From Acidobacteriota bacterium (GTDB taxonomy: Bacteria > Acidobacteriota > Vicinamibacteria > Vicinamibacterales > JAKQTR01), in the NCBI GenBank assembly GCA_026393755.1, contig JAPKZO010000031.1, forward strand, positions 1 to 64,000: a stretch of 64,000 bases of DNA, given 5' to 3'. Below, in pieces: positions 1 to 64,000 of this stretch. Below the pieces are notes generated by a model. The model was not told where the DNA came from. It did no database searches and was given only the letters and a program-made list of their open reading frames with translations. Both the position numbers and the translations under genes were made by a program. The stretch's first letter is position 1. The number at the start of each line of letters is the position of its first letter.

Positions 1-48
1 ACCGAGGCCCAACGGCGTGCACTCGACCTGCTCAAAGCGATTGCGTAA
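1..48 (+). CDS. C-terminal end of a truncated gene
   Basis: The first 48 bases read as an open frame of 15 codons ending in a TAA stop at 46-48 (peptide end DLLKAIA). The gene would begin before the window. The helical, Leu/Ala-rich end looks like a protein terminus, but so short a piece cannot be assigned to a family. About 130 bases without a recognisable gene follow before the convergent M23 peptidase gene. Confidence 0.35.
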   Translation, partial: TEAQRRALDLLKAIA

Positions 49-177
49 CGGCGTGTAGACAGAATCGCATCCCCGGCGCAGCACGTATCTGCTTCACCGG
101 ACAGGAGATCAGGCGCACTCACCAATGGAACTTCAGTCTAGCCCGATCGGGCGGGGGCATTCCCGGCAAGTCCCGTG

Positions 178-1686
178 TCAGCGCTTGGGACGCGGTTTGA
201 CCGGAGGGCGAGCCCTGGGCTTCGGTTTTGGCTTCGCCTTCGCATGTGAGGGCGCCGGCTTCTTCCGGACCGGTTCGGCCGCCACCGTTGGTGCCTCAGA
301 AATGAGGCCAGCCTCGAACAGTTTGCGTTCAACGCGATCGGCGATCCAGTGCGGATCCCACCATTCGACTGGATTGACCGGCCGGCCAGCCACCAGCGTC
401 GTGAAGTGCACGTGATCGCCGCCGGCCAGCCCCGTCATGCCGCTCTGTCCGATGGTCTCTCCGCTCTTGACGCTGTCGCCCTTTTCGACATCCATCGCCG
501 ACAGGTGGGCGTACAGCGTCTCGACCCCCATGCCGTGATCGATGATGACGCAATTGCCGTAGATGCCGAGGTATCCCGCGTACATCACGCGTCCCGCATT
601 TGCAGCGACGACTTGCGCGCCCCGTGTCGAAGCGAGATCCGCGCCCAGGTGGACCTGCCGATCCACTTCGCGCCCGCCGTACAGGTAGGTGCGATGATCC
701 GCGAACACGGCTTCCGGCGCCGCACGGGCCATGCGCTGGAACGGGCCGCGCCACAGCATCTCCGGGGCGCTGTCTCGGGCGACGGCCTCGATCTGCTGCG
801 CGTTCTTGCGGCGGACGTCACTGTTGATGGCCAGGAAGGCCGCCAGCCGCTCGTCGGGTGTGCCGGTCGGCATCTTCAACTCGGGCGTGGCCTGCAGAAT
901 CGGCGGCACCACGCGGCTGAGGAACGCATCATCGATCGGCACGCGGCTGCGCGCAAACTTGTCCGGCAACGTCTTGTGATCGAAATCCGCCACGACCGTG
1001 TTGCCCGCTTCGTCACGCGCAACCAGCGTCATGCGCGTGTTGAGATCCTGATCAAAGCCCAGCGAGAAGAACGCCACACGCAGTGTTGGATCGGGCGTCT
1101 TTCCGCCGCCGATGCCAGCCGCCGGAAAGCCGGGATAGTAGCGGTCGCCCACCTGCACGCCTGACGACACATCGGGGGGCGCAGCCCGGTACACGATCAT
1201 CTCGGCTCCACCGACCTTCACATAGTGGTGCGTCGAGACGACTGCGATCGTCGGTGGCGTCAGCCGCACCCGTACGTCGCGCGACGAAGTGGACTCTGCG
1301 CGGCGGAGACCGAAGAGCACCGTGCGCTCCGCGGTCATCACGAGGCGCGCCGTCCCGTCCTTCAGGCCGGCAAACTGGCTGGATACCACCGCCCGCGTCA
1401 TTCGCATGCGATCGGGCGCTTCCTGCACAAAACGCGCATCACCGGGTGACGCCAGCGAAAACACCGGAAACTGCTTTCCAGCCTGTTCGAGCCTGGCCTC
1501 GACCCTCGTGAGGCGCGTGCCCATCATGTCGACCGACGCGTCAAGCGTGGCGCTGGCGCTGCCCATCACCGAGGGCCCGTGTATCGTGACGAGTGGCCCT
1601 GGTGCCTGGCCCGCAAAATAGTAAGCGGCGCCCCCGGCCACGATGAGCAGAACGAGGACAAACAGCAGAATCGTCTTGAGGGACAT
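178..1686 (-). CDS. Membrane-anchored M23 (LytM-type) peptidase
   Basis: This 502-residue protein is a probable zinc peptidase acting on peptidoglycan cross-links or serving as a periplasmic scaffold. Residues 5-25 form one hydrophobic segment (signal anchor), followed by about 300 residues of unassigned periplasmic sequence. The M23 domain lies near 335-440. The zinc-site motifs are present: HLGAD (His346, Asp350) and HVHF (His425, His427), with further His384 and His394 in the usual strands, so catalysis is plausible. The last 40 residues are a Lys/Pro/Arg-rich tail that could bind cell wall or DNA. It starts at the ATG at 1686. Upstream, on the minus strand, there is no strong Shine-Dalgarno sequence. 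Confidence 0.88.
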   Translation of the reverse strand: MSLKTILLFVLVLLIVAGGAAYYFAGQAPGPLVTIHGPSVMGSASATLDASVDMMGTRLTRVEARLEQAGKQFPVFSLASPGDARFVQEAPDRMRMTRAVVSSQFAGLKDGTARLVMTAERTVLFGLRRAESTSSRDVRVRLTPPTIAVVSTHHYVKVGGAEMIVYRAAPPDVSSGVQVGDRYYPGFPAAGIGGGKTPDPTLRVAFFSLGFDQDLNTRMTLVARDEAGNTVVADFDHKTLPDKFARSRVPIDDAFLSRVVPPILQATPELKMPTGTPDERLAAFLAINSDVRRKNAQQIEAVARDSAPEMLWRGPFQRMARAAPEAVFADHRTYLYGGREVDRQVHLGADLASTRGAQVVAANAGRVMYAGYLGIYGNCVIIDHGMGVETLYAHLSAMDVEKGDSVKSGETIGQSGMTGLAGGDHVHFTTLVAGRPVNPVEWWDPHWIADRVERKLFEAGLISEAPTVAAEPVRKKPAPSHAKAKPKPKPRARPPVKPRPKR

Positions 1687-1796
1687 ATGGTGTACGGGTA
1701 CAATAAGAAGTTGCTGGGGACGGTTTCAAAACCTGCGTGAGCGGCCAGTTCTGCGACCTTGAGAACGGGTCTTGAAACCGGTTCCAGATGGCAAGT

Positions 1797-1871
1797 GCCG
1801 GTATCGTCTAGGGGTTAGGACACGTGGTTCTCAGCCACGGGACCGGGGTTCGAATCCCCGTACCGGTACCA
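1797..1871 (+). tRNA. tRNA-Glu (anticodon CTC)
   Basis: A full cloverleaf can be drawn. The acceptor strands GCCGGTA (1797-1803) and TACCGGT (1861-1867) pair with one G-U at the first position. The anticodon stem CGTGG/CCACG encloses loop TTCTCAG, giving anticodon CTC for Glu GAG codons. The T arm has stem CGGGG/CCCCG with loop TTCGAAT. The discriminator base is A and the terminal CCA (1869-1871) is encoded. The gene stands alone and its 3' end is 4 nt from the stop of the convergent ornithine cyclodeaminase-like gene. Confidence 0.95.
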
Positions 1872-1875
1872 ATCA

Positions 1876-2880
1876 TCATACATCTCCCATGCCAACAGGC
1901 CTCACGATGGGCGCGAGGCCTGTCACGCGTACGCGTTCCCACGCGAGCGCGGCGATCGCGGTGTCCTGAAAACCCACACCGGTCAGATCGCAGATTGTGA
2001 TCTGATCGTCGCTGGTCCGGCCCGGCTTCCGGCCGGCGACAATATCGCCAAGTTGCGCCCAGACATCGGATTCCTTCAACACGCCCAATCGCAGCGCATG
2101 CGACAGCTCGCCGAAGCGGGCACACTGGGACAGCCGGTCGACCACAACCATGTCCGCGCGCCCGAGACAGGCCGCCTCGAGTTCCTGCTTGCCAGGCGTG
2201 TCCGATCCGAGCGCGGTGATGTGAAGCCCGGGCGTGAGCCACTCGGCACGCACGATGGGCTCACGCGCGGGAGTGGCCGTGATGAGCACGTCGGCTTCGC
2301 GACAGACCGCTGCCGCGTCCCTCGCCACCGTCGCGGTGATGCCCAGCGACGCCCGCATTTCTGCGCAGTAACTCTCGAGACCGATCCCGTCCGGGCTCCA
2401 GGCGAGCAGGCGCCTGAAGGGCCGGACCTCCATGAGACATCGCACCTGATGCCGGGCCTGCACGCCGGATCCGACGACACCCGCCGTCGTGATCTCCCGC
2501 CTGGCGAGACATTCGGCCGCCACCGCACCAGCCGCGCCCGTGCGGATGTCGGTGAGAAACCCGTTGTCGAACAGCAGCGCCACGGGCATCCCCGTCTGTG
2601 CGTCGAATAACGCCATCAGCCCTGAACCGGTCGGCAGCCCGCGGGCCGGATTGTCGTAAAATCCTGACGCCACCTTCACCGCCACCACCGGCAAGCCCTC
2701 CACCCAGGCTGTCTTGACGTGGAACTCGCCGTTCGTGCCCGGGATGGGCAGATTGATGACGGCGGGCACGCTGGTGCGGCCCTCGCCATCGGCTCGAAAC
2801 GCGGCTCGTACTGCGGCGATGGCGTCGGCCGGTGAGACGCAAGCGCGAAGGGTGCTTTCGTCGATGCTGGGAAGTAACAT
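1876..2880 (-). CDS. Ornithine cyclodeaminase / mu-crystallin family protein
   Basis: This is a 334-residue NAD(P)-dependent enzyme of the ornithine cyclodeaminase, mu-crystallin and ketimine reductase family. The Rossmann motif GVVGSGVQA lies near residue 130, followed by the family-typical ALGSDTPGKQEL and CDLTGVGFQD stretches. Members convert ornithine to proline, reduce cyclic imines such as pyrroline-2-carboxylate, or dehydrogenate amino acids, and sequence alone does not separate these. A proline racemase family gene 2.7 kb away would fit proline or hydroxyproline turnover. I use the ATG at 2880 (MLLPSIDE) because upstream codons run into the repeat and promoter region shared with the divergent hydrolase gene. 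Confidence 0.85.
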   Translation of the reverse strand: MLLPSIDESTLRACVSPADAIAAVRAAFRADGEGRTSVPAVINLPIPGTNGEFHVKTAWVEGLPVVAVKVASGFYDNPARGLPTGSGLMALFDAQTGMPVALLFDNGFLTDIRTGAAGAVAAECLARREITTAGVVGSGVQARHQVRCLMEVRPFRRLLAWSPDGIGLESYCAEMRASLGITATVARDAAAVCREADVLITATPAREPIVRAEWLTPGLHITALGSDTPGKQELEAACLGRADMVVVDRLSQCARFGELSHALRLGVLKESDVWAQLGDIVAGRKPGRTSDDQITICDLTGVGFQDTAIAALAWERVRVTGLAPIVRPVGMGDV

Positions 2881-2936
2881 GTGGACATTGTCTGACCGAT
2901 GCGGTGACAGAGGCAAGAAGAAGAAGGAATGTGTAG

Positions 2937-2956
2937 GGGCACGGCATGCCGTGCCC
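2937..2956. repeat. Dispersed palindrome, copy 1
   Basis: This is a perfect 20-bp palindrome, GGGCACGGCATGCCGTGCCC, preceded by GTAG. It lies between the divergent ornithine cyclodeaminase-like and serine hydrolase genes. Copies 2 and 3 are at 19411-19430 and 45397-45416. It resembles REP-type intergenic palindromes and could form a hairpin in RNA or DNA. Confidence 0.8.
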
Positions 2957-2980
2957 GGACCACGGCAAGGAGCAGTGCCA

Positions 2981-4855
2981 ATGATCCGGGAACGCTTGAT
3001 TCGCGCGGTCGTGATGATAACGCTCGCTGCGGCGACTACTATCGGTCTTGCTGCGCAGCAGCCGGCCTCGGTCTCCGCCGCTCCGCCGCCGCAGTTCCCG
3101 AACGCAGACCGCATCGCGAAACTGACAGGCGCGCTTCCCGGGATCGATCAGCTGTTCCGGCAGTTCGCGACAAGAAACCGCGTGCCCGGCATCGCGTGGG
3201 GAATCCTGATCGACGGCAAGCTCGTCCACTCAGGGAGCGCCGGGTATCGCGACGTTGCATCGAAGGCCCCGGTCGACGCCGAGACGGTGTTCCGGATCGC
3301 GTCCATGACGAAGAGCTTCACGGCGATATCAATCCTCAAACTGCGAGACGAGGGAAAGCTGTCGCTGGATGATCCGGCCGAGCGGTACGTGCCCCAGCTC
3401 GGCGCGCTCAAGTACCCGACCGCCGATTCGCCGCGCATCACGATCCGACACCTCCTGTCTCACGCCGAGGGTTTCCCGGAAGACAACCCGTGGGGCGACC
3501 GGCAGCTGGCAGTGACCGACGATCAAATGGTCGAGATGCTCCAGCGCGGCATCCCGTTCTCGAATCCTCCCGGCCTGGCCTACGAGTATTCGAATTTCGG
3601 CTTTGCGATCCTCGGGCGCATCGTTTCCCGAGTATCCGGCATGCCGTACCGTGACTATGTGCAGCGCAATATCCTGACGCCGCTCGGCATGACCGCCACG
3701 ACGCTCGATTCTGCCCGCGTGCCTGCCGATCGAATGGCGCACGGCTATCGGCTCGAAGACGGCCAATGGAAAGACGAACCGTCGCTCCCCGATGGCGCAT
3801 TCGGCGCCATGGGGGGCATGCTGACGTCGACCACGGACCTTGCCCGGTACGTCGGTTTCCTGATGTCGGCGTGGCCGCCCCGCGACGACGCTGACACCGG
3901 ACCGCTCCGCCGCAGTTCGGTGCGCGAGATGCAGCAGGTGTGGAGGCCATCGCCGGCCACGGTCACGCGCGATCAGGTCGACGCGCCGCTTCGCCTCAAC
4001 ACGGGCGGCTACGCGTTTGGTCTTCGAGTCTGGCAGAGCTGCGACCAGCGCCACCTGGTGGCTCATAGCGGCGGTCTGCCGGGTTTCGGCTCGCACATGC
4101 GCTGGCTGCCCGAGCACGGCGTCGCCATCATCGCGATGGGCAACCTCACGTACACGAGCTGGGGACGGGTGGCCGATGACGTGGTCGATCTGCTGGCGGC
4201 GACCGGGGGGCTGCAGCCTCGTGCGCCGCAGCCGTCGCCGGCACTGCTGGCCGCGAAGAGTGCGGTGTCCACACTCATCACCGGCTGGGACGACAACCTG
4301 GCGGAGAGCATCGCGGCAGATAACCTGTTTCTGGATGATTCGAAGGAGCGGCGCCGCGCCCAAGTCGATCAACTGCGCGTGCGACACGGAGCATGCCGGC
4401 CCGATGCCGCGTTCGATGTCGAGAATGCGCTGCGCGGCGTCTGGAAGATGACCTGCGATCGCGGGTGGCTGCGAGTCGGCATCACGCTCGCCCCGACGAT
4501 GCCGCCCCGGGTGCAGTCGCTGTCGATGGCGTCGATCATGCCGCTCGCCGGGAGGCTGAGCGATGTCGCGGTTCGTGTCGTGTCGATGGTGGGACACCCG
4601 GATGAGGCGGCGCTCGGGTCGATGCTTGGCCCGGGAATGGACGTGCGGGCCGTTGCTGCGCGGCTGACGGCCGCATCGGCGTGGGGCGCCTGCGCGATCG
4701 GGGACGTGCTCGACGGCGACGGTTCGAGCACCGCGGGCGTGCGGCTGTCGTGCGCGCACGGCCCGCTGGTACTGCGGCTGTCGCTCAATGAACAGACCGG
4801 GCGCATCACACGGCTGTCGCTGGCGCCGGCCGGCGACGTAACTTGTGTACCGTAA
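2981..4855 (+). CDS. Secreted serine hydrolase, class C beta-lactamase family
   Basis: This 624-residue protein belongs to the beta-lactamase/penicillin-binding-protein-like family that includes esterases and D-aminopeptidases. A signal peptide covers about residues 1-26. All three active-site motifs are visible: SMTK (Ser108, Lys111), YSN (203-205) and HSG (362-364). The catalytic domain ends near residue 440. About 180 further residues form a separate C-terminal domain (DUF3471-like position) that I cannot name. The ATG at 2981 was chosen because it directly precedes the signal peptide, while the open frame upstream runs through the palindromic repeat. The substrate is unknown. Clinical-type beta-lactam resistance should not be assumed, because most proteins with this architecture are esterases or peptidases. 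Confidence 0.85.
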   Translation: MIRERLIRAVVMITLAAATTIGLAAQQPASVSAAPPPQFPNADRIAKLTGALPGIDQLFRQFATRNRVPGIAWGILIDGKLVHSGSAGYRDVASKAPVDAETVFRIASMTKSFTAISILKLRDEGKLSLDDPAERYVPQLGALKYPTADSPRITIRHLLSHAEGFPEDNPWGDRQLAVTDDQMVEMLQRGIPFSNPPGLAYEYSNFGFAILGRIVSRVSGMPYRDYVQRNILTPLGMTATTLDSARVPADRMAHGYRLEDGQWKDEPSLPDGAFGAMGGMLTSTTDLARYVGFLMSAWPPRDDADTGPLRRSSVREMQQVWRPSPATVTRDQVDAPLRLNTGGYAFGLRVWQSCDQRHLVAHSGGLPGFGSHMRWLPEHGVAIIAMGNLTYTSWGRVADDVVDLLAATGGLQPRAPQPSPALLAAKSAVSTLITGWDDNLAESIAADNLFLDDSKERRRAQVDQLRVRHGACRPDAAFDVENALRGVWKMTCDRGWLRVGITLAPTMPPRVQSLSMASIMPLAGRLSDVAVRVVSMVGHPDEAALGSMLGPGMDVRAVAARLTAASAWGACAIGDVLDGDGSSTAGVRLSCAHGPLVLRLSLNEQTGRITRLSLAPAGDVTCVP

Positions 4856-4896
4856 TCAATGAAAGAGACACTATCGTGTGATTGGCGATTAGAGCC

Positions 4897-5409
4897 TCAC
4901 TCCGCCCAGACGAGGACGCGCTTGCCGTCGGCGTCCTTGTGATTCATCACCAGCCCCGGGCCGTAACGCTCGAGATTCCCGGCCGTAATGTGGAGACTGA
5001 TCGGATCGCTCTCGCCGTCACTCCCATGCCCCGACAGTCGTATGGGCCGGCCCCTGGTCAGGCGGAGCAGCCAGAACGGAATGTTGAGCTTGACGAGTCT
5101 TCGCTCGTCGGGCTGCCATACGATGATATGGAGGGCGTCGATGGGCTTGGCTGCGCCGCTCGATCTCTGGCGTTGCCGGTTGAGGACCGGTTCTCCGTCG
5201 CGAATCTCGAGCAGCGGCGGCTGATCGGCAAACCGCGCGGCTACCTGAGCCAGTTCGTCCTCGGCGGATGAGACCGACGTGGTCGTTGTCTGGAACGCGA
5301 ACTGCTGGTAGATGACGTAACCGGCGACGGCGACAAGTCCCACCCCGACGACCACGACCAGTGCCGCGATCCCGAGAATGATGAGTCCCCACGAAGGTTT
5401 CTTCGCCAT
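4897..5409 (-). CDS. Hypothetical protein with one N-terminal membrane helix
   Basis: This 170-residue protein has a strongly hydrophobic helix at about residues 8-33 and a soluble remainder, probably extracytoplasmic. The distal half (VWQPDERRLVKLNIPFWLLR) looks like a small beta-rich domain. I recognise no family. The ATG at 5409 is favoured over the in-frame TTG at 5412 because a GGAG lies 8 nt upstream of the ATG. It is convergent with the hydrolase gene and divergent from the proline racemase gene. Confidence 0.65.
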   Translation of the reverse strand: MAKKPSWGLIILGIAALVVVVGVGLVAVAGYVIYQQFAFQTTTTSVSSAEDELAQVAARFADQPPLLEIRDGEPVLNRQRQRSSGAAKPIDALHIIVWQPDERRLVKLNIPFWLLRLTRGRPIRLSGHGSDGESDPISLHITAGNLERYGPGLVMNHKDADGKRVLVWAE

Positions 5410-5568
5410 CAAGAGATCTCCAAGCCGCTAATCCCCTCGAGCGCCTCGATCATATCCTGCAACAGGAAGGCAGTCTGTTCATCCCTTACTGACGGCGGGA
5501 ACGCACATTTGTTCCGCCGCTGCGGGAGTATACTCGCGCGAATCGACTTGAACAGAGGACTCGAAGCA

Positions 5569-6591
5569 ATGCGGTGCTACAAGACCATCGATGCCCACGC
5601 AGCCGGCGAGCCGCTCCGATTGATCGTTGAAGGCTTCCCGACGCCGAAGGGCCGCACGATGCTCGAGAAGCGACGCTGGGTCAGGACCTACGCCGATCGG
5701 ATCCGGCGGAGCCTGATGCAGGAGCCGCGAGGTCACCTCGACATGTACGGAGCGGTGCTGACCGAACCGGTGTCGCCGGAGGCCGACGCCGGCGTGCTGT
5801 TCATGCACAATGACGGCTACAGCACGATGTGCGGTCACGGCATCATTGCCGTGACGACCGTGGCGATCGAGCGGAGCCTGATCCATCCGCGGCAGCCCGG
5901 GCAGATCACCTTCGACGCGCCGGCCGGATTGGTGCTGGCGATCGCGCAGGTCACGCCGCGCGAAGGATCGAAGAGCCGTTCCGGGCCGGAGACCCGCGTC
6001 AACAGCGTGCGCTTCCTGAACGTGCCGTCGTTCGTGCTGCATCCGGGGCTCGCGGTCAGCGTGGGCGGGCGGACGATTCGCGTCGATGTGGCGTTTGGCG
6101 GCGCCTTCTACGCCATCGTTGATGCCGAAGCCGCGGGCATCCCCGTTCTGGCAAACCGGCTTGCCGACTTGCGCCGCGCGGGCATGGAGATCAAGCACGC
6201 CGTGGAGGCCGCCGTCACGGTCGAGCATCCTGACGATCGCGGCCTCAATGGCATCTACGGGACCATCTTCACAGGCCCGCCGGACGGCGAGGACGCCGAC
6301 CTGAAGAACGTCACCGTATTCGCCGACGCGGAGGTGGACCGGTCGCCCTGCGGGACCGGAACCTGCGCCGTGATGGCGGTCATCGATGCGATGGGAATGC
6401 TCCCGCCAGACAGGCCGTTCCGCCATCAGAGCATTATCGGCACGGTGTTCTCGGGCCGAGTCGCTTCACGCACGCACGTCGGCGATCTCGACGCGATCGT
6501 GCCCGAACTGGAAGGCTCGGCCTGGGTGACGGGCGAGCACACGTTCATCGTCGACGATGACGACCCGCTCGGAGAGGGATTTCGACTGTAG
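5569..6591 (+). CDS. Proline racemase family protein (Cys/Cys type)
   Basis: This 340-residue enzyme belongs to the family of proline racemases, 4-hydroxyproline 2-epimerases and trans-3-hydroxy-L-proline dehydratases. Both catalytic thiols are present: Cys88 in MCGHG and Cys261 in DRSPCGTGT. The Cys/Cys pair predicts racemase or epimerase chemistry, since dehydratases carry Thr at the second site. The backbone around EPRGHLDMYG and the NDGYSTMCGH stretch nevertheless recalls the animal and bacterial dehydratase branch. The ATG at 5569 is preceded by AGAGGA at a normal distance. A TATACT hexamer at 5529-5534 may be its -10 element. It is convergent with cyaY, with 6 nt between stops. Confidence 0.85.
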   Translation: MRCYKTIDAHAAGEPLRLIVEGFPTPKGRTMLEKRRWVRTYADRIRRSLMQEPRGHLDMYGAVLTEPVSPEADAGVLFMHNDGYSTMCGHGIIAVTTVAIERSLIHPRQPGQITFDAPAGLVLAIAQVTPREGSKSRSGPETRVNSVRFLNVPSFVLHPGLAVSVGGRTIRVDVAFGGAFYAIVDAEAAGIPVLANRLADLRRAGMEIKHAVEAAVTVEHPDDRGLNGIYGTIFTGPPDGEDADLKNVTVFADAEVDRSPCGTGTCAVMAVIDAMGMLPPDRPFRHQSIIGTVFSGRVASRTHVGDLDAIVPELEGSAWVTGEHTFIVDDDDPLGEGFRL

Positions 6592-6597
6592 CGCCCG

Positions 6598-6924
6598 TCA
6601 GTGTCCCAAGTGCTCGTGGGTAAGGCGCACGAGGAGCGCGGTCAGCGACTCGCCGTTGAGCGCGAAGGCGCCGAGTTCCGGTGACCACGAGAGCTTGAAA
6701 CTGCGCACGAGCGCCGATACCCAGATCTGGCGCACCGGCGCGTTCTGGCTGACGACGAAGCGCGCGGCGGTTGGCTCCTCGAACTGCACGTTCAGCACGC
6801 CGCCCTGGATTTCGAGCTCGAACCCTTCGGCATCAGCCAAGCCCAATAGCGCGTGCTGGGCCGCTTCAATCGCCTCGTCGGCCTTGACGCGAAACTCCTG
6901 CTCCGACAACGCCTCGTCTGCCAT
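6598..6924 (-). CDS. cyaY: CyaY, bacterial frataxin
   Basis: This 108-residue protein is the right size for CyaY (about 106 residues in E. coli). It shows the family pattern: an acidic N-terminal helix, the strand pair FELEIQGGVLNVQFEE, then QIWVSALVRSFKLSW, equivalent to the conserved H-Q-V-W-L-A and G-Y/F-H-F-D-x-x stretch. Frataxins bind iron and tune the IscS-IscU complex. A complete isc operon lies 46 kb away in the same window, giving it its expected partner. It is a stand-alone gene, tail to tail with the racemase gene. The ATG at 6924 has no strong Shine-Dalgarno sequence. Confidence 0.8.
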   Translation of the reverse strand: MADEALSEQEFRVKADEAIEAAQHALLGLADAEGFELEIQGGVLNVQFEEPTAARFVVSQNAPVRQIWVSALVRSFKLSWSPELGAFALNGESLTALLVRLTHEHLGH

Positions 6925-6960
6925 GGGGCGATGATACCAGAGCCCGTCAGGGCGTGAGGA

Positions 6961-7917
6961 CTACGGGGAGTACCGCGGTCGCCCGGCCGGCGCGTCTCCA
7001 ACGGCGACGTACGACTTCCGCGCCCGGGTCTTCATGCCCGGACGTTTCACGGTCACCGCGAGTTTGTGCACTTTGCCGTCAAGCGTTGTCGGCGAAAAGC
7101 CGAGCACGTACTGGCGGTGCAATTCAAGCGCGATGCGGGTGAAGACGCTGCTGAGTTCTGGCGAGGCGGGCAGCCGGTAGTACCCGCCGCCGGTTTCCTC
7201 GGCCATCCTCCGCAGCACTCTGTCGGGGCTCGTGCGCACCTTGCGCACGCCGTCGAAGTACACGGACTCGAGTCCGATTCCGTAGATCATCACCTCTTCC
7301 CGCCGCGCCCGATCGAGCACCTCGCCCTGACCCTTCTTACTGCTGTTGTCCTCACCGTCGGTGAGCAGCACGATGACCCGCCGGCCCTCGATGTCGACAA
7401 GCCGATCGACGGATTGATCGATGGCGTCGTAGAGCCGCGTCGGATATCCGAAGTCGATGTCCTTGAGCGCCGCCACCAGGTCGTCCCGATTCGAGGTGAA
7501 CGTGCCGCTGAACTGGATCTTGTCGTTGAAGGCGCCCACCTGGGCCTTGTCCTGTGGCAGCAGCCGCTCCAGGAACTGTTCGGCCCCAGCCTTCACCAGC
7601 GCCAGCGAGTCGGTCATGCTGCCGCTCGTATCCAGCATGACGATCGACGTGATCGGCTGCGACCGGCTCTCGAACACCGAGATCTCCTGCCGCACGCTGT
7701 TATCGAGGATTTCGAAATCGGCCCTCGTCAGATCGGGGATCAGCCGGTCCTGATCGTCGGTCACCGTCGCGTAGATTGGGACAATCTTCGTAGTCGACTT
7801 GAAGACCGTCACCTGCGGCGGCGAGGCCTGGCCTGCGAAGGGTGCCGAGGCGGCCACGAACACGCCGCCGCAGAGGACGCCGGCGAGACCAACCAGACTC
7901 ACACGTCGATAGGTCAT
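6961..7917 (-). CDS. Secreted VWFA-domain protein, acidobacterial type (TIGR03436)
   Basis: This 318-residue protein has a signal peptide (about residues 1-30). A short beta domain, VTDDQDRLIPDLTRADFEIL, is the hallmark of the acidobacterial VWFA family. The von Willebrand A domain that follows has an intact MIDAS motif DTSGSM (Asp96) and LLTDGED. Such proteins are greatly expanded in Acidobacteriota; their role is thought to be adhesion or protein scaffolding, but specific functions are unknown. The ATG at 7917 has an AGGAG 6 nt upstream. This gene is among the better taxonomic pointers in the window. Confidence 0.88.
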   Translation of the reverse strand: MTYRRVSLVGLAGVLCGGVFVAASAPFAGQASPPQVTVFKSTTKIVPIYATVTDDQDRLIPDLTRADFEILDNSVRQEISVFESRSQPITSIVMLDTSGSMTDSLALVKAGAEQFLERLLPQDKAQVGAFNDKIQFSGTFTSNRDDLVAALKDIDFGYPTRLYDAIDQSVDRLVDIEGRRVIVLLTDGEDNSSKKGQGEVLDRARREEVMIYGIGLESVYFDGVRKVRTSPDRVLRRMAEETGGGYYRLPASPELSSVFTRIALELHRQYVLGFSPTTLDGKVHKLAVTVKRPGMKTRARKSYVAVGDAPAGRPRYSP

Positions 7918-7940
7918 TCAGTTCTCCTGAGCCCCCCGAA

Positions 7941-7991
7941 TCCCGCCTGCCGCGCCGGAGCCTGCAGTGCCCAGGATCGGCAAAGGCGGGA
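7941..7991. repeat. Imperfect GC-rich inverted repeat, copy A
   Basis: The segment runs from CCCGCCTGCCGCGCC to GGCAAAGGCGGG, and its ends can pair with a small bulge. It sits in the divergent spacer between the VWFA and OsmC genes. A related segment in the same orientation is at 46316-46364, sharing the order CCCGC(C/T)TGCC(A/G)CGCCG(A/G)AGC and then GGC..AAGGCGGGA. A short dispersed repeat is possible. Confidence 0.4.
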
Positions 7992-8058
7992 ATCCCCAAT
8001 CCCGAGTGTAACATCCACGCCGGCAGCGGCTGCGACATCGGGTAGAATCGTCGGAATC

Positions 8059-8472
8059 ATGGCCGACACCAAACCTCCTGCCATCGTCGATCTGACCTGG
8101 AACAGCGGACTGGCGTTCACAGCCCGCGACAGCACACATGCGTGGGTGCTCGATGGGCGCAACCAGGCCGGCCCCTCGCCGGTCATCGCGCTTGCGTCGG
8201 CCCTGGCGGGTTGCATGAGCATCGACCTGGTGGCCATCTTGACCAAGGGACGGCACGCCGTGCGCGCATTGTCCACGCATCTGGTGGGACACCGGGCCGA
8301 CGAGGATCCACGCCGTTTCCTTCGGGTGGAGATGCGCTTCGCGCTCGACACCGACGCCTCGCCCGATCAGATCCAGCGCGCCATCGATTTGTCGCGCGAG
8401 AAGTACTGCTCGGTGTGGCATTCCCTGCGCCAGGACATCGAACTGATCACGAGCATCGAACCTGCGAGTTGA
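8059..8472 (+). CDS. OsmC/Ohr family protein
   Basis: This 137-residue protein has the OsmC fold signature. The two conserved redox cysteines are Cys52 (ALAGCMSIDLV) and Cys117 (EKYCSVWHSL), separated as in thiol-dependent hydroperoxide peroxidases of the YhfA/OsmC branch. It probably reduces organic hydroperoxides or persulfides in the cytoplasm. The start is the ATG at 8059. A TAGAAT hexamer at 8043-8048 lies only 10 nt upstream, and there is no Shine-Dalgarno sequence, so a leaderless transcript is possible. Confidence 0.85.
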   Translation: MADTKPPAIVDLTWNSGLAFTARDSTHAWVLDGRNQAGPSPVIALASALAGCMSIDLVAILTKGRHAVRALSTHLVGHRADEDPRRFLRVEMRFALDTDASPDQIQRAIDLSREKYCSVWHSLRQDIELITSIEPAS

Positions 8473-8535
8473 CGCCGGGGTGACCAATCACCGTTTCGCT
8501 TGGCAAGATCAGACCCAGAGACGACGACTGGGCCG

Positions 8536-9642
8536 ATGAGAGGAGAGACAGCCCCGGTGGCCCCTACCCAGAATCGTCGCGCCTACATCGACTGGATGCG
8601 TGGGTTGAGCGTCCTGTTCATGGTCGAGATTCACTCGCTCGACGCATGGACACGGGTGACCGAACGCAAGACGTCAGCATATTTCGTGGCCGATTTTTTC
8701 GGCGGACTTGCGGCTCCGATGTTCCTGTTTCTTGCCGGCGTGTCGGTCGTGATGGCGGGTGCGGCGCGGGCCAGGCGGACCGGAGATCGGACACAGGCCG
8801 CCCGATCGGTTCAGAGGCGCGGATGGGAGATCTTCGGACTGGCGTTCCTCTTTCGGCTGCAGAGCTTCATCCTGAGTCCCGGCGCCACGCTGCGGGGCAT
8901 CTTCAAGGCGGACATCCTCAACATCATGGGGCCGGCCATTGCCGCGGCGGCGTACCTCTGGGGCCGGCTGTCGAATCGCGGGGTCCGGCTGGCGACGTTT
9001 GCGGCGCTGGCGATCGCGTTCACGGCGGTGACGCCGCTGGTTCGGATGTTGACGTGGCCTGAGGCGATCGTCTTCGGTTGGTACATCACGCCGGTCCCGA
9101 AGATGAGCGTCTTCACGTTCTTTCCGTGGACGGGGTTTGTGTTTGCCGGCGCTCTGTTCGGCGAGATTCTGACGCTTGCGAAGACGGCTGCCGAGGAATG
9201 GCGGATCAACCGGTGGTTCTTCGCCGCCGGCATGCTCCTCGTCGCGGGCGGGTGTGGCGGGGCCTGTCTTCCGTCGCCGTATCCGCCAGGCCTGTCGAAC
9301 TTCTGGACGACGTCACCGGCGTACTTCTCGATCAAGATCGGCATCATGCTGGTGTTGATGTGCGCCATCTATCTCTATGTCCAGCGCCCGCTGTCATCCG
9401 AACCCAGGAACCCGGCGTCCAGCCCGATGCTGGAATTCGGCCGGTCGTCGCTGTTCGTCTACTGGATTCACGTCGAGATCGCCTACGGCATCTTCTCGCA
9501 CCCGTTGCACCAGCGGCTGTTCGTGTGGCAATCACTGGCCGCGTTCATGATGTTTGCGGCGTTGCTCTACCGCGTCACCGTCTTCAAGACGCGACTGGTC
9601 GCCTCCTGGCGAGCCAGGGCTACCGAGCCCCAGTCCGCCTGA
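8536..9642 (+). CDS. Polytopic membrane protein, DUF1624 / HGSNAT-like acyltransferase
   Basis: This protein of about 368 residues has some ten predicted membrane helices. The N-terminus YIDWMRGLSVLFMVEIHSL matches the start of the DUF1624/heparan-glucosaminide N-acetyltransferase-like family, where the helix-1 His is thought to take part in transmembrane acyl transfer. The substrate is unknown. The ATG at 8536 is used; an in-frame TTG at 8500 would add twelve polar residues and has no better ribosome site. The 3' end runs directly into the remnant of an outer-membrane barrel gene (9639-9863), which suggests a deletion joined two unrelated genes here. Confidence 0.75.
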   Translation: MRGETAPVAPTQNRRAYIDWMRGLSVLFMVEIHSLDAWTRVTERKTSAYFVADFFGGLAAPMFLFLAGVSVVMAGAARARRTGDRTQAARSVQRRGWEIFGLAFLFRLQSFILSPGATLRGIFKADILNIMGPAIAAAAYLWGRLSNRGVRLATFAALAIAFTAVTPLVRMLTWPEAIVFGWYITPVPKMSVFTFFPWTGFVFAGALFGEILTLAKTAAEEWRINRWFFAAGMLLVAGGCGGACLPSPYPPGLSNFWTTSPAYFSIKIGIMLVLMCAIYLYVQRPLSSEPRNPASSPMLEFGRSSLFVYWIHVEIAYGIFSHPLHQRLFVWQSLAAFMMFAALLYRVTVFKTRLVASWRARATEPQSA

Positions 9643-9863
9643 CGGACTTCGGCGTGCGGGCCGCGTACACCGGGGGGTTCGAGCCCATCCCGAACGAGCG
9701 GATCGAACTGAGCGCCTACTACACTTACGAGAAGTACAGCTTCGCCGACGCCTACACGAGCGGCACGACGATGATGCCGTTCGGTGTTTCCATTTTCATG
9801 AAAGCGGACAGCGGCCCGTACAAGGCCCACGTGCTCTACACAAAGCTGACGTACCGCTTCTAG
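9639..9863 (+). pseudogene. C-terminal remnant of an outer-membrane beta-barrel protein
   Basis: In a frame different from the upstream gene, about 74 codons read as alternating amphipathic strands (RIELSAYYTYEKY, AHVLYTKLTYRF) and end in a terminal Phe before TAG at 9861-9863. That is the classic BAM-targeting end of an outer-membrane barrel. No start codon, signal peptide or upstream barrel is present, and the frame begins inside the 3' end of the DUF1624-like gene. It is best read as the tail of a deleted gene. It is similar in style to barrels that partner multiheme cytochromes (MtrB/PioB type), but the match is too short to be sure. Confidence 0.55.
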
Positions 9864-10228
9864 CACGACTACCCTGAGCTCGGCATGCGCCGCGAACCGC
9901 GTGGTTCGTCGCGCAGTTCGAGCCGAAGGGGCCACCATCTCGAGGTTGAGGGCCGGAACGACGCACCGGCCCTCAACCACTTCTTCCCGCCATGAACTCA
10001 TCCCGAACCTCTTCGTAAATGGCTTGTAACTTATTGTGTAAGAACTAGTTAGCCGTAACAGCGCCGTCGTTATGCGACCCCGCACCGACAAGTCGTAAGG
10101 ATTCCGGCCAGAAAACCATTGAGATTGGGGCACTTGGGCCATAGAATCGCGCCCGGAGCGTAGAGTTCCCGGACTTGTTGTTGGCGATCCGCCTGATTTC
10201 ACGGGCGGTTTTCACATGGTGGTCCTCA
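9864..10228. other. Intergenic spacer, partly low GC
   Basis: No gene is visible in this 365-base spacer. It contains the strong hairpin at 9944-9978. A markedly AT-richer stretch at about 10012-10075 includes TTGTAA (10024-10029) and TAGTTA (10046-10051) spaced 16 nt apart, a weak promoter candidate for the DGQHR gene. The base composition change suggests the DGQHR gene and its leader entered by transfer. Confidence 0.5.
9944..9978. terminator. Strong hairpin, terminator-like
   Basis: A perfect 13-bp stem, GGTTGAGGGCCGG/CCGGCCCTCAACC, surrounds a 9-nt loop. No T tract follows on either strand (ACTTCTTCCC downstream), so it is not a textbook intrinsic terminator. It may block transcription or act as a structured repeat behind the barrel remnant. 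Confidence 0.55.
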
Positions 10229-11362
10229 ATGATCAAGGTGTCTGCTATCCAGATGCAGCAGTTCGGCGTGCGGTTCTACCAGGCGTCGCTCACCGCGAAG
10301 GATATCGACAAGCTCGTGAGGTTCGAGGTGCTCACTTACGGCGAACAGACGCATCCCGCTGTCCGGGGCAAGAAGCGACCGATCTCGACGGCCAAGGTGA
10401 ACTGGGACCTGCTCGAACGTCGCATCGGCGCGAGCGACAAGGCCTACCAGCGGCAGATCATCCGCCGCAAGATTGACGAACTGGTTCAGTACTTCGAGCA
10501 GTGCCGAGTGGCGCGCGACTTGCCGTCGATTCCCGGCGCCGTCATCATCTCATGCGACGAGAAGCTCTCGTTTGATCCGGTCGAGGAGGGCTCGCCGCTG
10601 GGCGTTCTCAACGTGCCCGCGCGGGAAGGGATCCTGCGCGCGATCGACGGTCAGCATCGTCTGCTGGCGATGCATGCCGACATCGAGCGTTTTGGCAAGG
10701 AGATGTTCACCGTGCCAGCCGTGATCTTCGACCAGCTCCCGGAAGACCACATCGTGCAGATGTTCGTCACCATCAACGCCAAGCACACGAGGCTGAACTC
10801 CTCGCATCTGGTGAGCCTGTCGGGGCGCCAGTTGTACAGGGACGATAGTCTTGCGGCCGCCCACGACATCGTGCGCGCGCTCAACGAACGCGAACAGTCG
10901 CCGCTTTGCGGGGACATCAAGCTGCTTGGCGTCGGCAAAGGGCACGTCGCCCAGGCGCCGATGGCACAGGAGTTGAAGCGGCTGTTCCAGTCGGAAGCCT
11001 TCGGCGGTTCACGGAAGACGCAGGACTTCCAGGAAGAATCCAAGCGGTTCTTCGTCAATTACTTCAAGCAGATCGCGCTCGTGTTCGTCGCGGCGTGGAA
11101 CGGGCGGAAGTACTCCATCAAGTCGTCCGCCGCCCTTCGCGCCTTCATTCGCGTCGCACCGGAGGTGGTCCGCCGCCTCGATCAGGAACACGTCGATCGC
11201 ACCGACTTCCGGGCCATCGGGCGCGTGATCTCGCCGTGGGGCCACCGCATCGGAGATCTCCGGTTCGAAACCGAAGGCGCCTGGAAGAAGAGCACCTCGG
11301 TCGACGCGCTCTCGAAGGAGCTGCGACTGGCGCTGCAGTACCCGGAAGGCACGATGGTGTGA
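10229..11362 (+). CDS. Orphan DGQHR-domain protein (DndB-like)
   Basis: This 377-residue protein carries the hallmark DGQHR motif exactly (Asp140-Arg144, context AIDGQHRLLAM), followed by FVTINAKHTRL, both typical of the DGQHR family. The best-known member is DndB, the regulator of DNA phosphorothioation, and other members occur in 7-deazaguanine DNA-modification islands and phages. Here it stands alone: no dndA/C/D/E, queuosine-like modification or restriction genes are adjacent. The ATG at 10229 is used because the open frame upstream is poorly protein-like. The preceding spacer is AT-rich, which hints at acquisition. Its role in this genome is unknown. Confidence 0.8.
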   Translation: MIKVSAIQMQQFGVRFYQASLTAKDIDKLVRFEVLTYGEQTHPAVRGKKRPISTAKVNWDLLERRIGASDKAYQRQIIRRKIDELVQYFEQCRVARDLPSIPGAVIISCDEKLSFDPVEEGSPLGVLNVPAREGILRAIDGQHRLLAMHADIERFGKEMFTVPAVIFDQLPEDHIVQMFVTINAKHTRLNSSHLVSLSGRQLYRDDSLAAAHDIVRALNEREQSPLCGDIKLLGVGKGHVAQAPMAQELKRLFQSEAFGGSRKTQDFQEESKRFFVNYFKQIALVFVAAWNGRKYSIKSSAALRAFIRVAPEVVRRLDQEHVDRTDFRAIGRVISPWGHRIGDLRFETEGAWKKSTSVDALSKELRLALQYPEGTMV

Positions 11363-11381
11363 GGGACGGGGACGGGGCTGT

Positions 11382-13745
11382 CTATCTGTCCGTCCCCAGT
11401 ATCACGCCGCGGTACTTCTGATACAGCCACGAGCCCAGCAGGAGTGCCAGTCCCAGGCCGATGAAGCCGATGATGCGGTAGATGCTGCCCAGCCTCGACA
11501 GGTCAACCAGGAACACCTTCCCCACGGTGAGCGCGAGCAGCGCGAGCGCCAGATAGCGCACCGGCGCGTACCGCCGGTTGATGCCGACGATGATGAGAGC
11601 CGTCCCGTAGATGGCCCAGGCAACCGAGAGAGAGGTCAGCCTGGCGAGATCAGCGTTGGCGTCCTCAGCCGCCCGCATCCGCCAGTAGAAGCTGATCTCG
11701 GTCGAGATGAGCAGCACCGTCAACAGGTTGGCTGCGATGATGAACATGCCGATTTCGGGAGCGGCACGATCGCCCAAGTCGGCTCCCTCGCGTTTGTGGA
11801 GATACGCCAGCGCGTAACAGGCGGCAACGATGACGAGCGTGACGCCGAAGCGGGCGTTGAAGACCGGTGTGAATCCGGCCGCTGCATCGAAGAACCCGAC
11901 TGACATCAGCCGGACGGTCGTGCCCGCCAGCAGCAAGGTTCCGCCGAGGCGCATCCAGTCGCGTCTGGTCCGCAGCCCGACCCACACCACGGCCACCGAT
12001 TCCGCGGTCCATCCGACGATCCTCATCCAGTCGTCGAACTCCAGGCCGATCGCGAAGCCCACGAAGGCGAATCCAAGCGCCAGGCTGTTGGGGCCGGCGT
12101 CGCCCGTGAGCGCGCCGAAGTACCACGCCATGCCGAAATGCCATAGCGCCAGACCCAGCGCCAGCGACGAGGCCATCTGTGGCGCAAACGCATCGACGAC
12201 CAGGTAGGCTCCGCCAAACAGCGCGAGGCCGTTGGCGTGGAAGAGCACCAGGTCGCCGACGGGCCACTGGTCCGAGCCCTTTCGGCTGATCCGCTCGCCC
12301 TGCGCGATCAAGTGCATCCCGTACATCGCCAGCATCACCACCAGGCTGCCCACGCGCCAGCCAGGCGTGGTGTGCCTCGTCAGCCACTCCAGGAACACGG
12401 GGGTCGTCACCGCAAACACCGCCAGCCTCACCCACGCTCTATCGAACTTCACACTCGCCAGCACGCCGACCAGCGTCACGATCGTCAGGTAGACGAGCAG
12501 CGGCAACGAGTGCGGCAGGAGGTTATTGAGCGACGCGACATGAAACGCGGCGGGGGCCGTCCACAACACCACCGAGACGATGTCGCCCGTTTCGGTGCGG
12601 GCACGCCTGGTGGTCCAGAGCAGGTAAGCGAACATCCCGCAGAAGATCGTCAGGAACACCTCGGTCGTGACGTACTTGTCGGGCGTGTAGTACCGCGAGG
12701 CCCAGGCGGCAAACGTGAGAAACGTCAGCAGGTAGCTCGCCAGATTCACGGCCGGCCAGCTCCGGCGTTGGGCCAGCAGCATGGTTCCGGCAACCAGGAT
12801 CGCGTCGTACGTGAGCAGCACCACCTGGGCATCCTCGTTGCGGCCCACGAGAAACGGGGTCGCGAATCCGCCGAGCACGGCGACAAAGGCAAGGCCCTGC
12901 GAGCTCTCCCGGTCCGCGACGAAGGCAGCGCCAACCGAGATGATGACCATCAATCCGAACGCGACGGGCTGCGCCACCAAGCCGTAGAAGTTGAACGCCG
13001 CGTAGGTCGAGAAGTACATCGCGACAAAGCCGCCACCCGCGACGATCTCTCCATAGAGGCGGTAGCCCCGGCCCGAGATCGCCAAGCCGCCAGTGACCAT
13101 GCCGATCCCGATGACGCCGCCCAGCACCACGCGGGTCGTCTCGTTGATCCACTGGTTGTCAAAGGCGTACTTGATGAAGAACCCCAGGCCGAGCAACAGC
13201 ACCGCCATCCCCGCATACAGCTGCCAGCGCCCCCCGATCGTGGTCTCGAGCGTGTCGGATACGCGGTCGGCCTGAACCGGCGGCGCGGAGGGACCGGGAA
13301 CTGTCTCAGCCGACACGCCGCCGAGCGAGCGGGTCGCACCCTCCGGAGTCGATACGTCCGCCGCCGGGGCGGGGCCGCGGTCGGCCGAAGACGCGGTCGT
13401 CAAGGGCACAGGCGCGACAATGGGCGGTGCGGCCGCCACCGGCTTCTGATACGACGCCACACGCGGAGCGGCGTCGGTGATGCCGGCAACTGAGGCTGCG
13501 GGAGCCAGCGGCGTCACTCGACCCGCATCAGTCGGCACGGAGGCCGCTGTTCCGGGCCGTTCCGCCATGAGCTTGTGCAGTGTGGAGCGAACTCGCTCCA
13601 GATCGTCGCCCCGCCGCGCCAGTTCGGCGCGCAGCTCGTCCAATTCGTTCCGCAGGCGATGCGTCCTGAGAAAGGCCAGAATAGGCAGGACGAGGACGGT
13701 GAAACAGACGAAGGCCAGGAAGATCAGCCCGGACAGCACGCGCAT
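11382..13745 (-). CDS. Large polytopic membrane protein, DUF2339
   Basis: This is a 787-residue protein. A short N-terminal helix (residues 1-25) is followed by a charged coiled-coil segment of roughly 30 residues and a Pro/Ala-rich disordered linker to about residue 160. Then come some twenty or more membrane helices beginning with GGRWQLYAGMAVLLLGLGFF, the DUF2339 opening motif. The function of DUF2339 is unknown; members are predicted envelope proteins. The start at 13745 is chosen because GGAGG lies 5 nt upstream; the alternative ATG at 13757 overlaps that ribosome site. Confidence 0.82.
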   Translation of the reverse strand: MRVLSGLIFLAFVCFTVLVLPILAFLRTHRLRNELDELRAELARRGDDLERVRSTLHKLMAERPGTAASVPTDAGRVTPLAPAASVAGITDAAPRVASYQKPVAAAPPIVAPVPLTTASSADRGPAPAADVSTPEGATRSLGGVSAETVPGPSAPPVQADRVSDTLETTIGGRWQLYAGMAVLLLGLGFFIKYAFDNQWINETTRVVLGGVIGIGMVTGGLAISGRGYRLYGEIVAGGGFVAMYFSTYAAFNFYGLVAQPVAFGLMVIISVGAAFVADRESSQGLAFVAVLGGFATPFLVGRNEDAQVVLLTYDAILVAGTMLLAQRRSWPAVNLASYLLTFLTFAAWASRYYTPDKYVTTEVFLTIFCGMFAYLLWTTRRARTETGDIVSVVLWTAPAAFHVASLNNLLPHSLPLLVYLTIVTLVGVLASVKFDRAWVRLAVFAVTTPVFLEWLTRHTTPGWRVGSLVVMLAMYGMHLIAQGERISRKGSDQWPVGDLVLFHANGLALFGGAYLVVDAFAPQMASSLALGLALWHFGMAWYFGALTGDAGPNSLALGFAFVGFAIGLEFDDWMRIVGWTAESVAVVWVGLRTRRDWMRLGGTLLLAGTTVRLMSVGFFDAAAGFTPVFNARFGVTLVIVAACYALAYLHKREGADLGDRAAPEIGMFIIAANLLTVLLISTEISFYWRMRAAEDANADLARLTSLSVAWAIYGTALIIVGINRRYAPVRYLALALLALTVGKVFLVDLSRLGSIYRIIGFIGLGLALLLGSWLYQKYRGVILGTDR

Positions 13746-13954
13746 GACGACCTCCATGGAGCAGGCGTCCAGCCTCGTTCTCTACCCAGAGCTCACATGT
13801 GTCGTGTTCGCCGCCGGCTCAGAACCACCACGATGGATGGGGGCCTGGGCTGAGGTTGTGCTCAACACGACTGAGCCGAAGGGTAGCGTGAGATTCGTAG
13901 AAGATACACTTCCGGCCGCCGTTTGTCGCGCGCGAAATGGGAGGAGGAAGGTGC

Positions 13955-15187
13955 CTATGTCCGATATTCCGCATTGATCCGGACGTACTCCGCGCTGAGG
14001 TCGCACGTCCAGACCGTAGCTGAACTCGATCCGCCGCCGCCGAGGTTGACCTCGATATCGATCTCGCTGCCTGCCAGGTAGCTGGCCGCCTCCGGCGCGC
14101 GGTCGTCATGGGGGATGCCGCCGCTGAACAGCACAACAGGCCCGACCCGAACCTGCGCCCGCTCGACGTCAAACGCGACACCGGCCCGGCCGGCAGCGGC
14201 GACCAACCGGCCCCAGTTGGGATCGGCTCCGTGGATCGCGGTCTTCACGAGCAGCGAATTGGCAATCACCTGGGCTGCCCGCCTGGCGTCTTCAGGGGTT
14301 GCGGCCCCGCTCGCGGTGATCGACACCAGCTTGGTCGCCCCCTCGCCGCCGCGGACAATCGCCCTTGCGAGGAAGCCGCATACCTCTACGAGCCCGGCCA
14401 CGAGCGCCTGATACAGGTTGCCTTCGATGACGACCGCGCTCGCCCCGTTCGCGAGCAGGAAGACGGTGTCGTTGGTTGACGTGTCGCCATCGACGCTGAT
14501 CGCGTTGAACGTGACTTCGGCCGCCTCGACCAGCGCCCGTCGCAGGACTGCCGGATCGACCGACGCGTCGGTCGTCAGGAATCCGAGCATGGTTGCCATG
14601 TGCGGCTCGATCATGCCGGCGCCTTTGGCGATCCCGCCAATATGAAACGCCCCCGCCGCCGTCAACACCCTGACCGCTGTTTCCTTCGGCTCGCGGTCCG
14701 TCGTCATGATGGCAAGCGCCGCCTCGTGATGGGCGTCACGGGAGAGCGCCCTGGCGGCCAGCGTCGTCCCGCTCTTGATCTTGTCGAGGTCCAGTTGCAC
14801 GCCGATGACGCCCGTCGAGGCGACCAGTACCTGTTCGGTCCGACAGCCGACGGCCGACGCGACGAAAGCGGCCGACCCCCGCGCGACGGCCAGCCCTTCG
14901 GGCCCGGTGCAGGCGTTCGCGCATCCGCTGTTGACGATGATGGCGGAGGCGAGGCCGCCAGACGCGGCGAGATGCTCGCGGGAGACGAGCACCGAGGCGG
15001 CCTGGGCTCTGTTGGTCGTAAAGACGCCGGCGGCCGATGCCGGAGCGTCGGAGACGATCAGCGCGAGGTCGAGTCCTCCGGTTTTCTTGATGCCGGATGC
15101 GCAGGCCGCGACGCGAAAGCCGGATGGCGCGGTGATGCCGCCCGGGACGTGATCGATCGTGACGCCGGGCGGGACGAACGTGTTCAC
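13955..15187 (-). CDS. argJ: Bifunctional ornithine acetyltransferase / N-acetylglutamate synthase
   Basis: This 410-residue enzyme transfers the acetyl group of N-acetylornithine to glutamate, closing the acetyl cycle of arginine synthesis. The self-cleavage site is clear: KGAGMIEPHMATMLGF, where the Ala-Thr bond is cut and Thr199 becomes the nucleophile of the beta chain. The oxyanion-hole stretch STGVIG is present at 124-129. It is the last gene of the argC-B-D-A-J operon and overlaps the acetyltransferase gene by 4 nt (ATGA). The ortholog type (bifunctional or monofunctional) cannot be told from sequence alone. Confidence 0.95.
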   Translation of the reverse strand: MNTFVPPGVTIDHVPGGITAPSGFRVAACASGIKKTGGLDLALIVSDAPASAAGVFTTNRAQAASVLVSREHLAASGGLASAIIVNSGCANACTGPEGLAVARGSAAFVASAVGCRTEQVLVASTGVIGVQLDLDKIKSGTTLAARALSRDAHHEAALAIMTTDREPKETAVRVLTAAGAFHIGGIAKGAGMIEPHMATMLGFLTTDASVDPAVLRRALVEAAEVTFNAISVDGDTSTNDTVFLLANGASAVVIEGNLYQALVAGLVEVCGFLARAIVRGGEGATKLVSITASGAATPEDARRAAQVIANSLLVKTAIHGADPNWGRLVAAAGRAGVAFDVERAQVRVGPVVLFSGGIPHDDRAPEAASYLAGSEIDIEVNLGGGGSSSATVWTCDLSAEYVRINAEYRT

Positions 15188-15759
15188 GAGAAGATCTCCC
15201 CGAAGACCGCCGTTGCAGGACGCGGGCCGACCCGCGTGTCAACCATTGCGTACTGGCCGCATTTCTGGAAGAGCGCGCAGCTCCAGCAATCGGCCGACAC
15301 CTTCTCGGGCAGCCAGGAGTGCGGCACGATTGAAAAGCCCAGTCTGACGAAGAAGCGCGGGTCGTGCGTGAATGCGCAGAGTGTTCCATAGTGGACGCTG
15401 CGCGCGCGGCGCCTCAGTTGCTCGATGACCATCCGGCCCACACCCAGGCCGCGCGCCGCCTCATCCACCACCAGTGACCGCACTTCGGCGACGCCGCGGC
15501 TGAGGGGGGCCAGTTCGGCGCAGGCGAGCACCGTGCCATCCTTGATGGCGACGACAAAGCGCGACGCGTGCGTCACCGTGTCGCCAGGCGAGCGGGGCAG
15601 CAGATGTCCGGCGTGCTGATAACGCGCGATCAGGCCATGGATGAACGGCGCATCGCCGACCGTGGCCAGTCGCACCTCGGGCGCGCCGGTATCGGGCGGC
15701 GGCCGCAAGTCTGGCGCCGCGGCCTGCGGCACCGTGGCGAGGACGGGAAGCACGATCAT
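15184..15759 (-). CDS. argA: Short-type N-acetylglutamate synthase (GNAT)
   Basis: This 191-residue GNAT acetyltransferase probably makes N-acetylglutamate, the first step of arginine synthesis. The acetyl-CoA loop is visible as RGLGVGRMVIEQL. The C-terminal stretch DCWSCALFQKCGQYAMV is typical of the stand-alone short synthases (Mycobacterium ArgA type), which lack the amino-acid kinase domain. The N-terminal 25 residues are Pro/Ala-rich and may be dispensable. It lies inside the arginine operon, overlapping argD and argJ by 4 nt each. With argJ also present, it would serve an anaplerotic role. Confidence 0.82.
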   Translation of the reverse strand: MIVLPVLATVPQAAAPDLRPPPDTGAPEVRLATVGDAPFIHGLIARYQHAGHLLPRSPGDTVTHASRFVVAIKDGTVLACAELAPLSRGVAEVRSLVVDEAARGLGVGRMVIEQLRRRARSVHYGTLCAFTHDPRFFVRLGFSIVPHSWLPEKVSADCWSCALFQKCGQYAMVDTRVGPRPATAVFGEIFS

Positions 15760-16997
15760 GACGTGACCGCCTCTCTCGCGATGTCGGCGAGCACGCCGTC
15801 CAGCAGCACCAGTGCCTGGTCCAACTCGGCGGAGGTGATCACAAACGGCGGAAGCATGCGCACCACCGTGCCCGCCGTCCGATTGACGAGCAATCCGCGC
15901 TCGAGCGCCGCATCGATGACGGGGGCCGCATCGACCTTCAGATCAAGCCCCCACATGAGGCCGGCGCCGCGAACCTCGCGAACCATCGGGTGCTTCACGG
16001 CCAGCGCCCGCAAGCCCTCGCCGAACTGTCCGCCGACTTCGCGGATGTGCTCCTGCAGGCCGCCGCTGGTGAGCGCCTCGAGAAAGACGAGCGCCGCCCG
16101 GCACGCCAGGAGGTTCCCGCCGTAGGTCGTGCCGTGGTCGCCAAAGGAGATCGCTGACGCCACCGGCTGCGACACCAGTGCGGCACCGACCGACACGCCC
16201 GCACCGAGGGCTTTGCCGACGGCCGCAAGATCAGGATGGATGCCCAGGCGCTGGTACGCGAACGTGCTGCCCGTCCGCCCGAGACCGCACTGGACCTCGT
16301 CTGCGATGATCAACGCGCCGGTGCGGTCGCGCGAGCGCTCGAGGGCGGCGGCCATCTCCGCGCTGAGCGGCCGGATGCCGCCTTCTCCCTGCACGGCTTC
16401 CACGATGATGGCGGCTGTGGTCGACGACACCGCCGCGTCGAGCGCGTCGGCGTCGCTGGCCGGGACCCACGTCACGTTGCCGAGCAGCGGCTCGAAGGGC
16501 GCGCGGTAGTGTTCGTCCCAGGTCACCGACAGCGAGCCGATGGTCCGGCCGTGGAATCCGTGCTCGAGCGCCACGAATCCATTCCGCCGGCGATCGCCCG
16601 AGGTGTACCAGAACCGGCGCGCGAATTTCAGGCACGCCTCGACCGCTTCCGTGCCGCTGTTGCAGATGAAGACACGCGGAAGGCCAGAGAGCGCGGTGAG
16701 CAGGGCAGCGACCTGACCCTGCAGTTCGTGGTAGTAGAGGTTCGACGTGTGGATCAGCGTCCGGGCCTGATCCGCCAGTGCGGCCGCCAGGGCGGGATTG
16801 GCGTGACCCAGCGATACGACGCCGATGCCCGAGATCAGATCAAGATAGCGCTGGCCGCGGTTGTCGTAGAGGTAGACGCCTTCACCGCGCCTGAAGACGA
16901 CCGGAGCCCGGCGATACGTCTGGAGAAGGTGCTCTTGTTCGAGCGCCTTCACCTGAGAATCCCGTGCGCCAGATTCGATGGACAGTGGAGACGTCAT
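15756..16997 (-). CDS. argD: Acetylornithine aminotransferase
   Basis: This is a 413-residue class III PLP aminotransferase, converting N-acetylglutamate semialdehyde to N-acetylornithine. The family signature LIIADEVQCGLGRTG and the PLP lysine in AVGKALGAG are present, with TTYGGNLLACRAAL further on. It may also act on succinyl-diaminopimelate pathway substrates, as many ArgD enzymes do. It overlaps argB and the acetyltransferase gene by 4 nt on each side, implying translational coupling. Confidence 0.93.
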   Translation of the reverse strand: MTSPLSIESGARDSQVKALEQEHLLQTYRRAPVVFRRGEGVYLYDNRGQRYLDLISGIGVVSLGHANPALAAALADQARTLIHTSNLYYHELQGQVAALLTALSGLPRVFICNSGTEAVEACLKFARRFWYTSGDRRRNGFVALEHGFHGRTIGSLSVTWDEHYRAPFEPLLGNVTWVPASDADALDAAVSSTTAAIIVEAVQGEGGIRPLSAEMAAALERSRDRTGALIIADEVQCGLGRTGSTFAYQRLGIHPDLAAVGKALGAGVSVGAALVSQPVASAISFGDHGTTYGGNLLACRAALVFLEALTSGGLQEHIREVGGQFGEGLRALAVKHPMVREVRGAGLMWGLDLKVDAAPVIDAALERGLLVNRTAGTVVRMLPPFVITSAELDQALVLLDGVLADIAREAVTS

Positions 16998-17809
16998 GGC
17001 ACCACCCTGGTTAGTGAGCCGTCGCCGGACTCACCCCAAATGACCGCCGATTCGAGTCGCGATGGGTCCCGGCCGTTGACGATCAACACCGAGCCGACCC
17101 CGGCTCTGAGCGCCGCGCGGCACGCCTGCAGCTTGGCGAGCATGCCGGCATTGGCCGTGCCCGATTCGATCAGCTTCTGCTCGACCGATGCGCTGAGTTC
17201 GCCGATCGTGCGCGCGTCGTGATCCACCACGCCAGACGAAGTGCCCGCGATGACCAGGCGCTCTGCCCAGAGCCGCTCGGCCAGTGCGCCGGCCATCGTG
17301 TCGGCGTTGATGTTGTAGAGGGAACCGGCCGTGTCGGCGCCAATGCTGGCGACCACCGGCACATAGCGCCCCGCCAGCAGGTGATGCAACAGGTGGGGGA
17401 CACCATTGTTGACGGGACGTCCCACGCGGCCAAGCGACACCGTGTCTCCAGCGGCCGTGCGCATGGGTGGCGCGGCTTCGACCGGAGCGACGTTCGCATC
17501 CGCGCCGGTCAACCCGACCGGCTGACCGCCGGCTGCGGCGATGGCCGCCACCAGTCTCGTGTTGATGGTTCCGGCCAGCACGCGTACCACCACCGTCAGT
17601 GTCGCCTCGTCGGTTACGCGGATCCCGTCAACCTGCCGTTTTGAAATGCCGGATTCCACCAGCGCGGCATCGATTTCGCGGCCGCCGCCGTGAACGACCA
17701 CCAGCGGGACGCGCCGGGCGATCGAAGCGATTGTCGCGGCGATGGCCTGCATGGCGTCCACCTCTTCGAGCAGTTCGCCGCCCAGCTTGAGAATCGTTGG
17801 CCGGCTCAT
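16994..17809 (-). CDS. argB: Acetylglutamate kinase
   Basis: This is a 271-residue amino-acid kinase family enzyme that phosphorylates N-acetylglutamate. It shows the opening ILKLGGELL, the glycine-rich VVHGGGREID, and the terminal INADTMAGALA and TANAGMLAKLQAC stretches of ArgB. The N-terminal helix found in arginine-inhibited hexameric ArgB is short here, so feedback inhibition is uncertain. It sits between argC and argD in the operon with ATGA overlaps at both ends. Confidence 0.93.
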   Translation of the reverse strand: MSRPTILKLGGELLEEVDAMQAIAATIASIARRVPLVVVHGGGREIDAALVESGISKRQVDGIRVTDEATLTVVVRVLAGTINTRLVAAIAAAGGQPVGLTGADANVAPVEAAPPMRTAAGDTVSLGRVGRPVNNGVPHLLHHLLAGRYVPVVASIGADTAGSLYNINADTMAGALAERLWAERLVIAGTSSGVVDHDARTIGELSASVEQKLIESGTANAGMLAKLQACRAALRAGVGSVLIVNGRDPSRLESAVIWGESGDGSLTRVVP

Positions 17810-18816
17810 GCAGACAACCCCGTCCGCTCGTCGAGTCCGAGCATCAGATTCAGATTCTGCACAGCCTGGCTGGCGGCGCCCTTCAGCAGGTTATCGAGGC
17901 ACGACACGACGATCAGCCGGCGCGCGCCCTCGTCTGCGCGCCAGCCGATGTCGCAAAAGTGGGTGTAGGCCACGTGCTTGATTTCCGGCAGCGCGTCGCC
18001 GCACAGCCGAACGAAGGGGGCGCCGGTGTACGCGGCATCAAACGCCTGAGCAATCGACGCGGCGGTCGCACCCGGAGCGAGCCTGGCGTAGATGGTCTCG
18101 AAGATTCCTCGGTTGAGCGGGACCAGGTGCGGCACGAACGTGACGGCTCGGCCCAGCTCCTGTTCCATCTCGACACCGTGACGGTGGCCGGCCACCGCGT
18201 AAGCGGCCACGCTGCCATGGGTCTCGGAGAAGTGTGTCCGATCGCTCGGCGCCTTGCCCGCGCCCGAGATGCCCGATTTGGCGTCGATGATCACGTCGCC
18301 CTCGATCAGATGCGAGTCCACCAGCGGAAGCAGCGCCAGCAAGGCCGCTGTCGGGTAGCAGCCAGGACAGGATGCGAGTCTTGCCTCCGCGAGCGCCGCT
18401 CCGCACCGTTCGGGCAGAGCGTAGAGAGTGCCGTCGGGCACGCTGACGGTATCGGGATACCACGCCGATCGAGCGGCCGCGTCGCGGACCCGGAAGGCGC
18501 CGGACAGATCGATCACGCGTCGGCCCGATGCGACCAGTTCGGTGCCAAGTGCCGCCGAGGCGTGTTCGGGCAGGGCCAGGCACACCACGTCGCAGGCCTC
18601 CGCCAGCGCCCGGGTGTCGAGAGGTCCGATGGGGTCGTCCCAGATCTTCGCCAGCGCGGGGAGCCGGATGGGATCGCGGCGGCCCGAAGACGTCGCGAGC
18701 GTCAGGCGCACGGCCGGATGCCGGGCGAGCAGGCGCACCAGTTCGACGCCGGCGTACCCGGTGGCTCCGGCGATACCGACACGAATGGGGGCGCGATCAA
18801 CCTGCAGCATCAACAT
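17806..18816 (-). CDS. argC: N-acetyl-gamma-glutamyl-phosphate reductase
   Basis: This NADPH-dependent reductase, about 336 residues, forms acetylglutamate semialdehyde. The Rossmann start IRVGIAGATGYAGVEL and the active-site LASCPGCYPTAALLAL with the catalytic Cys are present. It is the first gene of the argCBDAJ operon. The open frame extends to 18909 but would then cover its own promoter, so I use the ATG at 18816 (or the one at 18810). There is no Shine-Dalgarno sequence. The promoter hexamers at 18832-18837 and 18856-18861 place transcription start very near this ATG. Confidence 0.92.
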   Translation of the reverse strand: MLMLQVDRAPIRVGIAGATGYAGVELVRLLARHPAVRLTLATSSGRRDPIRLPALAKIWDDPIGPLDTRALAEACDVVCLALPEHASAALGTELVASGRRVIDLSGAFRVRDAAARSAWYPDTVSVPDGTLYALPERCGAALAEARLASCPGCYPTAALLALLPLVDSHLIEGDVIIDAKSGISGAGKAPSDRTHFSETHGSVAAYAVAGHRHGVEMEQELGRAVTFVPHLVPLNRGIFETIYARLAPGATAASIAQAFDAAYTGAPFVRLCGDALPEIKHVAYTHFCDIGWRADEGARRLIVVSCLDNLLKGAASQAVQNLNLMLGLDERTGLSA

Positions 18817-18823
18817 GTCACGG

Positions 18824-18841
18824 AATGCATAAGTATGCAGG
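18824..18841. promoter_or_regulatory. ARG-box-like palindrome 1 (ArgR operator)
   Basis: The core TGCATAAGTATGCA (18826-18839) is palindromic at 12 of 14 positions and fits the general ARG-box pattern TGnATnnnnATnCA. It covers the -10 hexamer of the argC promoter, so bound ArgR would repress the arginine operon. Box 2 shares ATGCATnAnnATGnA with it. Confidence 0.7.
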
Positions 18842-18861
18842 CCATTCCCGCAGGCAGTCAA
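18832..18861 (-). promoter_or_regulatory. Promoter of the argCBDAJ operon
   Basis: On the minus strand TTGACT (18861-18856) and CATACT (18837-18832) are separated by 18 nt. The -10 lies inside ARG box 1. Predicted transcription start falls just upstream of the argC ATG at 18816, so the mRNA leader would be very short. Confidence 0.55.
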
Positions 18862-18890
18862 GCACTTTCTCCACATACTGCCCGTCACGC

Positions 18891-18919
18891 TTGCTTTAGT
18901 ATGCATCACGATGTATATT
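18891..18919 (+). promoter_or_regulatory. Promoter of argR(GH)
   Basis: TTGCTT (18891-18896) and TATATT (18914-18919) are spaced by 17 nt. The -10 overlaps ARG box 2. Transcription would begin near 18926, which supports the argR start at 18935 rather than the in-frame ATG at 18911. Confidence 0.6.
18900..18917. promoter_or_regulatory. ARG-box-like palindrome 2 (ArgR operator)
   Basis: TATGCATCACGATGTATA is an 18-bp imperfect palindrome with 14 of 18 positions symmetric. It overlaps the -10 of the argR promoter, implying autoregulation by ArgR. The two boxes are 76 nt apart centre to centre, compatible with joint occupancy or looping. Confidence 0.7.
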
Positions 18920-18934
18920 CATGCGGTCAGGTGC

Positions 18935-19393
18935 ATGGCCATGAAGACACAACGGCAAGCCGCCATTCTCGCCCTGGTCGATCACGAGCGGATCTCGAGT
19001 CACGAGCATCTCCGGAGGAAGCTGCGCGCGGGCGGATTCTCGGTCACTCAGGCCACGCTGTCGCGCGATCTCAAAGAGATGGGGCTGGTCAAGAACGCGG
19101 CGGACGGGGCGTACCACCGTCCGGGCGGCGAGGTCACCAACCCGATCGTTGCCGCCGCACGCCTGCAGCACGCAGTGGCGGAATTGCTGGTTGGAATCGA
19201 CCGCGCGGGACAACTCGTTGTCCTGAGGACCAACCTCGCGCAGGCCCAGCCGCTGGCGGCCGCGATTGACGCCGCCGCCCTCGATGGCGTGGTCGGCTCA
19301 ATTGGGGGTGAAGACACGGTGCTCGTGGTGTGCCGGAACGCCCGCGTGGCGGCCGGCGTCGCGACGGCCCTGCAGCGGATGACGCGGGCGTAG
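18935..19393 (+). CDS. argR: Arginine repressor ArgR
   Basis: This is a 152-residue hexameric arginine-responsive regulator. The N-terminal winged-helix motif includes SVTQATLSRDLKEMGLVK with the family SR dipeptide. The C-terminal oligomerisation and arginine-binding domain ends with GGEDTVLVVCRN. The start at 18935 (MAMKTQRQ) is chosen because the alternative ATG at 18911 lies inside the predicted promoter. It probably represses the divergent argC operon and itself through the two palindromes at 18824 and 18900. argG and argH follow in the same direction after a 169-nt spacer holding a repeat. Confidence 0.92.
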   Translation: MAMKTQRQAAILALVDHERISSHEHLRRKLRAGGFSVTQATLSRDLKEMGLVKNAADGAYHRPGGEVTNPIVAAARLQHAVAELLVGIDRAGQLVVLRTNLAQAQPLAAAIDAAALDGVVGSIGGEDTVLVVCRNARVAAGVATALQRMTRA

Positions 19394-19410
19394 GGAGAGA
19401 AGAAGCGTAG

Positions 19411-19481
19411 GGGCACGACACGTCGTGCCCGGGCAGAAGCAGGAAGACGTAGACGGTAGTCAGTAGTTGGTAGACGGTAGG
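19411..19481. repeat. Dispersed palindrome copy 2 with GTAG-rich tract
   Basis: GGGCACGACACGTCGTGCCC (19411-19430) is a near-perfect palindrome with only the central pair unmatched, again preceded by GTAG. It is followed at 19449-19481 by a low-complexity tract of GTAGnC/GTAGTC units. A matching tract accompanies copy 3. The element sits directly after the argR stop and before argG, where it could attenuate transcription. Confidence 0.75.
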
Positions 19482-19562
19482 AATGCGGGAGCCGCGGGCA
19501 GGACACTGACCAGGGGGGCGGGTCTTGAGGCCGGGCATGACAGTCGAGAGAGAGGAACGGTG

Positions 19563-20795
19563 ATGGCGAAGGAACGGGTTGTGCTGGCGTACTCGGGCGG
19601 GTTGGACACGTCGGTGGCTGTGCCGTGGCTCGCGGAGACGTACGACGCCGAGGTGGTCTGCGTCACGATGGATCTTGGGCAGGGCAAAGAACTCGAATCG
19701 GTCCGCGAGCGCGCGCTGGCGGCTGGCGCCGTTCGGGCGCACGTGCTCGACGTGCGCGACGAATTCGCCGACCAATACATCCTCCCGGCACTGCAGGCCG
19801 GCGCGATCTACGAAGGCCAGTATCCGCTCGCCACCGCGCTCGGCCGGCCGCTCATCGCGCGCAAACTGGTCGAGATCGCACGCATCGAGGGCGCCAGGTC
19901 CATCGCCCACGGGTGCACCGGCAAGGGCAACGATCAGGTGCGTCTCGACGTGTCCGCGCGCGCGCTCGAGCCTGGGATCCGCGTGATTGCGCCGGCCCGC
20001 GAGTGGGGCATGACGCGTCCGGCCGAGATTGAGTATGCCCGCACGCGCGGCATCCCGGTGCCTGTCACGGTCGCCAGTCCCTATAGCACCGACGCCAACC
20101 TCTGGGGGCGGTCGATTGAGTGCGGCGTGATCGAGGACCCGTGGGTCGAACCGCCAGACGATGTCTACACGCTCACGAAAGATCCGTCCGAGTGTCCCGA
20201 CGAGCCGGCCTACGTCGAACTCGCATTCGAGCGGGGCGTGCCGACGGCCGTCACCGGCGTGTCGATGCCATTCACCGAGATCATCGCCAGCATCGCGACA
20301 ATCGCCGGTGCCCATGGCGTGGGCCGGATCGACATGGTCGAGAACCGGCTGGTCGGCATCAAGTCACGGGAGATCTACGAGGCGCCCGCGGCCGTCGTGC
20401 TGCACGCGGCGCACCGGGACCTCGAGAACCTCGTCTGCCCGCGCGATCTCACCAGGATCAAGCAGGACCTGTCGCTCAAGTACGCGGACCTCGTGTACAA
20501 CGGGCTCTGGTTCTCGCCTGTGCGCGAGGCGATCGATGCGTTCGTGGCCACGATCCAGCCCCGAGTGACCGGCGCGATTCGCCTCAAGCTCTTCAAGGGC
20601 GCCTGTCGCGTGGTTGGCCGGCAGTCGCCGTTCGCGCTCTACGATCATGGGCTGGCCACGTATGACGAGGGCGACACGTTTGACCATACGGCCGCGGTGG
20701 GCTTCATCAAGCTCTACGGCCTGCCGGTGGAGACGGTCTCACGCAAGTGGGGACTGGCCGGGAGAACGACTGTAGAAGAGCCGAAGGCCATCTGA
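19563..20795 (+). CDS. argG: Argininosuccinate synthase
   Basis: This 410-residue ATP-dependent ligase joins citrulline and aspartate. The N-terminal PP-loop motif AYSGGLDTS (residues 9-17) and the internal CTGKGNDQVR stretch are characteristic. Because the enzyme needs citrulline, an ornithine carbamoyltransferase must be encoded elsewhere; none is in this window. The ATG at 19563 has a GAGG 5-8 nt upstream. The stop TGA overlaps the argH ATG by one base, so the two genes are translationally coupled. Confidence 0.95.
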   Translation: MAKERVVLAYSGGLDTSVAVPWLAETYDAEVVCVTMDLGQGKELESVRERALAAGAVRAHVLDVRDEFADQYILPALQAGAIYEGQYPLATALGRPLIARKLVEIARIEGARSIAHGCTGKGNDQVRLDVSARALEPGIRVIAPAREWGMTRPAEIEYARTRGIPVPVTVASPYSTDANLWGRSIECGVIEDPWVEPPDDVYTLTKDPSECPDEPAYVELAFERGVPTAVTGVSMPFTEIIASIATIAGAHGVGRIDMVENRLVGIKSREIYEAPAAVVLHAAHRDLENLVCPRDLTRIKQDLSLKYADLVYNGLWFSPVREAIDAFVATIQPRVTGAIRLKLFKGACRVVGRQSPFALYDHGLATYDEGDTFDHTAAVGFIKLYGLPVETVSRKWGLAGRTTVEEPKAI

Positions 20796-22165
20796 TGCCG
20801 CACGTGTGGTCCGGCCGGTTCGACACGGATCCCGATCCCGACGTCTTCTCGTACGGCGTGTCGCTGCCGTTTGACCGGCACCTGTTCGCCGAAGACGTGA
20901 CCGGCAGCCTCGCGTGGGCCGAGGCGCTCGCCAAGGCAGGAGCCATCTCAGCCGAGACCGCACGCGCCATTGACGGCGCCCTGCGGGACATCCTCGAGAC
21001 CGGCCGCCGCGACCCCGCGTGGGTGACCGGTCAGGATGAAGACGTCCACGCCTTCGTTGAACGCGAACTGATCGACCGCATCGGGGATGCCGGCCGGTGC
21101 CTGCACACGGGGCGGTCGCGCAACGAGCAGGTCTCGCTGGATCTGCGTCTCTACTTCAAGCGGCGGATTCCGCTGCTCATCAACCGGCTGCACCGGCTGC
21201 TTACGGCGCTTGCCGACCAGGCGGAGGCGTCGGCGTTGAGCACGATGCCGTCCTACACGCATCTGCGCCGGGCGCAGCCGATCCTCGTCGCTCACTTCTT
21301 CCTTGCGCACGCTGCGGCGTTCCGTCGCGACTGCCAGCGCTTCGACCAGGCGCTCGACGGGGCCGACGAGATGCCGCTTGGCTCGGGGGCCGTTGCCGGG
21401 ACCACGTACGCGATCGACACGCGGGCACTGGCGGATCGGCTCGGCTTCTCGCGCACGGTCACCAACAGCCTCGACGCAACGTCGGATCGCGACTTCGTGG
21501 CGAGCTTCCTCTACGCGTCCTCGCTCACGATGGTCCACCTGAGCCGGATGGCCGAGGACATCATTCTCTTCACGTCCGAGGAATTCGCGTTCTTCGATCT
21601 GCCCGACAAGTTCGCCACCGGCAGCAGCCTGATGCCGCAGAAGAAGAACCCTGATCCGCTGGAACTGATGCGCGGCAAGTCGGGCCGCGTCCTCGGGCGA
21701 CTGTCCGGTTGGCTTACCACGATGAAGGGCCTGCCGAGCGGCTACAACCGCGACCTGCAGGAAGACAAGGAAGCCGCGTTCGAAGTCGAGACCACGCTCG
21801 CATCCTCACTGGATGTGGCCGCAGCGGTGATGGCGGGGCTGCGCCTGAACGCCGCGAGGGCCGAGGCCGCCGCGGCGGGTCTGCTGCTGGCGACCGACGT
21901 CGCAGAGCATCTGGTTGCCGCCGGCGTGCCATTCCGTCAGGCCCACGCCGTTGTCGGGGCCATCGTCCGCCAGTTGGCCGCCGAGGGGCGCGACTTCTCG
22001 GAGTTGACCGAAGACGAGTGGGGCCGGCTCGATCCTCACTTTACGCCGGCGATCGCCGCTTCAATCACGGCCGCCGCCTCGGTCGCGGCCAAGCGGACGC
22101 CGCAATCGACCAGCCCCGCCGCGGTTGCCGCCGCGCTCGCAGAACTGCGCGCCTGGCTCGAGTAA
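20795..22165 (+). CDS. argH: Argininosuccinate lyase
   Basis: This 456-residue fumarase/aspartase superfamily enzyme releases arginine and fumarate. The superfamily signature GSSLMPQKKNP and the catalytic THLRRAQP stretch are both intact. The start ATG at 20795 overlaps the argG stop (TGATG). This is the last gene of the argR-argG-argH arm. A separate promoter for the next gene appears 4 nt after its stop. Confidence 0.95.
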   Translation: MPHVWSGRFDTDPDPDVFSYGVSLPFDRHLFAEDVTGSLAWAEALAKAGAISAETARAIDGALRDILETGRRDPAWVTGQDEDVHAFVERELIDRIGDAGRCLHTGRSRNEQVSLDLRLYFKRRIPLLINRLHRLLTALADQAEASALSTMPSYTHLRRAQPILVAHFFLAHAAAFRRDCQRFDQALDGADEMPLGSGAVAGTTYAIDTRALADRLGFSRTVTNSLDATSDRDFVASFLYASSLTMVHLSRMAEDIILFTSEEFAFFDLPDKFATGSSLMPQKKNPDPLELMRGKSGRVLGRLSGWLTTMKGLPSGYNRDLQEDKEAAFEVETTLASSLDVAAAVMAGLRLNAARAEAAAAGLLLATDVAEHLVAAGVPFRQAHAVVGAIVRQLAAEGRDFSELTEDEWGRLDPHFTPAIAASITAAASVAAKRTPQSTSPAAVAAALAELRAWLE

Positions 22166-22168
22166 CAT

Positions 22169-22198
22169 TTGCCCTTCCATCCGTAGCTTTGCTAGAAT
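22169..22198 (+). promoter_or_regulatory. Candidate sigma-70 promoter
   Basis: TTGCCC (22169-22174) and TAGAAT (22193-22198) are 18 nt apart, in the argH-to-zinc-ribbon-protein spacer. The start codon lies 54 nt downstream of the -10 and has its own ribosome site. Confidence 0.45.
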
Positions 22199-22251
22199 CA
22201 GACGTTCTTCAGCCTCTCCCTTTCCTGCCCGAGTATCCGGGGGATCTCTTA

Positions 22252-22944
22252 ATGGTGAAGCGCCAGCTTCGAGTTGGTGAGTTTGTAGAAGACTACTGTC
22301 CGCGCGAACGGCGCGTCAGCGATCATGCGATCGTGGCGATGGTGGATGGCGACGTCCGCCAGGTGCGCTGTACCGCGTGCGACTCGGAACACGTGTATCG
22401 GGAGGCGAAAGTGCCGCCGACACGGAAGAAGAAGCCGGTAGCCGGCCCGCCTCCGCTGCCTCCGGCTGGCATGGTGGTCACTCCCGAGGCGCCGCCAGCC
22501 ATGGCGGCGTTGCCTGACGCGCCGTGTGATGTTGAAACCGGAGCGGGCCAGACTGTTGCGCCGGTCGCGGCTGCCGAGGCGGAGCCTGCTGACGGCCCCC
22601 GTGCGGACGGTCCGGTGCATCGCCAGTTGATTCGGGCCACGCTGCCGCGGATCGAGGGCCAGGTGCCCGAGCGGCGGATTCCCGAGTTTACGATGCACAA
22701 CACCGGCGGCCGAGGTGCCGGCGGGCACGGCAAGCCGTTTCGGACCGGGCATGGCGGACCGCACCGGCCGGGCGGCGGCGGCAAGTCCGCGGCTGGCCAC
22801 GAGCGGCCTGGCGGCGGTCGCCAGGGAGGCGGGTTTTCACCGCATGGCGGCCGGCCGGGTCCAGGCGGCGCGCCAGGGGGAGGGCCCAGTCAGTCGGCCC
22901 GGCACGCGTTTGGCGGACGTCCTGGCCGGGGCAAGAAGACCTGA
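22252..22944 (+). CDS. Zinc-ribbon protein with Gly/His/Arg-rich tail
   Basis: This 230-residue protein has two parts. The N-terminal 50 residues form a compact domain, RVGEFVEDYCPRERR.., with three cysteines (CPRERR and CTAC) able to bind a metal. Residues 60-150 are Pro/Ala-rich, and from about 155 to the end the chain is almost entirely Gly, His, Arg and Pro with RPGGGG-like runs, reminiscent of RGG RNA-binding tails. I recognise no named family. GGGGGA lies 8 nt before the ATG at 22252. The low-complexity tail predicts disorder and possible nucleic-acid or metal binding. Confidence 0.75.
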   Translation: MVKRQLRVGEFVEDYCPRERRVSDHAIVAMVDGDVRQVRCTACDSEHVYREAKVPPTRKKKPVAGPPPLPPAGMVVTPEAPPAMAALPDAPCDVETGAGQTVAPVAAAEAEPADGPRADGPVHRQLIRATLPRIEGQVPERRIPEFTMHNTGGRGAGGHGKPFRTGHGGPHRPGGGGKSAAGHERPGGGRQGGGFSPHGGRPGPGGAPGGGPSQSARHAFGGRPGRGKKT

Positions 22945-22959
22945 CACCGGTATTGGACG

Positions 22960-24930
22960 TTACAACACGCCTTCGGCAGCCTTCCGCAGCTCCACGTCCT
23001 CGATGGCCCCGCTCTCCATCGCCGTGGGGATGCCGGATGGTGCTGGCGTGAGGCGCTTGCGCTGGCTCTTGTCCCGGTACATCTGCTGATCCGCCACGGC
23101 CAGCAGCGCTTCGTACGTGTCGCCATCTCTGGGGAACACCGCCGCGCCGACGCTGACGGCCAGCAGCACCCGTTGCGTGCCCCGCACGACAAACGGAAGC
23201 GCGTCAATCACCTGCTGCAACTCGATGCGCTTGGCCTCGGCGTCCTCGATGCCGCAGTCCGACAGCAGCACAATGAACTCATCGCCGCCGTATCGGGACA
23301 CGATGTCGTACGGCCGGATGGCCCGGCGCAGCACCGCCGCCACTTCGCGCAGTGCCCGATCACCGGCCGGATGCCCGTAGCTGTCGTTGATGTCTTTGAG
23401 GTTGTCCAGGTCCAGCAGCATCACGGCGACCGACGAAGCCATGCGCCTGGCGCGGGCCAGTTCACGAGTCAGGTGGAGAATCAGGAAGCGGTTGTTCGGC
23501 AGCCCGGTCAACTGGTCGGTGACCGCTTCTTCGTGCGTCCGTTCGTAGAGCACCGAGTTGTGAATCACCGCCGACGCCTGCCCCGTGACGCGCAGGGCGA
23601 TACGGCGGTGGTCGTCGGTAAAGAACCCGGGCTCGGTGTGGTACATCGCCAGGGCACCAATCACGCGCTCGGCGACGATGAGCGGGCACACCAGCGCCGA
23701 TCTGAGGATATGGCCATCGACCGGCACGCCAATCGAGAGAAAGTCCTCGCTCGGATCCTTATTGACGCCGCACTCGCGCGTCGCGATCACGCCGCCGACC
23801 AGCCCTGTTCCAACGCGCAGCTCCATCAGGCGCAACTGCTTGGCACCGCTGCCAATCGCGTACCGGCAGCGGGCAATTCGCCTCGTGGTGTCGTGCAGGA
23901 AGAGCGCGCAGCTCGCGAACGGCACCAGATCGCGCAGTTTCTCGGCAATCACGCCCATGGAATCGGCCACGCCGAGACTCGTGCCCAATCCCTGCGCGAC
24001 CTCGTACAACGCGTAGACTTCCTTCTGAGCCAGCGCGATTTCGTCGAACACCGAGGCCTGGGATTCGGTGTCCTCGGAGTAATACGGATGCTCGTCTGCC
24101 CCGCCTGGGCCGTTTGCACGCGTACCCGCCGCGGTCCCCGTCTCGAACGCCGCCTCGAGCGACGGCAGCAGCTCGACAAAGCGGGACACCATCACCGGAT
24201 CGAGCGCACGCCCCGCCTCCCGCCGCAGCTCCTCGATCGCCTCGGCGTGTGAGACGGCCTTGCGGAACGGGCGATCGGAGATCAGTGACACGAAGTGATC
24301 GACCACCGAGAGGATGCGCGCCCCGAGCGGGATATCGCCGCCGCTGAGGCCCGCCGGGTAGCCCGACCCGTCCCACCGTTCATGATGGCAGAGCACAAGC
24401 GAGGCGACAGGATATGGAAACAGCACGTCCGCAATGATGTTGGCGCCAAGCTGCGAGTGGATGCGGACCTTGCCGGTCTCTTCGGCGGTGAGCGGCCCCT
24501 TCTTCGTCAGGATGTGGTCCGGGACGCCGAGCTTGCCGACATCGTGCAGCAGCGCCGCCATTCTGATGCCGTCGATCTCCTGGGCCGGCACGCCAAACGC
24601 CTTCGCCATCTCGACCGCGTACGCCTGTTCGCGGCGTATGTCCGTGCGGGACGATCGCGCCCGGGCTTCAATCGCCCGCGCGAGGGCCTCGACGGTCGCG
24701 AGCGAAATGTCCGAGGCGCGGTGATGCTCGCGCTGCGCGTCGGCGACTGCCGCCAGCCCTTTTGCCCGGAGGCGAAAGGCCAGCACGGCCGCGCCGGCCG
24801 TCACGATCGCGAGCAGGAAGGCGATCCAGGCAGGCACGGACGAGCCGCGGACAAGCCAGAAACCGGCGGCGCCGCCTCCAGCCAGGCCCGCCATCGCCAG
24901 CCGTGTCGTGAACGTCCCCGGCATGGTCAT
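22960..24930 (-). CDS. HD-GYP / GAF / GGDEF cyclic-di-GMP enzyme
   Basis: This 656-residue membrane-anchored signalling protein has two N-terminal helices (to about residue 52). The HD-GYP phosphodiesterase domain has HD (129-130), HHE (182-184) and GYP (190-192) intact. A GAF sensor spans about 305-465, and a diguanylate cyclase domain carries GGDEF (548-552). The inhibitory I-site RPYD (539-542) sits the usual five residues before GGDEF. Both synthesis and breakdown of c-di-GMP are therefore possible. It starts at 24930 (a second ATG is at 24924), 3 nt after the stop of the PH-like gene, so the pair is likely co-transcribed. Confidence 0.9.
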   Translation of the reverse strand: MTMPGTFTTRLAMAGLAGGGAAGFWLVRGSSVPAWIAFLLAIVTAGAAVLAFRLRAKGLAAVADAQREHHRASDISLATVEALARAIEARARSSRTDIRREQAYAVEMAKAFGVPAQEIDGIRMAALLHDVGKLGVPDHILTKKGPLTAEETGKVRIHSQLGANIIADVLFPYPVASLVLCHHERWDGSGYPAGLSGGDIPLGARILSVVDHFVSLISDRPFRKAVSHAEAIEELRREAGRALDPVMVSRFVELLPSLEAAFETGTAAGTRANGPGGADEHPYYSEDTESQASVFDEIALAQKEVYALYEVAQGLGTSLGVADSMGVIAEKLRDLVPFASCALFLHDTTRRIARCRYAIGSGAKQLRLMELRVGTGLVGGVIATRECGVNKDPSEDFLSIGVPVDGHILRSALVCPLIVAERVIGALAMYHTEPGFFTDDHRRIALRVTGQASAVIHNSVLYERTHEEAVTDQLTGLPNNRFLILHLTRELARARRMASSVAVMLLDLDNLKDINDSYGHPAGDRALREVAAVLRRAIRPYDIVSRYGGDEFIVLLSDCGIEDAEAKRIELQQVIDALPFVVRGTQRVLLAVSVGAAVFPRDGDTYEALLAVADQQMYRDKSQRKRLTPAPSGIPTAMESGAIEDVELRKAAEGVL

Positions 24931-24933
24931 GTC

Positions 24934-25395
24934 CTAGCTTCGGGCTGCCTCGCTCGCGGCCGCCGCCGGCGGAACGGGCTTCGGTCCGCCACCCGCGTAA
25001 TACGCCGTCTGGTAGCCCTCGATCAGATCCTTCATCCTCACGGCGTCTCTCCTGTAGTGACCCCTGCAATGAATTGGCGTCGCGCCACCGGAGGTCTCGA
25101 TGTAGAGATCCGAGAAGATGATGTGCGTGTCGATGCCCACCGACGCGATATGCGCAATGTGAATGGAATGCTCGTACCTGCCGAACCACTGCGGCGTGTA
25201 GTGGACGACGTTCGACGCGGTGATGAGCACCTGGGTCGGCAGCAGGTGGTTGCCTTTGCTGAGGCGGCTGGCGCGGAACACGTCGCCTGCGGTGAAGGGT
25301 CTCCCCTTCAACCAGACGATCCACAGCCCAATCGCCAGAAGCGCGGCGGCGACGAGCACGATGTAGAGACCCCAGGACTGCCAGAAACTGTCCAT
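24934..25395 (-). CDS. Membrane-anchored protein with PH-like domain
   Basis: This 153-residue protein has one membrane helix at about residues 8-30. The next hundred residues contain QVLITASNVVHYTPQWFGRY and SIGGATPIHC-style strands, resembling small bacterial PH-like or YdbS-type domains. I cannot assign a function. The ATG at 25395 precedes the membrane helix directly. It is upstream of, and probably co-transcribed with, the c-di-GMP enzyme gene. The inverted repeat at 25439-25512 lies between it and divergent nagA. Confidence 0.6.
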   Translation of the reverse strand: MDSFWQSWGLYIVLVAAALLAIGLWIVWLKGRPFTAGDVFRASRLSKGNHLLPTQVLITASNVVHYTPQWFGRYEHSIHIAHIASVGIDTHIIFSDLYIETSGGATPIHCRGHYRRDAVRMKDLIEGYQTAYYAGGGPKPVPPAAAASEAARS

Positions 25396-25438
25396 GCACG
25401 CTACCTTGGCTCCGTCGGCCCCCTGTGTCAAGTGTCAT

Positions 25439-25512
25439 TGGGGTCAGATCCAGAACACAACATCTTCAGGTTTCACGTTGCCCCGAGATGTTGTGTTTTG
25501 GATCTGACCCCA
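25439..25512. repeat. 27-bp-arm inverted repeat (REP/MITE-like)
   Basis: The arms at 25439-25465 and 25486-25512 match at 26 of 27 positions (TGGGGTCAGATCC.. pairing with ..GGATCTGACCCCA) around a 20-nt loop. The outer motif GGGGTCAGA resembles repeats found beside REP-associated tyrosine transposases, but no transposase gene lies in this window. It separates divergent promoters of the PH-like gene and nagA. Confidence 0.85.
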
Positions 25513-25542
25513 TGGCTCTGTTACAGTGGCCCCGACACTCGC

Positions 25543-26766
25543 ATGACGCAGACCCTGGTTCTTGCCGGCGTCGACATCGTGCTGCCCGACCGCGTCACGC
25601 CCGGGGGCACCATCATCATCGAAGACGGCCGGATCTCCGGCGTCCTGTCGCGGGTGGTGCCGACGGCATCAGATGTCCCGCGCGTCGATCTGCCCGGCCA
25701 CACCGTGGTCCCGGGGTTCATTGACGTCCACGTGCATGGCCTCGAGGGGATCGATTCGCTCGATGGCCCCGGCGCCGTCCGGGAGCTGGCCGCGCGCATG
25801 CCGAAATATGGCGTGACGGCCTTCTCCCCGACCAGCGTGGCGTGCCCGCCTGACGACCTGCGCATGCTGGTGGCGGCCGTCCGCCGGTGTCGTGAGGCGC
25901 CCGACGCCCGATCCGCGCGTGTGCTGCCCGCTCATCTCGAGAGCAACTTCCTCAACCCCGACTACAAGGGAGCCCAGGCGCTCTCGTGCCTCAGATCGCC
26001 AGCCGCGGCGCTCGCGGCGGGGCAGCGTGATCGCCAGTCGGCGCACACCGAGCAGTTCACCGCTGCCGACATCCTTCGCGTCATCGAAGAAGCCGGCCCG
26101 GACGTGGGCATCATCACGCTGGCGCCGGAACTGGACGGGGCGATGGCCCTCATCCGGCGCCTGGTCGCCTCCGGGCGCATCGTGTCGCTCGGCCACTCGG
26201 CCGCCACGTTCGACATCGCCATCGACGCCATCCGCGCGGGGGCGCGCCAGGCCACGCACCTGTTCAACCGGATGCCGCCGCTCGGCCACCGCGAGCCGGG
26301 GCTGGCCGGCGCGGTGCTGCAGGCGCCGGAGATCGCCGCCGAGATCGTGTGCGACGGCTATCACGTGCATCCCGGCATGCTGAGAATGGCGATTGCCGCA
26401 AAGGGCGCCGATCGGATCATGGCCATCACCGACGGCAGCGCGGGCGCCGGGCTTCCCCCGGGCTCACGCGCCAGGATTGGCGGTCGCGCCATCGACGTCG
26501 GTGAACAAGGCGCGTTTCTCGAGGACAACACTCTGGCGGGCAGCACCGCCACCATGGACCGCGTGTTTCGCGTGCTGACCAGCGTCGGCGGCCTCGGACT
26601 GGTCGACGCCGCGACGCTCTGCGCGACCACCCCCGCGCGAGAGCTTGGCCTGACCGGCCACGGCGTCATCGCACCGGGAGCGGTGGCCGACCTGGTCGTG
26701 CTCGGCCCGCAGTCGACGGTCGTCGAAACCTACATCGCCGGCCAGGCCTGCCTCGGTCGCGACTGA
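25543..26766 (+). CDS. nagA: N-acetylglucosamine-6-phosphate deacetylase
   Basis: This 407-residue amidohydrolase deacetylates GlcNAc-6-P in amino-sugar recycling. The metal-binding HVHG (His63, His65) and family stretches SLGHSAATF, ATHLFNRMPPLGHREPG, GYHVHPGML and ITDGSAGAG are all present, and the C-terminal LAGSTATMDR is typical of NagA. The ATG at 25543 is used; it lies 30 nt downstream of the inverted repeat, so the promoter must overlap or neighbour that element. No nagB, nagK or PTS gene is adjacent. Confidence 0.92.
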   Translation: MTQTLVLAGVDIVLPDRVTPGGTIIIEDGRISGVLSRVVPTASDVPRVDLPGHTVVPGFIDVHVHGLEGIDSLDGPGAVRELAARMPKYGVTAFSPTSVACPPDDLRMLVAAVRRCREAPDARSARVLPAHLESNFLNPDYKGAQALSCLRSPAAALAAGQRDRQSAHTEQFTAADILRVIEEAGPDVGIITLAPELDGAMALIRRLVASGRIVSLGHSAATFDIAIDAIRAGARQATHLFNRMPPLGHREPGLAGAVLQAPEIAAEIVCDGYHVHPGMLRMAIAAKGADRIMAITDGSAGAGLPPGSRARIGGRAIDVGEQGAFLEDNTLAGSTATMDRVFRVLTSVGGLGLVDAATLCATTPARELGLTGHGVIAPGAVADLVVLGPQSTVVETYIAGQACLGRD

Positions 26767-26810
26767 ACTTCCCGCGCCCCGAATCCGTCCTACTTCCCGG
26801 AGGTTGATCC

Positions 26811-27722
26811 ATGGGCATGTGGAGTTTCCGGGGGGCGACCAGCGCGGTGAGCGTGATGGCCATGGCCGCGACGCTGGCGGGTTGCGATATCAGGATCGGC
26901 GCGGCTCGATTCAGCGCACGGGAAGAGAAGAAGTTCACCGTCACGGGATCACCGCAGGTCGAGCTGACGACGTTTGACGGCTCCATCGAAGTCCGGGGCT
27001 GGGACAAGCCGGAAGTGCTGGTCGAAGTCGAGAAGCGTGGCGACAACCAGGCGGCTGTGGACAAGATCCAGGTGAAGACCACGCAAACCGGCAACACGAT
27101 CACCGTCGACATCCCGAAGGTCGCGTCGGCCACCCACTTCACGTTCGGCCAGTCGCCGAGCGCCAGCCTCGTGGTGACGGTGCCGACGCAGTCGGTCCTG
27201 AAGCTCGATAGCGGCGACGGCTCGGTGACCATCAAGCGCGTCAACGGAAAGATCAACATCCGCACCGGCGACGGCAGCGTGCGCATCACGGAGTCGAAGG
27301 GTGATCTGTTCGTGCGCACGGGCGACGGCTCGATCCAGGCCGCCGAGATTGACGGGCACGTGGATGTCGAAACGCGCGACGGCAGCATCAGCATCGAGGG
27401 CACGCTTCGTGGTGTCCGGGCCGACTCTGGCGACGGCTCGATCAAGCTGACGGCGCGAAAGGGCAGCACGATGGACGCCGACTGGGTCGCGACCACCAAC
27501 GACGGCTCCATCGACATGCGTGTGTCGGACGGGTTCGGCGCGGAGGTCGACGCCGAGAGCGGCGACGGCCGAGTGCGGATCGACAACCTCGCGGGCCAAA
27601 GCGATCGGCGCGCGCAAGGCGAGTCGCACGATCGCTCATCGGCGCGCGGCAGGATCGGTGACGGCGGGAAGCTTTTGAAACTGCGGACCGGCGCGGGGTC
27701 AATCAGTCTGAAGAACTGGTAG
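26811..27722 (+). CDS. Lipoprotein with DUF4097-type GDGS repeats
   Basis: This 303-residue probable lipoprotein has a signal peptide ending in the lipobox LAGC (Cys25). The rest is a repetitive beta structure in which the unit GDGS(I/V)-x-(I/V) recurs about every 18-22 residues (DSGDGSVTI, RTGDGSVRI, RTGDGSIQA, TRDGSISI, DSGDGSIKL, TNDGSIDM, GAGSISL), as in DUF4097 right-handed beta-helix adhesin-like domains. The function of such proteins is unknown; some sit beside anti-sigma factors. A clear terminator follows the stop at 27722. Confidence 0.82.
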   Translation: MGMWSFRGATSAVSVMAMAATLAGCDIRIGAARFSAREEKKFTVTGSPQVELTTFDGSIEVRGWDKPEVLVEVEKRGDNQAAVDKIQVKTTQTGNTITVDIPKVASATHFTFGQSPSASLVVTVPTQSVLKLDSGDGSVTIKRVNGKINIRTGDGSVRITESKGDLFVRTGDGSIQAAEIDGHVDVETRDGSISIEGTLRGVRADSGDGSIKLTARKGSTMDADWVATTNDGSIDMRVSDGFGAEVDAESGDGRVRIDNLAGQSDRRAQGESHDRSSARGRIGDGGKLLKLRTGAGSISLKNW

Positions 27723-27756
27723 CGACGGATTCGTTGGGCGATTGGAAGACAGGTGA

Positions 27757-27782
27757 GGGGCGTCCGGGTGGGCGCCCCTTTT
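27757..27782 (+). terminator. Intrinsic terminator after the DUF4097 gene
   Basis: A 9-bp stem, GGGGCGTCC/GGGCGCCCC, with one G-U pair and a GGGT loop is followed by TTTT (27779-27782). It begins 35 nt after the stop codon. Confidence 0.85.
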
Positions 27783-27785
27783 CGC

Positions 27786-27791
27786 TATAAT
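27786..27791 (+). promoter_or_regulatory. TATAAT -10 element for the polyamine-like cluster
   Basis: A consensus TATAAT lies 4 nt after the terminator T run and 39 nt before the ATG of the deoxyhypusine-synthase-like gene. No good -35 is seen at 16-18 nt upstream, because that space is the terminator stem. Confidence 0.55.
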
Positions 27792-27830
27792 GCTGTAAAT
27801 CATCTCGAAAGACCGGAGCAAGCGACTCAC

Positions 27831-29042
27831 ATGGCCAAGAACCCGACCGCGCCCAGCCGACACCGTAAGGATCTGTCCGACATGCCGGAGTGGATGAAGA
27901 AGAAAGCCTGTCCGAACCGGCACAAGTACATGTCCGGCAAGCGGGTGCTTCCGAAGAATCTCACGGGCAAGGAAAAACTCGAGGACATCGTTGATGATGC
28001 GTTTCTCGCGTACAACTCGGGCCGGCTGCGGGAAGCCTGCCGGTTGTTCACCGAGAAGATGCTCGAGCCGGATGTCACCATTGGCATGAGCCTGTCCGGG
28101 GCGCTGACGCCTGCGGGTCTGGGATGCTCGTCGATCGTGCCGCTCATCAAGGCGGGATTCGTGGACTGGATTGTCGCCACGGGCGCGAATCTGTATCACG
28201 ACCTGCACTTCGCGCTGAACTATCCGATCCGGATGGGCAGCTTCACTATGGACGACACCGAGTTGCGCGACAACGACATTGTCCGCGTCTACGACGTGTT
28301 GATGGGCTACAGCGACTGCCTGATGGCCACCGACGAGACGCTGCGCGACATCCTGGTTCAGCCTGAATTCCAGAAAGAGATGGGCACGGCCGAACTGCAC
28401 TACCTGCTGGGCAAGTACGCGGCCGAGTGGGAACGCAAGGCAGGCCTGAAGGACGTGTCGGTGCTCGCGGCGGCCTACCGCGCGGGCGTGCCGTGCTACA
28501 CCTCGTCGCCGGGTGACTCGACCATCGGCATGAACGTCGCGGGCGTGGAACTGCGCGGCAACAAGCTTCGGCTGAACCCGTCAATCGACGTCAACGAAAC
28601 GACCGGCATCGTCCTGGCGGCCAAGCGCGGTGGCGGCCGAAGCGCCGTCGTGCTGTGGGGCGGCGGCAGCCCGAAGAACTTCATGCTGCAGACCGAGCCG
28701 CAGATCCAGGAAGTGCTGCGTATCAAGGAGTTCGGCCAGGACTTCTTCCTGCAGGTGACCGACGCTCGCCCCGACACCGGCGGCCTGAGCGGCGCGACCC
28801 CGAGCGAGGCGGTGAGCTGGGGCAAGGTGGATCCGGATCGGCTTCCCGATGCCGTCGTGTGCTACACCGACACCACCATCGCGATGCCGATTCTCACGCA
28901 CTACGCGCTGGCGAGGCACAAGAAGCGGAAGACGCGCCGGCTGTACCAGGCACGCCCGGCGATGCTGAAGGCGCTGACCAGAGAGTATTTCGCGCACACC
29001 GGACTGAAGATGATCGACGGATCCGATCCGGCGATTGGCTGA
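27831..29042 (+). CDS. Deoxyhypusine synthase-like protein
   Basis: This 403-residue homologue of eukaryotic and archaeal deoxyhypusine synthase has NAD-binding [10 protein letters not shown] (residues 118-127) and [12 protein letters not shown]. The active-site lysine is conserved in AVSWGK (Lys332), equivalent to Lys329 of the human enzyme. Bacteria lack eIF5A, and characterised bacterial homologues make homospermidine, so that is the likeliest role here. GGAG upstream of the ATG at 27831 gives a ribosome site. The downstream gene follows after 5 nt and encodes an ornithine-decarboxylase-like protein, supporting a polyamine function. Confidence 0.88.
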
Positions 29043-29047
29043 CGCCC

Positions 29048-30190
29048 ATGGCCAAGACCACTCCCGCACAACTCAAGGCGCTGGCGGCCCGGCACGGCAC
29101 GCCCCTCGTGGTGGTGAACCACGACATCCTCAGGCAGAACTACGCGCAGTTCAAGAAGTACCTGCCGCGTGTGCAGGCCTACTTCGCCGTCAAGGCCAAC
29201 CCCGCGCCCGAGATCGTGCGGACGCTGTTCCGCGCCGGCGCGAGCTTCGACGTCGCGTCGTTTCCCGAGTTCATGCTCGTGTATGACTTCATCAAGACGC
29301 GGCCCGCCGCTGAGCGGCAGGCGTTCGTGTGGGACAAGATCGTCTACGCGAATCCCGTCAAACCGAAGGACACGCTGCGCGCGCTCGACACGTACAAGCC
29401 GCTGGTGACCTTCGACAACCGCATTGAGATCGGGAAGATCCGGGATTTTGCGCCGCATGCCGGGCTGTTGCTGCGCATCCGGGTGCCAAACACCGGATCG
29501 ATGGTCGAACTGTCGTCCAAGTTCGGCTGCGAGCCCGGCGAGGCTGTGGCATTGATCGAGGAGGCGCACCAGGCCGGGCTGGTGGTAGAGGGCTTGAGCT
29601 TTCACGTCGGGAGCCAGTGCACGAACTTCGAGAACTTCGTGCAGGCGCTGAACATGTCGGCCTTGGTCCGGCAGGAAGCCGTGTCGCGCGGTTTCGACAT
29701 GAAGATTCTGGACATCGGTGGTGGATTTCCCGTGCGCTACAACCGCCACGTCCAGCCGTTCAGCCAGCTGGCAAAGGTCATCAACGCCGAGATCAACCGG
29801 TTGTTCCCGAAGGAGATGGAGATCATCGCCGAGCCGGGGCGCTTCTTCGTGGCGACGGCCGTCACCTCGATCGCGACGGTCATCGGCAAGGCCGTCCGGG
29901 ACGGCAGGCCGTGCTACTACATCGACGACAGCGTGTATCACACGTTCTCGGGGTTGATCTTCGACCACTGCCCGTACCATTTCAAGGCCTTCAGGAAGGG
30001 CCCGACCGAGGTGTCGGCGGTCTTCGGACAAACCTGCGACGGCCTCGACACCATCTCCCAGTCGGAGGCGCTCCCGGAGCTCCAGCTCGACGACCTGGTC
30101 TACTCCGAGGACATCGGCGCGTACAGCAACGCGTCGGCGACGTGGTTCAATGGCTTCGCGCCAGCCAAGGTCGTGCACATCAACGAGTAG
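29048..30190 (+). CDS. Ornithine decarboxylase-like PLP enzyme (alanine-racemase fold)
   Basis: This 380-residue fold-type III decarboxylase has its PLP lysine in FAVKANP (Lys49), with HVGSQC (186-191) and GGGFPVRY also present. The C-terminal motif TCDGLDTI (Cys330) and GAYSNASATWFNGF match eukaryote-type ornithine decarboxylase rather than diaminopimelate decarboxylase, which has CESGD. It should make putrescine from ornithine, although lysine or other diamino acids are possible substrates. It is 5 nt downstream of the deoxyhypusine-synthase-like gene and 4 nt upstream of the QueD-like gene. Confidence 0.85.
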   Translation: MAKTTPAQLKALAARHGTPLVVVNHDILRQNYAQFKKYLPRVQAYFAVKANPAPEIVRTLFRAGASFDVASFPEFMLVYDFIKTRPAAERQAFVWDKIVYANPVKPKDTLRALDTYKPLVTFDNRIEIGKIRDFAPHAGLLLRIRVPNTGSMVELSSKFGCEPGEAVALIEEAHQAGLVVEGLSFHVGSQCTNFENFVQALNMSALVRQEAVSRGFDMKILDIGGGFPVRYNRHVQPFSQLAKVINAEINRLFPKEMEIIAEPGRFFVATAVTSIATVIGKAVRDGRPCYYIDDSVYHTFSGLIFDHCPYHFKAFRKGPTEVSAVFGQTCDGLDTISQSEALPELQLDDLVYSEDIGAYSNASATWFNGFAPAKVVHINE

Positions 30191-30194
30191 GCCC

Positions 30195-30599
30195 ATGTAC
30201 TCCGTGAGCAAGCGCATCGACTTCTGCTACGGCCACCGGTTGCTGGACTACGACGGGATCTGCAAGCACCCGCATGGCCACAATGCCACCGTCGAGATCG
30301 AAGTGCGGAGCGGGCAGCTCGACAGCCGCTGCATGGTCTGCGACTTTGCCGACATCAAGCGCGTGGTGAAGTCGTGGATCGACGAGCACATCGATCACCA
30401 GATGGTCCTGCGCCGGGACGACCCGCTCGTCAAGCCCCTGCAGGAGCAAAACGAACCGCTGTTCCTCGTGGACGCCAATCCCACCGTCGAGCACCTCGCG
30501 AAGATCATTTACGAATACGCGAGGTCGCAGGGCTTTCCGGTCGAGGCTGTGCGCCTCTGGGAAACGCCCACGTCGTGTGCCACCTATCGCGGCGACTAG
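30195..30599 (+). CDS. QueD-like 6-carboxytetrahydropterin synthase family
   Basis: This 134-residue protein has the small pterin synthase fold. The zinc ligands fit YGHRL and HPHGHN, with the catalytic Cys just before in ICKHPHGHN. DHQMV and the terminal substrate-anchoring Glu in WETPTSCATY are also conserved. QueD acts in queuosine/7-deazaguanine synthesis; no other que gene is adjacent. Its tight placement after the decarboxylase gene is unexplained and may reflect a repurposed family member. Confidence 0.82.
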   Translation: MYSVSKRIDFCYGHRLLDYDGICKHPHGHNATVEIEVRSGQLDSRCMVCDFADIKRVVKSWIDEHIDHQMVLRRDDPLVKPLQEQNEPLFLVDANPTVEHLAKIIYEYARSQGFPVEAVRLWETPTSCATYRGD

Positions 30600-30616
30600 G
30601 GCCGGGAACGTCCACA

Positions 30617-31294
30617 GTGCTGCTTGTCTTTGATTTCGACGGAACGCTGGTGGATTCGATCGTCGACCTGACCGAGTCGGCCAGCGATCTCTCTGAGGAG
30701 TACGGCGGGAAACGGCTCGACCTTCCCGCGGTCACCTTGATGGTCGGCGAAGGTGCGCACACGCTGGTAGAGCGCATCCTGTCCACAGCCGGCGTCGCGG
30801 ATCAGCCGGCTGGTGCGCTCAGCCGATTCCTGGAGATCTACGATCGACGCATGCTCGATCACACCGTCCCCTATCCGGGGATGATCGACACCCTGACGAC
30901 GATCAGTCGCATCCACCGGCTGGCGATGCTGACCAACAAGCCCGAACAGGCGACCCGGCGCATCATGATCCACTCGAGTCTCGATCGGTTCTTCAAGGAC
31001 TGCGTGTTCGGCGACGGAACGTCTGCGCGCAAGCCCGATACGGAAGGGCTGCGGTGGTTGATGGGGCGCCAGAGTGCCTCGGCGTCGCAGACCTGGCTCA
31101 TTGGCGATTCGGACGTCGACGTGGAGACCGCCCGCGCGGCCGGCGTCCAGTTGTGCGTCGCCCGCTACGGGTTCGGCTTCTGCCGCATCGACCCGACCAC
31201 GCTTCGGCCAGACGACGTCATCATCGACCGGCCTTCGGATCTGCTGGCGGCGCTGGAACCATCTAAACCTATCGCACGTAGATCGCAGAGTTGA
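30617..31294 (+). CDS. HAD-family phosphatase, phosphoglycolate phosphatase-like
   Basis: This protein of about 225 residues has all HAD motifs: DFDGTLVDS near the N-terminus, the TNK stretch in motif II, the Lys in RKPD, and GDSDVDVETARAAG. It probably dephosphorylates a small sugar phosphate such as 2-phosphoglycolate. GTG at 30617 is the only start giving motif I at the proper position. The 3' end overlaps the convergent M14 peptidase gene by 26 nt. It may be the fourth gene of the deoxyhypusine-synthase-like cluster, with a 17-nt gap. Confidence 0.85.
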   Translation: MLLVFDFDGTLVDSIVDLTESASDLSEEYGGKRLDLPAVTLMVGEGAHTLVERILSTAGVADQPAGALSRFLEIYDRRMLDHTVPYPGMIDTLTTISRIHRLAMLTNKPEQATRRIMIHSSLDRFFKDCVFGDGTSARKPDTEGLRWLMGRQSASASQTWLIGDSDVDVETARAAGVQLCVARYGFGFCRIDPTTLRPDDVIIDRPSDLLAALEPSKPIARRSQS

Positions 31295-34022
31295 AGACGA
31301 CGCGGAACGTGGCAAACGGCTGACCGCGCCATTGCGGACGGAAGCCGAGCAGCACGACATGTCCCTTGTCGAGCTCGACGTCGAGCGCCGCCGCCTTGCC
31401 CTGAAGGTACTTCTCGCCAATCAGGTATCCAGACTGCAGAGGCGAGCCAGTATCGGCGTACTTGGCGAGGATCGTGCCCTTGAATCCCACCTGGGGTTCG
31501 TAGACCGGGCTGCCATCGACAAACACGGCAGAGGTTTCGTCCATGCCGGCCATCACCGGATGCGTGGGGTCGGTCTGGACGTTGACAATCGATCCACGCA
31601 GGAAGAACTCCTCTGGCTTCAGGCCTTCGGCGACGTTCCTTACCGGCAACTTGAACTGCTGGATCGCGAATCGGCAGGCTGAGTTGAAACAGACTACCGT
31701 CCCGCCGTCCCGCACGAATGTCTCGAAGGCCTGGAGGTCGGCCGCCGTGAGGGCGTAGGCATACTCGGGACGCACCGCCCGGCCCGATCCGCCGCCGCGC
31801 CCGCCCTGGCCGCGGCCCGCCGCCGGTGCGGCGCCCGCTGCCCGAGCACCCGCTGGTGGCGCGGCCGCTGTTCCCGCTGCTCCTCGTGCGACCGCAGCCT
31901 GGCCGCCGCTCTCCACCGGAATGCGGGCATCATCAGCGAGGATGATGCTGTCGACCTTGTCGCGAAGCGGCGTCTTGAAATCCTCCGGATGGAGACTTAC
32001 GAACTCGAAGCCGTATTGCTCGAGCAGCCACCGGGTCCACCCTTCGTCCATACTGCCGGTCCACGGCTGATACAGTCCGATGCGGGGCTTCTTCATCGCC
32101 ACACCGGATGCTGACGTGCGCTCCGCGACCAGCGCCAGCGACTTGACGAGATCGGCCTGAGCGGCGTCGGGCAGTCCGGTGATGATGTAGCGGGCACCCG
32201 CGGCGCGAGCGCCCGCGGCGAACTGAACGCTGGCCCCAAGCTTCCAGGCACGCGTGATGGCTCGGAAGGCGTTGTTCTGGGCGGGATCGACCGCGAGCGC
32301 GGGACCGCTGCCAGAAAGCCTGCCGGCCGGCGGGATGATCGCCGCCGCGGAAGGACTTGAATCGAATCCGATGCCAGGCACGCTGTCGAACGGTGCGGGA
32401 TCGGCGGAGGCGGTCATGTTGTACGGAGTGGGCTTTGCCGTCGGCAGCGGTGTCGCGCCAAGCAGCTTCAGCTTCCCGCGCACGTCTTCGGCGAGCGGGC
32501 TGGCGACAGCGGTGACCTTGACGCCCATCTGAAGGGGCAGCGTCCACCCCGCCGCGTCGTAGGGCCTGACCGGCGGGCCGCCCGGGTACTGCCGCAGGTC
32601 TGGGTACTTCTGCGGGTTGAGCAACTCGCGCGCCATGGCGCCAAATTCCTGGTCGGTCGGCACCACCCACGTGCCGGCTGCGTACGTGACCTTGTCAATC
32701 GTGGCTGGCGAGGTCAACTGCGACACACGCACACCGCCAAAGGCGAGGCGGCGCAGCATCTCGACGGCTGCCACAGGGTCGCGCTGATCCTGCGGAATCA
32801 TGTACGCGTACGGCGCGGTCTTTCTGCCCGCGGCAATCTGGTCCCGGCCGGCCTGATAGCGGTTGTAGAGCAGCGATTCCCGGTACTTGGCGGCGAACTC
32901 GAGCGTCGAGATCGCGGCCGTCTCGTTGTAGGCCACCGCATCGCCCAACCGCCACCAGCCGCCAGGCCACGGGCTCGCGTAGAGGCTCTGCGGCCTGAGG
33001 TCGCGATAGCTTTCTGGAAGATCGTTCAGCGTGTACTCGCGCGGCGCGGCCATGTTGCCAGCTGTCTCCGTCCAGAACGCCGGGATGTTCTTGAACACCG
33101 GCGCGTAGTCCACGTAGCCGGGATACCACGCGTCAAACGCCTGCCCCATGTGCGTGGCGCCGACCTGTCCCCGCTCATCGAGGCTCTTCGCGATGGCCAT
33201 GCCGATCATGTTGATTTCGCGCGACACCACATACGGAGCGTCGAGGGCAATCGGTTCAGAAAAGGGCGGCAGCCAGATGCGGGTGGGGAAGGGCGCGGAC
33301 TGGTGGAACACGTAAATGATGTTCGGCTCCCACTGGCGCCAGAACTGCTCCATCACGCGCGACTCGATCATGTTCAGCATGTACGCGTCGCGGTTGTTGT
33401 CGTGGCCGACGTATTCCTGATAGAGGCGGGGCAGGCCCGACTGCTCATAGGGTGTCCCGGCGTTTTTCGCGAGCCATTCACCCACCATCTGCTGGCCGTC
33501 CGGATTCATGGTCGGCCACAGCATGAGGATGTCGTTGTCGAGGATGTCCTTGATGGCGGGCTCAGCCGCGCGGTTGAGGAGGTCGTAGGCCAGCTGCAGC
33601 GTCATCTGCGCGCCAGCCACCTCAGTGGCGTGGCAGCCGCCGTCGAGGTGGACAAATGCCTTGCCTTCGCGCGCGAGCCGGCGTGCTTCATCGTCGGAAA
33701 GGCCCTGCGGATGAGCCAGGCGCTGCGCGATCTCGCGGTACCGATCGACGTTGTCGAGGTTCTTCGCATTCGAGATGAGGGCGAAATACATGACGCGCCC
33801 GTCTGTCGTCTTTCCGGCTTCCACGAGCCTGATGGACGGACTGGCGGCGGCAAGCTTCTTCAGGTAGCTGATGGCCTGGTCGTAGGTCGCCAGCTTGTTG
33901 TCGGCTCCCGGCTTGAAGCCCAGAACCGACTCCGGTGTCGGCAACGTCCGGGACGCCGCCTGCATCACCGCCTGGCTCCCGAGCACGACGACGACCAGCA
34001 GTATCGCTACCTTGCGCATCAT
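31269..34022 (-). CDS. Secreted M14-family zinc carboxypeptidase
   Basis: This 917-residue exported peptidase has a signal peptide over about residues 1-23. The M14 catalytic domain contains the zinc motif HATE (His131, Glu134), the GHDNNRD stretch (206-212) and the third zinc ligand His240 in VFHQSAPFP. The C-terminal half has no domain I can name, except a Gly/Ala-rich low-complexity loop near residue 720 (RGAAGTAAAPPAGARAAG). It starts at the ATG at 34022, as GGGAGGAT precedes it by about 6 nt; a second ATG directly follows. Such large M14 proteins are frequent in Acidobacteriota. Confidence 0.88.
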   Translation of the reverse strand: MMRKVAILLVVVVLGSQAVMQAASRTLPTPESVLGFKPGADNKLATYDQAISYLKKLAAASPSIRLVEAGKTTDGRVMYFALISNAKNLDNVDRYREIAQRLAHPQGLSDDEARRLAREGKAFVHLDGGCHATEVAGAQMTLQLAYDLLNRAAEPAIKDILDNDILMLWPTMNPDGQQMVGEWLAKNAGTPYEQSGLPRLYQEYVGHDNNRDAYMLNMIESRVMEQFWRQWEPNIIYVFHQSAPFPTRIWLPPFSEPIALDAPYVVSREINMIGMAIAKSLDERGQVGATHMGQAFDAWYPGYVDYAPVFKNIPAFWTETAGNMAAPREYTLNDLPESYRDLRPQSLYASPWPGGWWRLGDAVAYNETAAISTLEFAAKYRESLLYNRYQAGRDQIAAGRKTAPYAYMIPQDQRDPVAAVEMLRRLAFGGVRVSQLTSPATIDKVTYAAGTWVVPTDQEFGAMARELLNPQKYPDLRQYPGGPPVRPYDAAGWTLPLQMGVKVTAVASPLAEDVRGKLKLLGATPLPTAKPTPYNMTASADPAPFDSVPGIGFDSSPSAAAIIPPAGRLSGSGPALAVDPAQNNAFRAITRAWKLGASVQFAAGARAAGARYIITGLPDAAQADLVKSLALVAERTSASGVAMKKPRIGLYQPWTGSMDEGWTRWLLEQYGFEFVSLHPEDFKTPLRDKVDSIILADDARIPVESGGQAAVARGAAGTAAAPPAGARAAGAAPAAGRGQGGRGGGSGRAVRPEYAYALTAADLQAFETFVRDGGTVVCFNSACRFAIQQFKLPVRNVAEGLKPEEFFLRGSIVNVQTDPTHPVMAGMDETSAVFVDGSPVYEPQVGFKGTILAKYADTGSPLQSGYLIGEKYLQGKAAALDVELDKGHVVLLGFRPQWRGQPFATFRVVFNSAIYVR

Positions 34023-34146
34023 GGATATCCTCCCGCGCGGTACCTTATCGTCGGGCCGCCTCAACTGCAAGCCGGTTTGTCGGCGGCGTCCTGAGCGCCG
34101 GGCAGTCACCGTGAATGCGGGCGACCCGGCAAGCGCGACGAGTCCG

Positions 34147-34554
34147 CTACCGGCCCGGCTGTAGCACGTTGAGCTTGAGGGCGCGCGCGGCAGCAGCCAG
34201 GCGGTCGTCGTAGGTGATGAATGCCTCCGGGTAGTCGCCAATCGAGAGTGCCGCGGCCAGGTGGAGGGCATCGAGCGATCGGATCATTGGAGGACCGACG
34301 TGCTCCGCGAGCCGCATGACCCCCGAATCGAGCCGGATGAGCGTCGTTGTTCTGAGGACACCATCAGCCCGGCGGCTCGCTGCGGCCGGAGCGCTGATGC
34401 GTCGCAGTGTCCTCCGACATTCGACCGCGGCCAGCTCACTTGAGACCCAGTCGGGCCAGTGTTCAAGTTCCCGTTCGAGCGCCACGCTTTCCCTTTCTGG
34501 CAGGATCAGCTTCATGAGTGCGGAGGAATCAAGATACACGGGCAGGAAGTTCAT
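34147..34554 (-). CDS. vapC: VapC-type PIN-domain toxin
   Basis: This 135-residue PIN ribonuclease has its acidic residues in order: Asp in YLDSSALMKL, Glu in AAVECRRTL, Asp in SLDALHLAAAL and Asp in ITYDDRLAAAA. Toxins of this class cut tRNA or rRNA. The ATG overlaps the antitoxin stop by 4 nt (ATGA), the normal VapBC arrangement. Confidence 0.87.
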   Translation of the reverse strand: MNFLPVYLDSSALMKLILPERESVALERELEHWPDWVSSELAAVECRRTLRRISAPAAASRRADGVLRTTTLIRLDSGVMRLAEHVGPPMIRSLDALHLAAALSIGDYPEAFITYDDRLAAAARALKLNVLQPGR

Positions 34555-34877
34555 ATCTTGTCTTCCCGCAACTCCTGAAGTGCCCGCTGAGCACGCTCGC
34601 CCAAGTCAGCAGGGATCTTCCCCTTGAGCGGAGGCAGGTCTTCGAGTCGCCTGGTGGCAGGAATCGCCCGTCCCGACGCGACCAGGCGCTCCACAAGCGT
34701 TGCTCCCGGGCGCAGCGGCACAAGCATCGCCACCGTGTGCCCCCGGTCGGTCACGTCGAGCGTCTCGCCCGCGACCACGCGTTCAAGGTACACGCTCAGG
34801 TTCTGGCGCAACTCCCGGACGCCGACCCGGCCGTTGATGGGGCCTCGACGCCGAACGGTCGTGATGTCGGTTCTCAT
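34551..34877 (-). CDS. vapB: VapB/Phd-type antitoxin
   Basis: This 108-residue partner of the PIN toxin has a Phd/YefM-like N-terminal DNA-binding fold (GVRELRQNLSVYLERVVAGE and VTDRGHTVAML) and a longer toxin-neutralising tail (LPPLKGKIPADLGERAQRAL). Two starts are possible, ATG at 34877 or at 34886, the latter inside the tandem repeat at 34878-34897. I prefer 34877 (MRTDITTV). Confidence 0.82.
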   Translation of the reverse strand: MRTDITTVRRRGPINGRVGVRELRQNLSVYLERVVAGETLDVTDRGHTVAMLVPLRPGATLVERLVASGRAIPATRRLEDLPPLKGKIPADLGERAQRALQELREDKI

Positions 34878-34897
34878 GTAGCACATGGTAGCACATG
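34878..34897. promoter_or_regulatory. Tandem 10-bp repeat at the vapB start
   Basis: GTAGCACATG occurs twice head to tail, exactly adjoining the vapB ATG. It is a likely operator for VapBC autoregulation. It lies in the 73-nt space shared with the divergent S9-M1 peptidase gene. Confidence 0.6.
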
Positions 34898-34950
34898 CTT
34901 CCGCCCCCCGGCACGGATATGATGGCGGATTGAAACCAGGGAGAACGTCC

Positions 34951-37900
34951 ATGTCATCGCGAGCTGATCGACTGCTTGTGTCCGCGCTTGTTGTCGTGTT
35001 CTGTGGAGGGGTGGTTGTCGAGTCCAGCCTGGCGCAAACGCCGGCACCGCCCGCACCACAGGCGCCACCGCCGATCACCGCTGCCGATTACGCGCGCGCC
35101 GAGCAGTTTCTGGGACCGGCCGTCAACCCGCTCGTGGTGGGCGGGAACGTGGCGCCCACCTGGCTGCCCGACGAGCGGTTCTGGTACAGAAGCACGACAG
35201 CGACCGGCTTCGAGTACGTGTTGATTGACCCGGTCGCCATGACGCGCACGCCGCTTTTCGACCACGCGAAACTGGCGGCACGACTCTCGGCGGCGGCGAG
35301 TGCGACGTTCAACCCGCAGCGTCTGGAGTTGGACGCGCTCGAGCTTGCGGTCGACGGCAAGGCGGTCTCGTTCAACGTGCAAGCGCGACGTTGGACATGC
35401 GACGTGACGGGGGCTGGCTGCACATCGGCAGGAGCCGCCTCGACCGGGCGCGGGGCTGCGGGTGGGGGACGGGGTGCCGGGGGACGCGGCGGCCGGGGCG
35501 GCGCCGGCGCCTCCGGCAACATTGCGGTGGCTTCACCCGACGGGAAGCGCGCGGTCTTTATCCGCGACTGGAATCTATGGGTGCGCGACGTCGCGAGCGA
35601 CCAGGAACGCCAACTCACGAACGATGGCGTGAAGTACTTCGGCTACGCCACCGACAACGCCGGCTGGAGCAGCAGCGATCGCGCGATCGTCGTCTGGTCT
35701 CCCGACTCGACGAAGGTCGCGACCTTCCAGCAGGACGAGCGAGAGGTGGGCGAGATGTACCTCGTCACGACGCCCACCAGTCCGGTTGGCCATCCGACTC
35801 TGCGCGTCTCCAAGTTTCCGCTGCCGGGCGATCGGGTGATGGCCATGATCCACCGGGTCGTCATCGACGTGGACTCCGGACGCGTCACGCGCATCCAGAT
35901 GCCGCCCGACTATCACCGCGCCACCCTGGGTGACGACATTTCGCTGCGCGACTTTCAATGGAGCCCGGACGCCACTCAGTTGGCCTTCGCATCTGTCTCG
36001 CGCGATCACAGGCAGGCGACACTGCGCGTCGCCGACGTAGCGACGGGTGCCGTGCGCACGGTATTCAGCGAGACGGTCAAGACGCAGTACGAGGCACGGG
36101 CCGGCTGGCACACGCTCTGGGCCACCAACGAGGTGATCTGGTATTCCGAGCGCGACAACTGGGGCCATCTCTATCTCTACGACCTGACCACCGGTGCGCT
36201 CAAGCACCAGATCACCAAAGGCGACGGCCCGGTGATGCAGGTTCTCAGGATTGACGAGAAGACGAGGACGATCTGGTTCGTCGCACAGGGACGGGACAAG
36301 GGTGAAGATCCGTACTTCAGGCATGTGTACCGGATCAGCCTGGATGGAACAGGCGACACGGCCCTCACGCCGGATTCCGGTGACCACGTCGTGCAGTTGT
36401 CGCCATCGGGGCGTTACCTGATTGACACGGTCTCAACTCCCGAACGCGAGCCGGCGGTGAGTCTGCGCGACGACAGCGGCAAGCGCATCATCATGCCGAT
36501 CGAGAAGGCGGACATCTCAAAGCTGCTGGCGATCGGCTGGAAGCCGCCCATCCCCATCAAGATGACGGCGCACGACGGCACGACGGACATCTACGGGCTG
36601 CTCTTCCGGCCGGCCAGCTTCGATCCCACGAAGAAGTATTCCATCGTCAACAACGTCTATCCCGGGCCGCAGACCGGAAGCACAGGCAGCCGCGCATTCT
36701 CCGCCGCGAGAGGCGACCGCCAGGCCCTCGCCGAACTGGGCTTCATCGTGGTCACAATTGACGGGATGGGCACGCCGGGCCGATCCAAGGCCTTCCAGGA
36801 CGCGTATTACGGCGCGATGGGGCGCGACAACACGATTCCGGATCAGATCGCCGGGATGACCCAGTTGGCGAAGCAGTATCCGTGGATCGATCTCGATCGT
36901 GCCGGCATCTGGGGACATTCCGGAGGCGGGTTTGCGACCACCACAGCGATGTTCCGCTTCCCTGATTTCTTCAAAGCGGGTATCGCGGAATCGGGCAATC
37001 ACGACCAGCGCCTCAACGAGGACGACTGGGGCGAGCGCTACCAGGGCCTCGTGGTCCGCAACCCTGACGGCACCGACAACTACGACGCCGAGGCGAACCA
37101 GAACTTCGCGAAGAACCTGAAGGGGCACCTGCTGCTGGCCCACGGCACGATGGACACCAACGTGCCGCCGTATCAGACGATGCTCATCGTGGATGCGCTC
37201 ATCAAGGCCAATAAGGACTTCGACCTGCTGATGCTGCCGAACCAGAACCACGGGTACGGCAGTGCGTCAGCGTACATGATGCGTCGGCGATGGGACTACT
37301 TCGTCACGTGGCTCCGCGGCACCGAGCCGCCGAAGGAGTACCGGATGCAGGCCCAGGCCCAGGCCCAGGCGCAAGCGCCGACGCCAACAGCGCCACAATC
37401 GCCGCCACCACTCGCCGCCCCGACTCGCGCCGACATTCTCCGAGGCGAATACGGGCCGTATCGCGCCAACAACGATTTGCTGTCATATAGCCTGGACGTG
37501 CGCGTCGATCCGGAGAAGAAGTTGATCAGCGGGAAGAACACGATCCGGTTCCGGATGCTCCGCGACGACACACGCATCCAGCTGGACCTCGTTGCCAATC
37601 TGAACGTCGACAAGATCCTGCTCGGCAACGTCGAACTCAAGTATCAGCGGGAGATCAACGCCATCTTCGTGGACTTCCCGGAGACGCTCAGGAAGGGCCG
37701 GGTCTACGCGGTCAACTTCCACTACTCCGGTTCGCCGATCGAAACGGGGCGCTTTGGCGGCTTCACGTTCCGGAAGGACCCGGCGGGCCGCCACTGGATC
37801 AACACGTCGTGCCAGGGCCCCGGTGCGAGCGTCTGGTGGCCCAATAAGGATCAGCAGCGCGACGAAGTGGAAAACATGCGGCTCAGCGTGTCGGTGCCAA

Positions 37901-38967
37901 CGGATCTGGTGGATGTGTCCAATGGCCAGTTTCTGGGCAAGACCGATCTGGGCGATGGCTACACGCGCTACGACTGGCAAATCCATTACCCCATCAACAG
38001 CTACAGCGTGTCGCTCAACATCGGTGCGTACGTGCACTTCAGCGACGCGATTAGCGGCCTTCGGCTCGACTTCTACGCGCTGCCGGAGGATCTTGACAAG
38101 GCGAAGCGCCAGTTTGCGCAGGCGAAGGGGATGCTGGAAGCCTTCCAGAAGTACGTCGGCCCGTATCCGTTCCCCCGGGACGGCTACAAGCTGATTCAGG
38201 TGCCCTACTCAGGCATGGAGCATCAGAGCGCCGTCACCTACGGCAACCATTTCGCAAACGGCTATCTCGAGCGAGACTGGACGGGCGTTGGCATCAGCAC
38301 GAAATTCGACTTCATCATCATTCACGAAAGCGCGCACGAGTGGTTCGGCAACAGCGTCACGGCTGCCGACGTCTGCGACGAGTGGATCCACGAGGGCTGG
38401 GGAACCTACCTCGAAGGCGTGTACGTGGAACACCTGTTCGGCAAGGCGGACGCCCTGAAGTATCTGAACGGCTACAAGACGAAGGTCAGAAACCGCGAAC
38501 CGATCATCACGACGTGCGGCATCAGCAGAACGCCTCCCCAGGACATGTACTTCAAGGGCGCGCTCTTCATCAACACCCTGCGCAGCCTGGTCGATGATGA
38601 TCGCCGGTGGTGGAACCTCGTGCGCGGGTTCTACTCCCGCTTCAAGTATCAGAACATCACGACGGGAGATGTCGTCACCTATTTCAACGCGAACACCGGC
38701 CGCAACTTGACGCCGATCTTCGACCAGTACCTGCGGCGCACCGAGTTGCCGACACTGGAGTTGCAATTCGACGAACCCGCTGGCACCGTGTCGTATCGGT
38801 GGAAAGCCGACGAAAAGGCATTCGCGATGCCCGTGAAGGTCGGCCGGAAGGACGCGTGGCAGGTCATCACGCCGACGACCGAGTGGAAGACGATCGCCCT
38901 GGGGATGAAGGTGGCGGAGTTCGACGTCGCGACCGATCTGTACTACATCAATGTCTCCCGAAAGTGA
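34951..38967 (+). CDS. Secreted S9 (DPP-IV-like) and M1 aminopeptidase fusion
   Basis: One uninterrupted frame of 1338 residues holds two complete peptidases. After a signal peptide (1-29), a DPP-IV-type propeller with an RGG-like loop near residue 165-190 is followed by an S9 hydrolase. Its triad is Ser657 (GHSGGG), Asp735 (TMDTNVPP) and His767 (NQNHGYG). A Gln/Ala then Pro-rich linker (about 799-830) leads to an M1 domain with HESAH (1125-1129) and Glu1148 at the exact HExxH-x18-E spacing. The two domains would both release N-terminal residues or dipeptides from peptides outside the cytoplasm. AGGGAG precedes the ATG at 34951. An internal AAGGAG 6 nt before ATG 37345 could allow separate M1 synthesis. 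Confidence 0.9.
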   Translation: MSSRADRLLVSALVVVFCGGVVVESSLAQTPAPPAPQAPPPITAADYARAEQFLGPAVNPLVVGGNVAPTWLPDERFWYRSTTATGFEYVLIDPVAMTRTPLFDHAKLAARLSAAASATFNPQRLELDALELAVDGKAVSFNVQARRWTCDVTGAGCTSAGAASTGRGAAGGGRGAGGRGGRGGAGASGNIAVASPDGKRAVFIRDWNLWVRDVASDQERQLTNDGVKYFGYATDNAGWSSSDRAIVVWSPDSTKVATFQQDEREVGEMYLVTTPTSPVGHPTLRVSKFPLPGDRVMAMIHRVVIDVDSGRVTRIQMPPDYHRATLGDDISLRDFQWSPDATQLAFASVSRDHRQATLRVADVATGAVRTVFSETVKTQYEARAGWHTLWATNEVIWYSERDNWGHLYLYDLTTGALKHQITKGDGPVMQVLRIDEKTRTIWFVAQGRDKGEDPYFRHVYRISLDGTGDTALTPDSGDHVVQLSPSGRYLIDTVSTPEREPAVSLRDDSGKRIIMPIEKADISKLLAIGWKPPIPIKMTAHDGTTDIYGLLFRPASFDPTKKYSIVNNVYPGPQTGSTGSRAFSAARGDRQALAELGFIVVTIDGMGTPGRSKAFQDAYYGAMGRDNTIPDQIAGMTQLAKQYPWIDLDRAGIWGHSGGGFATTTAMFRFPDFFKAGIAESGNHDQRLNEDDWGERYQGLVVRNPDGTDNYDAEANQNFAKNLKGHLLLAHGTMDTNVPPYQTMLIVDALIKANKDFDLLMLPNQNHGYGSASAYMMRRRWDYFVTWLRGTEPPKEYRMQAQAQAQAQAPTPTAPQSPPPLAAPTRADILRGEYGPYRANNDLLSYSLDVRVDPEKKLISGKNTIRFRMLRDDTRIQLDLVANLNVDKILLGNVELKYQREINAIFVDFPETLRKGRVYAVNFHYSGSPIETGRFGGFTFRKDPAGRHWINTSCQGPGASVWWPNKDQQRDEVENMRLSVSVPTDLVDVSNGQFLGKTDLGDGYTRYDWQIHYPINSYSVSLNIGAYVHFSDAISGLRLDFYALPEDLDKAKRQFAQAKGMLEAFQKYVGPYPFPRDGYKLIQVPYSGMEHQSAVTYGNHFANGYLERDWTGVGISTKFDFIIIHESAHEWFGNSVTAADVCDEWIHEGWGTYLEGVYVEHLFGKADALKYLNGYKTKVRNREPIITTCGISRTPPQDMYFKGALFINTLRSLVDDDRRWWNLVRGFYSRFKYQNITTGDVVTYFNANTGRNLTPIFDQYLRRTELPTLELQFDEPAGTVSYRWKADEKAFAMPVKVGRKDAWQVITPTTEWKTIALGMKVAEFDVATDLYYINVSRK

Positions 38968-38992
38968 TCGCCGCGCCAGACGGGTTGGTGTG

Positions 38993-39427
38993 ATGGACAT
39001 CGATACATCTGGGTGGACCGCGGAGGGCGAGTTCACGGCCACCGTGATCGACGCTCTCAAGACCGTGGACTCCATCGCCAGCGTGAGGATAGAGGACGCG
39101 CCGTCGAGCCGTGCCGAAGCCGGCTACGCGTTCATCAGTAACGAAATATATGTGAGGTTTCGGACGCGGACCCGGCACGAAACCGTGCGCCGGTTCGGGA
39201 TTCCCTGGCGGCGGATCGGTCAGTGCGATCGGATGACGCTCGAAGAGCTTGGTACGGCACTGGGCTCGATCGAAAGCGTGGGTCAGCCGGACTACGCGGA
39301 CGCCGGGATGCTGCAGTACCTGAGAACCCACAGGATCGTGCCGCCGTTCCAGACCAAAGGCGTCAAAGTCGTGGAAATGGTGCGAATCTACCTCGTCCCA
39401 TTGCAGGGGGCGCCACGCAGGGCGTGA
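38993..39427 (+). CDS. Hypothetical protein
   Basis: This protein of about 144 residues has no signal peptide or membrane segment. It is mixed alpha/beta with conserved-looking aromatic and basic residues (NEIYVRFRTRTRHETVRRFG, GIPWRRIGQCD). I recognise no family. The frame extends upstream to an ATG at 38951 inside the peptidase gene; the ATG at 38993 avoids that overlap. It follows the S9-M1 gene closely and may be co-transcribed. Confidence 0.6.
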   Translation: MDIDTSGWTAEGEFTATVIDALKTVDSIASVRIEDAPSSRAEAGYAFISNEIYVRFRTRTRHETVRRFGIPWRRIGQCDRMTLEELGTALGSIESVGQPDYADAGMLQYLRTHRIVPPFQTKGVKVVEMVRIYLVPLQGAPRRA

Positions 39428-39520
39428 CGTCGTTTGACAGGTCCTGGCGAGCCGGTTAATGCTAACAGACTGTTCGGCCGACAACCGGAAAGAACAGGTC
39501 TCATTGGCCGGGAACCACAC

Positions 39521-41170
39521 GTGTCGCTCATCGAATCTCTGATTGCGGCGGTCCTCGGGACCAATGGTGACGGGCTGGTCATGCACGTCGGCGAACGGCC
39601 GTTCGTGCTGTCGCCATCGGGTTCCTCGGATCTGTCTGAGCGTCCGCTGACCATCGAGGCCATGGACGATGTCCTGACCGATCTTCTGTCGGACGAGGAC
39701 CAGCGCACCCTGCGCGACGTCGGTGCCGTCGAGAAGGAACTGACGATTCCCGAAGCGCCCGACGATCGGTTCGTGCTGGTGGTCGCGCGTGGCGGCGACG
39801 ACATCTGGATTGAACTGCGCCGTCAGCGGGGCAGCGGGCGGTTTCGGCGCGACCAACCTGCGGCCCCGGCCGCTCCGCCAATGCCGTTCGCGCAGCCTCT
39901 TTCTCTTTCGTCGATCTCGGCTCCGCGCGGGCCGGCAGATGGGGCTTCGGAACAAGCGGCTGGCGGGCGGCGCGAGACGCCGTTACGCGAGTCGCAACCG
40001 GGTGTCGTCCTCCCGCTTGCTCGGAGTCAGATCCGGACCGACTCGGGTCGTTCCACGCCGACGCTTTCTGCACGACGTCTCGGTCTTGGCCGGCTGCTGC
40101 GTATCGCCGCCGCCAGGGGCGCCTCGTCGCTCTACCTGATGGCCGAGGCCAGACCCACCGTACGGATCGAGGACGACGTCGTGCCACTCGACGACGAGCC
40201 GGTGCTTGGCACGGCCGAAGTGGAGTCGCTGATCCTCGAAGTGGCGCCGGGTGCAGGCCGCGAGGCCCCTGTCGGGGATTCCGGCGTCGAGTGGGTGTGC
40301 GACCTGCCGGAGGTGGGCCGCGTGCGGTGCCTGCGCTTCCGGGATCAGCGCGGTCCGGGTGCGGTGTTCCGCTTGATTCCAACCCGCGTCGTCTCGGCCG
40401 ATCAGCTGGGACTCTCCCGTGACATTCAGGCGCTCTGCGCAGCAGACGATGGCCTGATCGTGCTGGCGGGCCCGCGACGAAGCGGCAAGTCGACGCTCGC
40501 CTCGGCGCTGGTCGACCAGATCAATCGGACGCAGACCGGCTACATCATCAGCCTCGAGAGCGAGATCAAGTTTCTCCACGAGAACCGGAAGGCCATCGTC
40601 AGCCAGCGCGAAGTGCGGAGCGAATCCGGCGCCATGCTGGCGCAGGCGCGCGCGGCGTTGCGGGAAGATCCGGATGTGCTCGTGATTGACGACCTGAAGA
40701 CGGCCGATCTGACGGCGCTGGCGCTCGACGCCGCTGATTCGGGCCGCCTCGTGATCACGACGATGACCGCGCGAACCACCACCGCGGCGCTGGCGCGGTT
40801 GATCGCGTCGGCGCCCTCAGAGCGTCAGGCGCAGGTGGCGGCGGCCCTCTCGGAATCCTTGCAAGGCGCCGTCGCACAGGTGCTGCTACGCAAGTCCGGC
40901 GGCGGACGCGTGGCGGCCCGCGAGGTGCTCTTCAACACCCCGTCGGTCGCCGCGCTGCTGGCCGAGGGCAAGGTGGCGCAGTTGCCGCTCGCGATCGATG
41001 CGGACCGGAAGCACGGCTGCGTGCCGATGAACGACGCCCTGCTGGCATTTGTTCAGAGCGGCGCGGTCGACGCACGGGAGGCCTACCGCCAGGCCGACAA
41101 TCGCGCAGCGTTGGTCGAGCAGTTGCGTCGCGAAGGGATCGACACGTCGTTTGTGGAGCGTTTAGCTTAG
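39521..41170 (+). CDS. PilT-like secretion/twitching ATPase
   Basis: This 549-residue protein starts with a PilT/GspE N-terminal type domain (GDGLVMHVGERPFVL). A long Pro/Ser-rich linker (about 100-190) leads to a RecA-like ATPase. Walker A reads GPRRSGKST with Lys323. The Walker B region DPDVLVIDDL differs from the PilT consensus VGEMRD, so activity may be altered. No pil genes are adjacent, so the role may be pilus retraction or regulation. GTG at 39521 (MSLIESLIAAVL) fits PilT starts better than TTG at 39434. The stop overlaps a convergent hypothetical gene by 4 nt. Confidence 0.75.
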   Translation: MSLIESLIAAVLGTNGDGLVMHVGERPFVLSPSGSSDLSERPLTIEAMDDVLTDLLSDEDQRTLRDVGAVEKELTIPEAPDDRFVLVVARGGDDIWIELRRQRGSGRFRRDQPAAPAAPPMPFAQPLSLSSISAPRGPADGASEQAAGGRRETPLRESQPGVVLPLARSQIRTDSGRSTPTLSARRLGLGRLLRIAAARGASSLYLMAEARPTVRIEDDVVPLDDEPVLGTAEVESLILEVAPGAGREAPVGDSGVEWVCDLPEVGRVRCLRFRDQRGPGAVFRLIPTRVVSADQLGLSRDIQALCAADDGLIVLAGPRRSGKSTLASALVDQINRTQTGYIISLESEIKFLHENRKAIVSQREVRSESGAMLAQARAALREDPDVLVIDDLKTADLTALALDAADSGRLVITTMTARTTTAALARLIASAPSERQAQVAAALSESLQGAVAQVLLRKSGGGRVAAREVLFNTPSVAALLAEGKVAQLPLAIDADRKHGCVPMNDALLAFVQSGAVDAREAYRQADNRAALVEQLRREGIDTSFVERLA

Positions 41171-41601
41171 CGCTCGATCAGATCCGCCATCGTTTCCAGC
41201 AGAAACTCAAGCACGTGCTCGCCGGTCGTCGCCTCGATGGCTACGCCTTCGGCGACGAGGCGATCGTCGGCTGTGACCCGGCTGCCGCGTTCGCGGCTCA
41301 CTTCTGCCACTACGGCGGGTGTGGGCAGGGTGGTGTCGAGACGGAGATCCACGAACGTCCGGTTCGACCGGTCCGACACCAGGCGCACAGTGTCTCCAGG
41401 CGTGATGACCTTGTACGGGTGGTTCTCGGCGGTCAGCGTCTGGGCCACCGTCGTAAGGACCGGCACGGCCACTTCCGACAGGAACGTCGCGTACGCCTGC
41501 TCGGCGGCGGCCACCCGTTCGCGACGGACGCCCGAGGCCCGCTTCAGGTCGAGAAGGCGCGATTGGACACGGCGGCGAATCTGCGCAACTTCGAGCGGCA
41601 T
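41167..41601 (-). CDS. Hypothetical protein, cytoplasmic
   Basis: This 144-residue protein has an N-terminal helical, Arg-rich segment (QIRRRVQSRLLDLKRASGVRRERV) and a beta-rich second half. No membrane helix, signal peptide or known family motif is visible. The ATG at 41601 is the first in frame, with AGGAG 5-6 nt upstream on the minus strand. Its 3' end is convergent with the PilT-like gene. Confidence 0.6.
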   Translation of the reverse strand: MPLEVAQIRRRVQSRLLDLKRASGVRRERVAAAEQAYATFLSEVAVPVLTTVAQTLTAENHPYKVITPGDTVRLVSDRSNRTFVDLRLDTTLPTPAVVAEVSRERGSRVTADDRLVAEGVAIEATTGEHVLEFLLETMADLIER

Positions 41602-41737
41602 GGGACGATCTCCTGATGCGGTGACCCGGCAGCAACGCCGCCGTCAAGCGGACGCACAACAAGAAGGATACAGGAGCTTGCAGCCGAGAACCAGTTGGCC
41701 GATGTTCGACCGCGCAGATCGGAGCATTGGTTCGTAT

Positions 41738-41765
41738 TTGCGTTTACACGAGTTATCGCTAATAA
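41738..41765 (+). promoter_or_regulatory. Candidate promoter for the fic gene
   Basis: TTGCGT (41738-41743) and TAATAA (41760-41765) are spaced by 16 nt in an unusually AT-rich stretch of the spacer, 39 nt before the start codon. Confidence 0.45.
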
Positions 41766-41804
41766 TAGCTCCGGTTGTTTTCGCGGCCGCTAACAAGGAA
41801 ACCG

Positions 41805-42992
41805 ATGACCGCTCAGGCCAGGCGCCAGCCGCACGGCCGCCGCGTTCGCTGCCGGGGCGGCTACCAGGCGTACGTTCCGAACCCGCTTCCGCCGCCTCTT
41901 GACTGGAGCGCCGGGCTGGTGGCGGCGCTGTCGCGCGCGGACCTCGCAATCGGCCGGCTGGCTGGCGAGGGTCGACGGCTGCCCAACCCGCACCTGCTCA
42001 TCCGGCCGTTCATCCGGCGCGAGGCGGTCCTCTCGAGCCGCATCGAGGGAACCCAGGCGACCCTGGGCGAACTGCTCGCGGCCGAAGCCGGCGCTATCGT
42101 CGATCGTAGCCCCGCCGATCTGCGGGAGGTCGCCAACTACGTCGTCGCGCTCGAGCACGGCTTGGCGCGCCTCCCGGATCTGCCCCTCTCGCTCCGCTTG
42201 GTCGGGGAACTCCACGAGAAGCTCATGCAGGGCGTGCGCGGCGATGTGGCGACACCGGGCGAGGTACGGCGCAGCCAGAACTGGATCGGACGCGCGGGAA
42301 GTACGCTGGCGAACGCCACATTCGTTCCACCGCCACCCGACCGCCTCATGGAGTGCCTCGGCGCCTGGGAGACGTTCCTGCACGACGACTCGATGCCGCC
42401 GCTCGTGCAAGTGGCGCTCGCGCACTCACAGTTCGAGGCGATCCACCCGTACCTCGACGGCAACGGACGCGTGGGCCGGTTGCTCATCACGTTGCTCCTG
42501 GTCGCCCGGAACGTGCTGCCTTCGCCGCTCCTGTACGTCAGCGCCTACTTTGAGGCGACCCGCCCCGAGTACTACGCGCGGCTTCTGGCCGTCACAGAGG
42601 CGGGCGAGTGGGAGGAGTGGCTCAACTACTTCTTCCGCGGCGTGACGACGCAGGCTGAGGACGCGCTGGGCCGCATCCAACGGATCGATGCACTGCTCAA
42701 GGAATGGCGCGGGCAGCTGACCAGGTCATCGTCGCGGCTGCCGGAGCGGGCGCTGGATCTGTTTGTAGAGAATCCATTCTGGACCGTAAACAGGCTGGGT
42801 GAGCGCCTCAGCGTTGCCTTCACAACCGCTCAGCGCGCGATCGACCGTCTGGAATCCGCCGGGGTAGTCGCGCAGGTGACGGAGTCCCGACGCAACCGGG
42901 TCTACTGCGCGAAGGCCATCCTCGACATCCTTGAGGAGTCACCGCACCTGCCCGCCGCACGAGGCACGCGCCCGAAGAAAAGCCACGGATGA
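41805..42992 (+). CDS. Fic-domain AMP-transferase with built-in inhibition
   Basis: This 395-residue protein has an intact Fic motif, HPYLDGNGR (His214 onward), predicting transfer of AMP or another nucleotide moiety to protein hydroxyls. An N-terminal inhibitory helix is visible as SSRIEG (Ser77, Glu81), the (S/T)xxxE(G/N) pattern of class II Fic proteins. The C-terminal part (TVNRLGERLSVAFTTAQRAI) is a winged-helix domain. Such proteins typically modify or regulate a partner; the target is unknown. AAGGA precedes the ATG at 41805. The AT-rich upstream region suggests horizontal acquisition. Confidence 0.88.
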   Translation: MTAQARRQPHGRRVRCRGGYQAYVPNPLPPPLDWSAGLVAALSRADLAIGRLAGEGRRLPNPHLLIRPFIRREAVLSSRIEGTQATLGELLAAEAGAIVDRSPADLREVANYVVALEHGLARLPDLPLSLRLVGELHEKLMQGVRGDVATPGEVRRSQNWIGRAGSTLANATFVPPPPDRLMECLGAWETFLHDDSMPPLVQVALAHSQFEAIHPYLDGNGRVGRLLITLLLVARNVLPSPLLYVSAYFEATRPEYYARLLAVTEAGEWEEWLNYFFRGVTTQAEDALGRIQRIDALLKEWRGQLTRSSSRLPERALDLFVENPFWTVNRLGERLSVAFTTAQRAIDRLESAGVVAQVTESRRNRVYCAKAILDILEESPHLPAARGTRPKKSHG

Positions 42993-43082
42993 GTCCAGAC
43001 ATCGCCGAGCGCGCGGGAGTACATTCACACGAGGTTCTCAGGCTTCACGCGAGTCGGACACGCGGATGCACGAGAGGGTTAA

Positions 43083-44168
43083 TCACTCCTCCCGGGTTCC
43101 CCGCGCAATCGTGACCAGGTCGGTCAGCAGCGCGTACGCGGTCTGGGTGAGGCCGCCTTCGAGCTGATGGATGCCAACCTCGCCCAGCACGTCCGTACGG
43201 AGGATGAGCAGGTTCTGCATGCCCGTCAGTTGAGCCAGCGGATCGGCGGCGTCCAGCTCAACGGGAGCCACCCGCCCGACCGGGTGTCCGTCGCGGTGCT
43301 CGGCCGTGGCGACCAGGCGCAGCCGCTTCCCCCGACCGACGGCCTCCCGCACCCGATCGATCGTGATCCCGCCGATGCCCGTTCGATCGATCGCGAGCGG
43401 CGTCACCGACCCGTGCATCAGCACATTGATGAGCGCCGCCGTCTTGGCTGCCGCGTCCCAGCCATCGATGTCGAACGACGGGTCGGCCTCGGCGATGCCC
43501 GCCTGCTGCATTTCGGCCAGCGCGTCCTGACAGCTTTGCCCCGCCTCCATGGCGGTGAGGACGAAGTTGGTGGTGCTGTTGATCACACCCCGGAATCCCA
43601 GGATGTCCGCGGCGGGCAGGGTTTCGCGAACCAGGTTGAAGATGGGAACGCCGTCCATCACGGCGCCCTCGAACAGGAATCGGCGATGTGCAAGCTCGGC
43701 AGCCGTCTCGAGCTCGCGGTAGGCGAATGCCACGGGCCCCTTGTTGGCCGTGACGACGTGAGCGCCTCCACGGAGCGCGGCGACCACGTGATCGGTTGCC
43801 GGCTGCCCGGCCTTGATGTCGAGCAGCGTCGTCTCGACCACGACGAGTTGCTGCGCTTGCCGCCGCCTGGTCTCGGCGGTCGCATGCTTGACGAGCGCCA
43901 GGCCTGTGGCCTCGGGTCCAAGCGATCGCCCCGCGTCGGGCTGGGTCAGCAGGCCGAGCGACAGGCCCGCCTCCGCCAGCTTGAGCGCCTTCTCGAGATC
44001 GAGGCCGCCCGCGTCGAACGCCGTGCCGTGGCTGCGTGTCGCGATGCCGACCACACGCCAGCTCAGCCCATAGTCGCCGCGCAGCCGCGCGTTCTTCTCC
44101 TGCAGCAGGCGCGCGAAACGCCGGCCGACATGGCCGAACCCGACGAGCGCGAGATCGAGATACACCAT
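43083..44168 (-). CDS. hom: Homoserine dehydrogenase
   Basis: This 361-residue NAD(P)-dependent enzyme of the aspartate pathway reduces aspartate semialdehyde to homoserine. It has the Rossmann start ALVGFGHVGRRFARLL, the ANKGPVA motif, and the catalytic stretch GVINSTTNFVLTAM with DPSFDIDGWDAAAKTAAL. No C-terminal ACT domain is present, so feedback by threonine is less likely. ATG at 44168 is used rather than the TTG at 44171. It lies 10 nt after the aminotransferase gene and is probably co-transcribed with it. Confidence 0.9.
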   Translation of the reverse strand: MVYLDLALVGFGHVGRRFARLLQEKNARLRGDYGLSWRVVGIATRSHGTAFDAGGLDLEKALKLAEAGLSLGLLTQPDAGRSLGPEATGLALVKHATAETRRRQAQQLVVVETTLLDIKAGQPATDHVVAALRGGAHVVTANKGPVAFAYRELETAAELAHRRFLFEGAVMDGVPIFNLVRETLPAADILGFRGVINSTTNFVLTAMEAGQSCQDALAEMQQAGIAEADPSFDIDGWDAAAKTAALINVLMHGSVTPLAIDRTGIGGITIDRVREAVGRGKRLRLVATAEHRDGHPVGRVAPVELDAADPLAQLTGMQNLLILRTDVLGEVGIHQLEGGLTQTAYALLTDLVTIARGTREE

Positions 44169-44178
44169 CAACTTCTCG

Positions 44179-45318
44179 TCACTGTTCCTTGCCGGCCGGT
44201 AGCCCCCGCAGCAGGTCCGCCAGCCGATCGAGCCCGTCGCGCAGGTATCTCACTTCGCTGCCGAAGCCGATGCGCAGGTAGCCGTCCATGCCGAAATGAT
44301 CCCCCGGCACGATCAGCACGCTCTTCTCTTCGCGCAGTCGATCGACCAGGTCGACAGAGTTGATCGTGTCGCAATACTTGACGTACACAATCGCGCCGGC
44401 CTCGGGCATGGCGTAGGTGAACCGGTCGCCGTGGGCGTCGAGCCAGCCGGTCATCACCGGCAGATTGGCCGTCAGGATGCCGCGCGTACGCCGCAGGATT
44501 CTGGCGCGCACAATCGGCGTGAGCGCGTGCCGCGCGAGCCGGTCGCTGAGTGCGCCCGGCCCGATCGTGGTGTAGTCGTGATGGGCCCAGGTCGCGGCGA
44601 CGACGGGAGGTGCGCTGACGATCCAGCCGATGCGCAATCCGGGCAGGCCGTAGGCCTTCGAGAGGCCGCTGGTGATGATGACGCGATCGTAGCGGCCCCA
44701 CACCGAACTGGTCTCGACGCCGTCGAACTCGGCGCCCCGGTAGATCTCGTCGGCCAGAACCCAGGCGCCGTACTTCGCGGCGATCTGGCAGATGCCGTCC
44801 AGATCCGCGGCGCCGACCCGCGCACCCGTCGGGTTGTTCGGGTTGCAGATCACGATCATCCGTGTCTTCGGCGTCACCAGCGTACGCAGGTGATCGAGAT
44901 CGACCACCCACCGCCGGCAGTCCACCGTCATGCGCAGCGGCCAGGGCCGCATGTCGCCGCCAAATCCTTCCACCAGCCCGAGGGTCTGGCCGTAGTTCGG
45001 CACCATCATCACAACCTGGTCGCCCGGTTCAATCAGGTGCCACATCGTCACGAAGTTCGCCTCGGAGCCGCCGTTGGTGACCTCGACGTGATCCGGCGTG
45101 GCGCCCGGATACAGCGCCGCGATCCGCTCGCGCAATTCGATCGTGCCGTTCGATTGCGTGTAGAGGAGTTCCTGAGCGAGCAAGCCCGCGCGATCGGCGG
45201 GATCGTCGACCAACTCGTCCACCCGCATCGGGTGGACGCCACTTTCCGACAGGTTGTAGTCCACCAGATTCTCATACGTGGACTGCATCCGTTCCATCGC
45301 GAACCGGGGAATACGCAT
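44179..45318 (-). CDS. Class I/II PLP aminotransferase
   Basis: This 379-residue aminotransferase has the PLP lysine in SGLSKAYGLPGLRIGW and the NPNNPTG motif. The N-terminus MRIPRFAMERMQSTYENL is typical of a subgroup often annotated as aspartate/tyrosine-type or capreomycidine-synthase-like. The exact substrate is not predictable. GGAGG lies 5 nt before the ATG at 45318, which decides the start over the longer open frame to 45402. It is followed directly by hom, so a role in the aspartate family of amino acids is plausible. Confidence 0.85.
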   Translation of the reverse strand: MRIPRFAMERMQSTYENLVDYNLSESGVHPMRVDELVDDPADRAGLLAQELLYTQSNGTIELRERIAALYPGATPDHVEVTNGGSEANFVTMWHLIEPGDQVVMMVPNYGQTLGLVEGFGGDMRPWPLRMTVDCRRWVVDLDHLRTLVTPKTRMIVICNPNNPTGARVGAADLDGICQIAAKYGAWVLADEIYRGAEFDGVETSSVWGRYDRVIITSGLSKAYGLPGLRIGWIVSAPPVVAATWAHHDYTTIGPGALSDRLARHALTPIVRARILRRTRGILTANLPVMTGWLDAHGDRFTYAMPEAGAIVYVKYCDTINSVDLVDRLREEKSVLIVPGDHFGMDGYLRIGFGSEVRYLRDGLDRLADLLRGLPAGKEQ

Positions 45319-45396
45319 GACGGCCTCCAAGGGTGCGCTTGCGCGCGGGACTTCAAGTGTACCTGAAATGCCGCGCCGAACTTCTCGCTTCTGACC

Positions 45397-45456
45397 GGGC
45401 ACGGCATGCCGTGCCCCTGCGGGTTCCTACTGACTGCTGACTACCGACTACTGACT
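45397..45456. repeat. Dispersed palindrome copy 3 with tract
   Basis: The perfect 20-bp palindrome (45397-45416) is identical in sequence to copy 1. It is followed at 45427-45456 by a tract of CTACTGAC/CTGACTAC units, the reverse complement of the GTAGTCAG-type tract near copy 2. Relative to copy 2 the tract is on the other side of the palindrome when read in the GTAGGGG orientation. It lies in the divergent spacer before the SUMF1-like gene. Confidence 0.75.
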
Positions 45457-45497
45457 GCGGCAGGATCGCCCCTTCCCGGGATATACTTCTCGCGCGA

Positions 45498-46289
45498 ATG
45501 GCAGCTCTTCTTCCGGAATTGGCGCGCATCCCGGCCGGTCCCTTCCTGATGGGAGCCGATGAGGGTGACGCTCACCAGCAGCCCGCGCACGTCGTCACGC
45601 TCGACGAGTTCCTGATTAGTGCGAGCCCGGTGACCAATGCCGAGTACGCCCGGTTCGTCCAGGCGACCGCGCGCCGGAGCCCGTGCATCTGGGAGCTTCC
45701 TGCGATCGCGCAGTTCGCGCCAGGCGACAGCTTCCGCGAGCTTGCCGCGCCGTACTGCTGGGAGGGGACCGAGCCGCCGGCGGGCAAGAGTGATCACCCG
45801 GTGGTGCTGGTGACCTACGAAGATGCCAGCGAGTACTGCCGATGGCTCAAGCACGAAACGGGCTGGCAGTTCAGGCTTCCGACCGAGGCCGAATCCGAAA
45901 AAGCGGCCAGGGGTGGATTGGAAGGGCAGCGCTACCCGTGGGGCGACGGCCTCGATTCGTCGGCTGCCGCGTTCCTCCCGGATCCGTCGCTCAAGGCCAG
46001 GGAGGGTACGCACACGGTGAAGTCGAGTCCGCCTAACGGGTACGGCGTGTTCGATGCGGCCGGCCATGTCTGGACGTGGGTGGCCGACTGGTACCGCGCC
46101 GACTACTACACCGTCAGCGATTCACGGAATCCGCGCGGCCCGGCCTCTGGTTCGCTGCGTCTGCTGCGGGGCGGCGCGTGGACCAACACCGATGAGCGGT
46201 ACCTGCGGTGTGCGTGCCGGCACGCCGTTCCGCCCGACACGTACAGTTACAGCATCGGGTTCAGGGTCGCCCGCGCGGTCCAGACATGA
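45498..46289 (+). CDS. SUMF1/FGE-like domain protein
   Basis: This 263-residue protein consists of one formylglycine-generating-enzyme (SUMF1) fold with typical LPTEAESEKAARGG, YPWGD, and the C-terminal RLLRGGAWTN and GFRVAR motifs. Of the catalytic Cys pair, the second is present (RCACR), but the position of the first carries Glu (ERYLRC). It is therefore probably not a sulfatase activator and may be a binding or related oxidase domain. The start is the ATG at 45498, with TATACT 10 nt upstream and no Shine-Dalgarno sequence. Confidence 0.82.
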   Translation: MAALLPELARIPAGPFLMGADEGDAHQQPAHVVTLDEFLISASPVTNAEYARFVQATARRSPCIWELPAIAQFAPGDSFRELAAPYCWEGTEPPAGKSDHPVVLVTYEDASEYCRWLKHETGWQFRLPTEAESEKAARGGLEGQRYPWGDGLDSSAAAFLPDPSLKAREGTHTVKSSPPNGYGVFDAAGHVWTWVADWYRADYYTVSDSRNPRGPASGSLRLLRGGAWTNTDERYLRCACRHAVPPDTYSYSIGFRVARAVQT

Positions 46290-46315
46290 TTGCTCCGGCC
46301 TTCTGACTCCCGCCC

Positions 46316-46364
46316 CCCGCTTGCCACGCCGAAGCTGGTCTCGTCGATGGCCGACGAAGGCGGG
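46316..46364. repeat. Imperfect GC-rich inverted repeat, copy B
   Basis: The segment begins CCCGCTTGCCACGCCGAAGC and ends GACGAAGGCGGG, in the spacer between the SUMF1-like and MoeZ-like genes. It resembles copy A at 7941-7991 in order and orientation of its parts. Confidence 0.4.
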
Positions 46365-46443
46365 ACTTCAGAATCCAGACTCCCGGTTGTCGCTCTTTGC
46401 CGCGCTATACTCTTGACGCCAGAATAGGCTTGGAAACAGTGCT

Positions 46444-47592
46444 ATGCGTCCGCTTCCCGAACTGGACCGCGACGAGATTGCCAGGTACAGCCGCCAGCTG
46501 ATCCTTCCCGAGATTGGTGTCGATGGCCAACGGCGGCTCAAGGCCGGCCGGGTGCTCGTTGTTGGTGCCGGCGGGCTCGGGTCGCCGGTCGCGTTGTATC
46601 TGGCGGCTGCGGGAGTCGGGACGCTCGGCCTGGTCGATTTCGACACCGTCGATCTCAGCAACCTGCATCGCCAGATTCTGCATGGCACGCCAGATGTCGG
46701 ACGGTCAAAACTCGCATCCGCGAGCGACCGGATCGCAGCCATCAATCCGAACGTCGAGGTCCGACGGCACGAAGGCGCGCTCGCCTCCGCCAACGCGCTC
46801 GATGTCGTTCGCGACTACGACGTAGTCGTGGACGGCACCGATAACTTCCCGACTCGGTACCTGGTGAACGACGCGTGCGTGCTGCTTGGCAAGCCCAACG
46901 CCTATGGCGCGATCTTCAGATTCGAAGGGCAGGCGTCGGTGTTTGCCGCCAAGGATGGCCCCTGCTACCGCTGTTTGTACCCTGAGCCGCCGCCGCCAGG
47001 CCTCGTGCCGTCGTGTGCCGAAGCCGGCGTCCTCGGCGTGTTGCCGGGACTCATCGGAACGATTCAGGCCACCGAAGCGATCAAGCTGCTGGTTGGGATA
47101 GGCGAACCGCTTGTCGGCCGGCTGCTCGTGTACGACGCACTGCGCCTGCGATTCCAGGAACTTCGGCTGCAGAAGGACCCCGACTGTCCGGTGTGCGGCA
47201 CGCATCCGACGATTCGCGAACTCGTTGACTACAACGCGTTCTGCGGGATGACGCCGGCCCGCGCCGGCGACGTTGACTTCGACATCAGTCCGGCGGATCT
47301 CAAAGCGCGCATGGATCGGGGCGAGGCACTGTTCCTGCTCGATGTGCGGGAGCCCCAGGAGTACCAGGTCGCGAGGCTTCCGGGCGGTGTCCTGATTCCG
47401 CCGGGAGAATTGGTGGCGCGGCAGGGCGAGCTCGATTCCGACGCCGAGATCGTCGCGTATTGCCACTACGGCGTTCGGAGCGCGAATGCCACCGCGTATC
47501 TGAGGAACGCGGGCTTCTCGCGAGTCCGAAATCTGGCTGGCGGAATCGAAGCCTGGAGTCTCACGATCGATCCCACCGTGCCGCGGTACTGA
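46444..47592 (+). CDS. MoeZ/MOCS3-like adenylyltransferase-rhodanese
   Basis: This 382-residue enzyme joins a ThiF/MoeB E1-like domain and a C-terminal rhodanese. The ATP-binding loop GAGGLGSP is at residues 41-48. Zinc ligands are Cys174/Cys177 and Cys248/Cys251. The E1 cysteine is Cys191 (SCAEAGVLG) and the rhodanese active-site cysteine is Cys340 (YCHYGVRS). It activates the C-terminus of a ubiquitin-like sulfur carrier (MoaD, ThiS or CysO type) and passes sulfur to it. The carrier gene is not in the window. A promoter-like TATACT lies some 35 nt upstream. Confidence 0.9.
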   Translation: MRPLPELDRDEIARYSRQLILPEIGVDGQRRLKAGRVLVVGAGGLGSPVALYLAAAGVGTLGLVDFDTVDLSNLHRQILHGTPDVGRSKLASASDRIAAINPNVEVRRHEGALASANALDVVRDYDVVVDGTDNFPTRYLVNDACVLLGKPNAYGAIFRFEGQASVFAAKDGPCYRCLYPEPPPPGLVPSCAEAGVLGVLPGLIGTIQATEAIKLLVGIGEPLVGRLLVYDALRLRFQELRLQKDPDCPVCGTHPTIRELVDYNAFCGMTPARAGDVDFDISPADLKARMDRGEALFLLDVREPQEYQVARLPGGVLIPPGELVARQGELDSDAEIVAYCHYGVRSANATAYLRNAGFSRVRNLAGGIEAWSLTIDPTVPRY

Positions 47593-47640
47593 CAGCCTGA
47601 TGCCGGCGAAATCGCCGGACGGCGCGGGATTCGCCCTCCG

Positions 47641-47754
47641 TCACTCGGTGTCGTCACTCCAGAGTGCCTGGAGTTCCATGTCGATGTCGGCGAAAGGCCG
47701 GGCACGAGGGATGTCGGCACTGGCACCCCCGTCTCGTGAAATCCGGGAGGTCAA
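47641..47754 (-). CDS. Possible small ORF behind vapC
   Basis: A 37-codon frame with a TTG start at 47754 begins 9 nt after the second vapC stop, in the same frame. Its end reads FADIDMELQALWSDDTE, which looks protein-like. It may be the decayed tail of a longer antitoxin or toxin-related gene rather than an expressed peptide. There is no strong ribosome site. Confidence 0.22.
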   Translation of the reverse strand: MTSRISRDGGASADIPRARPFADIDMELQALWSDDTE

Positions 47755-47763
47755 TCGCCGAGA

Positions 47764-48162
47764 TCACGATTGGGACAGCGGGCGCCAGGCCAGGCCGTCT
47801 ACTCTGTCGTAGTGTCGATCGAAGGACAGCAGTTCGGCCCCGGTTTCCATCGCCTGTGCTGCGATCCATATGTCATTGGTGGGAATCGGCTTGCCGCGAG
47901 CTTTGAGTGCGGCCGCAATGCGGCTGAAGCGGTCGGCCGTCGCCATCGTGACCGGGACCACGGTCACAAACGGGCTTGCGGCGAACTGGTCCAGTTCATC
48001 GCGGTTGCGCTCATAGCGATTCCCGCAACGGAAACCGTAGAGCAGTTCCCCCGCAACCACCGTCGAGAGCAGGACGTCATCGCTTCGCCGGATGATGTCG
48101 ACGACGGCGGGATGGGCCCGCTTGAGCGCTGAATAGGCATCCGTATCGAGCAGGACTCTCAT
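47764..48162 (-). CDS. vapC: VapC-type PIN-domain toxin, second system
   Basis: This 132-residue PIN ribonuclease has LLDTDAYSALKR, Glu in VVAGELLYGF, TNDIWIAAQAM and LLSFDRHYDRV, covering the four acidic positions. It belongs to the FitB-like group. The start ATG at 48162 overlaps the antitoxin stop by 4 nt. Confidence 0.88.
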   Translation of the reverse strand: MRVLLDTDAYSALKRAHPAVVDIIRRSDDVLLSTVVAGELLYGFRCGNRYERNRDELDQFAASPFVTVVPVTMATADRFSRIAAALKARGKPIPTNDIWIAAQAMETGAELLSFDRHYDRVDGLAWRPLSQS

Positions 48163-48428
48163 CGCCAGAGGTCCTCGTCGACCCGCTCGAAGGCGGCGGT
48201 GGCCTTGCGAAGGCTCCGTTCGTCGGACTCGGACCACGTGCCAATCAGGTGGTCCAGGCCCGATCCGACGGCGGTGGATGATGGCACGCCGGAGTCGAGA
48301 CCAGCGCCACGCCGCATCAGCTTCAGGGCCGCCCGGTTGAGTGAGACGCGGTCGGCCTGCGCCTCGTTCCGCAGGCGCCGATCGAGCTCCTTGTCGAATC
48401 CCCGAACGGTCAGTTGTTTCAGGGCCAC
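48159..48428 (-). CDS. vapB: Ribbon-helix-helix antitoxin, second VapBC
   Basis: This 89-residue antitoxin opens with a ribbon-helix-helix domain (QLTVRGFDKELDRRLRNEA) and ends with a toxin-binding helix (LRKATAAFERVDEDLWR). GTG at 48428 is chosen because GGGAGG lies 8 nt upstream, whereas the open frame further upstream runs through the repeated operator-like sequence. It is FitA/VapB-like. Confidence 0.83.
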   Translation of the reverse strand: MALKQLTVRGFDKELDRRLRNEAQADRVSLNRAALKLMRRGAGLDSGVPSSTAVGSGLDHLIGTWSESDERSLRKATAAFERVDEDLWR

Positions 48429-48446
48429 GACCGCATCCTCCCGTGT

Positions 48447-48488
48447 TGACTCACTTATAGCCTCATTATGACTCACGATATGACTCAC
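48447..48488. promoter_or_regulatory. Three TGACTCAC direct repeats upstream of vapB
   Basis: TGACTCAC occurs at 48447-48454, 48469-48476 and 48481-48488, at 22- and 12-nt spacings. On the minus strand a TATAAG hexamer falls between two of the copies. The arrangement suggests the autoregulatory operator of the second VapBC. Confidence 0.55.
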
Positions 48489-48536
48489 ATGCAAGGGCCG
48501 CGGGCCCAGGGCCACCCGAGCCCTTTGGCTGTCGCG

Positions 48537-51500
48537 TCAGCGGCCCGGCGGCACCTTCGCCTTCAGTTCCTCGAACCAGTTCTGCACCAGAATCATCTGA
48601 GTCACGTGGAGAGGCGGGCGCTCTTTGGTCTGTGTGAGGAAGAATCGTCGTCCGTCAGCCGTGACGTCGTAACCGCGCGTGGCGACCTGCATCCAGTACC
48701 GCCCCTCGAACAGCTTGTGCGGCGTCCCAGCCTCGAACGATGGCGTCAGCGTGATCGAGACAGCCATCATGCGGGTCGTCATGCGAACGTTCGAACCTGT
48801 CGACATCGCGTAGAAGAGTTCGCGAGCGTCTCTCGACCACGCCGGCGCGTAGCCACCCTCGGTTGAGATCTGTTTGCGAAACCCTGGGCCGGGATACGGC
48901 TGCACGTACACTTCGTCGCGGCCGGACTCGTCCGACGTGTACGCAAGGTACCGGCTGTCCGGGGAGAACTCCGGGTACCTCTCGCTGGCCCGCGTTTGGA
49001 GAATTGGCGTGGGCCGGCGGTCTCCATCCAGCGACAGCGCCATCACGTCGAAAGACGGCGTCGGCCCACCAAGCTCGACAAACGCCAGCGTTCGCCCGTC
49101 AGGCGACCATGAGCTCGGCAGTTGAACATTCGTGCTCATGGTTAGTCGTTCGACCGGGCCACTGCGATCAGACGGGATCCAAAACAGGTTGTCCGCGCCG
49201 GCCGACGCACCGGCGAATGTAATGCGCTTCCCATCGGGCGTCCAGATCGCTCTCGAGTTCCTGCCCGCAGTAGTCAGCGGGGTCAGCGTGCCTCGGGCGA
49301 TGTCGTACGTCCACACCCTGCGATCGACGCCCTGGGTCCAGACGACTAGCTGGGACTGGTCCCGCGGTGAGAGTAGCGGCGCCTGGTACGGACGAAGGGG
49401 GCCGGGCAGGACCCGCAGCGCCGCGCCTGCCCGATCGACCGAGATGATCGTGCGCTCAGCGTCTGGAAAGATGCCGCCCGGCAGGTATACGAGCGACCCG
49501 GAGCTGGATAGACTGAACTGGCCGGCGCCCGTCTCAACCGAAGTGTTGGGCATATTGGCGGCCTGCATCACATCATCCAGCATCGTGAGCGAATTGCCGG
49601 TCACTTCCTTCTTTGTCAGATCGAACGGCACAGCGACAAGCGTCCCGGAGCGCACGAAAACCAGGTGGCCGCTCGAGGCGTACCTGGCGTCGGCACCTTG
49701 GCCGAGTTCCCGGCGTTCGCCGCTGGTGAGGGATACGATCCAGAGCCGGGCGTCTCTCCAATCCGGGAGGCCATGACGCACTGTGGTAAAGACTACGGCC
49801 TGGCCGTCCGGGAGAAACTGCGGGAGCCGATGGCTGTATTCACCCGTCTTCGCGTCGAGCGTCGTCAGCGGCTGCGGGGTGCCGCCTCCGGATGGGATCA
49901 GCCACAGCCCGCCCCTCGTGCGAGCATAGACAATCGTGTCGTTCGAGCCCCAACTGGCACCGTAGATTGCAGCAGTGTCACAGATTGTCGTCGCCGCGCC
50001 GCCGCTGAGAGGAGCCTTCCTCAGAGCGCCCTTGGCCCAGAAACCGACCCACTTCCCGTCGGGCGAAAAGAAAGGACTGTCTGCGCCTTCCGTTCCGGCC
50101 ATCGGCACAACCTCGAGCTCGTCGAGGGCGCGGAGGAATAACTGCTGCTTGTCGCCGCGAATCGCGCTGAATACCAGCGACTGCCCGTCCGGCGACAGGG
50201 CCATCGCCGTGCGACTGGGACGCCCCTCGCCATCTCCTTCCATCGAATTGCTCGCCCGAAGCTGATCCGCCGGTGCGACGCTGATCAGCGACCGCGTGAC
50301 TCCTGCCGATGCCGGCTGCGATCCCCGACCAAAGTACGCGACACTGGCGAGGGCGACGAGCGCCAGCGCGACGACGGTGACACCGATTGTCCACACGATT
50401 CGCTCGCGGCGCCGAGAAGGTGCCGCCGTCGCCGCAATCGACTGCGGTTCCGCCGCTCGACCGATCGCATCGTCGATCTCCAGCCGCGCGTCGGCGATGT
50501 CGTGCAGACGCTGCCTGGGATCTTTCGTCAGGCAGCGCATAAGGAGCCGCCGCACGATCGGCGGCGTCGTCGCCGGCAGCGCATTCCAGTCGGGCTCTGT
50601 CCCCACCACAGCCGCCAGGACGTCGGTCACATCGTCGCCGACGAACGGCCGTGTGCCGGCGAGCATCTCGAAGAGCACGACGCCAAACGCCCAGACGTCG
50701 GCGCGCCTGTCGACGGTCTTCCCTCTGGCCTGCTCGGGCGCCATGTACGCAGCCGTGCCGAGAATGAGGCCCATTCGCATGGCGCGAGCCGTCACCGTCG
50801 GCGAGTTCATCGGGTCGGCATTCGAATCGCCGGGCGGCCCGAACATCTTCGCGAGTCCGAAATCCAACACCTTCACGGTGCCGTCGTCACGGACCTTGAT
50901 GTTCGCGGGCTTCAGATCGCGGTGGATGATGCCCGCCTCGTGTGCGGCCGCGACCGCGTCGGCGATCTGCGCGCCGATCGCGAGCGCTTCTTCGACGCGC
51001 AGGGGCGGCTTCCCGGCTGCCCTGAGCGCAGTCGAAGCGCTACTCCGTTTCTCGAGGCGCTTCGCCAGCGTCTCGCCCTCGAGATGTTCCATCACGAGGT
51101 AGTCGATGGCCGCGCCTTGCGGTGTGCCTGCGTGCCCGCCTTCCTCCCCCACTCCCGCCTGGTTCGTCGGCACGTCTCGACCCACGTCGTAAAGTGTGCA
51201 GATGTGCGGATGATTGAGCGCCGCGAGCGCCCGCGCCTCGCGCTCGAAGCGTGCCAGTCGATCGGGATCGGCGGCCACCGCGTCGGGCAGCACCTTGATG
51301 GCGACGTCGCGCTGGAGCTTGGTGTCGCGGGCCTTGTAGACCACCCCCATCCCGCCTTCGCCGAGCTTCTCGATGATGCGGTAGTGCGCGATCATCGCGC
51401 CGACCAGGGCCTGAGACTGTTGCGTGAGGCTGTCATCCGACGCCTCACGCGGATTCTCGATCAGGCGCGCCGCCACCTCCAGGGCCGGCGTGCTCAGGAA

Positions 51501-51662
51501 CGGCTTCGCCTCCTCCTCGTGCGCGAGCAGCGACTCGACCTCGCGCCGCAGCGCCTGGTCATCGCCGCAGGCATCGTCGAGGAAGGCGGCGCGCTCGCCC
51601 GGCTCACGCGCGACCGCCGCGTGATAGATCGCCTCGACGCGCTGAAACCGATCAGGCTTCAT
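48537..51662 (-). CDS. Ser/Thr protein kinase with TolB-like propeller
   Basis: In this 1041-residue protein an N-terminal 90-residue domain typical of acidobacterial kinases precedes a Hanks-type kinase. It has GEGGMGVVYK, Lys123, HRDLKPANIKV (247-257) and DFG (267-269). One membrane helix near residue 435-458 separates it from an external PD40/TolB-like beta propeller (VGFWAKGAL, FSPDSRYLAYTSDESG). Two loops at about residues 164-185 and 206-219 look like insertions and carry repeat-like DNA. The ATG at 51662 overlaps the sigma-factor gene by 11 nt. The pair is a common acidobacterial sensor module. Confidence 0.92.
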   Translation of the reverse strand: MKPDRFQRVEAIYHAAVAREPGERAAFLDDACGDDQALRREVESLLAHEEEAKPFLSTPALEVAARLIENPREASDDSLTQQSQALVGAMIAHYRIIEKLGEGGMGVVYKARDTKLQRDVAIKVLPDAVAADPDRLARFEREARALAALNHPHICTLYDVGRDVPTNQAGVGEEGGHAGTPQGAAIDYLVMEHLEGETLAKRLEKRSSASTALRAAGKPPLRVEEALAIGAQIADAVAAAHEAGIIHRDLKPANIKVRDDGTVKVLDFGLAKMFGPPGDSNADPMNSPTVTARAMRMGLILGTAAYMAPEQARGKTVDRRADVWAFGVVLFEMLAGTRPFVGDDVTDVLAAVVGTEPDWNALPATTPPIVRRLLMRCLTKDPRQRLHDIADARLEIDDAIGRAAEPQSIAATAAPSRRRERIVWTIGVTVVALALVALASVAYFGRGSQPASAGVTRSLISVAPADQLRASNSMEGDGEGRPSRTAMALSPDGQSLVFSAIRGDKQQLFLRALDELEVVPMAGTEGADSPFFSPDGKWVGFWAKGALRKAPLSGGAATTICDTAAIYGASWGSNDTIVYARTRGGLWLIPSGGGTPQPLTTLDAKTGEYSHRLPQFLPDGQAVVFTTVRHGLPDWRDARLWIVSLTSGERRELGQGADARYASSGHLVFVRSGTLVAVPFDLTKKEVTGNSLTMLDDVMQAANMPNTSVETGAGQFSLSSSGSLVYLPGGIFPDAERTIISVDRAGAALRVLPGPLRPYQAPLLSPRDQSQLVVWTQGVDRRVWTYDIARGTLTPLTTAGRNSRAIWTPDGKRITFAGASAGADNLFWIPSDRSGPVERLTMSTNVQLPSSWSPDGRTLAFVELGGPTPSFDVMALSLDGDRRPTPILQTRASERYPEFSPDSRYLAYTSDESGRDEVYVQPYPGPGFRKQISTEGGYAPAWSRDARELFYAMSTGSNVRMTTRMMAVSITLTPSFEAGTPHKLFEGRYWMQVATRGYDVTADGRRFFLTQTKERPPLHVTQMILVQNWFEELKAKVPPGR

Positions 51663-52233
51663 CCGGACGCGCTCCCTTCAACTCGCGCAAGAGCCACACT
51701 TTCGCCAGCTTCCAATCGCGCATCACCGTATCCACCGAGACATGCAGCGCTTCGGCCGTTTCCTCAACGCTCAAGCCCCCGAAGAAGCGCATCTCCACCA
51801 CCTGGCTCTTCCGCGCATCGACTGCAGCCAGCGTCTGCAGCGCGTCGTCGAGCGCCACCAACTCCTCGCCCTGCGTCGGGGACACGATCAACGCCTCATC
51901 AAGCGATACCCGCTGCGCGCCTCCACCCCGTTTCTTGTAATGACGTGACCGGGCGAAATCCACCAGAATCCGTCGCATCAACCGTGCTGCCATCGCGAAA
52001 AAGTGGGCGCGGTTCTGCCACTGCATCCGCTTCACGTCCACCAGTCGCAGATAGGCCTCGTTGACCAGCGCGGTGGCCTGGAGCGTGTGCCCCGCGCGCT
52101 CGCGCCCCATCTGCCGGCGCGCCAGCCGGCGCAGTTCGTCATGGACCAGCGGAATCAACTGCTCCAGCGCACTTTCGTCGCCCTGGCCCCAGGCCAGGAG
52201 CAACGCGGTCACCTGCTGCGGAGGCGGAGTCAT
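51652..52233 (-). CDS. ECF-type sigma factor, acidobacterial Sig-70_X6 group
   Basis: This 193-residue sigma factor has region 2 near LVHDELRRLARRQM and LQATALVNEAYLRLV, and region 4 as FGGLSVEETAEALHVSVDTVMRDWKLAKVWL. The absence of an anti-sigma gene and the overlap with a Ser/Thr kinase gene suggest control by phosphorylation. The ATG at 52233 is used; the ATG at 52254 adds seven residues. Confidence 0.9.
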   Translation of the reverse strand: MTPPPQQVTALLLAWGQGDESALEQLIPLVHDELRRLARRQMGRERAGHTLQATALVNEAYLRLVDVKRMQWQNRAHFFAMAARLMRRILVDFARSRHYKKRGGGAQRVSLDEALIVSPTQGEELVALDDALQTLAAVDARKSQVVEMRFFGGLSVEETAEALHVSVDTVMRDWKLAKVWLLRELKGARPDEA

Positions 52234-52342
52234 CGGTTTGATCCGCCCTACCATACGCCGATTTTCATTCGCGTGCGAGTTCCTGGACCTGGTTCCCGCC
52301 ATTGGAGGTGGGACCGAAACGGAGTGGTCCAGGGAGGTCGCT

Positions 52343-52939
52343 ATGGCGAGGACGAGCGCATGCGGAACGTGGGGAGCGGTCGTGATGGCAACCGTCGCGT
52401 TGGCGGGATTTGCACGGCCAGTCTCGGCGGCGGGTCCAGCCCCTTCCCCCGTCGTTACGGTCTGGATCCAGAACGAAGCGCCCGCGGCACCCGGCATCCT
52501 GTCTGTCGCCAAGTCTGAGGTCACCAGGATGTACCGTCACGCTGGTGTGAAGATTGTCTGGGCCGCAGCAACCTCGACCGCCCACCTGTTCATCGTCATT
52601 CGAGGAGACAAGATGGCGGAACGCATGAACGTGTCGGCTGGTGCGATGGGCCACGCGGTCGTGCTGGCTGCCACCGGAACAGGCCGCAGGGCGTACATCT
52701 TCTTGGAGAACGTCGAGCGCCGAAGCGACGTGACGGGGGTCGTCACGGGTTGCGTTCTTGGCCACGTCATCGCCCACGAGATCGGCCACCTGCTTGGTCT
52801 TGCGCATTCCTCGAGCGGGATCATGCGCGAGGTCTGGGACCGGGATGATTTTGCACTGGCGCGCCGCGGTCTCCTGCTGTTCACGTCAGCGGAGCGCGAG
52901 ATGTTCCGCGGCCCGCTCTTCGCGATGGGCCCGCAGTAA
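52343..52939 (+). CDS. Small secreted metzincin-like metalloprotease
   Basis: This 198-residue exported protein has a signal peptide at about 1-29. The zinc motif is complete, HEIGHLLGLAH (His145, His149, His155, Glu146), and a Met-turn, SGIMR (Met161), follows at only six residues. It resembles the minimal catalytic core of archaemetzincin or matrixin-like proteases. No propeptide domain is visible. GGGAGG precedes the ATG at 52343. Neighbouring genes do not suggest a substrate. Confidence 0.85.
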   Translation: MARTSACGTWGAVVMATVALAGFARPVSAAGPAPSPVVTVWIQNEAPAAPGILSVAKSEVTRMYRHAGVKIVWAAATSTAHLFIVIRGDKMAERMNVSAGAMGHAVVLAATGTGRRAYIFLENVERRSDVTGVVTGCVLGHVIAHEIGHLLGLAHSSSGIMREVWDRDDFALARRGLLLFTSAEREMFRGPLFAMGPQ

Positions 52940-53017
52940 CGCCAATTCGCCCTGGCCTGCCCGCTTCCAGTGAACGAGCCGGGTGGTCCCGTTCCCAATC
53001 CCATTCCCATCTAGGCC

Positions 53018-53046
53018 TTGACTGGTCGGACATCGGGGTCTAATAT
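53018..53046 (+). promoter_or_regulatory. Consensus sigma-70 promoter of the isc operon
   Basis: TTGACT (53018-53023) and TAATAT (53041-53046) are separated by exactly 17 nt, the best promoter in the window. Transcription would start near 53053, inside the palindrome at 53045-53065. Confidence 0.85.
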
Positions 53047-53065
53047 AGGACTGTCGAGGTCGTAT
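53045..53065. promoter_or_regulatory. Palindromic operator, probable IscR site
   Basis: ATAGGAC-TGTCGAG-GTCGTAT has half-sites ATAnGAC and GTCnTAT around a 7-nt spacer. It overlaps the -10 and the predicted transcription start, the expected position for repression by IscR. Its closeness to the iscR start (53080) supports autoregulation. Confidence 0.7.
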
Positions 53066-53079
53066 TTGGGCCATTTGCC

Positions 53080-53538
53080 ATGTTGAGACTCTCAAAGAAG
53101 GCGGATTACGCCCTGATTGCCATCACGCACCTGACGCTCAAGCCAGGGTCGTCGAGCGCCAGGGAGATCGCGGAACAGTTCGATATTCCTATCGAATTAC
53201 TCGCGAAGGTCCTGCAGCGGTTGACCAGTCGAGGCCTGCTGACATCCCAGCAGGGCACCCGGGGAGGCTACCAACTGGCCAGGGCGGCCACGGGTATCTC
53301 GATCGCCGACGTGATCCAGGCCATAGACGGACCGGTGGCCGTCACGGCCTGTTCAGCCCACGCCGATCGGTGCGGCCAGTTCGCCAAGTGCAACGTGCGG
53401 GACCCGCTGTGGAAGATCCGGGAGATCATCGTCTCGGCGTTGAGGGCGACGACGGTGTCGGAACTGGCGAGGGACGTGGCTGTCCCGGAGGCCGTGTCGT
53501 CGCCGGCTCCGTTGTTGATTCATGCCAGTCGGTCGTAA
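53080..53538 (+). CDS. iscR: Rrf2-family regulator IscR
   Basis: This 152-residue Rrf2 transcription factor has a winged helix of the form [16 protein letters not shown]. Three cysteines (Cys91, Cys98, Cys104) are spaced as the [2Fe-2S] ligands of IscR. It should sense cluster status and repress the operon through the palindrome at 53045-53065 when the cluster is bound. It is the first gene of iscRSUA-hscBA-fdx-iscX. Confidence 0.92.
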
Positions 53539-53551
53539 GGTGGGCGAGCGT

Positions 53552-54769
53552 ATGCTGAAGTTCCCGATCTACTTTGACAATCATGCGACCACGCCGGTCG
53601 ATCGGCGCGTCCTCGACGCGATGCTGCCGTATTTCAGCGAACACTTCGGCAACGCCGCCAGCCGCAATCACAAGTACGGATGGGAGGCCGAAGAGGCCGT
53701 CGAAATAGCCCGCAAGCAGATTGCCGGCTTGATAGGCGCCAGCGCCAAAGAAATCGTGTTCACCAGCGGCGCGACCGAGTCGGACAACCTCGCCATCCGC
53801 GGTGCGGCCTACATGTACCGCGAGAAAGGCGATCACATCATCACGGCGGTCACCGAGCACAAGGCGGTCATCGACACCTGCAAGCGCCTCGAGAAAGACG
53901 GCTTCAGCGTGACGTACCTGCCGGTCCGGAAGGACGGCCTGGTCGACCTCGATCGGCTGCGCGAGGCGATTACCGGCAAGACCACGCTCATTTCAATTAT
54001 GGCCGCCAACAACGAGATTGGCGTGCTGCAGCCGATCGATGAGATTGGCGCGATTGCGAAAGAGCGCGGCGTGCTGTTTCACACCGACGCCGTGCAGGCG
54101 GTCGGTAAGGTGCCCTTCGACGTGAATGCGGCCAACGTCCATATGGCCTCAATCAGCGCGCACAAGATATACGGGCCGAAGGGCGTGGGCGCGCTTTACG
54201 TGCGGCGGCGAAACCCGCGCGTGCTGCTGACGCCCATCATCGAGGGCGGCGGCCACGAGCGCGGCATGCGGTCAGGGACGTTGAACGTGCCCGGCATCGT
54301 TGGTTTCGGTATGGCGGCGGAACTCTGCCGGCTCGAGATGCCGACCGAGTCGGCGCACACGAGAGCGCTTCGCGACCGGCTCAACCGGAAGCTGCACGAG
54401 AACCTCGACCAGTTGTACATCAACGGCTCGATGGAGCACCGGCTGCCGGGCAGCCTGAACATCAGCTTCGCCTACGTCGAGGGCGAATCGCTGCTGATGG
54501 GGATCAACGACGTGGCGGTGTCGTCCGGCTCGGCTTGCACGTCGGCGAGTCTTGAGCCCTCCTACGTGCTCAAGGCGCTCGGCACGGGCGACGAACTGGC
54601 GCACTCGTCCATCCGATTCGGGATCGGCCGGTTCAATACCGAAGAAGAAGTCGATTACGTCGCCGACAAGCTCGTGGGCGTCGTGCGCAAGCTCCGCGAG
54701 ATGTCGCCGTTGTACGAGATGGCCAGAGAAGGCGTCGACCTGTCGAAGATGCAGTGGCAGGCGCATTAG
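53552..54769 (+). CDS. iscS: Cysteine desulfurase IscS
   Basis: This is a 405-residue class V PLP enzyme that takes sulfur from cysteine. The PLP lysine is Lys205 ([10 protein letters not shown]) and the mobile-loop catalytic cysteine is Cys329 ([14 protein letters not shown]), with the full length of IscS rather than SufS. The ATG at 53552 has AAGGTGG upstream. Only 13 nt separate it from the iscR stop. Confidence 0.95.
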
Positions 54770-54789
54770 GAGCGGACAGGGAGAGGATG

Positions 54790-55185
54790 ATGTCGTATTC
54801 AGATAAGGTCGTGGATCACTTCAATCATCCGCGCAACGTGGGTTCGTTGCCGAAAGACGATCCCAGCGTGGGCACGGGGCTGGTTGGCGCGCCAGAGTGC
54901 GGCGACGTCATGAAGCTGCAGGTGCGCGTGAACCCGGCGACCGGTGTGATTGACGAAGCGAAATTCAAGACGTTCGGCTGCGGATCGGCCATTGCCAGCT
55001 CCAGCCTGGCCACCGAGTGGCTCAAGGGCAAGACAGTGGACGAGGCGATGGCGATCAAGAACACGGACATCGTTGCCGAGCTGGCGCTGCCGCCCGTCAA
55101 GGTGCACTGTTCGGTGCTGGCGGAAGACGCCATCAAGGCGGCCATCGCCGATTTCAAGCAGAAACAGCAAGAGGTGGGGCAGTAG
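54790..55185 (+). CDS. iscU: Iron-sulfur scaffold IscU
   Basis: This 131-residue scaffold protein keeps the three cluster cysteines Cys37 (PECGD), Cys64 (FGCGSA) and Cys107 (VHCSVL), together with Asp39. The HscA-binding motif LPPVK is at 100-104. These mark ISC-type IscU, not SUF-type SufU. Two ATGs in tandem (54787, 54790) are possible; GGGAG spacing favours 54790 and gives the family start MSYSDKV. Confidence 0.95.
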   Translation: MSYSDKVVDHFNHPRNVGSLPKDDPSVGTGLVGAPECGDVMKLQVRVNPATGVIDEAKFKTFGCGSAIASSSLATEWLKGKTVDEAMAIKNTDIVAELALPPVKVHCSVLAEDAIKAAIADFKQKQQEVGQ

Positions 55186-55187
55186 GC

Positions 55188-55529
55188 ATGGCAACTGAAC
55201 TCGCGATTCAGATCACCGAGGCGGCGGCGCGGCACATCGAGAAACTGATGGCCAAACAGGAGATCACCGAGGGTGGCCTGCGCGTGGGCATCAAGGGGGG
55301 CGGCTGCTCCGGGCTGAGCTACACGTTCAGCTGGGACAAGCAGGCCCGCACGGGTGACGAGGTCTTCGAAGGGCCCGGAACGGCGAAGATCTTCGTGGAC
55401 AGGAAGAGCCTCATCTACCTCGCCGGCACGACGCTCGACTACGATTCGGCGCTGATGGGCAAGGGGCTGCACTTCATCAATCCGAATGCGAAGAGCAGCT
55501 GCGGGTGCGGCAGCTCCTTCACGGTGTAG
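55188..55529 (+). CDS. iscA: A-type iron-sulfur carrier IscA
   Basis: This 113-residue HesB/IscA family carrier has all three cysteines: Cys40 (GGGCSGLSY), Cys105 and Cys107 (CGCGSSF). It delivers clusters or iron to target proteins. It begins 2 nt after the iscU stop; GAGGTGGGG at the end of iscU supplies the ribosome site. Confidence 0.93.
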   Translation: MATELAIQITEAAARHIEKLMAKQEITEGGLRVGIKGGGCSGLSYTFSWDKQARTGDEVFEGPGTAKIFVDRKSLIYLAGTTLDYDSALMGKGLHFINPNAKSSCGCGSSFTV

Positions 55530-55535
55530 CCTCGC

Positions 55536-56246
55536 ATGGAGCCAGACACATCGGCGGTGACAATCCAGCCCTGCAAGAACTGTGGCACGCAGGCGCCAGT
55601 CGACGTGCACTTCTGCCCGCGCTGCGACAGGATCCTCACGCTCGGCCGGCACGGCGACTACTTCACCTTCTTTGGCCTGCCGCGACGGCTGCGCGTGGAC
55701 GAGGCCGATCTTGATCAACGCTTTCGCGCGCTCAGCCGGCAGTTTCATCCGGACTACTTCTACAACGCGAGTTCGACCGAGCGGCTGGCGAGCCTGGAAC
55801 GATCGTCGTACCTGAATGACGGGTTCCGCACGCTGCGCGAGCCGGTCGATCGGATCGAGTACCTCCTGAAACTGGAAGGCTTCGAGCCGAAGGGGGCGCA
55901 CGAGGCCACCGCGCAGGTGCCGCCTGAGCTGCTCGAGGAAGTCTTCGAGCTCAACGAGCAGCTCGAGGCGATTCAACAGATGCGCGCCGACGGGGCATCC
56001 GAGGCGGAAGTGGCCGCGGCGCTCGAAGCGGCGCGGAGGCCGATCCAGGCCAGCCTCGACGATCACGAACGCCAGTTGAACCTCCTGATGGCACAGCACG
56101 ACGCAGAGTGGGAGCGCGGCGACGCCGCCGGCCGCCGCCAGACGCTCGAGGCGCTGCGGGCGCAGCTCATGCAGCGCACGTATCTGACCAATCTTCTCGC
56201 AACGGTCCGGCGGGAACTGGGCGGCGACCAGGCAGCGCGACTATGA
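55536..56246 (+). CDS. hscB: HscB co-chaperone with N-terminal zinc ribbon
   Basis: This 236-residue J-protein helps HscA act on IscU. It starts with two CxxC pairs (Cys13/Cys16 and Cys27/Cys30), a metal-binding extension seen in eukaryotic HSCB and absent from E. coli HscB. The J domain follows with HPD (71-73), and the C-terminal three-helix IscU-binding domain ends the chain. The ATGA overlap with hscA couples translation. Confidence 0.92.
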
Positions 56247-58111
56247 GCAACGTGGTCGGTATCGATCTGGGCACGACCAACAGCCTCGTCGCGATCGTGC
56301 GCGATGGCGCTCCGGCTGTGCTGGCTGACGAGTCCGGCGACACGCTGCTGCCCTCAATCGTCTCGGCCGGCGACCGCGATGCCGTGTACGTGGGCCGCGA
56401 GGCGCAGCGACGGCTCCTGACCGACCCGGCGCGCACGGTCTACTCGGTGAAGCGCTTCATGGGCCGCGGCATCGAAGACGTATCCGGCGAGTCGCGCTGG
56501 TTTCCCTTCACGGTCAGCGGCCAGCCAGGTGGCGTCGTTCACATCCAGCTGGGTGATCGCGACCTGACGCCACCCGAGATCTCCGGCTTCATTCTGCGGG
56601 AGCTCAAGCGGCGCGCCGAAGCCGCGTTTACTCGCGACGGCGATGTCGATCCCGAAGTGGACCGCGCCGTCATCACGGTGCCCGCCTACTTCAACGATGC
56701 CCAGCGGACGGCCACCCGCGACGCGGGACGGCTCGCGGGCCTCGATGTTCTGCGCATCATCAACGAGCCGACAGCGGCCTGCCTGGCCTACGGCCTGGAC
56801 AAACGCCACCAGGGCGTGATCGCCGTCTACGACCTGGGCGGAGGCACCTTCGACATCTCGATTCTCAAGGTCGAGGATGGCGTGTTCCAGGTGCTCTCGA
56901 CCAACGGCGATACGCATCTTGGCGGCGACGACATCGACCGACTGCTGGTCGAACAGATCGCGGCCGAACTCGGCCTGGACCCGGCGACTTCGCGCCACGC
57001 CGTTCAGGCGATTCGCAAGGCGGTCATCCAGGCGAAGTGGGACCTGTCGGACTTCGATCAGGCCGACATCGTCATCGATCGGATCCCGGGGCGCGCTGGT
57101 GCCTACCGTCGCCACATCACACGCGCGGAGTTCGAGACGCTCATCGCGCCGACGGTCGACAAGACCATGGGGCCATGCCGTCGCGCGCTGGAAGACGCCG
57201 GGCTCAAGCCCGAACAGATCGACGAGGTCGTCCTGGTCGGAGGCTCGACGCGCATTCCGCTGGTCGGTCGCGAGGTCGAGCGGCTGTTCGGCAAGGCCCC
57301 GCACTCGGACCTGAATCCCGACGAGGTGGTAGCGCTCGGCGCCGCCGTGCAGGCCGACATTCTCGTGAGTGGCAGGCGCGAGATGCTGCTGCTCGACGTC
57401 ACGCCGCTGTCGCTCGGCATCGAGACGATGGGCGGCATCGTGTCGAAGCTGATTCTGCGCAATTCGACCATTCCGGCCAGCGGCAGCGAGATGTTCACGA
57501 CGTTTGTCGACAGTCAGACCGCCGTCGATATCCACATCCTGCAGGGCGAGCGCGAGATGGCCGCCGACAACCGCTCGCTCGGCCGCTTCAAGCTCAGAGG
57601 CATCCCGCCGATGCCCGCGGGCCTGCCGCGCGTCCAGGTCAGGTTCCAGATCGACGCCAACGGCATCCTGAGCGTGCATGCGCGCGAGTTGCGCACCAAT
57701 GTCGAGCAGGCGATCGAAGTGAAGCCGTCGTACGGGCTGACCGACGAGGAGGTCGAGCAGATGCTGATCGACTCGTTCGAGCATGCGCAGGAAGATGTGG
57801 AGGCGCGGATGCTGATCGAGGTCCGCAACGACGCCGAGACGGTCATGCAGGCCACCGAGAAGACGCTGCGGCACCCGGAGTTCGATCAGATCGCGGCCGC
57901 CCAGTTGTCCCCCGCCGAGGTCGCGTCGATTCGCGCAGCGCTTGCCGATCTGGCGTCGGTCATGTCCACATCCGATCGCCTGTTGCTTCAAGCGAAGGCG
58001 CACGCCCTGAATGAGGGCACCCGCCACCTCGCCGAGGTGATGATGAACCGGACCGTCCAGGCGGCGCTGGCGGGCCGCACGGCCGAAGAGGTGGCCGTCA
58101 ACGGCCGCTGA
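56243..58111 (+). CDS. hscA: Iron-sulfur chaperone HscA (Hsp70)
   Basis: This 622-residue specialised Hsp70 has [25 protein letters not shown] and the substrate-binding domain. The lack of the long DnaK C-terminal tail and its place after hscB identify it as HscA. It uses ATP to drive cluster release from IscU, binding the LPPVK peptide. The ATG at 56243 overlaps the hscB stop. Confidence 0.93.
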
Positions 58112-58126
58112 CTGCGAGCTTCTGTT

Positions 58127-58531
58127 ATGCCGAAAGTCACGTTCATCGTCGATGGCGAGACCCGGATGCTCGACGTGGATTTGGCGTCGCTGACGTACTC
58201 GGACCACGGGCTGCCCGGGTCGCTGCTGGATATCGCCAGGAGCTTCGATGTGCCGCTCGAGCACGCGTGCGGCGGCAACTGCGCGTGTACGACCTGCCAC
58301 GTGATCGTTCGCGAGGGCGCTGACAACCTGAGCGAGATGCAGGATGACGAACTCGACCGGCTCGACACCGCCTGGGATGTGACGCCGCTTTCGCGCCTGG
58401 GGTGCCAGGCCGTCGTCAAGGGCGACGTCATCTGCGAGATCCCGATGTACACACGCAACTACGTGCAGGAGGGCGGCGCCATCCGCCTCGGAAAGCCCGG
58501 GGCGCCGAAGGAGCGGGAGGCAGGCACGTGA
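58127..58531 (+). CDS. fdx: ISC-type [2Fe-2S] ferredoxin
   Basis: This is a 134-residue adrenodoxin-like ferredoxin with ligands Cys48, Cys54, Cys57 and Cys93 and an extra Cys52 (CGGNCACTTC), as in ISC ferredoxins. It supplies electrons for sulfur reduction on IscU. The final 15 residues are charged and longer than in E. coli Fdx. It overlaps iscX by 4 nt (GTGA). Confidence 0.94.
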   Translation: MPKVTFIVDGETRMLDVDLASLTYSDHGLPGSLLDIARSFDVPLEHACGGNCACTTCHVIVREGADNLSEMQDDELDRLDTAWDVTPLSRLGCQAVVKGDVICEIPMYTRNYVQEGGAIRLGKPGAPKEREAGT

Positions 58532-58734
58532 AGTGGACCGACTCTGAAGAGATCGGCATCGCGCTTTGCGAGAAGTGGCCCGACGTGGATCCGCTCACGC
58601 TGCGATTCGTGGATCTGCGTCAGCGCGTGATCGAACTGGACGGGTTCGTCGACGATCCCCACGCCTCGAACGAACCCAAACTGGAGGCCATCCAGATTGC
58701 GTGGTACGAGGAGTGGAAGGACAGGGAGGTCTAG
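58528..58734 (+). CDS. iscX: IscX
   Basis: This 68-residue acidic protein matches the IscX pattern WTDSEEIGIALCEKWPDVDP and VDDPHASNEPKLEAI almost end to end. It binds IscS and iron and modulates assembly, competing with CyaY. GTG is the start, overlapping fdx. It closes the isc operon. Confidence 0.93.
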   Translation: MKWTDSEEIGIALCEKWPDVDPLTLRFVDLRQRVIELDGFVDDPHASNEPKLEAIQIAWYEEWKDREV

Positions 58735-58786
58735 CAGAAAGACCGCCCCCTCCGTCCGAACCGGCGTTACACTCGTCCTACCTGGT

Positions 58787-59362
58787 ATGCGACGCATCAT
58801 CGCGGCCTTGCTCATGCTTCTGACCGGCCTCCAGCCGGCGATGCTCAGCGCACAGCAACAACCGGGCGCAACGGGTGCGCAAACGCCGCCATCCGTCGCC
58901 AGGACCCCGGCCGCCTCCGCACCGCAATCTGTCTCGACTGACGTGCGGGACATCGAGGCGCTGGGACTGTCGTTCGATCGCATCAAGCGGCTGCTAGCTG
59001 ATCGCGCGCCCTCCGAGAACAAATCGCCGCTCAAGCTGAACTACTACGTCGAGGTCGTGGCGCTGGCTCCCAGGATCCAGTTGTTCACTCGCGAGGACGT
59101 CGCCCCGAGAGGCGTGATTCCCTGGGGCGCGCCGACCCACGCCGATATCGTGAACCTGCTCACGCCTGTGGAGTTCCGCTCGCCGACGGTGCCCGTCGGC
59201 TCGCTGGTCATTATGGGCATCATGAAGCTGGCCCAGTGGGACGCCCAGCGGATGAAGCGGTACAAGGCGGAGCAGGAACGTCAGAGACTCAACGAAGAGG
59301 AACGCAAGCGCCAGAAGGCCCTTGAAGAGTCGGGCCTCATCGTCGCGAAACCCCCCAAGTAG
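58787..59362 (+). CDS. Secreted hypothetical protein
   Basis: This 191-residue protein has a signal peptide (about 1-23), an Ala/Pro-rich stretch and a globular part (LGLSFDRIKRLLADR, LNYYVEVVALAPRIQLF). A weak hydrophobic segment near residue 145-155 and a Lys/Glu-rich helical tail follow. I recognise no family. The ATG at 58787 is preceded by TACACT at 13-18 nt upstream. It starts 52 nt after iscX and may be read separately. Confidence 0.65.
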   Translation: MRRIIAALLMLLTGLQPAMLSAQQQPGATGAQTPPSVARTPAASAPQSVSTDVRDIEALGLSFDRIKRLLADRAPSENKSPLKLNYYVEVVALAPRIQLFTREDVAPRGVIPWGAPTHADIVNLLTPVEFRSPTVPVGSLVIMGIMKLAQWDAQRMKRYKAEQERQRLNEEERKRQKALEESGLIVAKPPK

Positions 59363-59391
59363 CTGCAGCCGCTCATGGTACACTTCTACGC

Positions 59392-60216
59392 ATGCGCATC
59401 CACGTCGCCCACAGTCCCGATTCCGATGATGCCTTCATGTTCTTCGCGCTGGCCAGAGGCCACGTGGACACGAAGGGTTTTGAGTTCGTGCACGTGCTGT
59501 CTGACATCGAGACGCTGAACCGGGCGGCGTTCGAAGGGAAGTACGAAGTCACCGCCATCTCGATTCACGCGTACGCGCATCTGCACGACCGGTACATCCT
59601 GCTGCCGCACGGGGCGAGCATGGGATCGAACTACGGCCCGGTCGTCGTGGCGAAGACCGGCGCTCCGGATTCGCTCGACGGCGTGCGCGTGGCGGTTCCC
59701 GGCATGCTCACCACGGCCTATCTGGCGCTCAAGCTCTACCGGCCGGATGTCGAGACGGTCGTGATGCCATTCGACCAGATTCAGGAAGCCGTCGCGCGCG
59801 GCGACGTGTCTGCCGGCCTGCTCATCCACGAAGGCCAGCTCACCTACGCGGACGAAGGACTGAAGAAGATCGTGGATCTCGGCGAGTGGTGGGCGACCGA
59901 GACCGGAGGCCTGCCGCTGCCCCTCGGGGGCAACGTGATCCGCCGCGATCTCGGGCCCGACACGATCAAGCGGGTCAGCGCGCTCCTGCTCGAGAGCATC
60001 AGCTACGGTCTGGCTCACCGCACCGAAGCGCTCGACTACGCGATGCAGTTTGGCCGCGGTCTCGACCGGGCCAAGGCGGATCGATTCGTCGGGATGTACG
60101 TCAACGACCTGACGCTCGGCTATGGCGACGATGGCCGCAGGGCGGTGCGGCTGCTCCTCGATCGCGCCCACCAGGCCGGCATCATCCCGCACGCGGTCGC
60201 GGTCGAATTCGCGTAG
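59392..60216 (+). CDS. mqnD: 1,4-dihydroxy-6-naphthoate synthase
   Basis: This 274-residue MqnD enzyme of the futalosine menaquinone pathway cleaves cyclic dehypoxanthinyl futalosine. Typical stretches are HSPDSDDAFMFFAL near the N-terminus, MGSNYGPVVVAK and GGLPLPLGGNVI. The other mqn genes are not in the window. The ATG at 59392 is only 7 nt after a TACACT hexamer and lacks a Shine-Dalgarno sequence. Menaquinone made this way fits an acidobacterial respiratory chain. Confidence 0.9.
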   Translation: MRIHVAHSPDSDDAFMFFALARGHVDTKGFEFVHVLSDIETLNRAAFEGKYEVTAISIHAYAHLHDRYILLPHGASMGSNYGPVVVAKTGAPDSLDGVRVAVPGMLTTAYLALKLYRPDVETVVMPFDQIQEAVARGDVSAGLLIHEGQLTYADEGLKKIVDLGEWWATETGGLPLPLGGNVIRRDLGPDTIKRVSALLLESISYGLAHRTEALDYAMQFGRGLDRAKADRFVGMYVNDLTLGYGDDGRRAVRLLLDRAHQAGIIPHAVAVEFA

Positions 60217-60290
60217 AACCGACTTCAAGACCCGTTCTGTCGTCGCCAGTGCGTGAACGATGAGGCAGGTCTTGCACCCTTTCCAGGAAA

Positions 60291-60854
60291 CTACTGCGTC
60301 GAGAACACCCGTTCGAGTTCCACCACCAGCCCCGGCAGCGTGGCTGACATCAACTGCCCGCCCCGCTGTCCCGACGCCGCAAGTTCATACGCCCCATCCC
60401 GAAGCGCAAAGATCTCGACGGTTTCGTTGCCCGGATCGACGATCCAGTACTCGGCCACGCCGTAGCGCGCGTACACGCCGTACTTCTTGATGCGATCCCA
60501 CTTCGACGTGGAAGGCGAGAGGATCTCGATCACCAGGTCTGGCGCAGAACGAATCGGCTTGTGCACATCCAGGAGGCGAAACGTCGATTCGGTCAAGAAC
60601 GTGACATCCGGCTGAAGGACGGTATCTTCCCGGAAGATGATGTCGAGCGGGGCGGGGAGTACAAAACCGCCGTGAGTCTTGCGATAAACCTGCAGGATGT
60701 CCAGGAGGTTGGCCAGGACAATTTGGTGGAAGAAGGTCGGCGCTGGAACCACACGCACCTCGCCGTCGTACAACTCGTACTGCTTGCCGTCATCGGGCCA
60801 GCGCTCCAAGTCGGCGTATGTGACGTGCGAATGTGCCGCTTCCACGCTCGCCAT
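60291..60854 (-). CDS. Uma2-family putative nuclease
   Basis: This 187-residue protein of the Uma2/DUF820 family has a PD-(D/E)xK nuclease-like fold. Visible motifs are YELYDGEVRVVPAP, QPDVTFL, DLVIEILSPSTSKWDR and KYGVYARYGVAEYWIVD. Uma2 proteins are abundant in genomes with many mobile elements, but their function is unproven. The ATG at 60854 begins the conserved MASVEAAHSHVTYADLE start, the frame upstream being non-homologous. Confidence 0.85.
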   Translation of the reverse strand: MASVEAAHSHVTYADLERWPDDGKQYELYDGEVRVVPAPTFFHQIVLANLLDILQVYRKTHGGFVLPAPLDIIFREDTVLQPDVTFLTESTFRLLDVHKPIRSAPDLVIEILSPSTSKWDRIKKYGVYARYGVAEYWIVDPGNETVEIFALRDGAYELAASGQRGGQLMSATLPGLVVELERVFSTQ

Positions 60855-61156
60855 TCTACCATCGTCTACTTCAAGACCAGGGCCATGTGGCGGACCCAGG
60901 AGGGCCTCAGAAACCACAGGAAATGCGAGGAAATCTGGAAACACGGCGGAGGGCGAAAAACGGCGTTGCAGAATGTGCAACGACCAGCTGGAATCTGGAT
61001 CGCAGAAAGTGTCAGCAGGCGCCGCTACGGCATCAGCGTGAACTGCGCCCCGTCCCTTCTGATGGAGATCGAGGTCTTCGGCCACCGGCTTGGCCGTCGA
61101 GACAGGCGAAACCCGGCATGGGGGGCATCGAGGAGTGCAGAGAATGGCAGCCGAGG
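60855..61156. other. Intergenic spacer without recognisable feature
   Basis: About 300 bases separate the Uma2 gene from the end of the BtuF-like gene on the same strand. I see no gene, tRNA, clear hairpin or cobalamin-riboswitch box. GC content dips in the middle (60930-61010), with several A-rich runs. The promoter of the Uma2 gene must lie in this spacer, but no convincing pair of hexamers stands out. Confidence 0.5.
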
Positions 61157-62020
61157 CTACCGCGCCATCAGGGAGGGATGCAACGCCCGCGCAAAGGCCG
61201 TCGCCGTCAGGACGACTCGCGGCCCGGGCAGCACCAGCTCTTCGCCGAACAACAACTCGACCCGGCCGTTTCGCACGGCCGGCACCGCGGACAGGATGCT
61301 CCACGCCGCGCGTTCCTGATCGACCAGGGTCCGCGATGGCGCTTCGGTGTAGTGCAGCTCCAGGATCACGTCCGGCGCGCGGGCCAGAATCGTCTCGGTC
61401 GACACCAGCAGGGACTCGCGATTCACGTCGCCGAAGATGTTGGTTCCGCCGGCCAGATCCAGCAGATCGTGCAGAAACCCGCGGCCGCCGCTGACGTTGA
61501 GGGCACGCAACGACCGCGGTTCACGGCCGATCACAAGGAGCGCCTTTGGCCGCGCTTCGCTCTTCACGCGCGTCCGAATCCCGTCGAGATCGCGTTCGAT
61601 GCCGGCCGCGACGCGCTCGGCCTTCGCCGCCAGGCCCACCCGGCGCCCCAGTTCACGCAGCGTTGCGGTGATGTCTCCGAGCGACCCGTGGCGGTACGTG
61701 AACGTCAGCACGTTGGCTCGCGCGAGCTTGGCGGTGAGGTCGTTCTGGCTGCCGTAGTTGATGACCAGATCAGGCCGCAACGAGAGAATCTTTTCGATGT
61801 CGGGATCGACCAGCGCACCCACTCGCGGCAGCCGATCGACGTCCGCCGGGAAGTGATCGAAACTGCTTACGGCAACGATCCTCGGACCCGCACCGATCGC
61901 GAACAGCATCTCCGTCACCGACGGCACGAGCGACACGATGCGCTGCGGAACGCGCTGAGTCTCGACGGGGAGGGTCGCGAGCAGCATCGCGAGGGCGCAG
62001 GCCGTGGCGGCCATTCTCAT
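61157..62020 (-). CDS. BtuF-like periplasmic binding protein
   Basis: This 287-residue ABC substrate-binding protein has a short signal peptide and two lobes joined by a long helix. It opens RIVSLVPSVTEMLFAIGAG, followed by VGALVDPDIEKILSLRPDL, as in BtuF and related cobalamin or heme/siderophore binders. Its ATG overlaps the permease stop by 4 nt. Vitamin B12 is the best guess because of the BtuF-like start; the ligand is not proven. Confidence 0.82.
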   Translation of the reverse strand: MRMAATACALAMLLATLPVETQRVPQRIVSLVPSVTEMLFAIGAGPRIVAVSSFDHFPADVDRLPRVGALVDPDIEKILSLRPDLVINYGSQNDLTAKLARANVLTFTYRHGSLGDITATLRELGRRVGLAAKAERVAAGIERDLDGIRTRVKSEARPKALLVIGREPRSLRALNVSGGRGFLHDLLDLAGGTNIFGDVNRESLLVSTETILARAPDVILELHYTEAPSRTLVDQERAAWSILSAVPAVRNGRVELLFGEELVLPGPRVVLTATAFARALHPSLMAR

Positions 62021-63021
62021 CTTTGCCTCACCAGGAGCCACAGGAAGAACGGTCCTCCGATGATGGCCGTAATGATGCCGACCGGCAATTCGACCGGCGC
62101 CATCACCAGCCGCGCCAGCACGTCGCACGCGATCAGGAACGCCGCGCCGAGCAGGGCGGCGGCCGGCAGGACGATCCGGTGATCGGCGCCAACCAGCAGG
62201 CGGACCAGGTGCGGCACGATGATGCCGATGAATCCAATCGGCCCGCCAAGCGACACCGCGGCCCCGGTGACGAGCGAGGCGCTGAAGAAGGCGACCTGCT
62301 GCGTGCGCACCACATTGACGCCGCGGGAGGCGGCCGCATCAGTGCCCAGGCTCAGCAGATTCATCGCCCTCGGCAGCCACGCGAATGCGACGAAGGCCAC
62401 CAGCGTCAGCGGAAGCGCCGCGAGGATCGGGCCGTAGCCGGCGACGCCGAGGTCTCCCATCAGCCAGCGCAGCGTCTGGACGGTCTCGGCCGGGTCGGCG
62501 ATGTACTGGACGAACAGGATGAGCGCCGAGAAGAAAGAGTTCAGCGTCACGCCCGCGAGCAGCAGCACATTGGTAGAGAAGCCGCTGTGGCGAGCCCGCG
62601 CCAGCGCATACACGATGCCGACGGCACCGAGCGATCCGGCGAAGCTCGCGCCGGTAACCGCCGACACGCCCCAGAGCATCAACTGCAGCTTGAGCGAGAT
62701 GGCCAGCACGGCCCCAAGGGCCGCGCCAGCCGATACGCCGAGCGTGAACGGGGTGGCGAGCGGGTTGCGAAGCAGCGCCTGGAACACGACACCGGCCGCT
62801 GCAAGAGACGCCCCCACAAGCGCCGCGGCCAGCACACGCGGCAGCCTGGCGATAAAGAAGATCTGCGCATCGACGTTGTCGGCCCACGGCAAGGTGGTGT
62901 CGAACGCGCGGGAAAGATTGATCCGCGTCGTCCCGATGAGCGGTGCGCCGGCCGCCGCGGCCAGCGCCACCGATCCCAGCAGCAGGGTCCACCCGATGAG
63001 CCGGCGTCGCACGTCAGGCAT
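62017..63021 (-). CDS. BtuC/FecCD-family ABC permease
   Basis: This 334-residue permease has about ten membrane helices. FecCD motifs are visible as GVVFQALLRNPLATPFTLGVSAGAA near helix 3 and SLGGPIGFIGIIVPHLVRLL near the end, the loop that contacts the ATPase. The ATG at 63021 overlaps the ATPase stop by 8 nt. It forms the channel of the BtuFCD-like importer. Confidence 0.9.
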   Translation of the reverse strand: MPDVRRRLIGWTLLLGSVALAAAAGAPLIGTTRINLSRAFDTTLPWADNVDAQIFFIARLPRVLAAALVGASLAAAGVVFQALLRNPLATPFTLGVSAGAALGAVLAISLKLQLMLWGVSAVTGASFAGSLGAVGIVYALARARHSGFSTNVLLLAGVTLNSFFSALILFVQYIADPAETVQTLRWLMGDLGVAGYGPILAALPLTLVAFVAFAWLPRAMNLLSLGTDAAASRGVNVVRTQQVAFFSASLVTGAAVSLGGPIGFIGIIVPHLVRLLVGADHRIVLPAAALLGAAFLIACDVLARLVMAPVELPVGIITAIIGGPFFLWLLVRQR

Positions 63022-63838
63022 CGTGGATCTTCCCGATTGGCACCACGGCAACTCGTCTCGCACGCTCGTCGAACCACACGTTCGCCTCGACATCGTAAAG
63101 TGCCCGAATCGCCGCTTCGCTCAGCGTCTCCGCCGTCGGCCCGGCCGCCAGCACCTTTCCGTTTCTCAGCAAGATCAGCGACAGACACAGCCCTGCGGCG
63201 AAATTCAGGTCGTGCGTCGCGACCACGACCGTGAGACCTCGTTCACGATTCAGTCGCGCCACCAGCGCCGAGATCTCCAGCTGGTACCCGAGATCGAGCG
63301 ACGCCGTGGGCTCGTCGAGCAGGAGAATGTCGGCTTGCTGCGCCAGGGCGCTGGCGATCACGACCCGCTGCTTCTCGCCGCCGGAGAGAGTCGCGAAGGA
63401 TCGATGTTCGAGATCCACTGTCCCTGTCGCCGCCAGCGCGTCACGCGCAATGCTCAGGTCGCGCGGACCCTCCAGTTCGAACGGGCCCAGGTGTGGATAG
63501 CGTCCCATCAGCGCCACTTCGCCGACGGTGTAGTCGAAGGCCAGATGCGTTTCCTGGGGCACGACGGCAATCCGGCGGGCGAGCGCCCGCCTGGTGAGCG
63601 CGCCAATGTCGGTGCCATCAAGGGTGACACGTCCCTCGGTGGGACCGAGCATCCCGGCCAGCACACGCAGCAGTGTCGTCTTGCCGGAGCCGTTGGGACC
63701 GAGCAGGCCAACCACAGCGCCGCGCTCGACAGCCATCGAGACGCGCCGGACCCCTGGCAACACGTCATTCGTGCCGGCGCCAGCGCCGGTCGGCCCGTGG
63801 ATCCCGTGGACGTAGGTGACGTTATCGGCGCGGAGCAA
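63014..63838 (-). CDS. BtuD/FecE-like ABC ATPase
   Basis: This 274-residue ATPase has Walker A GPNGSGKTT, the signature TLSGGEKQRV and Walker B ILLLDEPTASLD. The start is TTG at 63838 with GGAG 6 nt upstream; no ATG or GTG lies suitably in frame. It begins inside the last codons of the TonB-receptor gene, overlapping it by 17 nt, so receptor and importer are one operon. Confidence 0.9.
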   Translation of the reverse strand: MLRADNVTYVHGIHGPTGAGAGTNDVLPGVRRVSMAVERGAVVGLLGPNGSGKTTLLRVLAGMLGPTEGRVTLDGTDIGALTRRALARRIAVVPQETHLAFDYTVGEVALMGRYPHLGPFELEGPRDLSIARDALAATGTVDLEHRSFATLSGGEKQRVVIASALAQQADILLLDEPTASLDLGYQLEISALVARLNRERGLTVVVATHDLNFAAGLCLSLILLRNGKVLAAGPTAETLSEAAIRALYDVEANVWFDERARRVAVVPIGKIHDA

Positions 63839-64000
63839 AGCGCACTCCGACGGTGAAGGAGCGGCGAGGTGCGGGATAGCCCAGCACGGCTTCGTACTGG
63901 CGATCCAGGAGATTGTCGACACGCGCGATGATGCTGATGCCGCGCCGGATGGCGAGCGAGATGCCCGTGTCGGCGACGGCAAACCCCGCCGCGTTGAACA
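63822..64000 (-). CDS. C-terminal part of a TonB-dependent receptor
   Basis: The window ends inside this gene; 58 codons are visible. They read as the last strands of a TonB-dependent outer-membrane receptor: ARVDNLLDRQYEAVLGYP followed by RRSFTVGVRFAPRR and a TAA stop. The conserved N-L-D-x-x-Y motif is typical. Placement before BtuFCD-like genes suggests a BtuB-type vitamin receptor. Confidence 0.8.
   Translation of the reverse strand, partial: FNAAGFAVADTGISLAIRRGISIIARVDNLLDRQYEAVLGYPAPRRSFTVGVRFAPRR

Follow-up and report, generated by a model that had tools for sequence, protein, structure and literature searches.

The closest described relatives of the protein analysed here belong to two unrelated peptidase families. 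Enzymes of the dipeptidyl peptidase IV (DPPIV) type owe their action as dipeptidyl exopeptidases to a Glu-Glu motif, and propeller-gated S9 enzymes are limited to short peptides. In PmDAP IV, this double-Glu motif (Glu208-Glu209) binds the N-terminus of the substrate, and the S1 pocket consists of Asn614, Val639, Trp642, Tyr645, Tyr649, and Val692 (PMC5807507). The bacterial DPP IV/DAP IV enzymes (S9B), such as those of Pseudoxanthomonas (5YP1) and Stenotrophomonas (2ECF), have in common with the S9 half of our protein the propeller and hydrolase fold, the catalytic triad, the oxyanion Tyr, and an Asn that follows the catalytic Asp. They differ from it in that the fused protein lacks the double-Glu motif, has changed five of the six S1 residues, and carries an attached M1 peptidase. 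Among solved structures, the best match of the S9 half, by both sequence and fold, is PTP-A of Porphyromonas (2D5L, 2DCM; phmmer 7e-64, Foldseek TMt 0.83). However, the two are only about 25% identical, the S9 half has no Glu at the position of the PTP-A motif HQREF, and PTP-A is not fused to an M1 peptidase.

For the M1 half, a similarly short enzyme without the C-terminal HEAT-like domain is the two-domain M1 peptidase of Deinococcus (6A8Z, 6IFF). These entries aligned over residues 45-469 of a 540-aa M1 query at low similarity (1e-15), and, unlike them, the protein described here is predicted to be exported as a fusion. The best fold match is to IRAP/ERAP1 (about 540 columns, E 6e-31, Foldseek), from which the M1 half differs by the absence of domain IV and by SGMEH in place of the exopeptidase motif GxMEN. 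Among the titles and abstracts consulted, and in one survey paper searched by terms, no description of an S9-M1 architecture was found, which is weak evidence of absence.

A single frame with two active sites

The window is a 64,000-nt stretch of an Acidobacteriota genome of the order Vicinamibacterales (GCA_026393755.1, contig JAPKZO010000031.1). On translation, one of its frames is free of stops over 1338 residues and joins an S9 peptidase to an M1 aminopeptidase (Table 1). The first-pass annotation had read it as a natural fusion with both active sites intact, and this reading is borne out at the residues that it named. The S9 triad (Ser657 in GHSGGG, Asp735, and His767), the oxyanion Tyr570 just upstream of the Peptidase_S9 domain, and the complete M1 zinc site HExxH-x18-E (HESAH at 1125-1129 and Glu1148) do not vary among the four fused genes that are full-length. 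The M1 catalytic Tyr of the thermolysin-like domain was assigned by alignment to Tyr1200, within DMYFKG, and is conserved. The SGMEH that stands at the exopeptidase motif (1087-1091) retains Met and Glu but neither the first Gly nor the Asn, and all 43 rows of an M1 alignment share GMEHQ. Some stand-alone S9 paralogues (family f11: L198, L199, L213) read GGSGGG at the nucleophile, whereas the fused copies keep GHSGGG.

Table 1. Features of the fused gene and its divergent neighbour, with positions in the window
Feature	Position	Strand	Basis
Single ORF, 1338 aa: signal peptide, S9 peptidase, linker, M1 aminopeptidase	34951..38967	+	Pfam; fused frame also in five other genomes
Ribosome-binding-like AGGGAG region 5' of ATG 34951 (approximate)	34935..34942	+	Sequence
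Sec-type signal peptide, aa 1-29 (MSSRADRLLVSALVVVFCGGVVVESSLAQ), predicted	34951..35037	+	Hydrophobic core, predicted by sequence
DPPIV_N beta-propeller domain, aa 192-498	35524..36444	+	Pfam PF00930, 1e-61
GWSSSDR, aa 238-244, site of the absent DPPIV double-Glu motif	35662..35682	+	Alignment
Peptidase_S9 alpha/beta-hydrolase domain, aa 590-789, Ser657/Asp735/His767	36718..37317	+	Pfam PF00326, 1e-45
Gln/Ala/Pro linker, aa 799-828, where an M1 signal peptide would lie	37345..37434	+	Alignment; low confidence in both models
M1 aminopeptidase, aa 829-1338, without HEAT-like domain IV	37435..38964	+	Pfam PF17900 and PF01433; Foldseek
M14 zinc carboxypeptidase, divergent neighbour	31272..34043	-	Also adjoins the fused gene in G001

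Within the M1 half, Pfam places Peptidase_M1_N at aa 845-1018 (5e-10) and Peptidase_M1 at aa 1057-1260 (7e-18); these N-terminal and catalytic domains are followed by a short beta domain that ends the protein (Pfam and model), and the model matches M1 domains I-III. The start codon is backed by the AGGGAG about 8 nt upstream and by a hydrophobic leader ending in SLAQ. Each of the five fused genes whose N-terminus can be read has a hydrophobic leader there, judged by sequence, which is consistent with the earlier proposal of an exported chain. Since no separate signal peptide precedes the M1 half, its export would have to depend on the leader of the S9 half. The linker that joins the halves, of about 30 residues, is of low complexity, variable, and of low confidence in the structure models, and its length differs among the fused genes by whole codons.

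Specificity of the S9 half

A DPPIV_N propeller together with a Peptidase_S9 domain, one of the features expected of S9B enzymes, was found by Pfam and Foldseek, and the model of the S9 half (pLDDT 85, pTM 0.85) matches the DPPIV/PTP-A fold. The residues that determine specificity mostly differ. At the double-Glu site, the alignment sets GWSSSDR against ADEEMDR, that is, Ser-Ser in place of the Glu pair. The equivalents of the S1 pocket, also by alignment, are Gly658, Asn683, Gln686, Asn689, Trp693, and Val738, of which one in six is kept. Among close S9 relatives, both fused and stand-alone, about 40 extend over this position in the alignment, and they likewise have no Glu pair. As controls, the same alignment recovers the pair in 2ECF, and a different S9 gene in the window genome (G000:C5) reads YGEELN and has DPPIV-like S1 residues. 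One acidic residue, Glu690, is kept; it aligns with Asp663 of human DPP4, Asp646 of PmDAP IV, and Glu636 of P. gingivalis PTP-A, so some recognition of the N-terminus may still be possible. Judged by these residues, DPPIV-type specificity is probably absent from the S9 half, and the name "dipeptidyl peptidase" that it was first given is not upheld.

Conservation and origin of the fusion

The fused frame was looked for in 162 genomes of the order Vicinamibacterales and occurs in six, from two families: the window genome (G000), G001, G034, G360, G014, and G051. A search for the same domain order in related genomes had been proposed with the first annotation; it thus yielded the fused frame in five further genomes and not separate genes alone. 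The window protein is 88% identical to that of G001 and 74% to that of G034; in G051, the end of a contig cuts the gene, yet the joint is spanned in frame. Between G000 and G001, dN/dS is 0.11 for the S9 half, 0.12 for the linker (with few sites), and 0.10 for the M1 half, and strong purifying selection acts on each half in the window genus (dN/dS about 0.1). For more distant fused pairs, the two domains give 0.17-0.34, with synonymous sites starting to saturate. The S9-M1 fusion is a natural one, real and conserved.

In G014, the propeller of the S9 half is shorter by about 180 residues, missing in frame from the fused gene (L214:367-3762, minus strand; G014:C177). The gap falls between RQ(L/V)T and QIT-G repeats on a low-coverage contig and is either a real shortening or an assembly collapse.

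The genes around the fusion are conserved between G000 and G001. In the window genus, the M14 carboxypeptidase gene adjoins the fusion divergently, at a distance of 115 bp in G001. In the window, this interval holds a PIN toxin/Phd-YefM-like antitoxin pair (34147-34895, minus strand), which looks like a recent insertion in this genome since the same interval measures only 115 bp in G001. Around the G034 and G360 genes, no neighbour of the window turned up within the 7 to 15 kb inspected, and the G014 flank has, of the window neighbours, only a distant M14 homologue. As these flanks are unlike those of G000 and G001, the fused unit stands in differing gene contexts in two families.

The order has 32 further genomes with an M1 of the fused type outside an S9 fusion, and no second copy was found in any genome that has the fusion. 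Just ahead of the M1 domain, 102 of 120 non-fused M1 frames show a hydrophobic stretch resembling a signal peptide, against none of the six fused genes, which agrees with the initial observation that the linker occupies the place at which an M1 on its own has its signal peptide. Many stand-alone M1 proteins have a Pro/Ala-rich stretch directly after the leader; the 3' part of the linker thus plausibly derives from the former mature N-terminus of M1, while its 5' part (PPKEY-) is the tail of S9.

At least four of the fused genomes (G000, G034, G014, and G360) also keep a stand-alone S9 gene of the same subfamily; that of the window genome (G000:C29) is 70% identical. In the S9 tree, the fused domains fall in one supported group, which also includes a stand-alone gene of G053. 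The M1 tree gives no support for a single fused clade and no rejection of it, and a single fused clade is not rejected in either tree (AU p 0.115 for S9, 0.18 for M1). In G053, the fused-type S9 (L196, G053:C86; ending PPKEYRIGS-stop) and the M1 (L179, G053:C29) are separate genes on different contigs, representing either a pre-fusion state or a later split. Because of these separate genes, one fusion followed by splitting and two fusions are both possible readings of the sequences.

A natural counterpart is found in G244, an Acidobacteriota genome of another family. Here members of the same two branches lie 12 bp apart on the same strand, yet as two genes in the reverse order: the M1 (76% identical) comes first, and the S9 behind it (69% identical) starts at a separate ATG and carries its own leader. 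S9 genes otherwise seldom adjoin stand-alone M1 genes, their count nearby being about a guessed chance level on a rough estimate. Origin of the fusion from a common S9-M1 neighbour pair was considered and rejected, as the two branches lie close together in no genome but G244, and there in reversed order.

Other architectures were seen among the M1 relatives. GC-rich long open frames 5' of several stand-alone M1 genes were counted as fusions only if they resembled real secreted proteins. In G003, a member of the window's family, an M1 without signal peptide lies behind a secreted protein of about 600 aa with no Pfam match (L183:1398-4832, minus strand; G003:C152), an independent-looking second N-terminal fusion of the same M1. 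C-terminal extensions of about 530 aa are carried by L053:1833-5093, L055:5512-9114, and also L051; that of L053 has a weak DUF1223/Omp28-like match (CPPC, thioredoxin-like), an unusual architecture for M1. In several Bacteroidota genomes (L101, L105, L107, L108, L109), M1 genes of this branch stand side by side as a tandem pair.

Possible roles of the fused protein

The best explanation, which we consider probable, is that one exported chain carries two active-site-complete peptidases that act on short peptides. Working in the periplasm or extracellularly, the S9 half would cut oligopeptides with a specificity that is not of the DPPIV type and probably not after Pro. The tethered M1 half would strip N-terminal residues from the same peptides or from the S9 products, and the flexible linker would secure 1:1 co-export and closeness of the two enzymes. 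Hand-over of products between the two sites is possible. This explanation is supported by the recurrence of the fusion, which two families share across six genomes with differing flanks, and by the absence of an M1 leader in all six. Purifying selection on both halves, the lack of a separate copy of this M1 in the fused genomes, and the fold matches of the two halves fit it as well; the M1-S9 pair of G244 and the divergent M14 carboxypeptidase also point to peptide breakdown. However, the rarity of S9 neighbours around stand-alone M1 genes and the propeller residues missing in G014 speak against it, and the G003 protein suggests that the partner may serve export rather than shared chemistry.

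On account of that G003 fusion, the strongest rival is that this line of M1 peptidases, having lost its signal peptide, survives attached to any upstream exported protein, the two activities being independent. The extra domains of other M1 relatives, such as the C-terminal DUF1223/Omp28-like region, fit this reading. The same is true of the joint model of both halves (1200 residues; pLDDT 68.6, pTM 0.49), which shows no confident packing between domains, although the S9 half was too shallow in the alignment used for this model to bear on packing. Nevertheless, the partner is the same S9 paralogue in six genomes of two families and in differing gene contexts, and G244 has its tight M1-S9 pair, so that mere sharing of a leader appears rather unlikely.

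A stricter version of the preferred explanation is substrate channelling, in which an S9 half of new specificity would open oligopeptides and pass the new N-termini directly to the tethered M1, taking short peptides down to amino acids; we regard it as unlikely. Alternatively, the chain might be made whole and, once exported, be cleaved within the linker to release the two enzymes from each other. The linker is of the variable, low-complexity kind that such cutting would fit, but comparison of the fused genes revealed no conserved cleavage site in it, and this course of events seems quite unlikely.

The first-pass annotation had proposed a relay of two exopeptidases, an S9 dipeptidyl peptidase followed by an M1 aminopeptidase. 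The DPPIV-like fold with its triad and the acidic Glu690 would suit this role. However, the S9 half lacks the double-Glu anchor and differs at five of six S1 residues, its closest stand-alone relatives also lack the motif, and the DPPIV residues are kept by a different S9 gene of the same genome. The relay rests on a specificity that the S9 half is probably without; it is unsupported and very unlikely.

It had also been suggested that an internal start at ATG 37345 could yield a free M1 protein without an export signal, which would stay in the cytoplasm. The AAGGAG 6 nt before this ATG does exist, but it encodes the Lys-Glu of PPKEY, a sequence conserved at the C-terminus of S9, and recurs in most stand-alone S9 genes, with no M1 downstream. 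Among the fused genes, it reads AAGGAA in G001 and G014, and G360 has no ATG at the equivalent site. An internal ribosome site can thus be ruled out as a conserved feature, and such a start is highly improbable. Lastly, a stop or frameshift lost between two genes, conceivable in a multi-contig assembly, can be dismissed, given that the independent assemblies of the five other fused genomes share the open joint, with protein-level conservation, purifying selection, and whole-codon indels in the linker.

The fusion is a new and apparently undescribed domain architecture, whose two parts come from known peptidase families but from branches of them that are uncharacterised. It is unusual for two peptidases with unrelated catalysis to be covalently joined. 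Two large acidobacterial branches would receive the labels "dipeptidyl peptidase IV" and "aminopeptidase N", yet they differ at the residues that these names imply, which makes automated annotation of protein turnover doubtful for both branches in these soil bacteria. Together with its natural unfused relatives, the fused enzyme offers a ready test of whether tethering speeds peptide breakdown.
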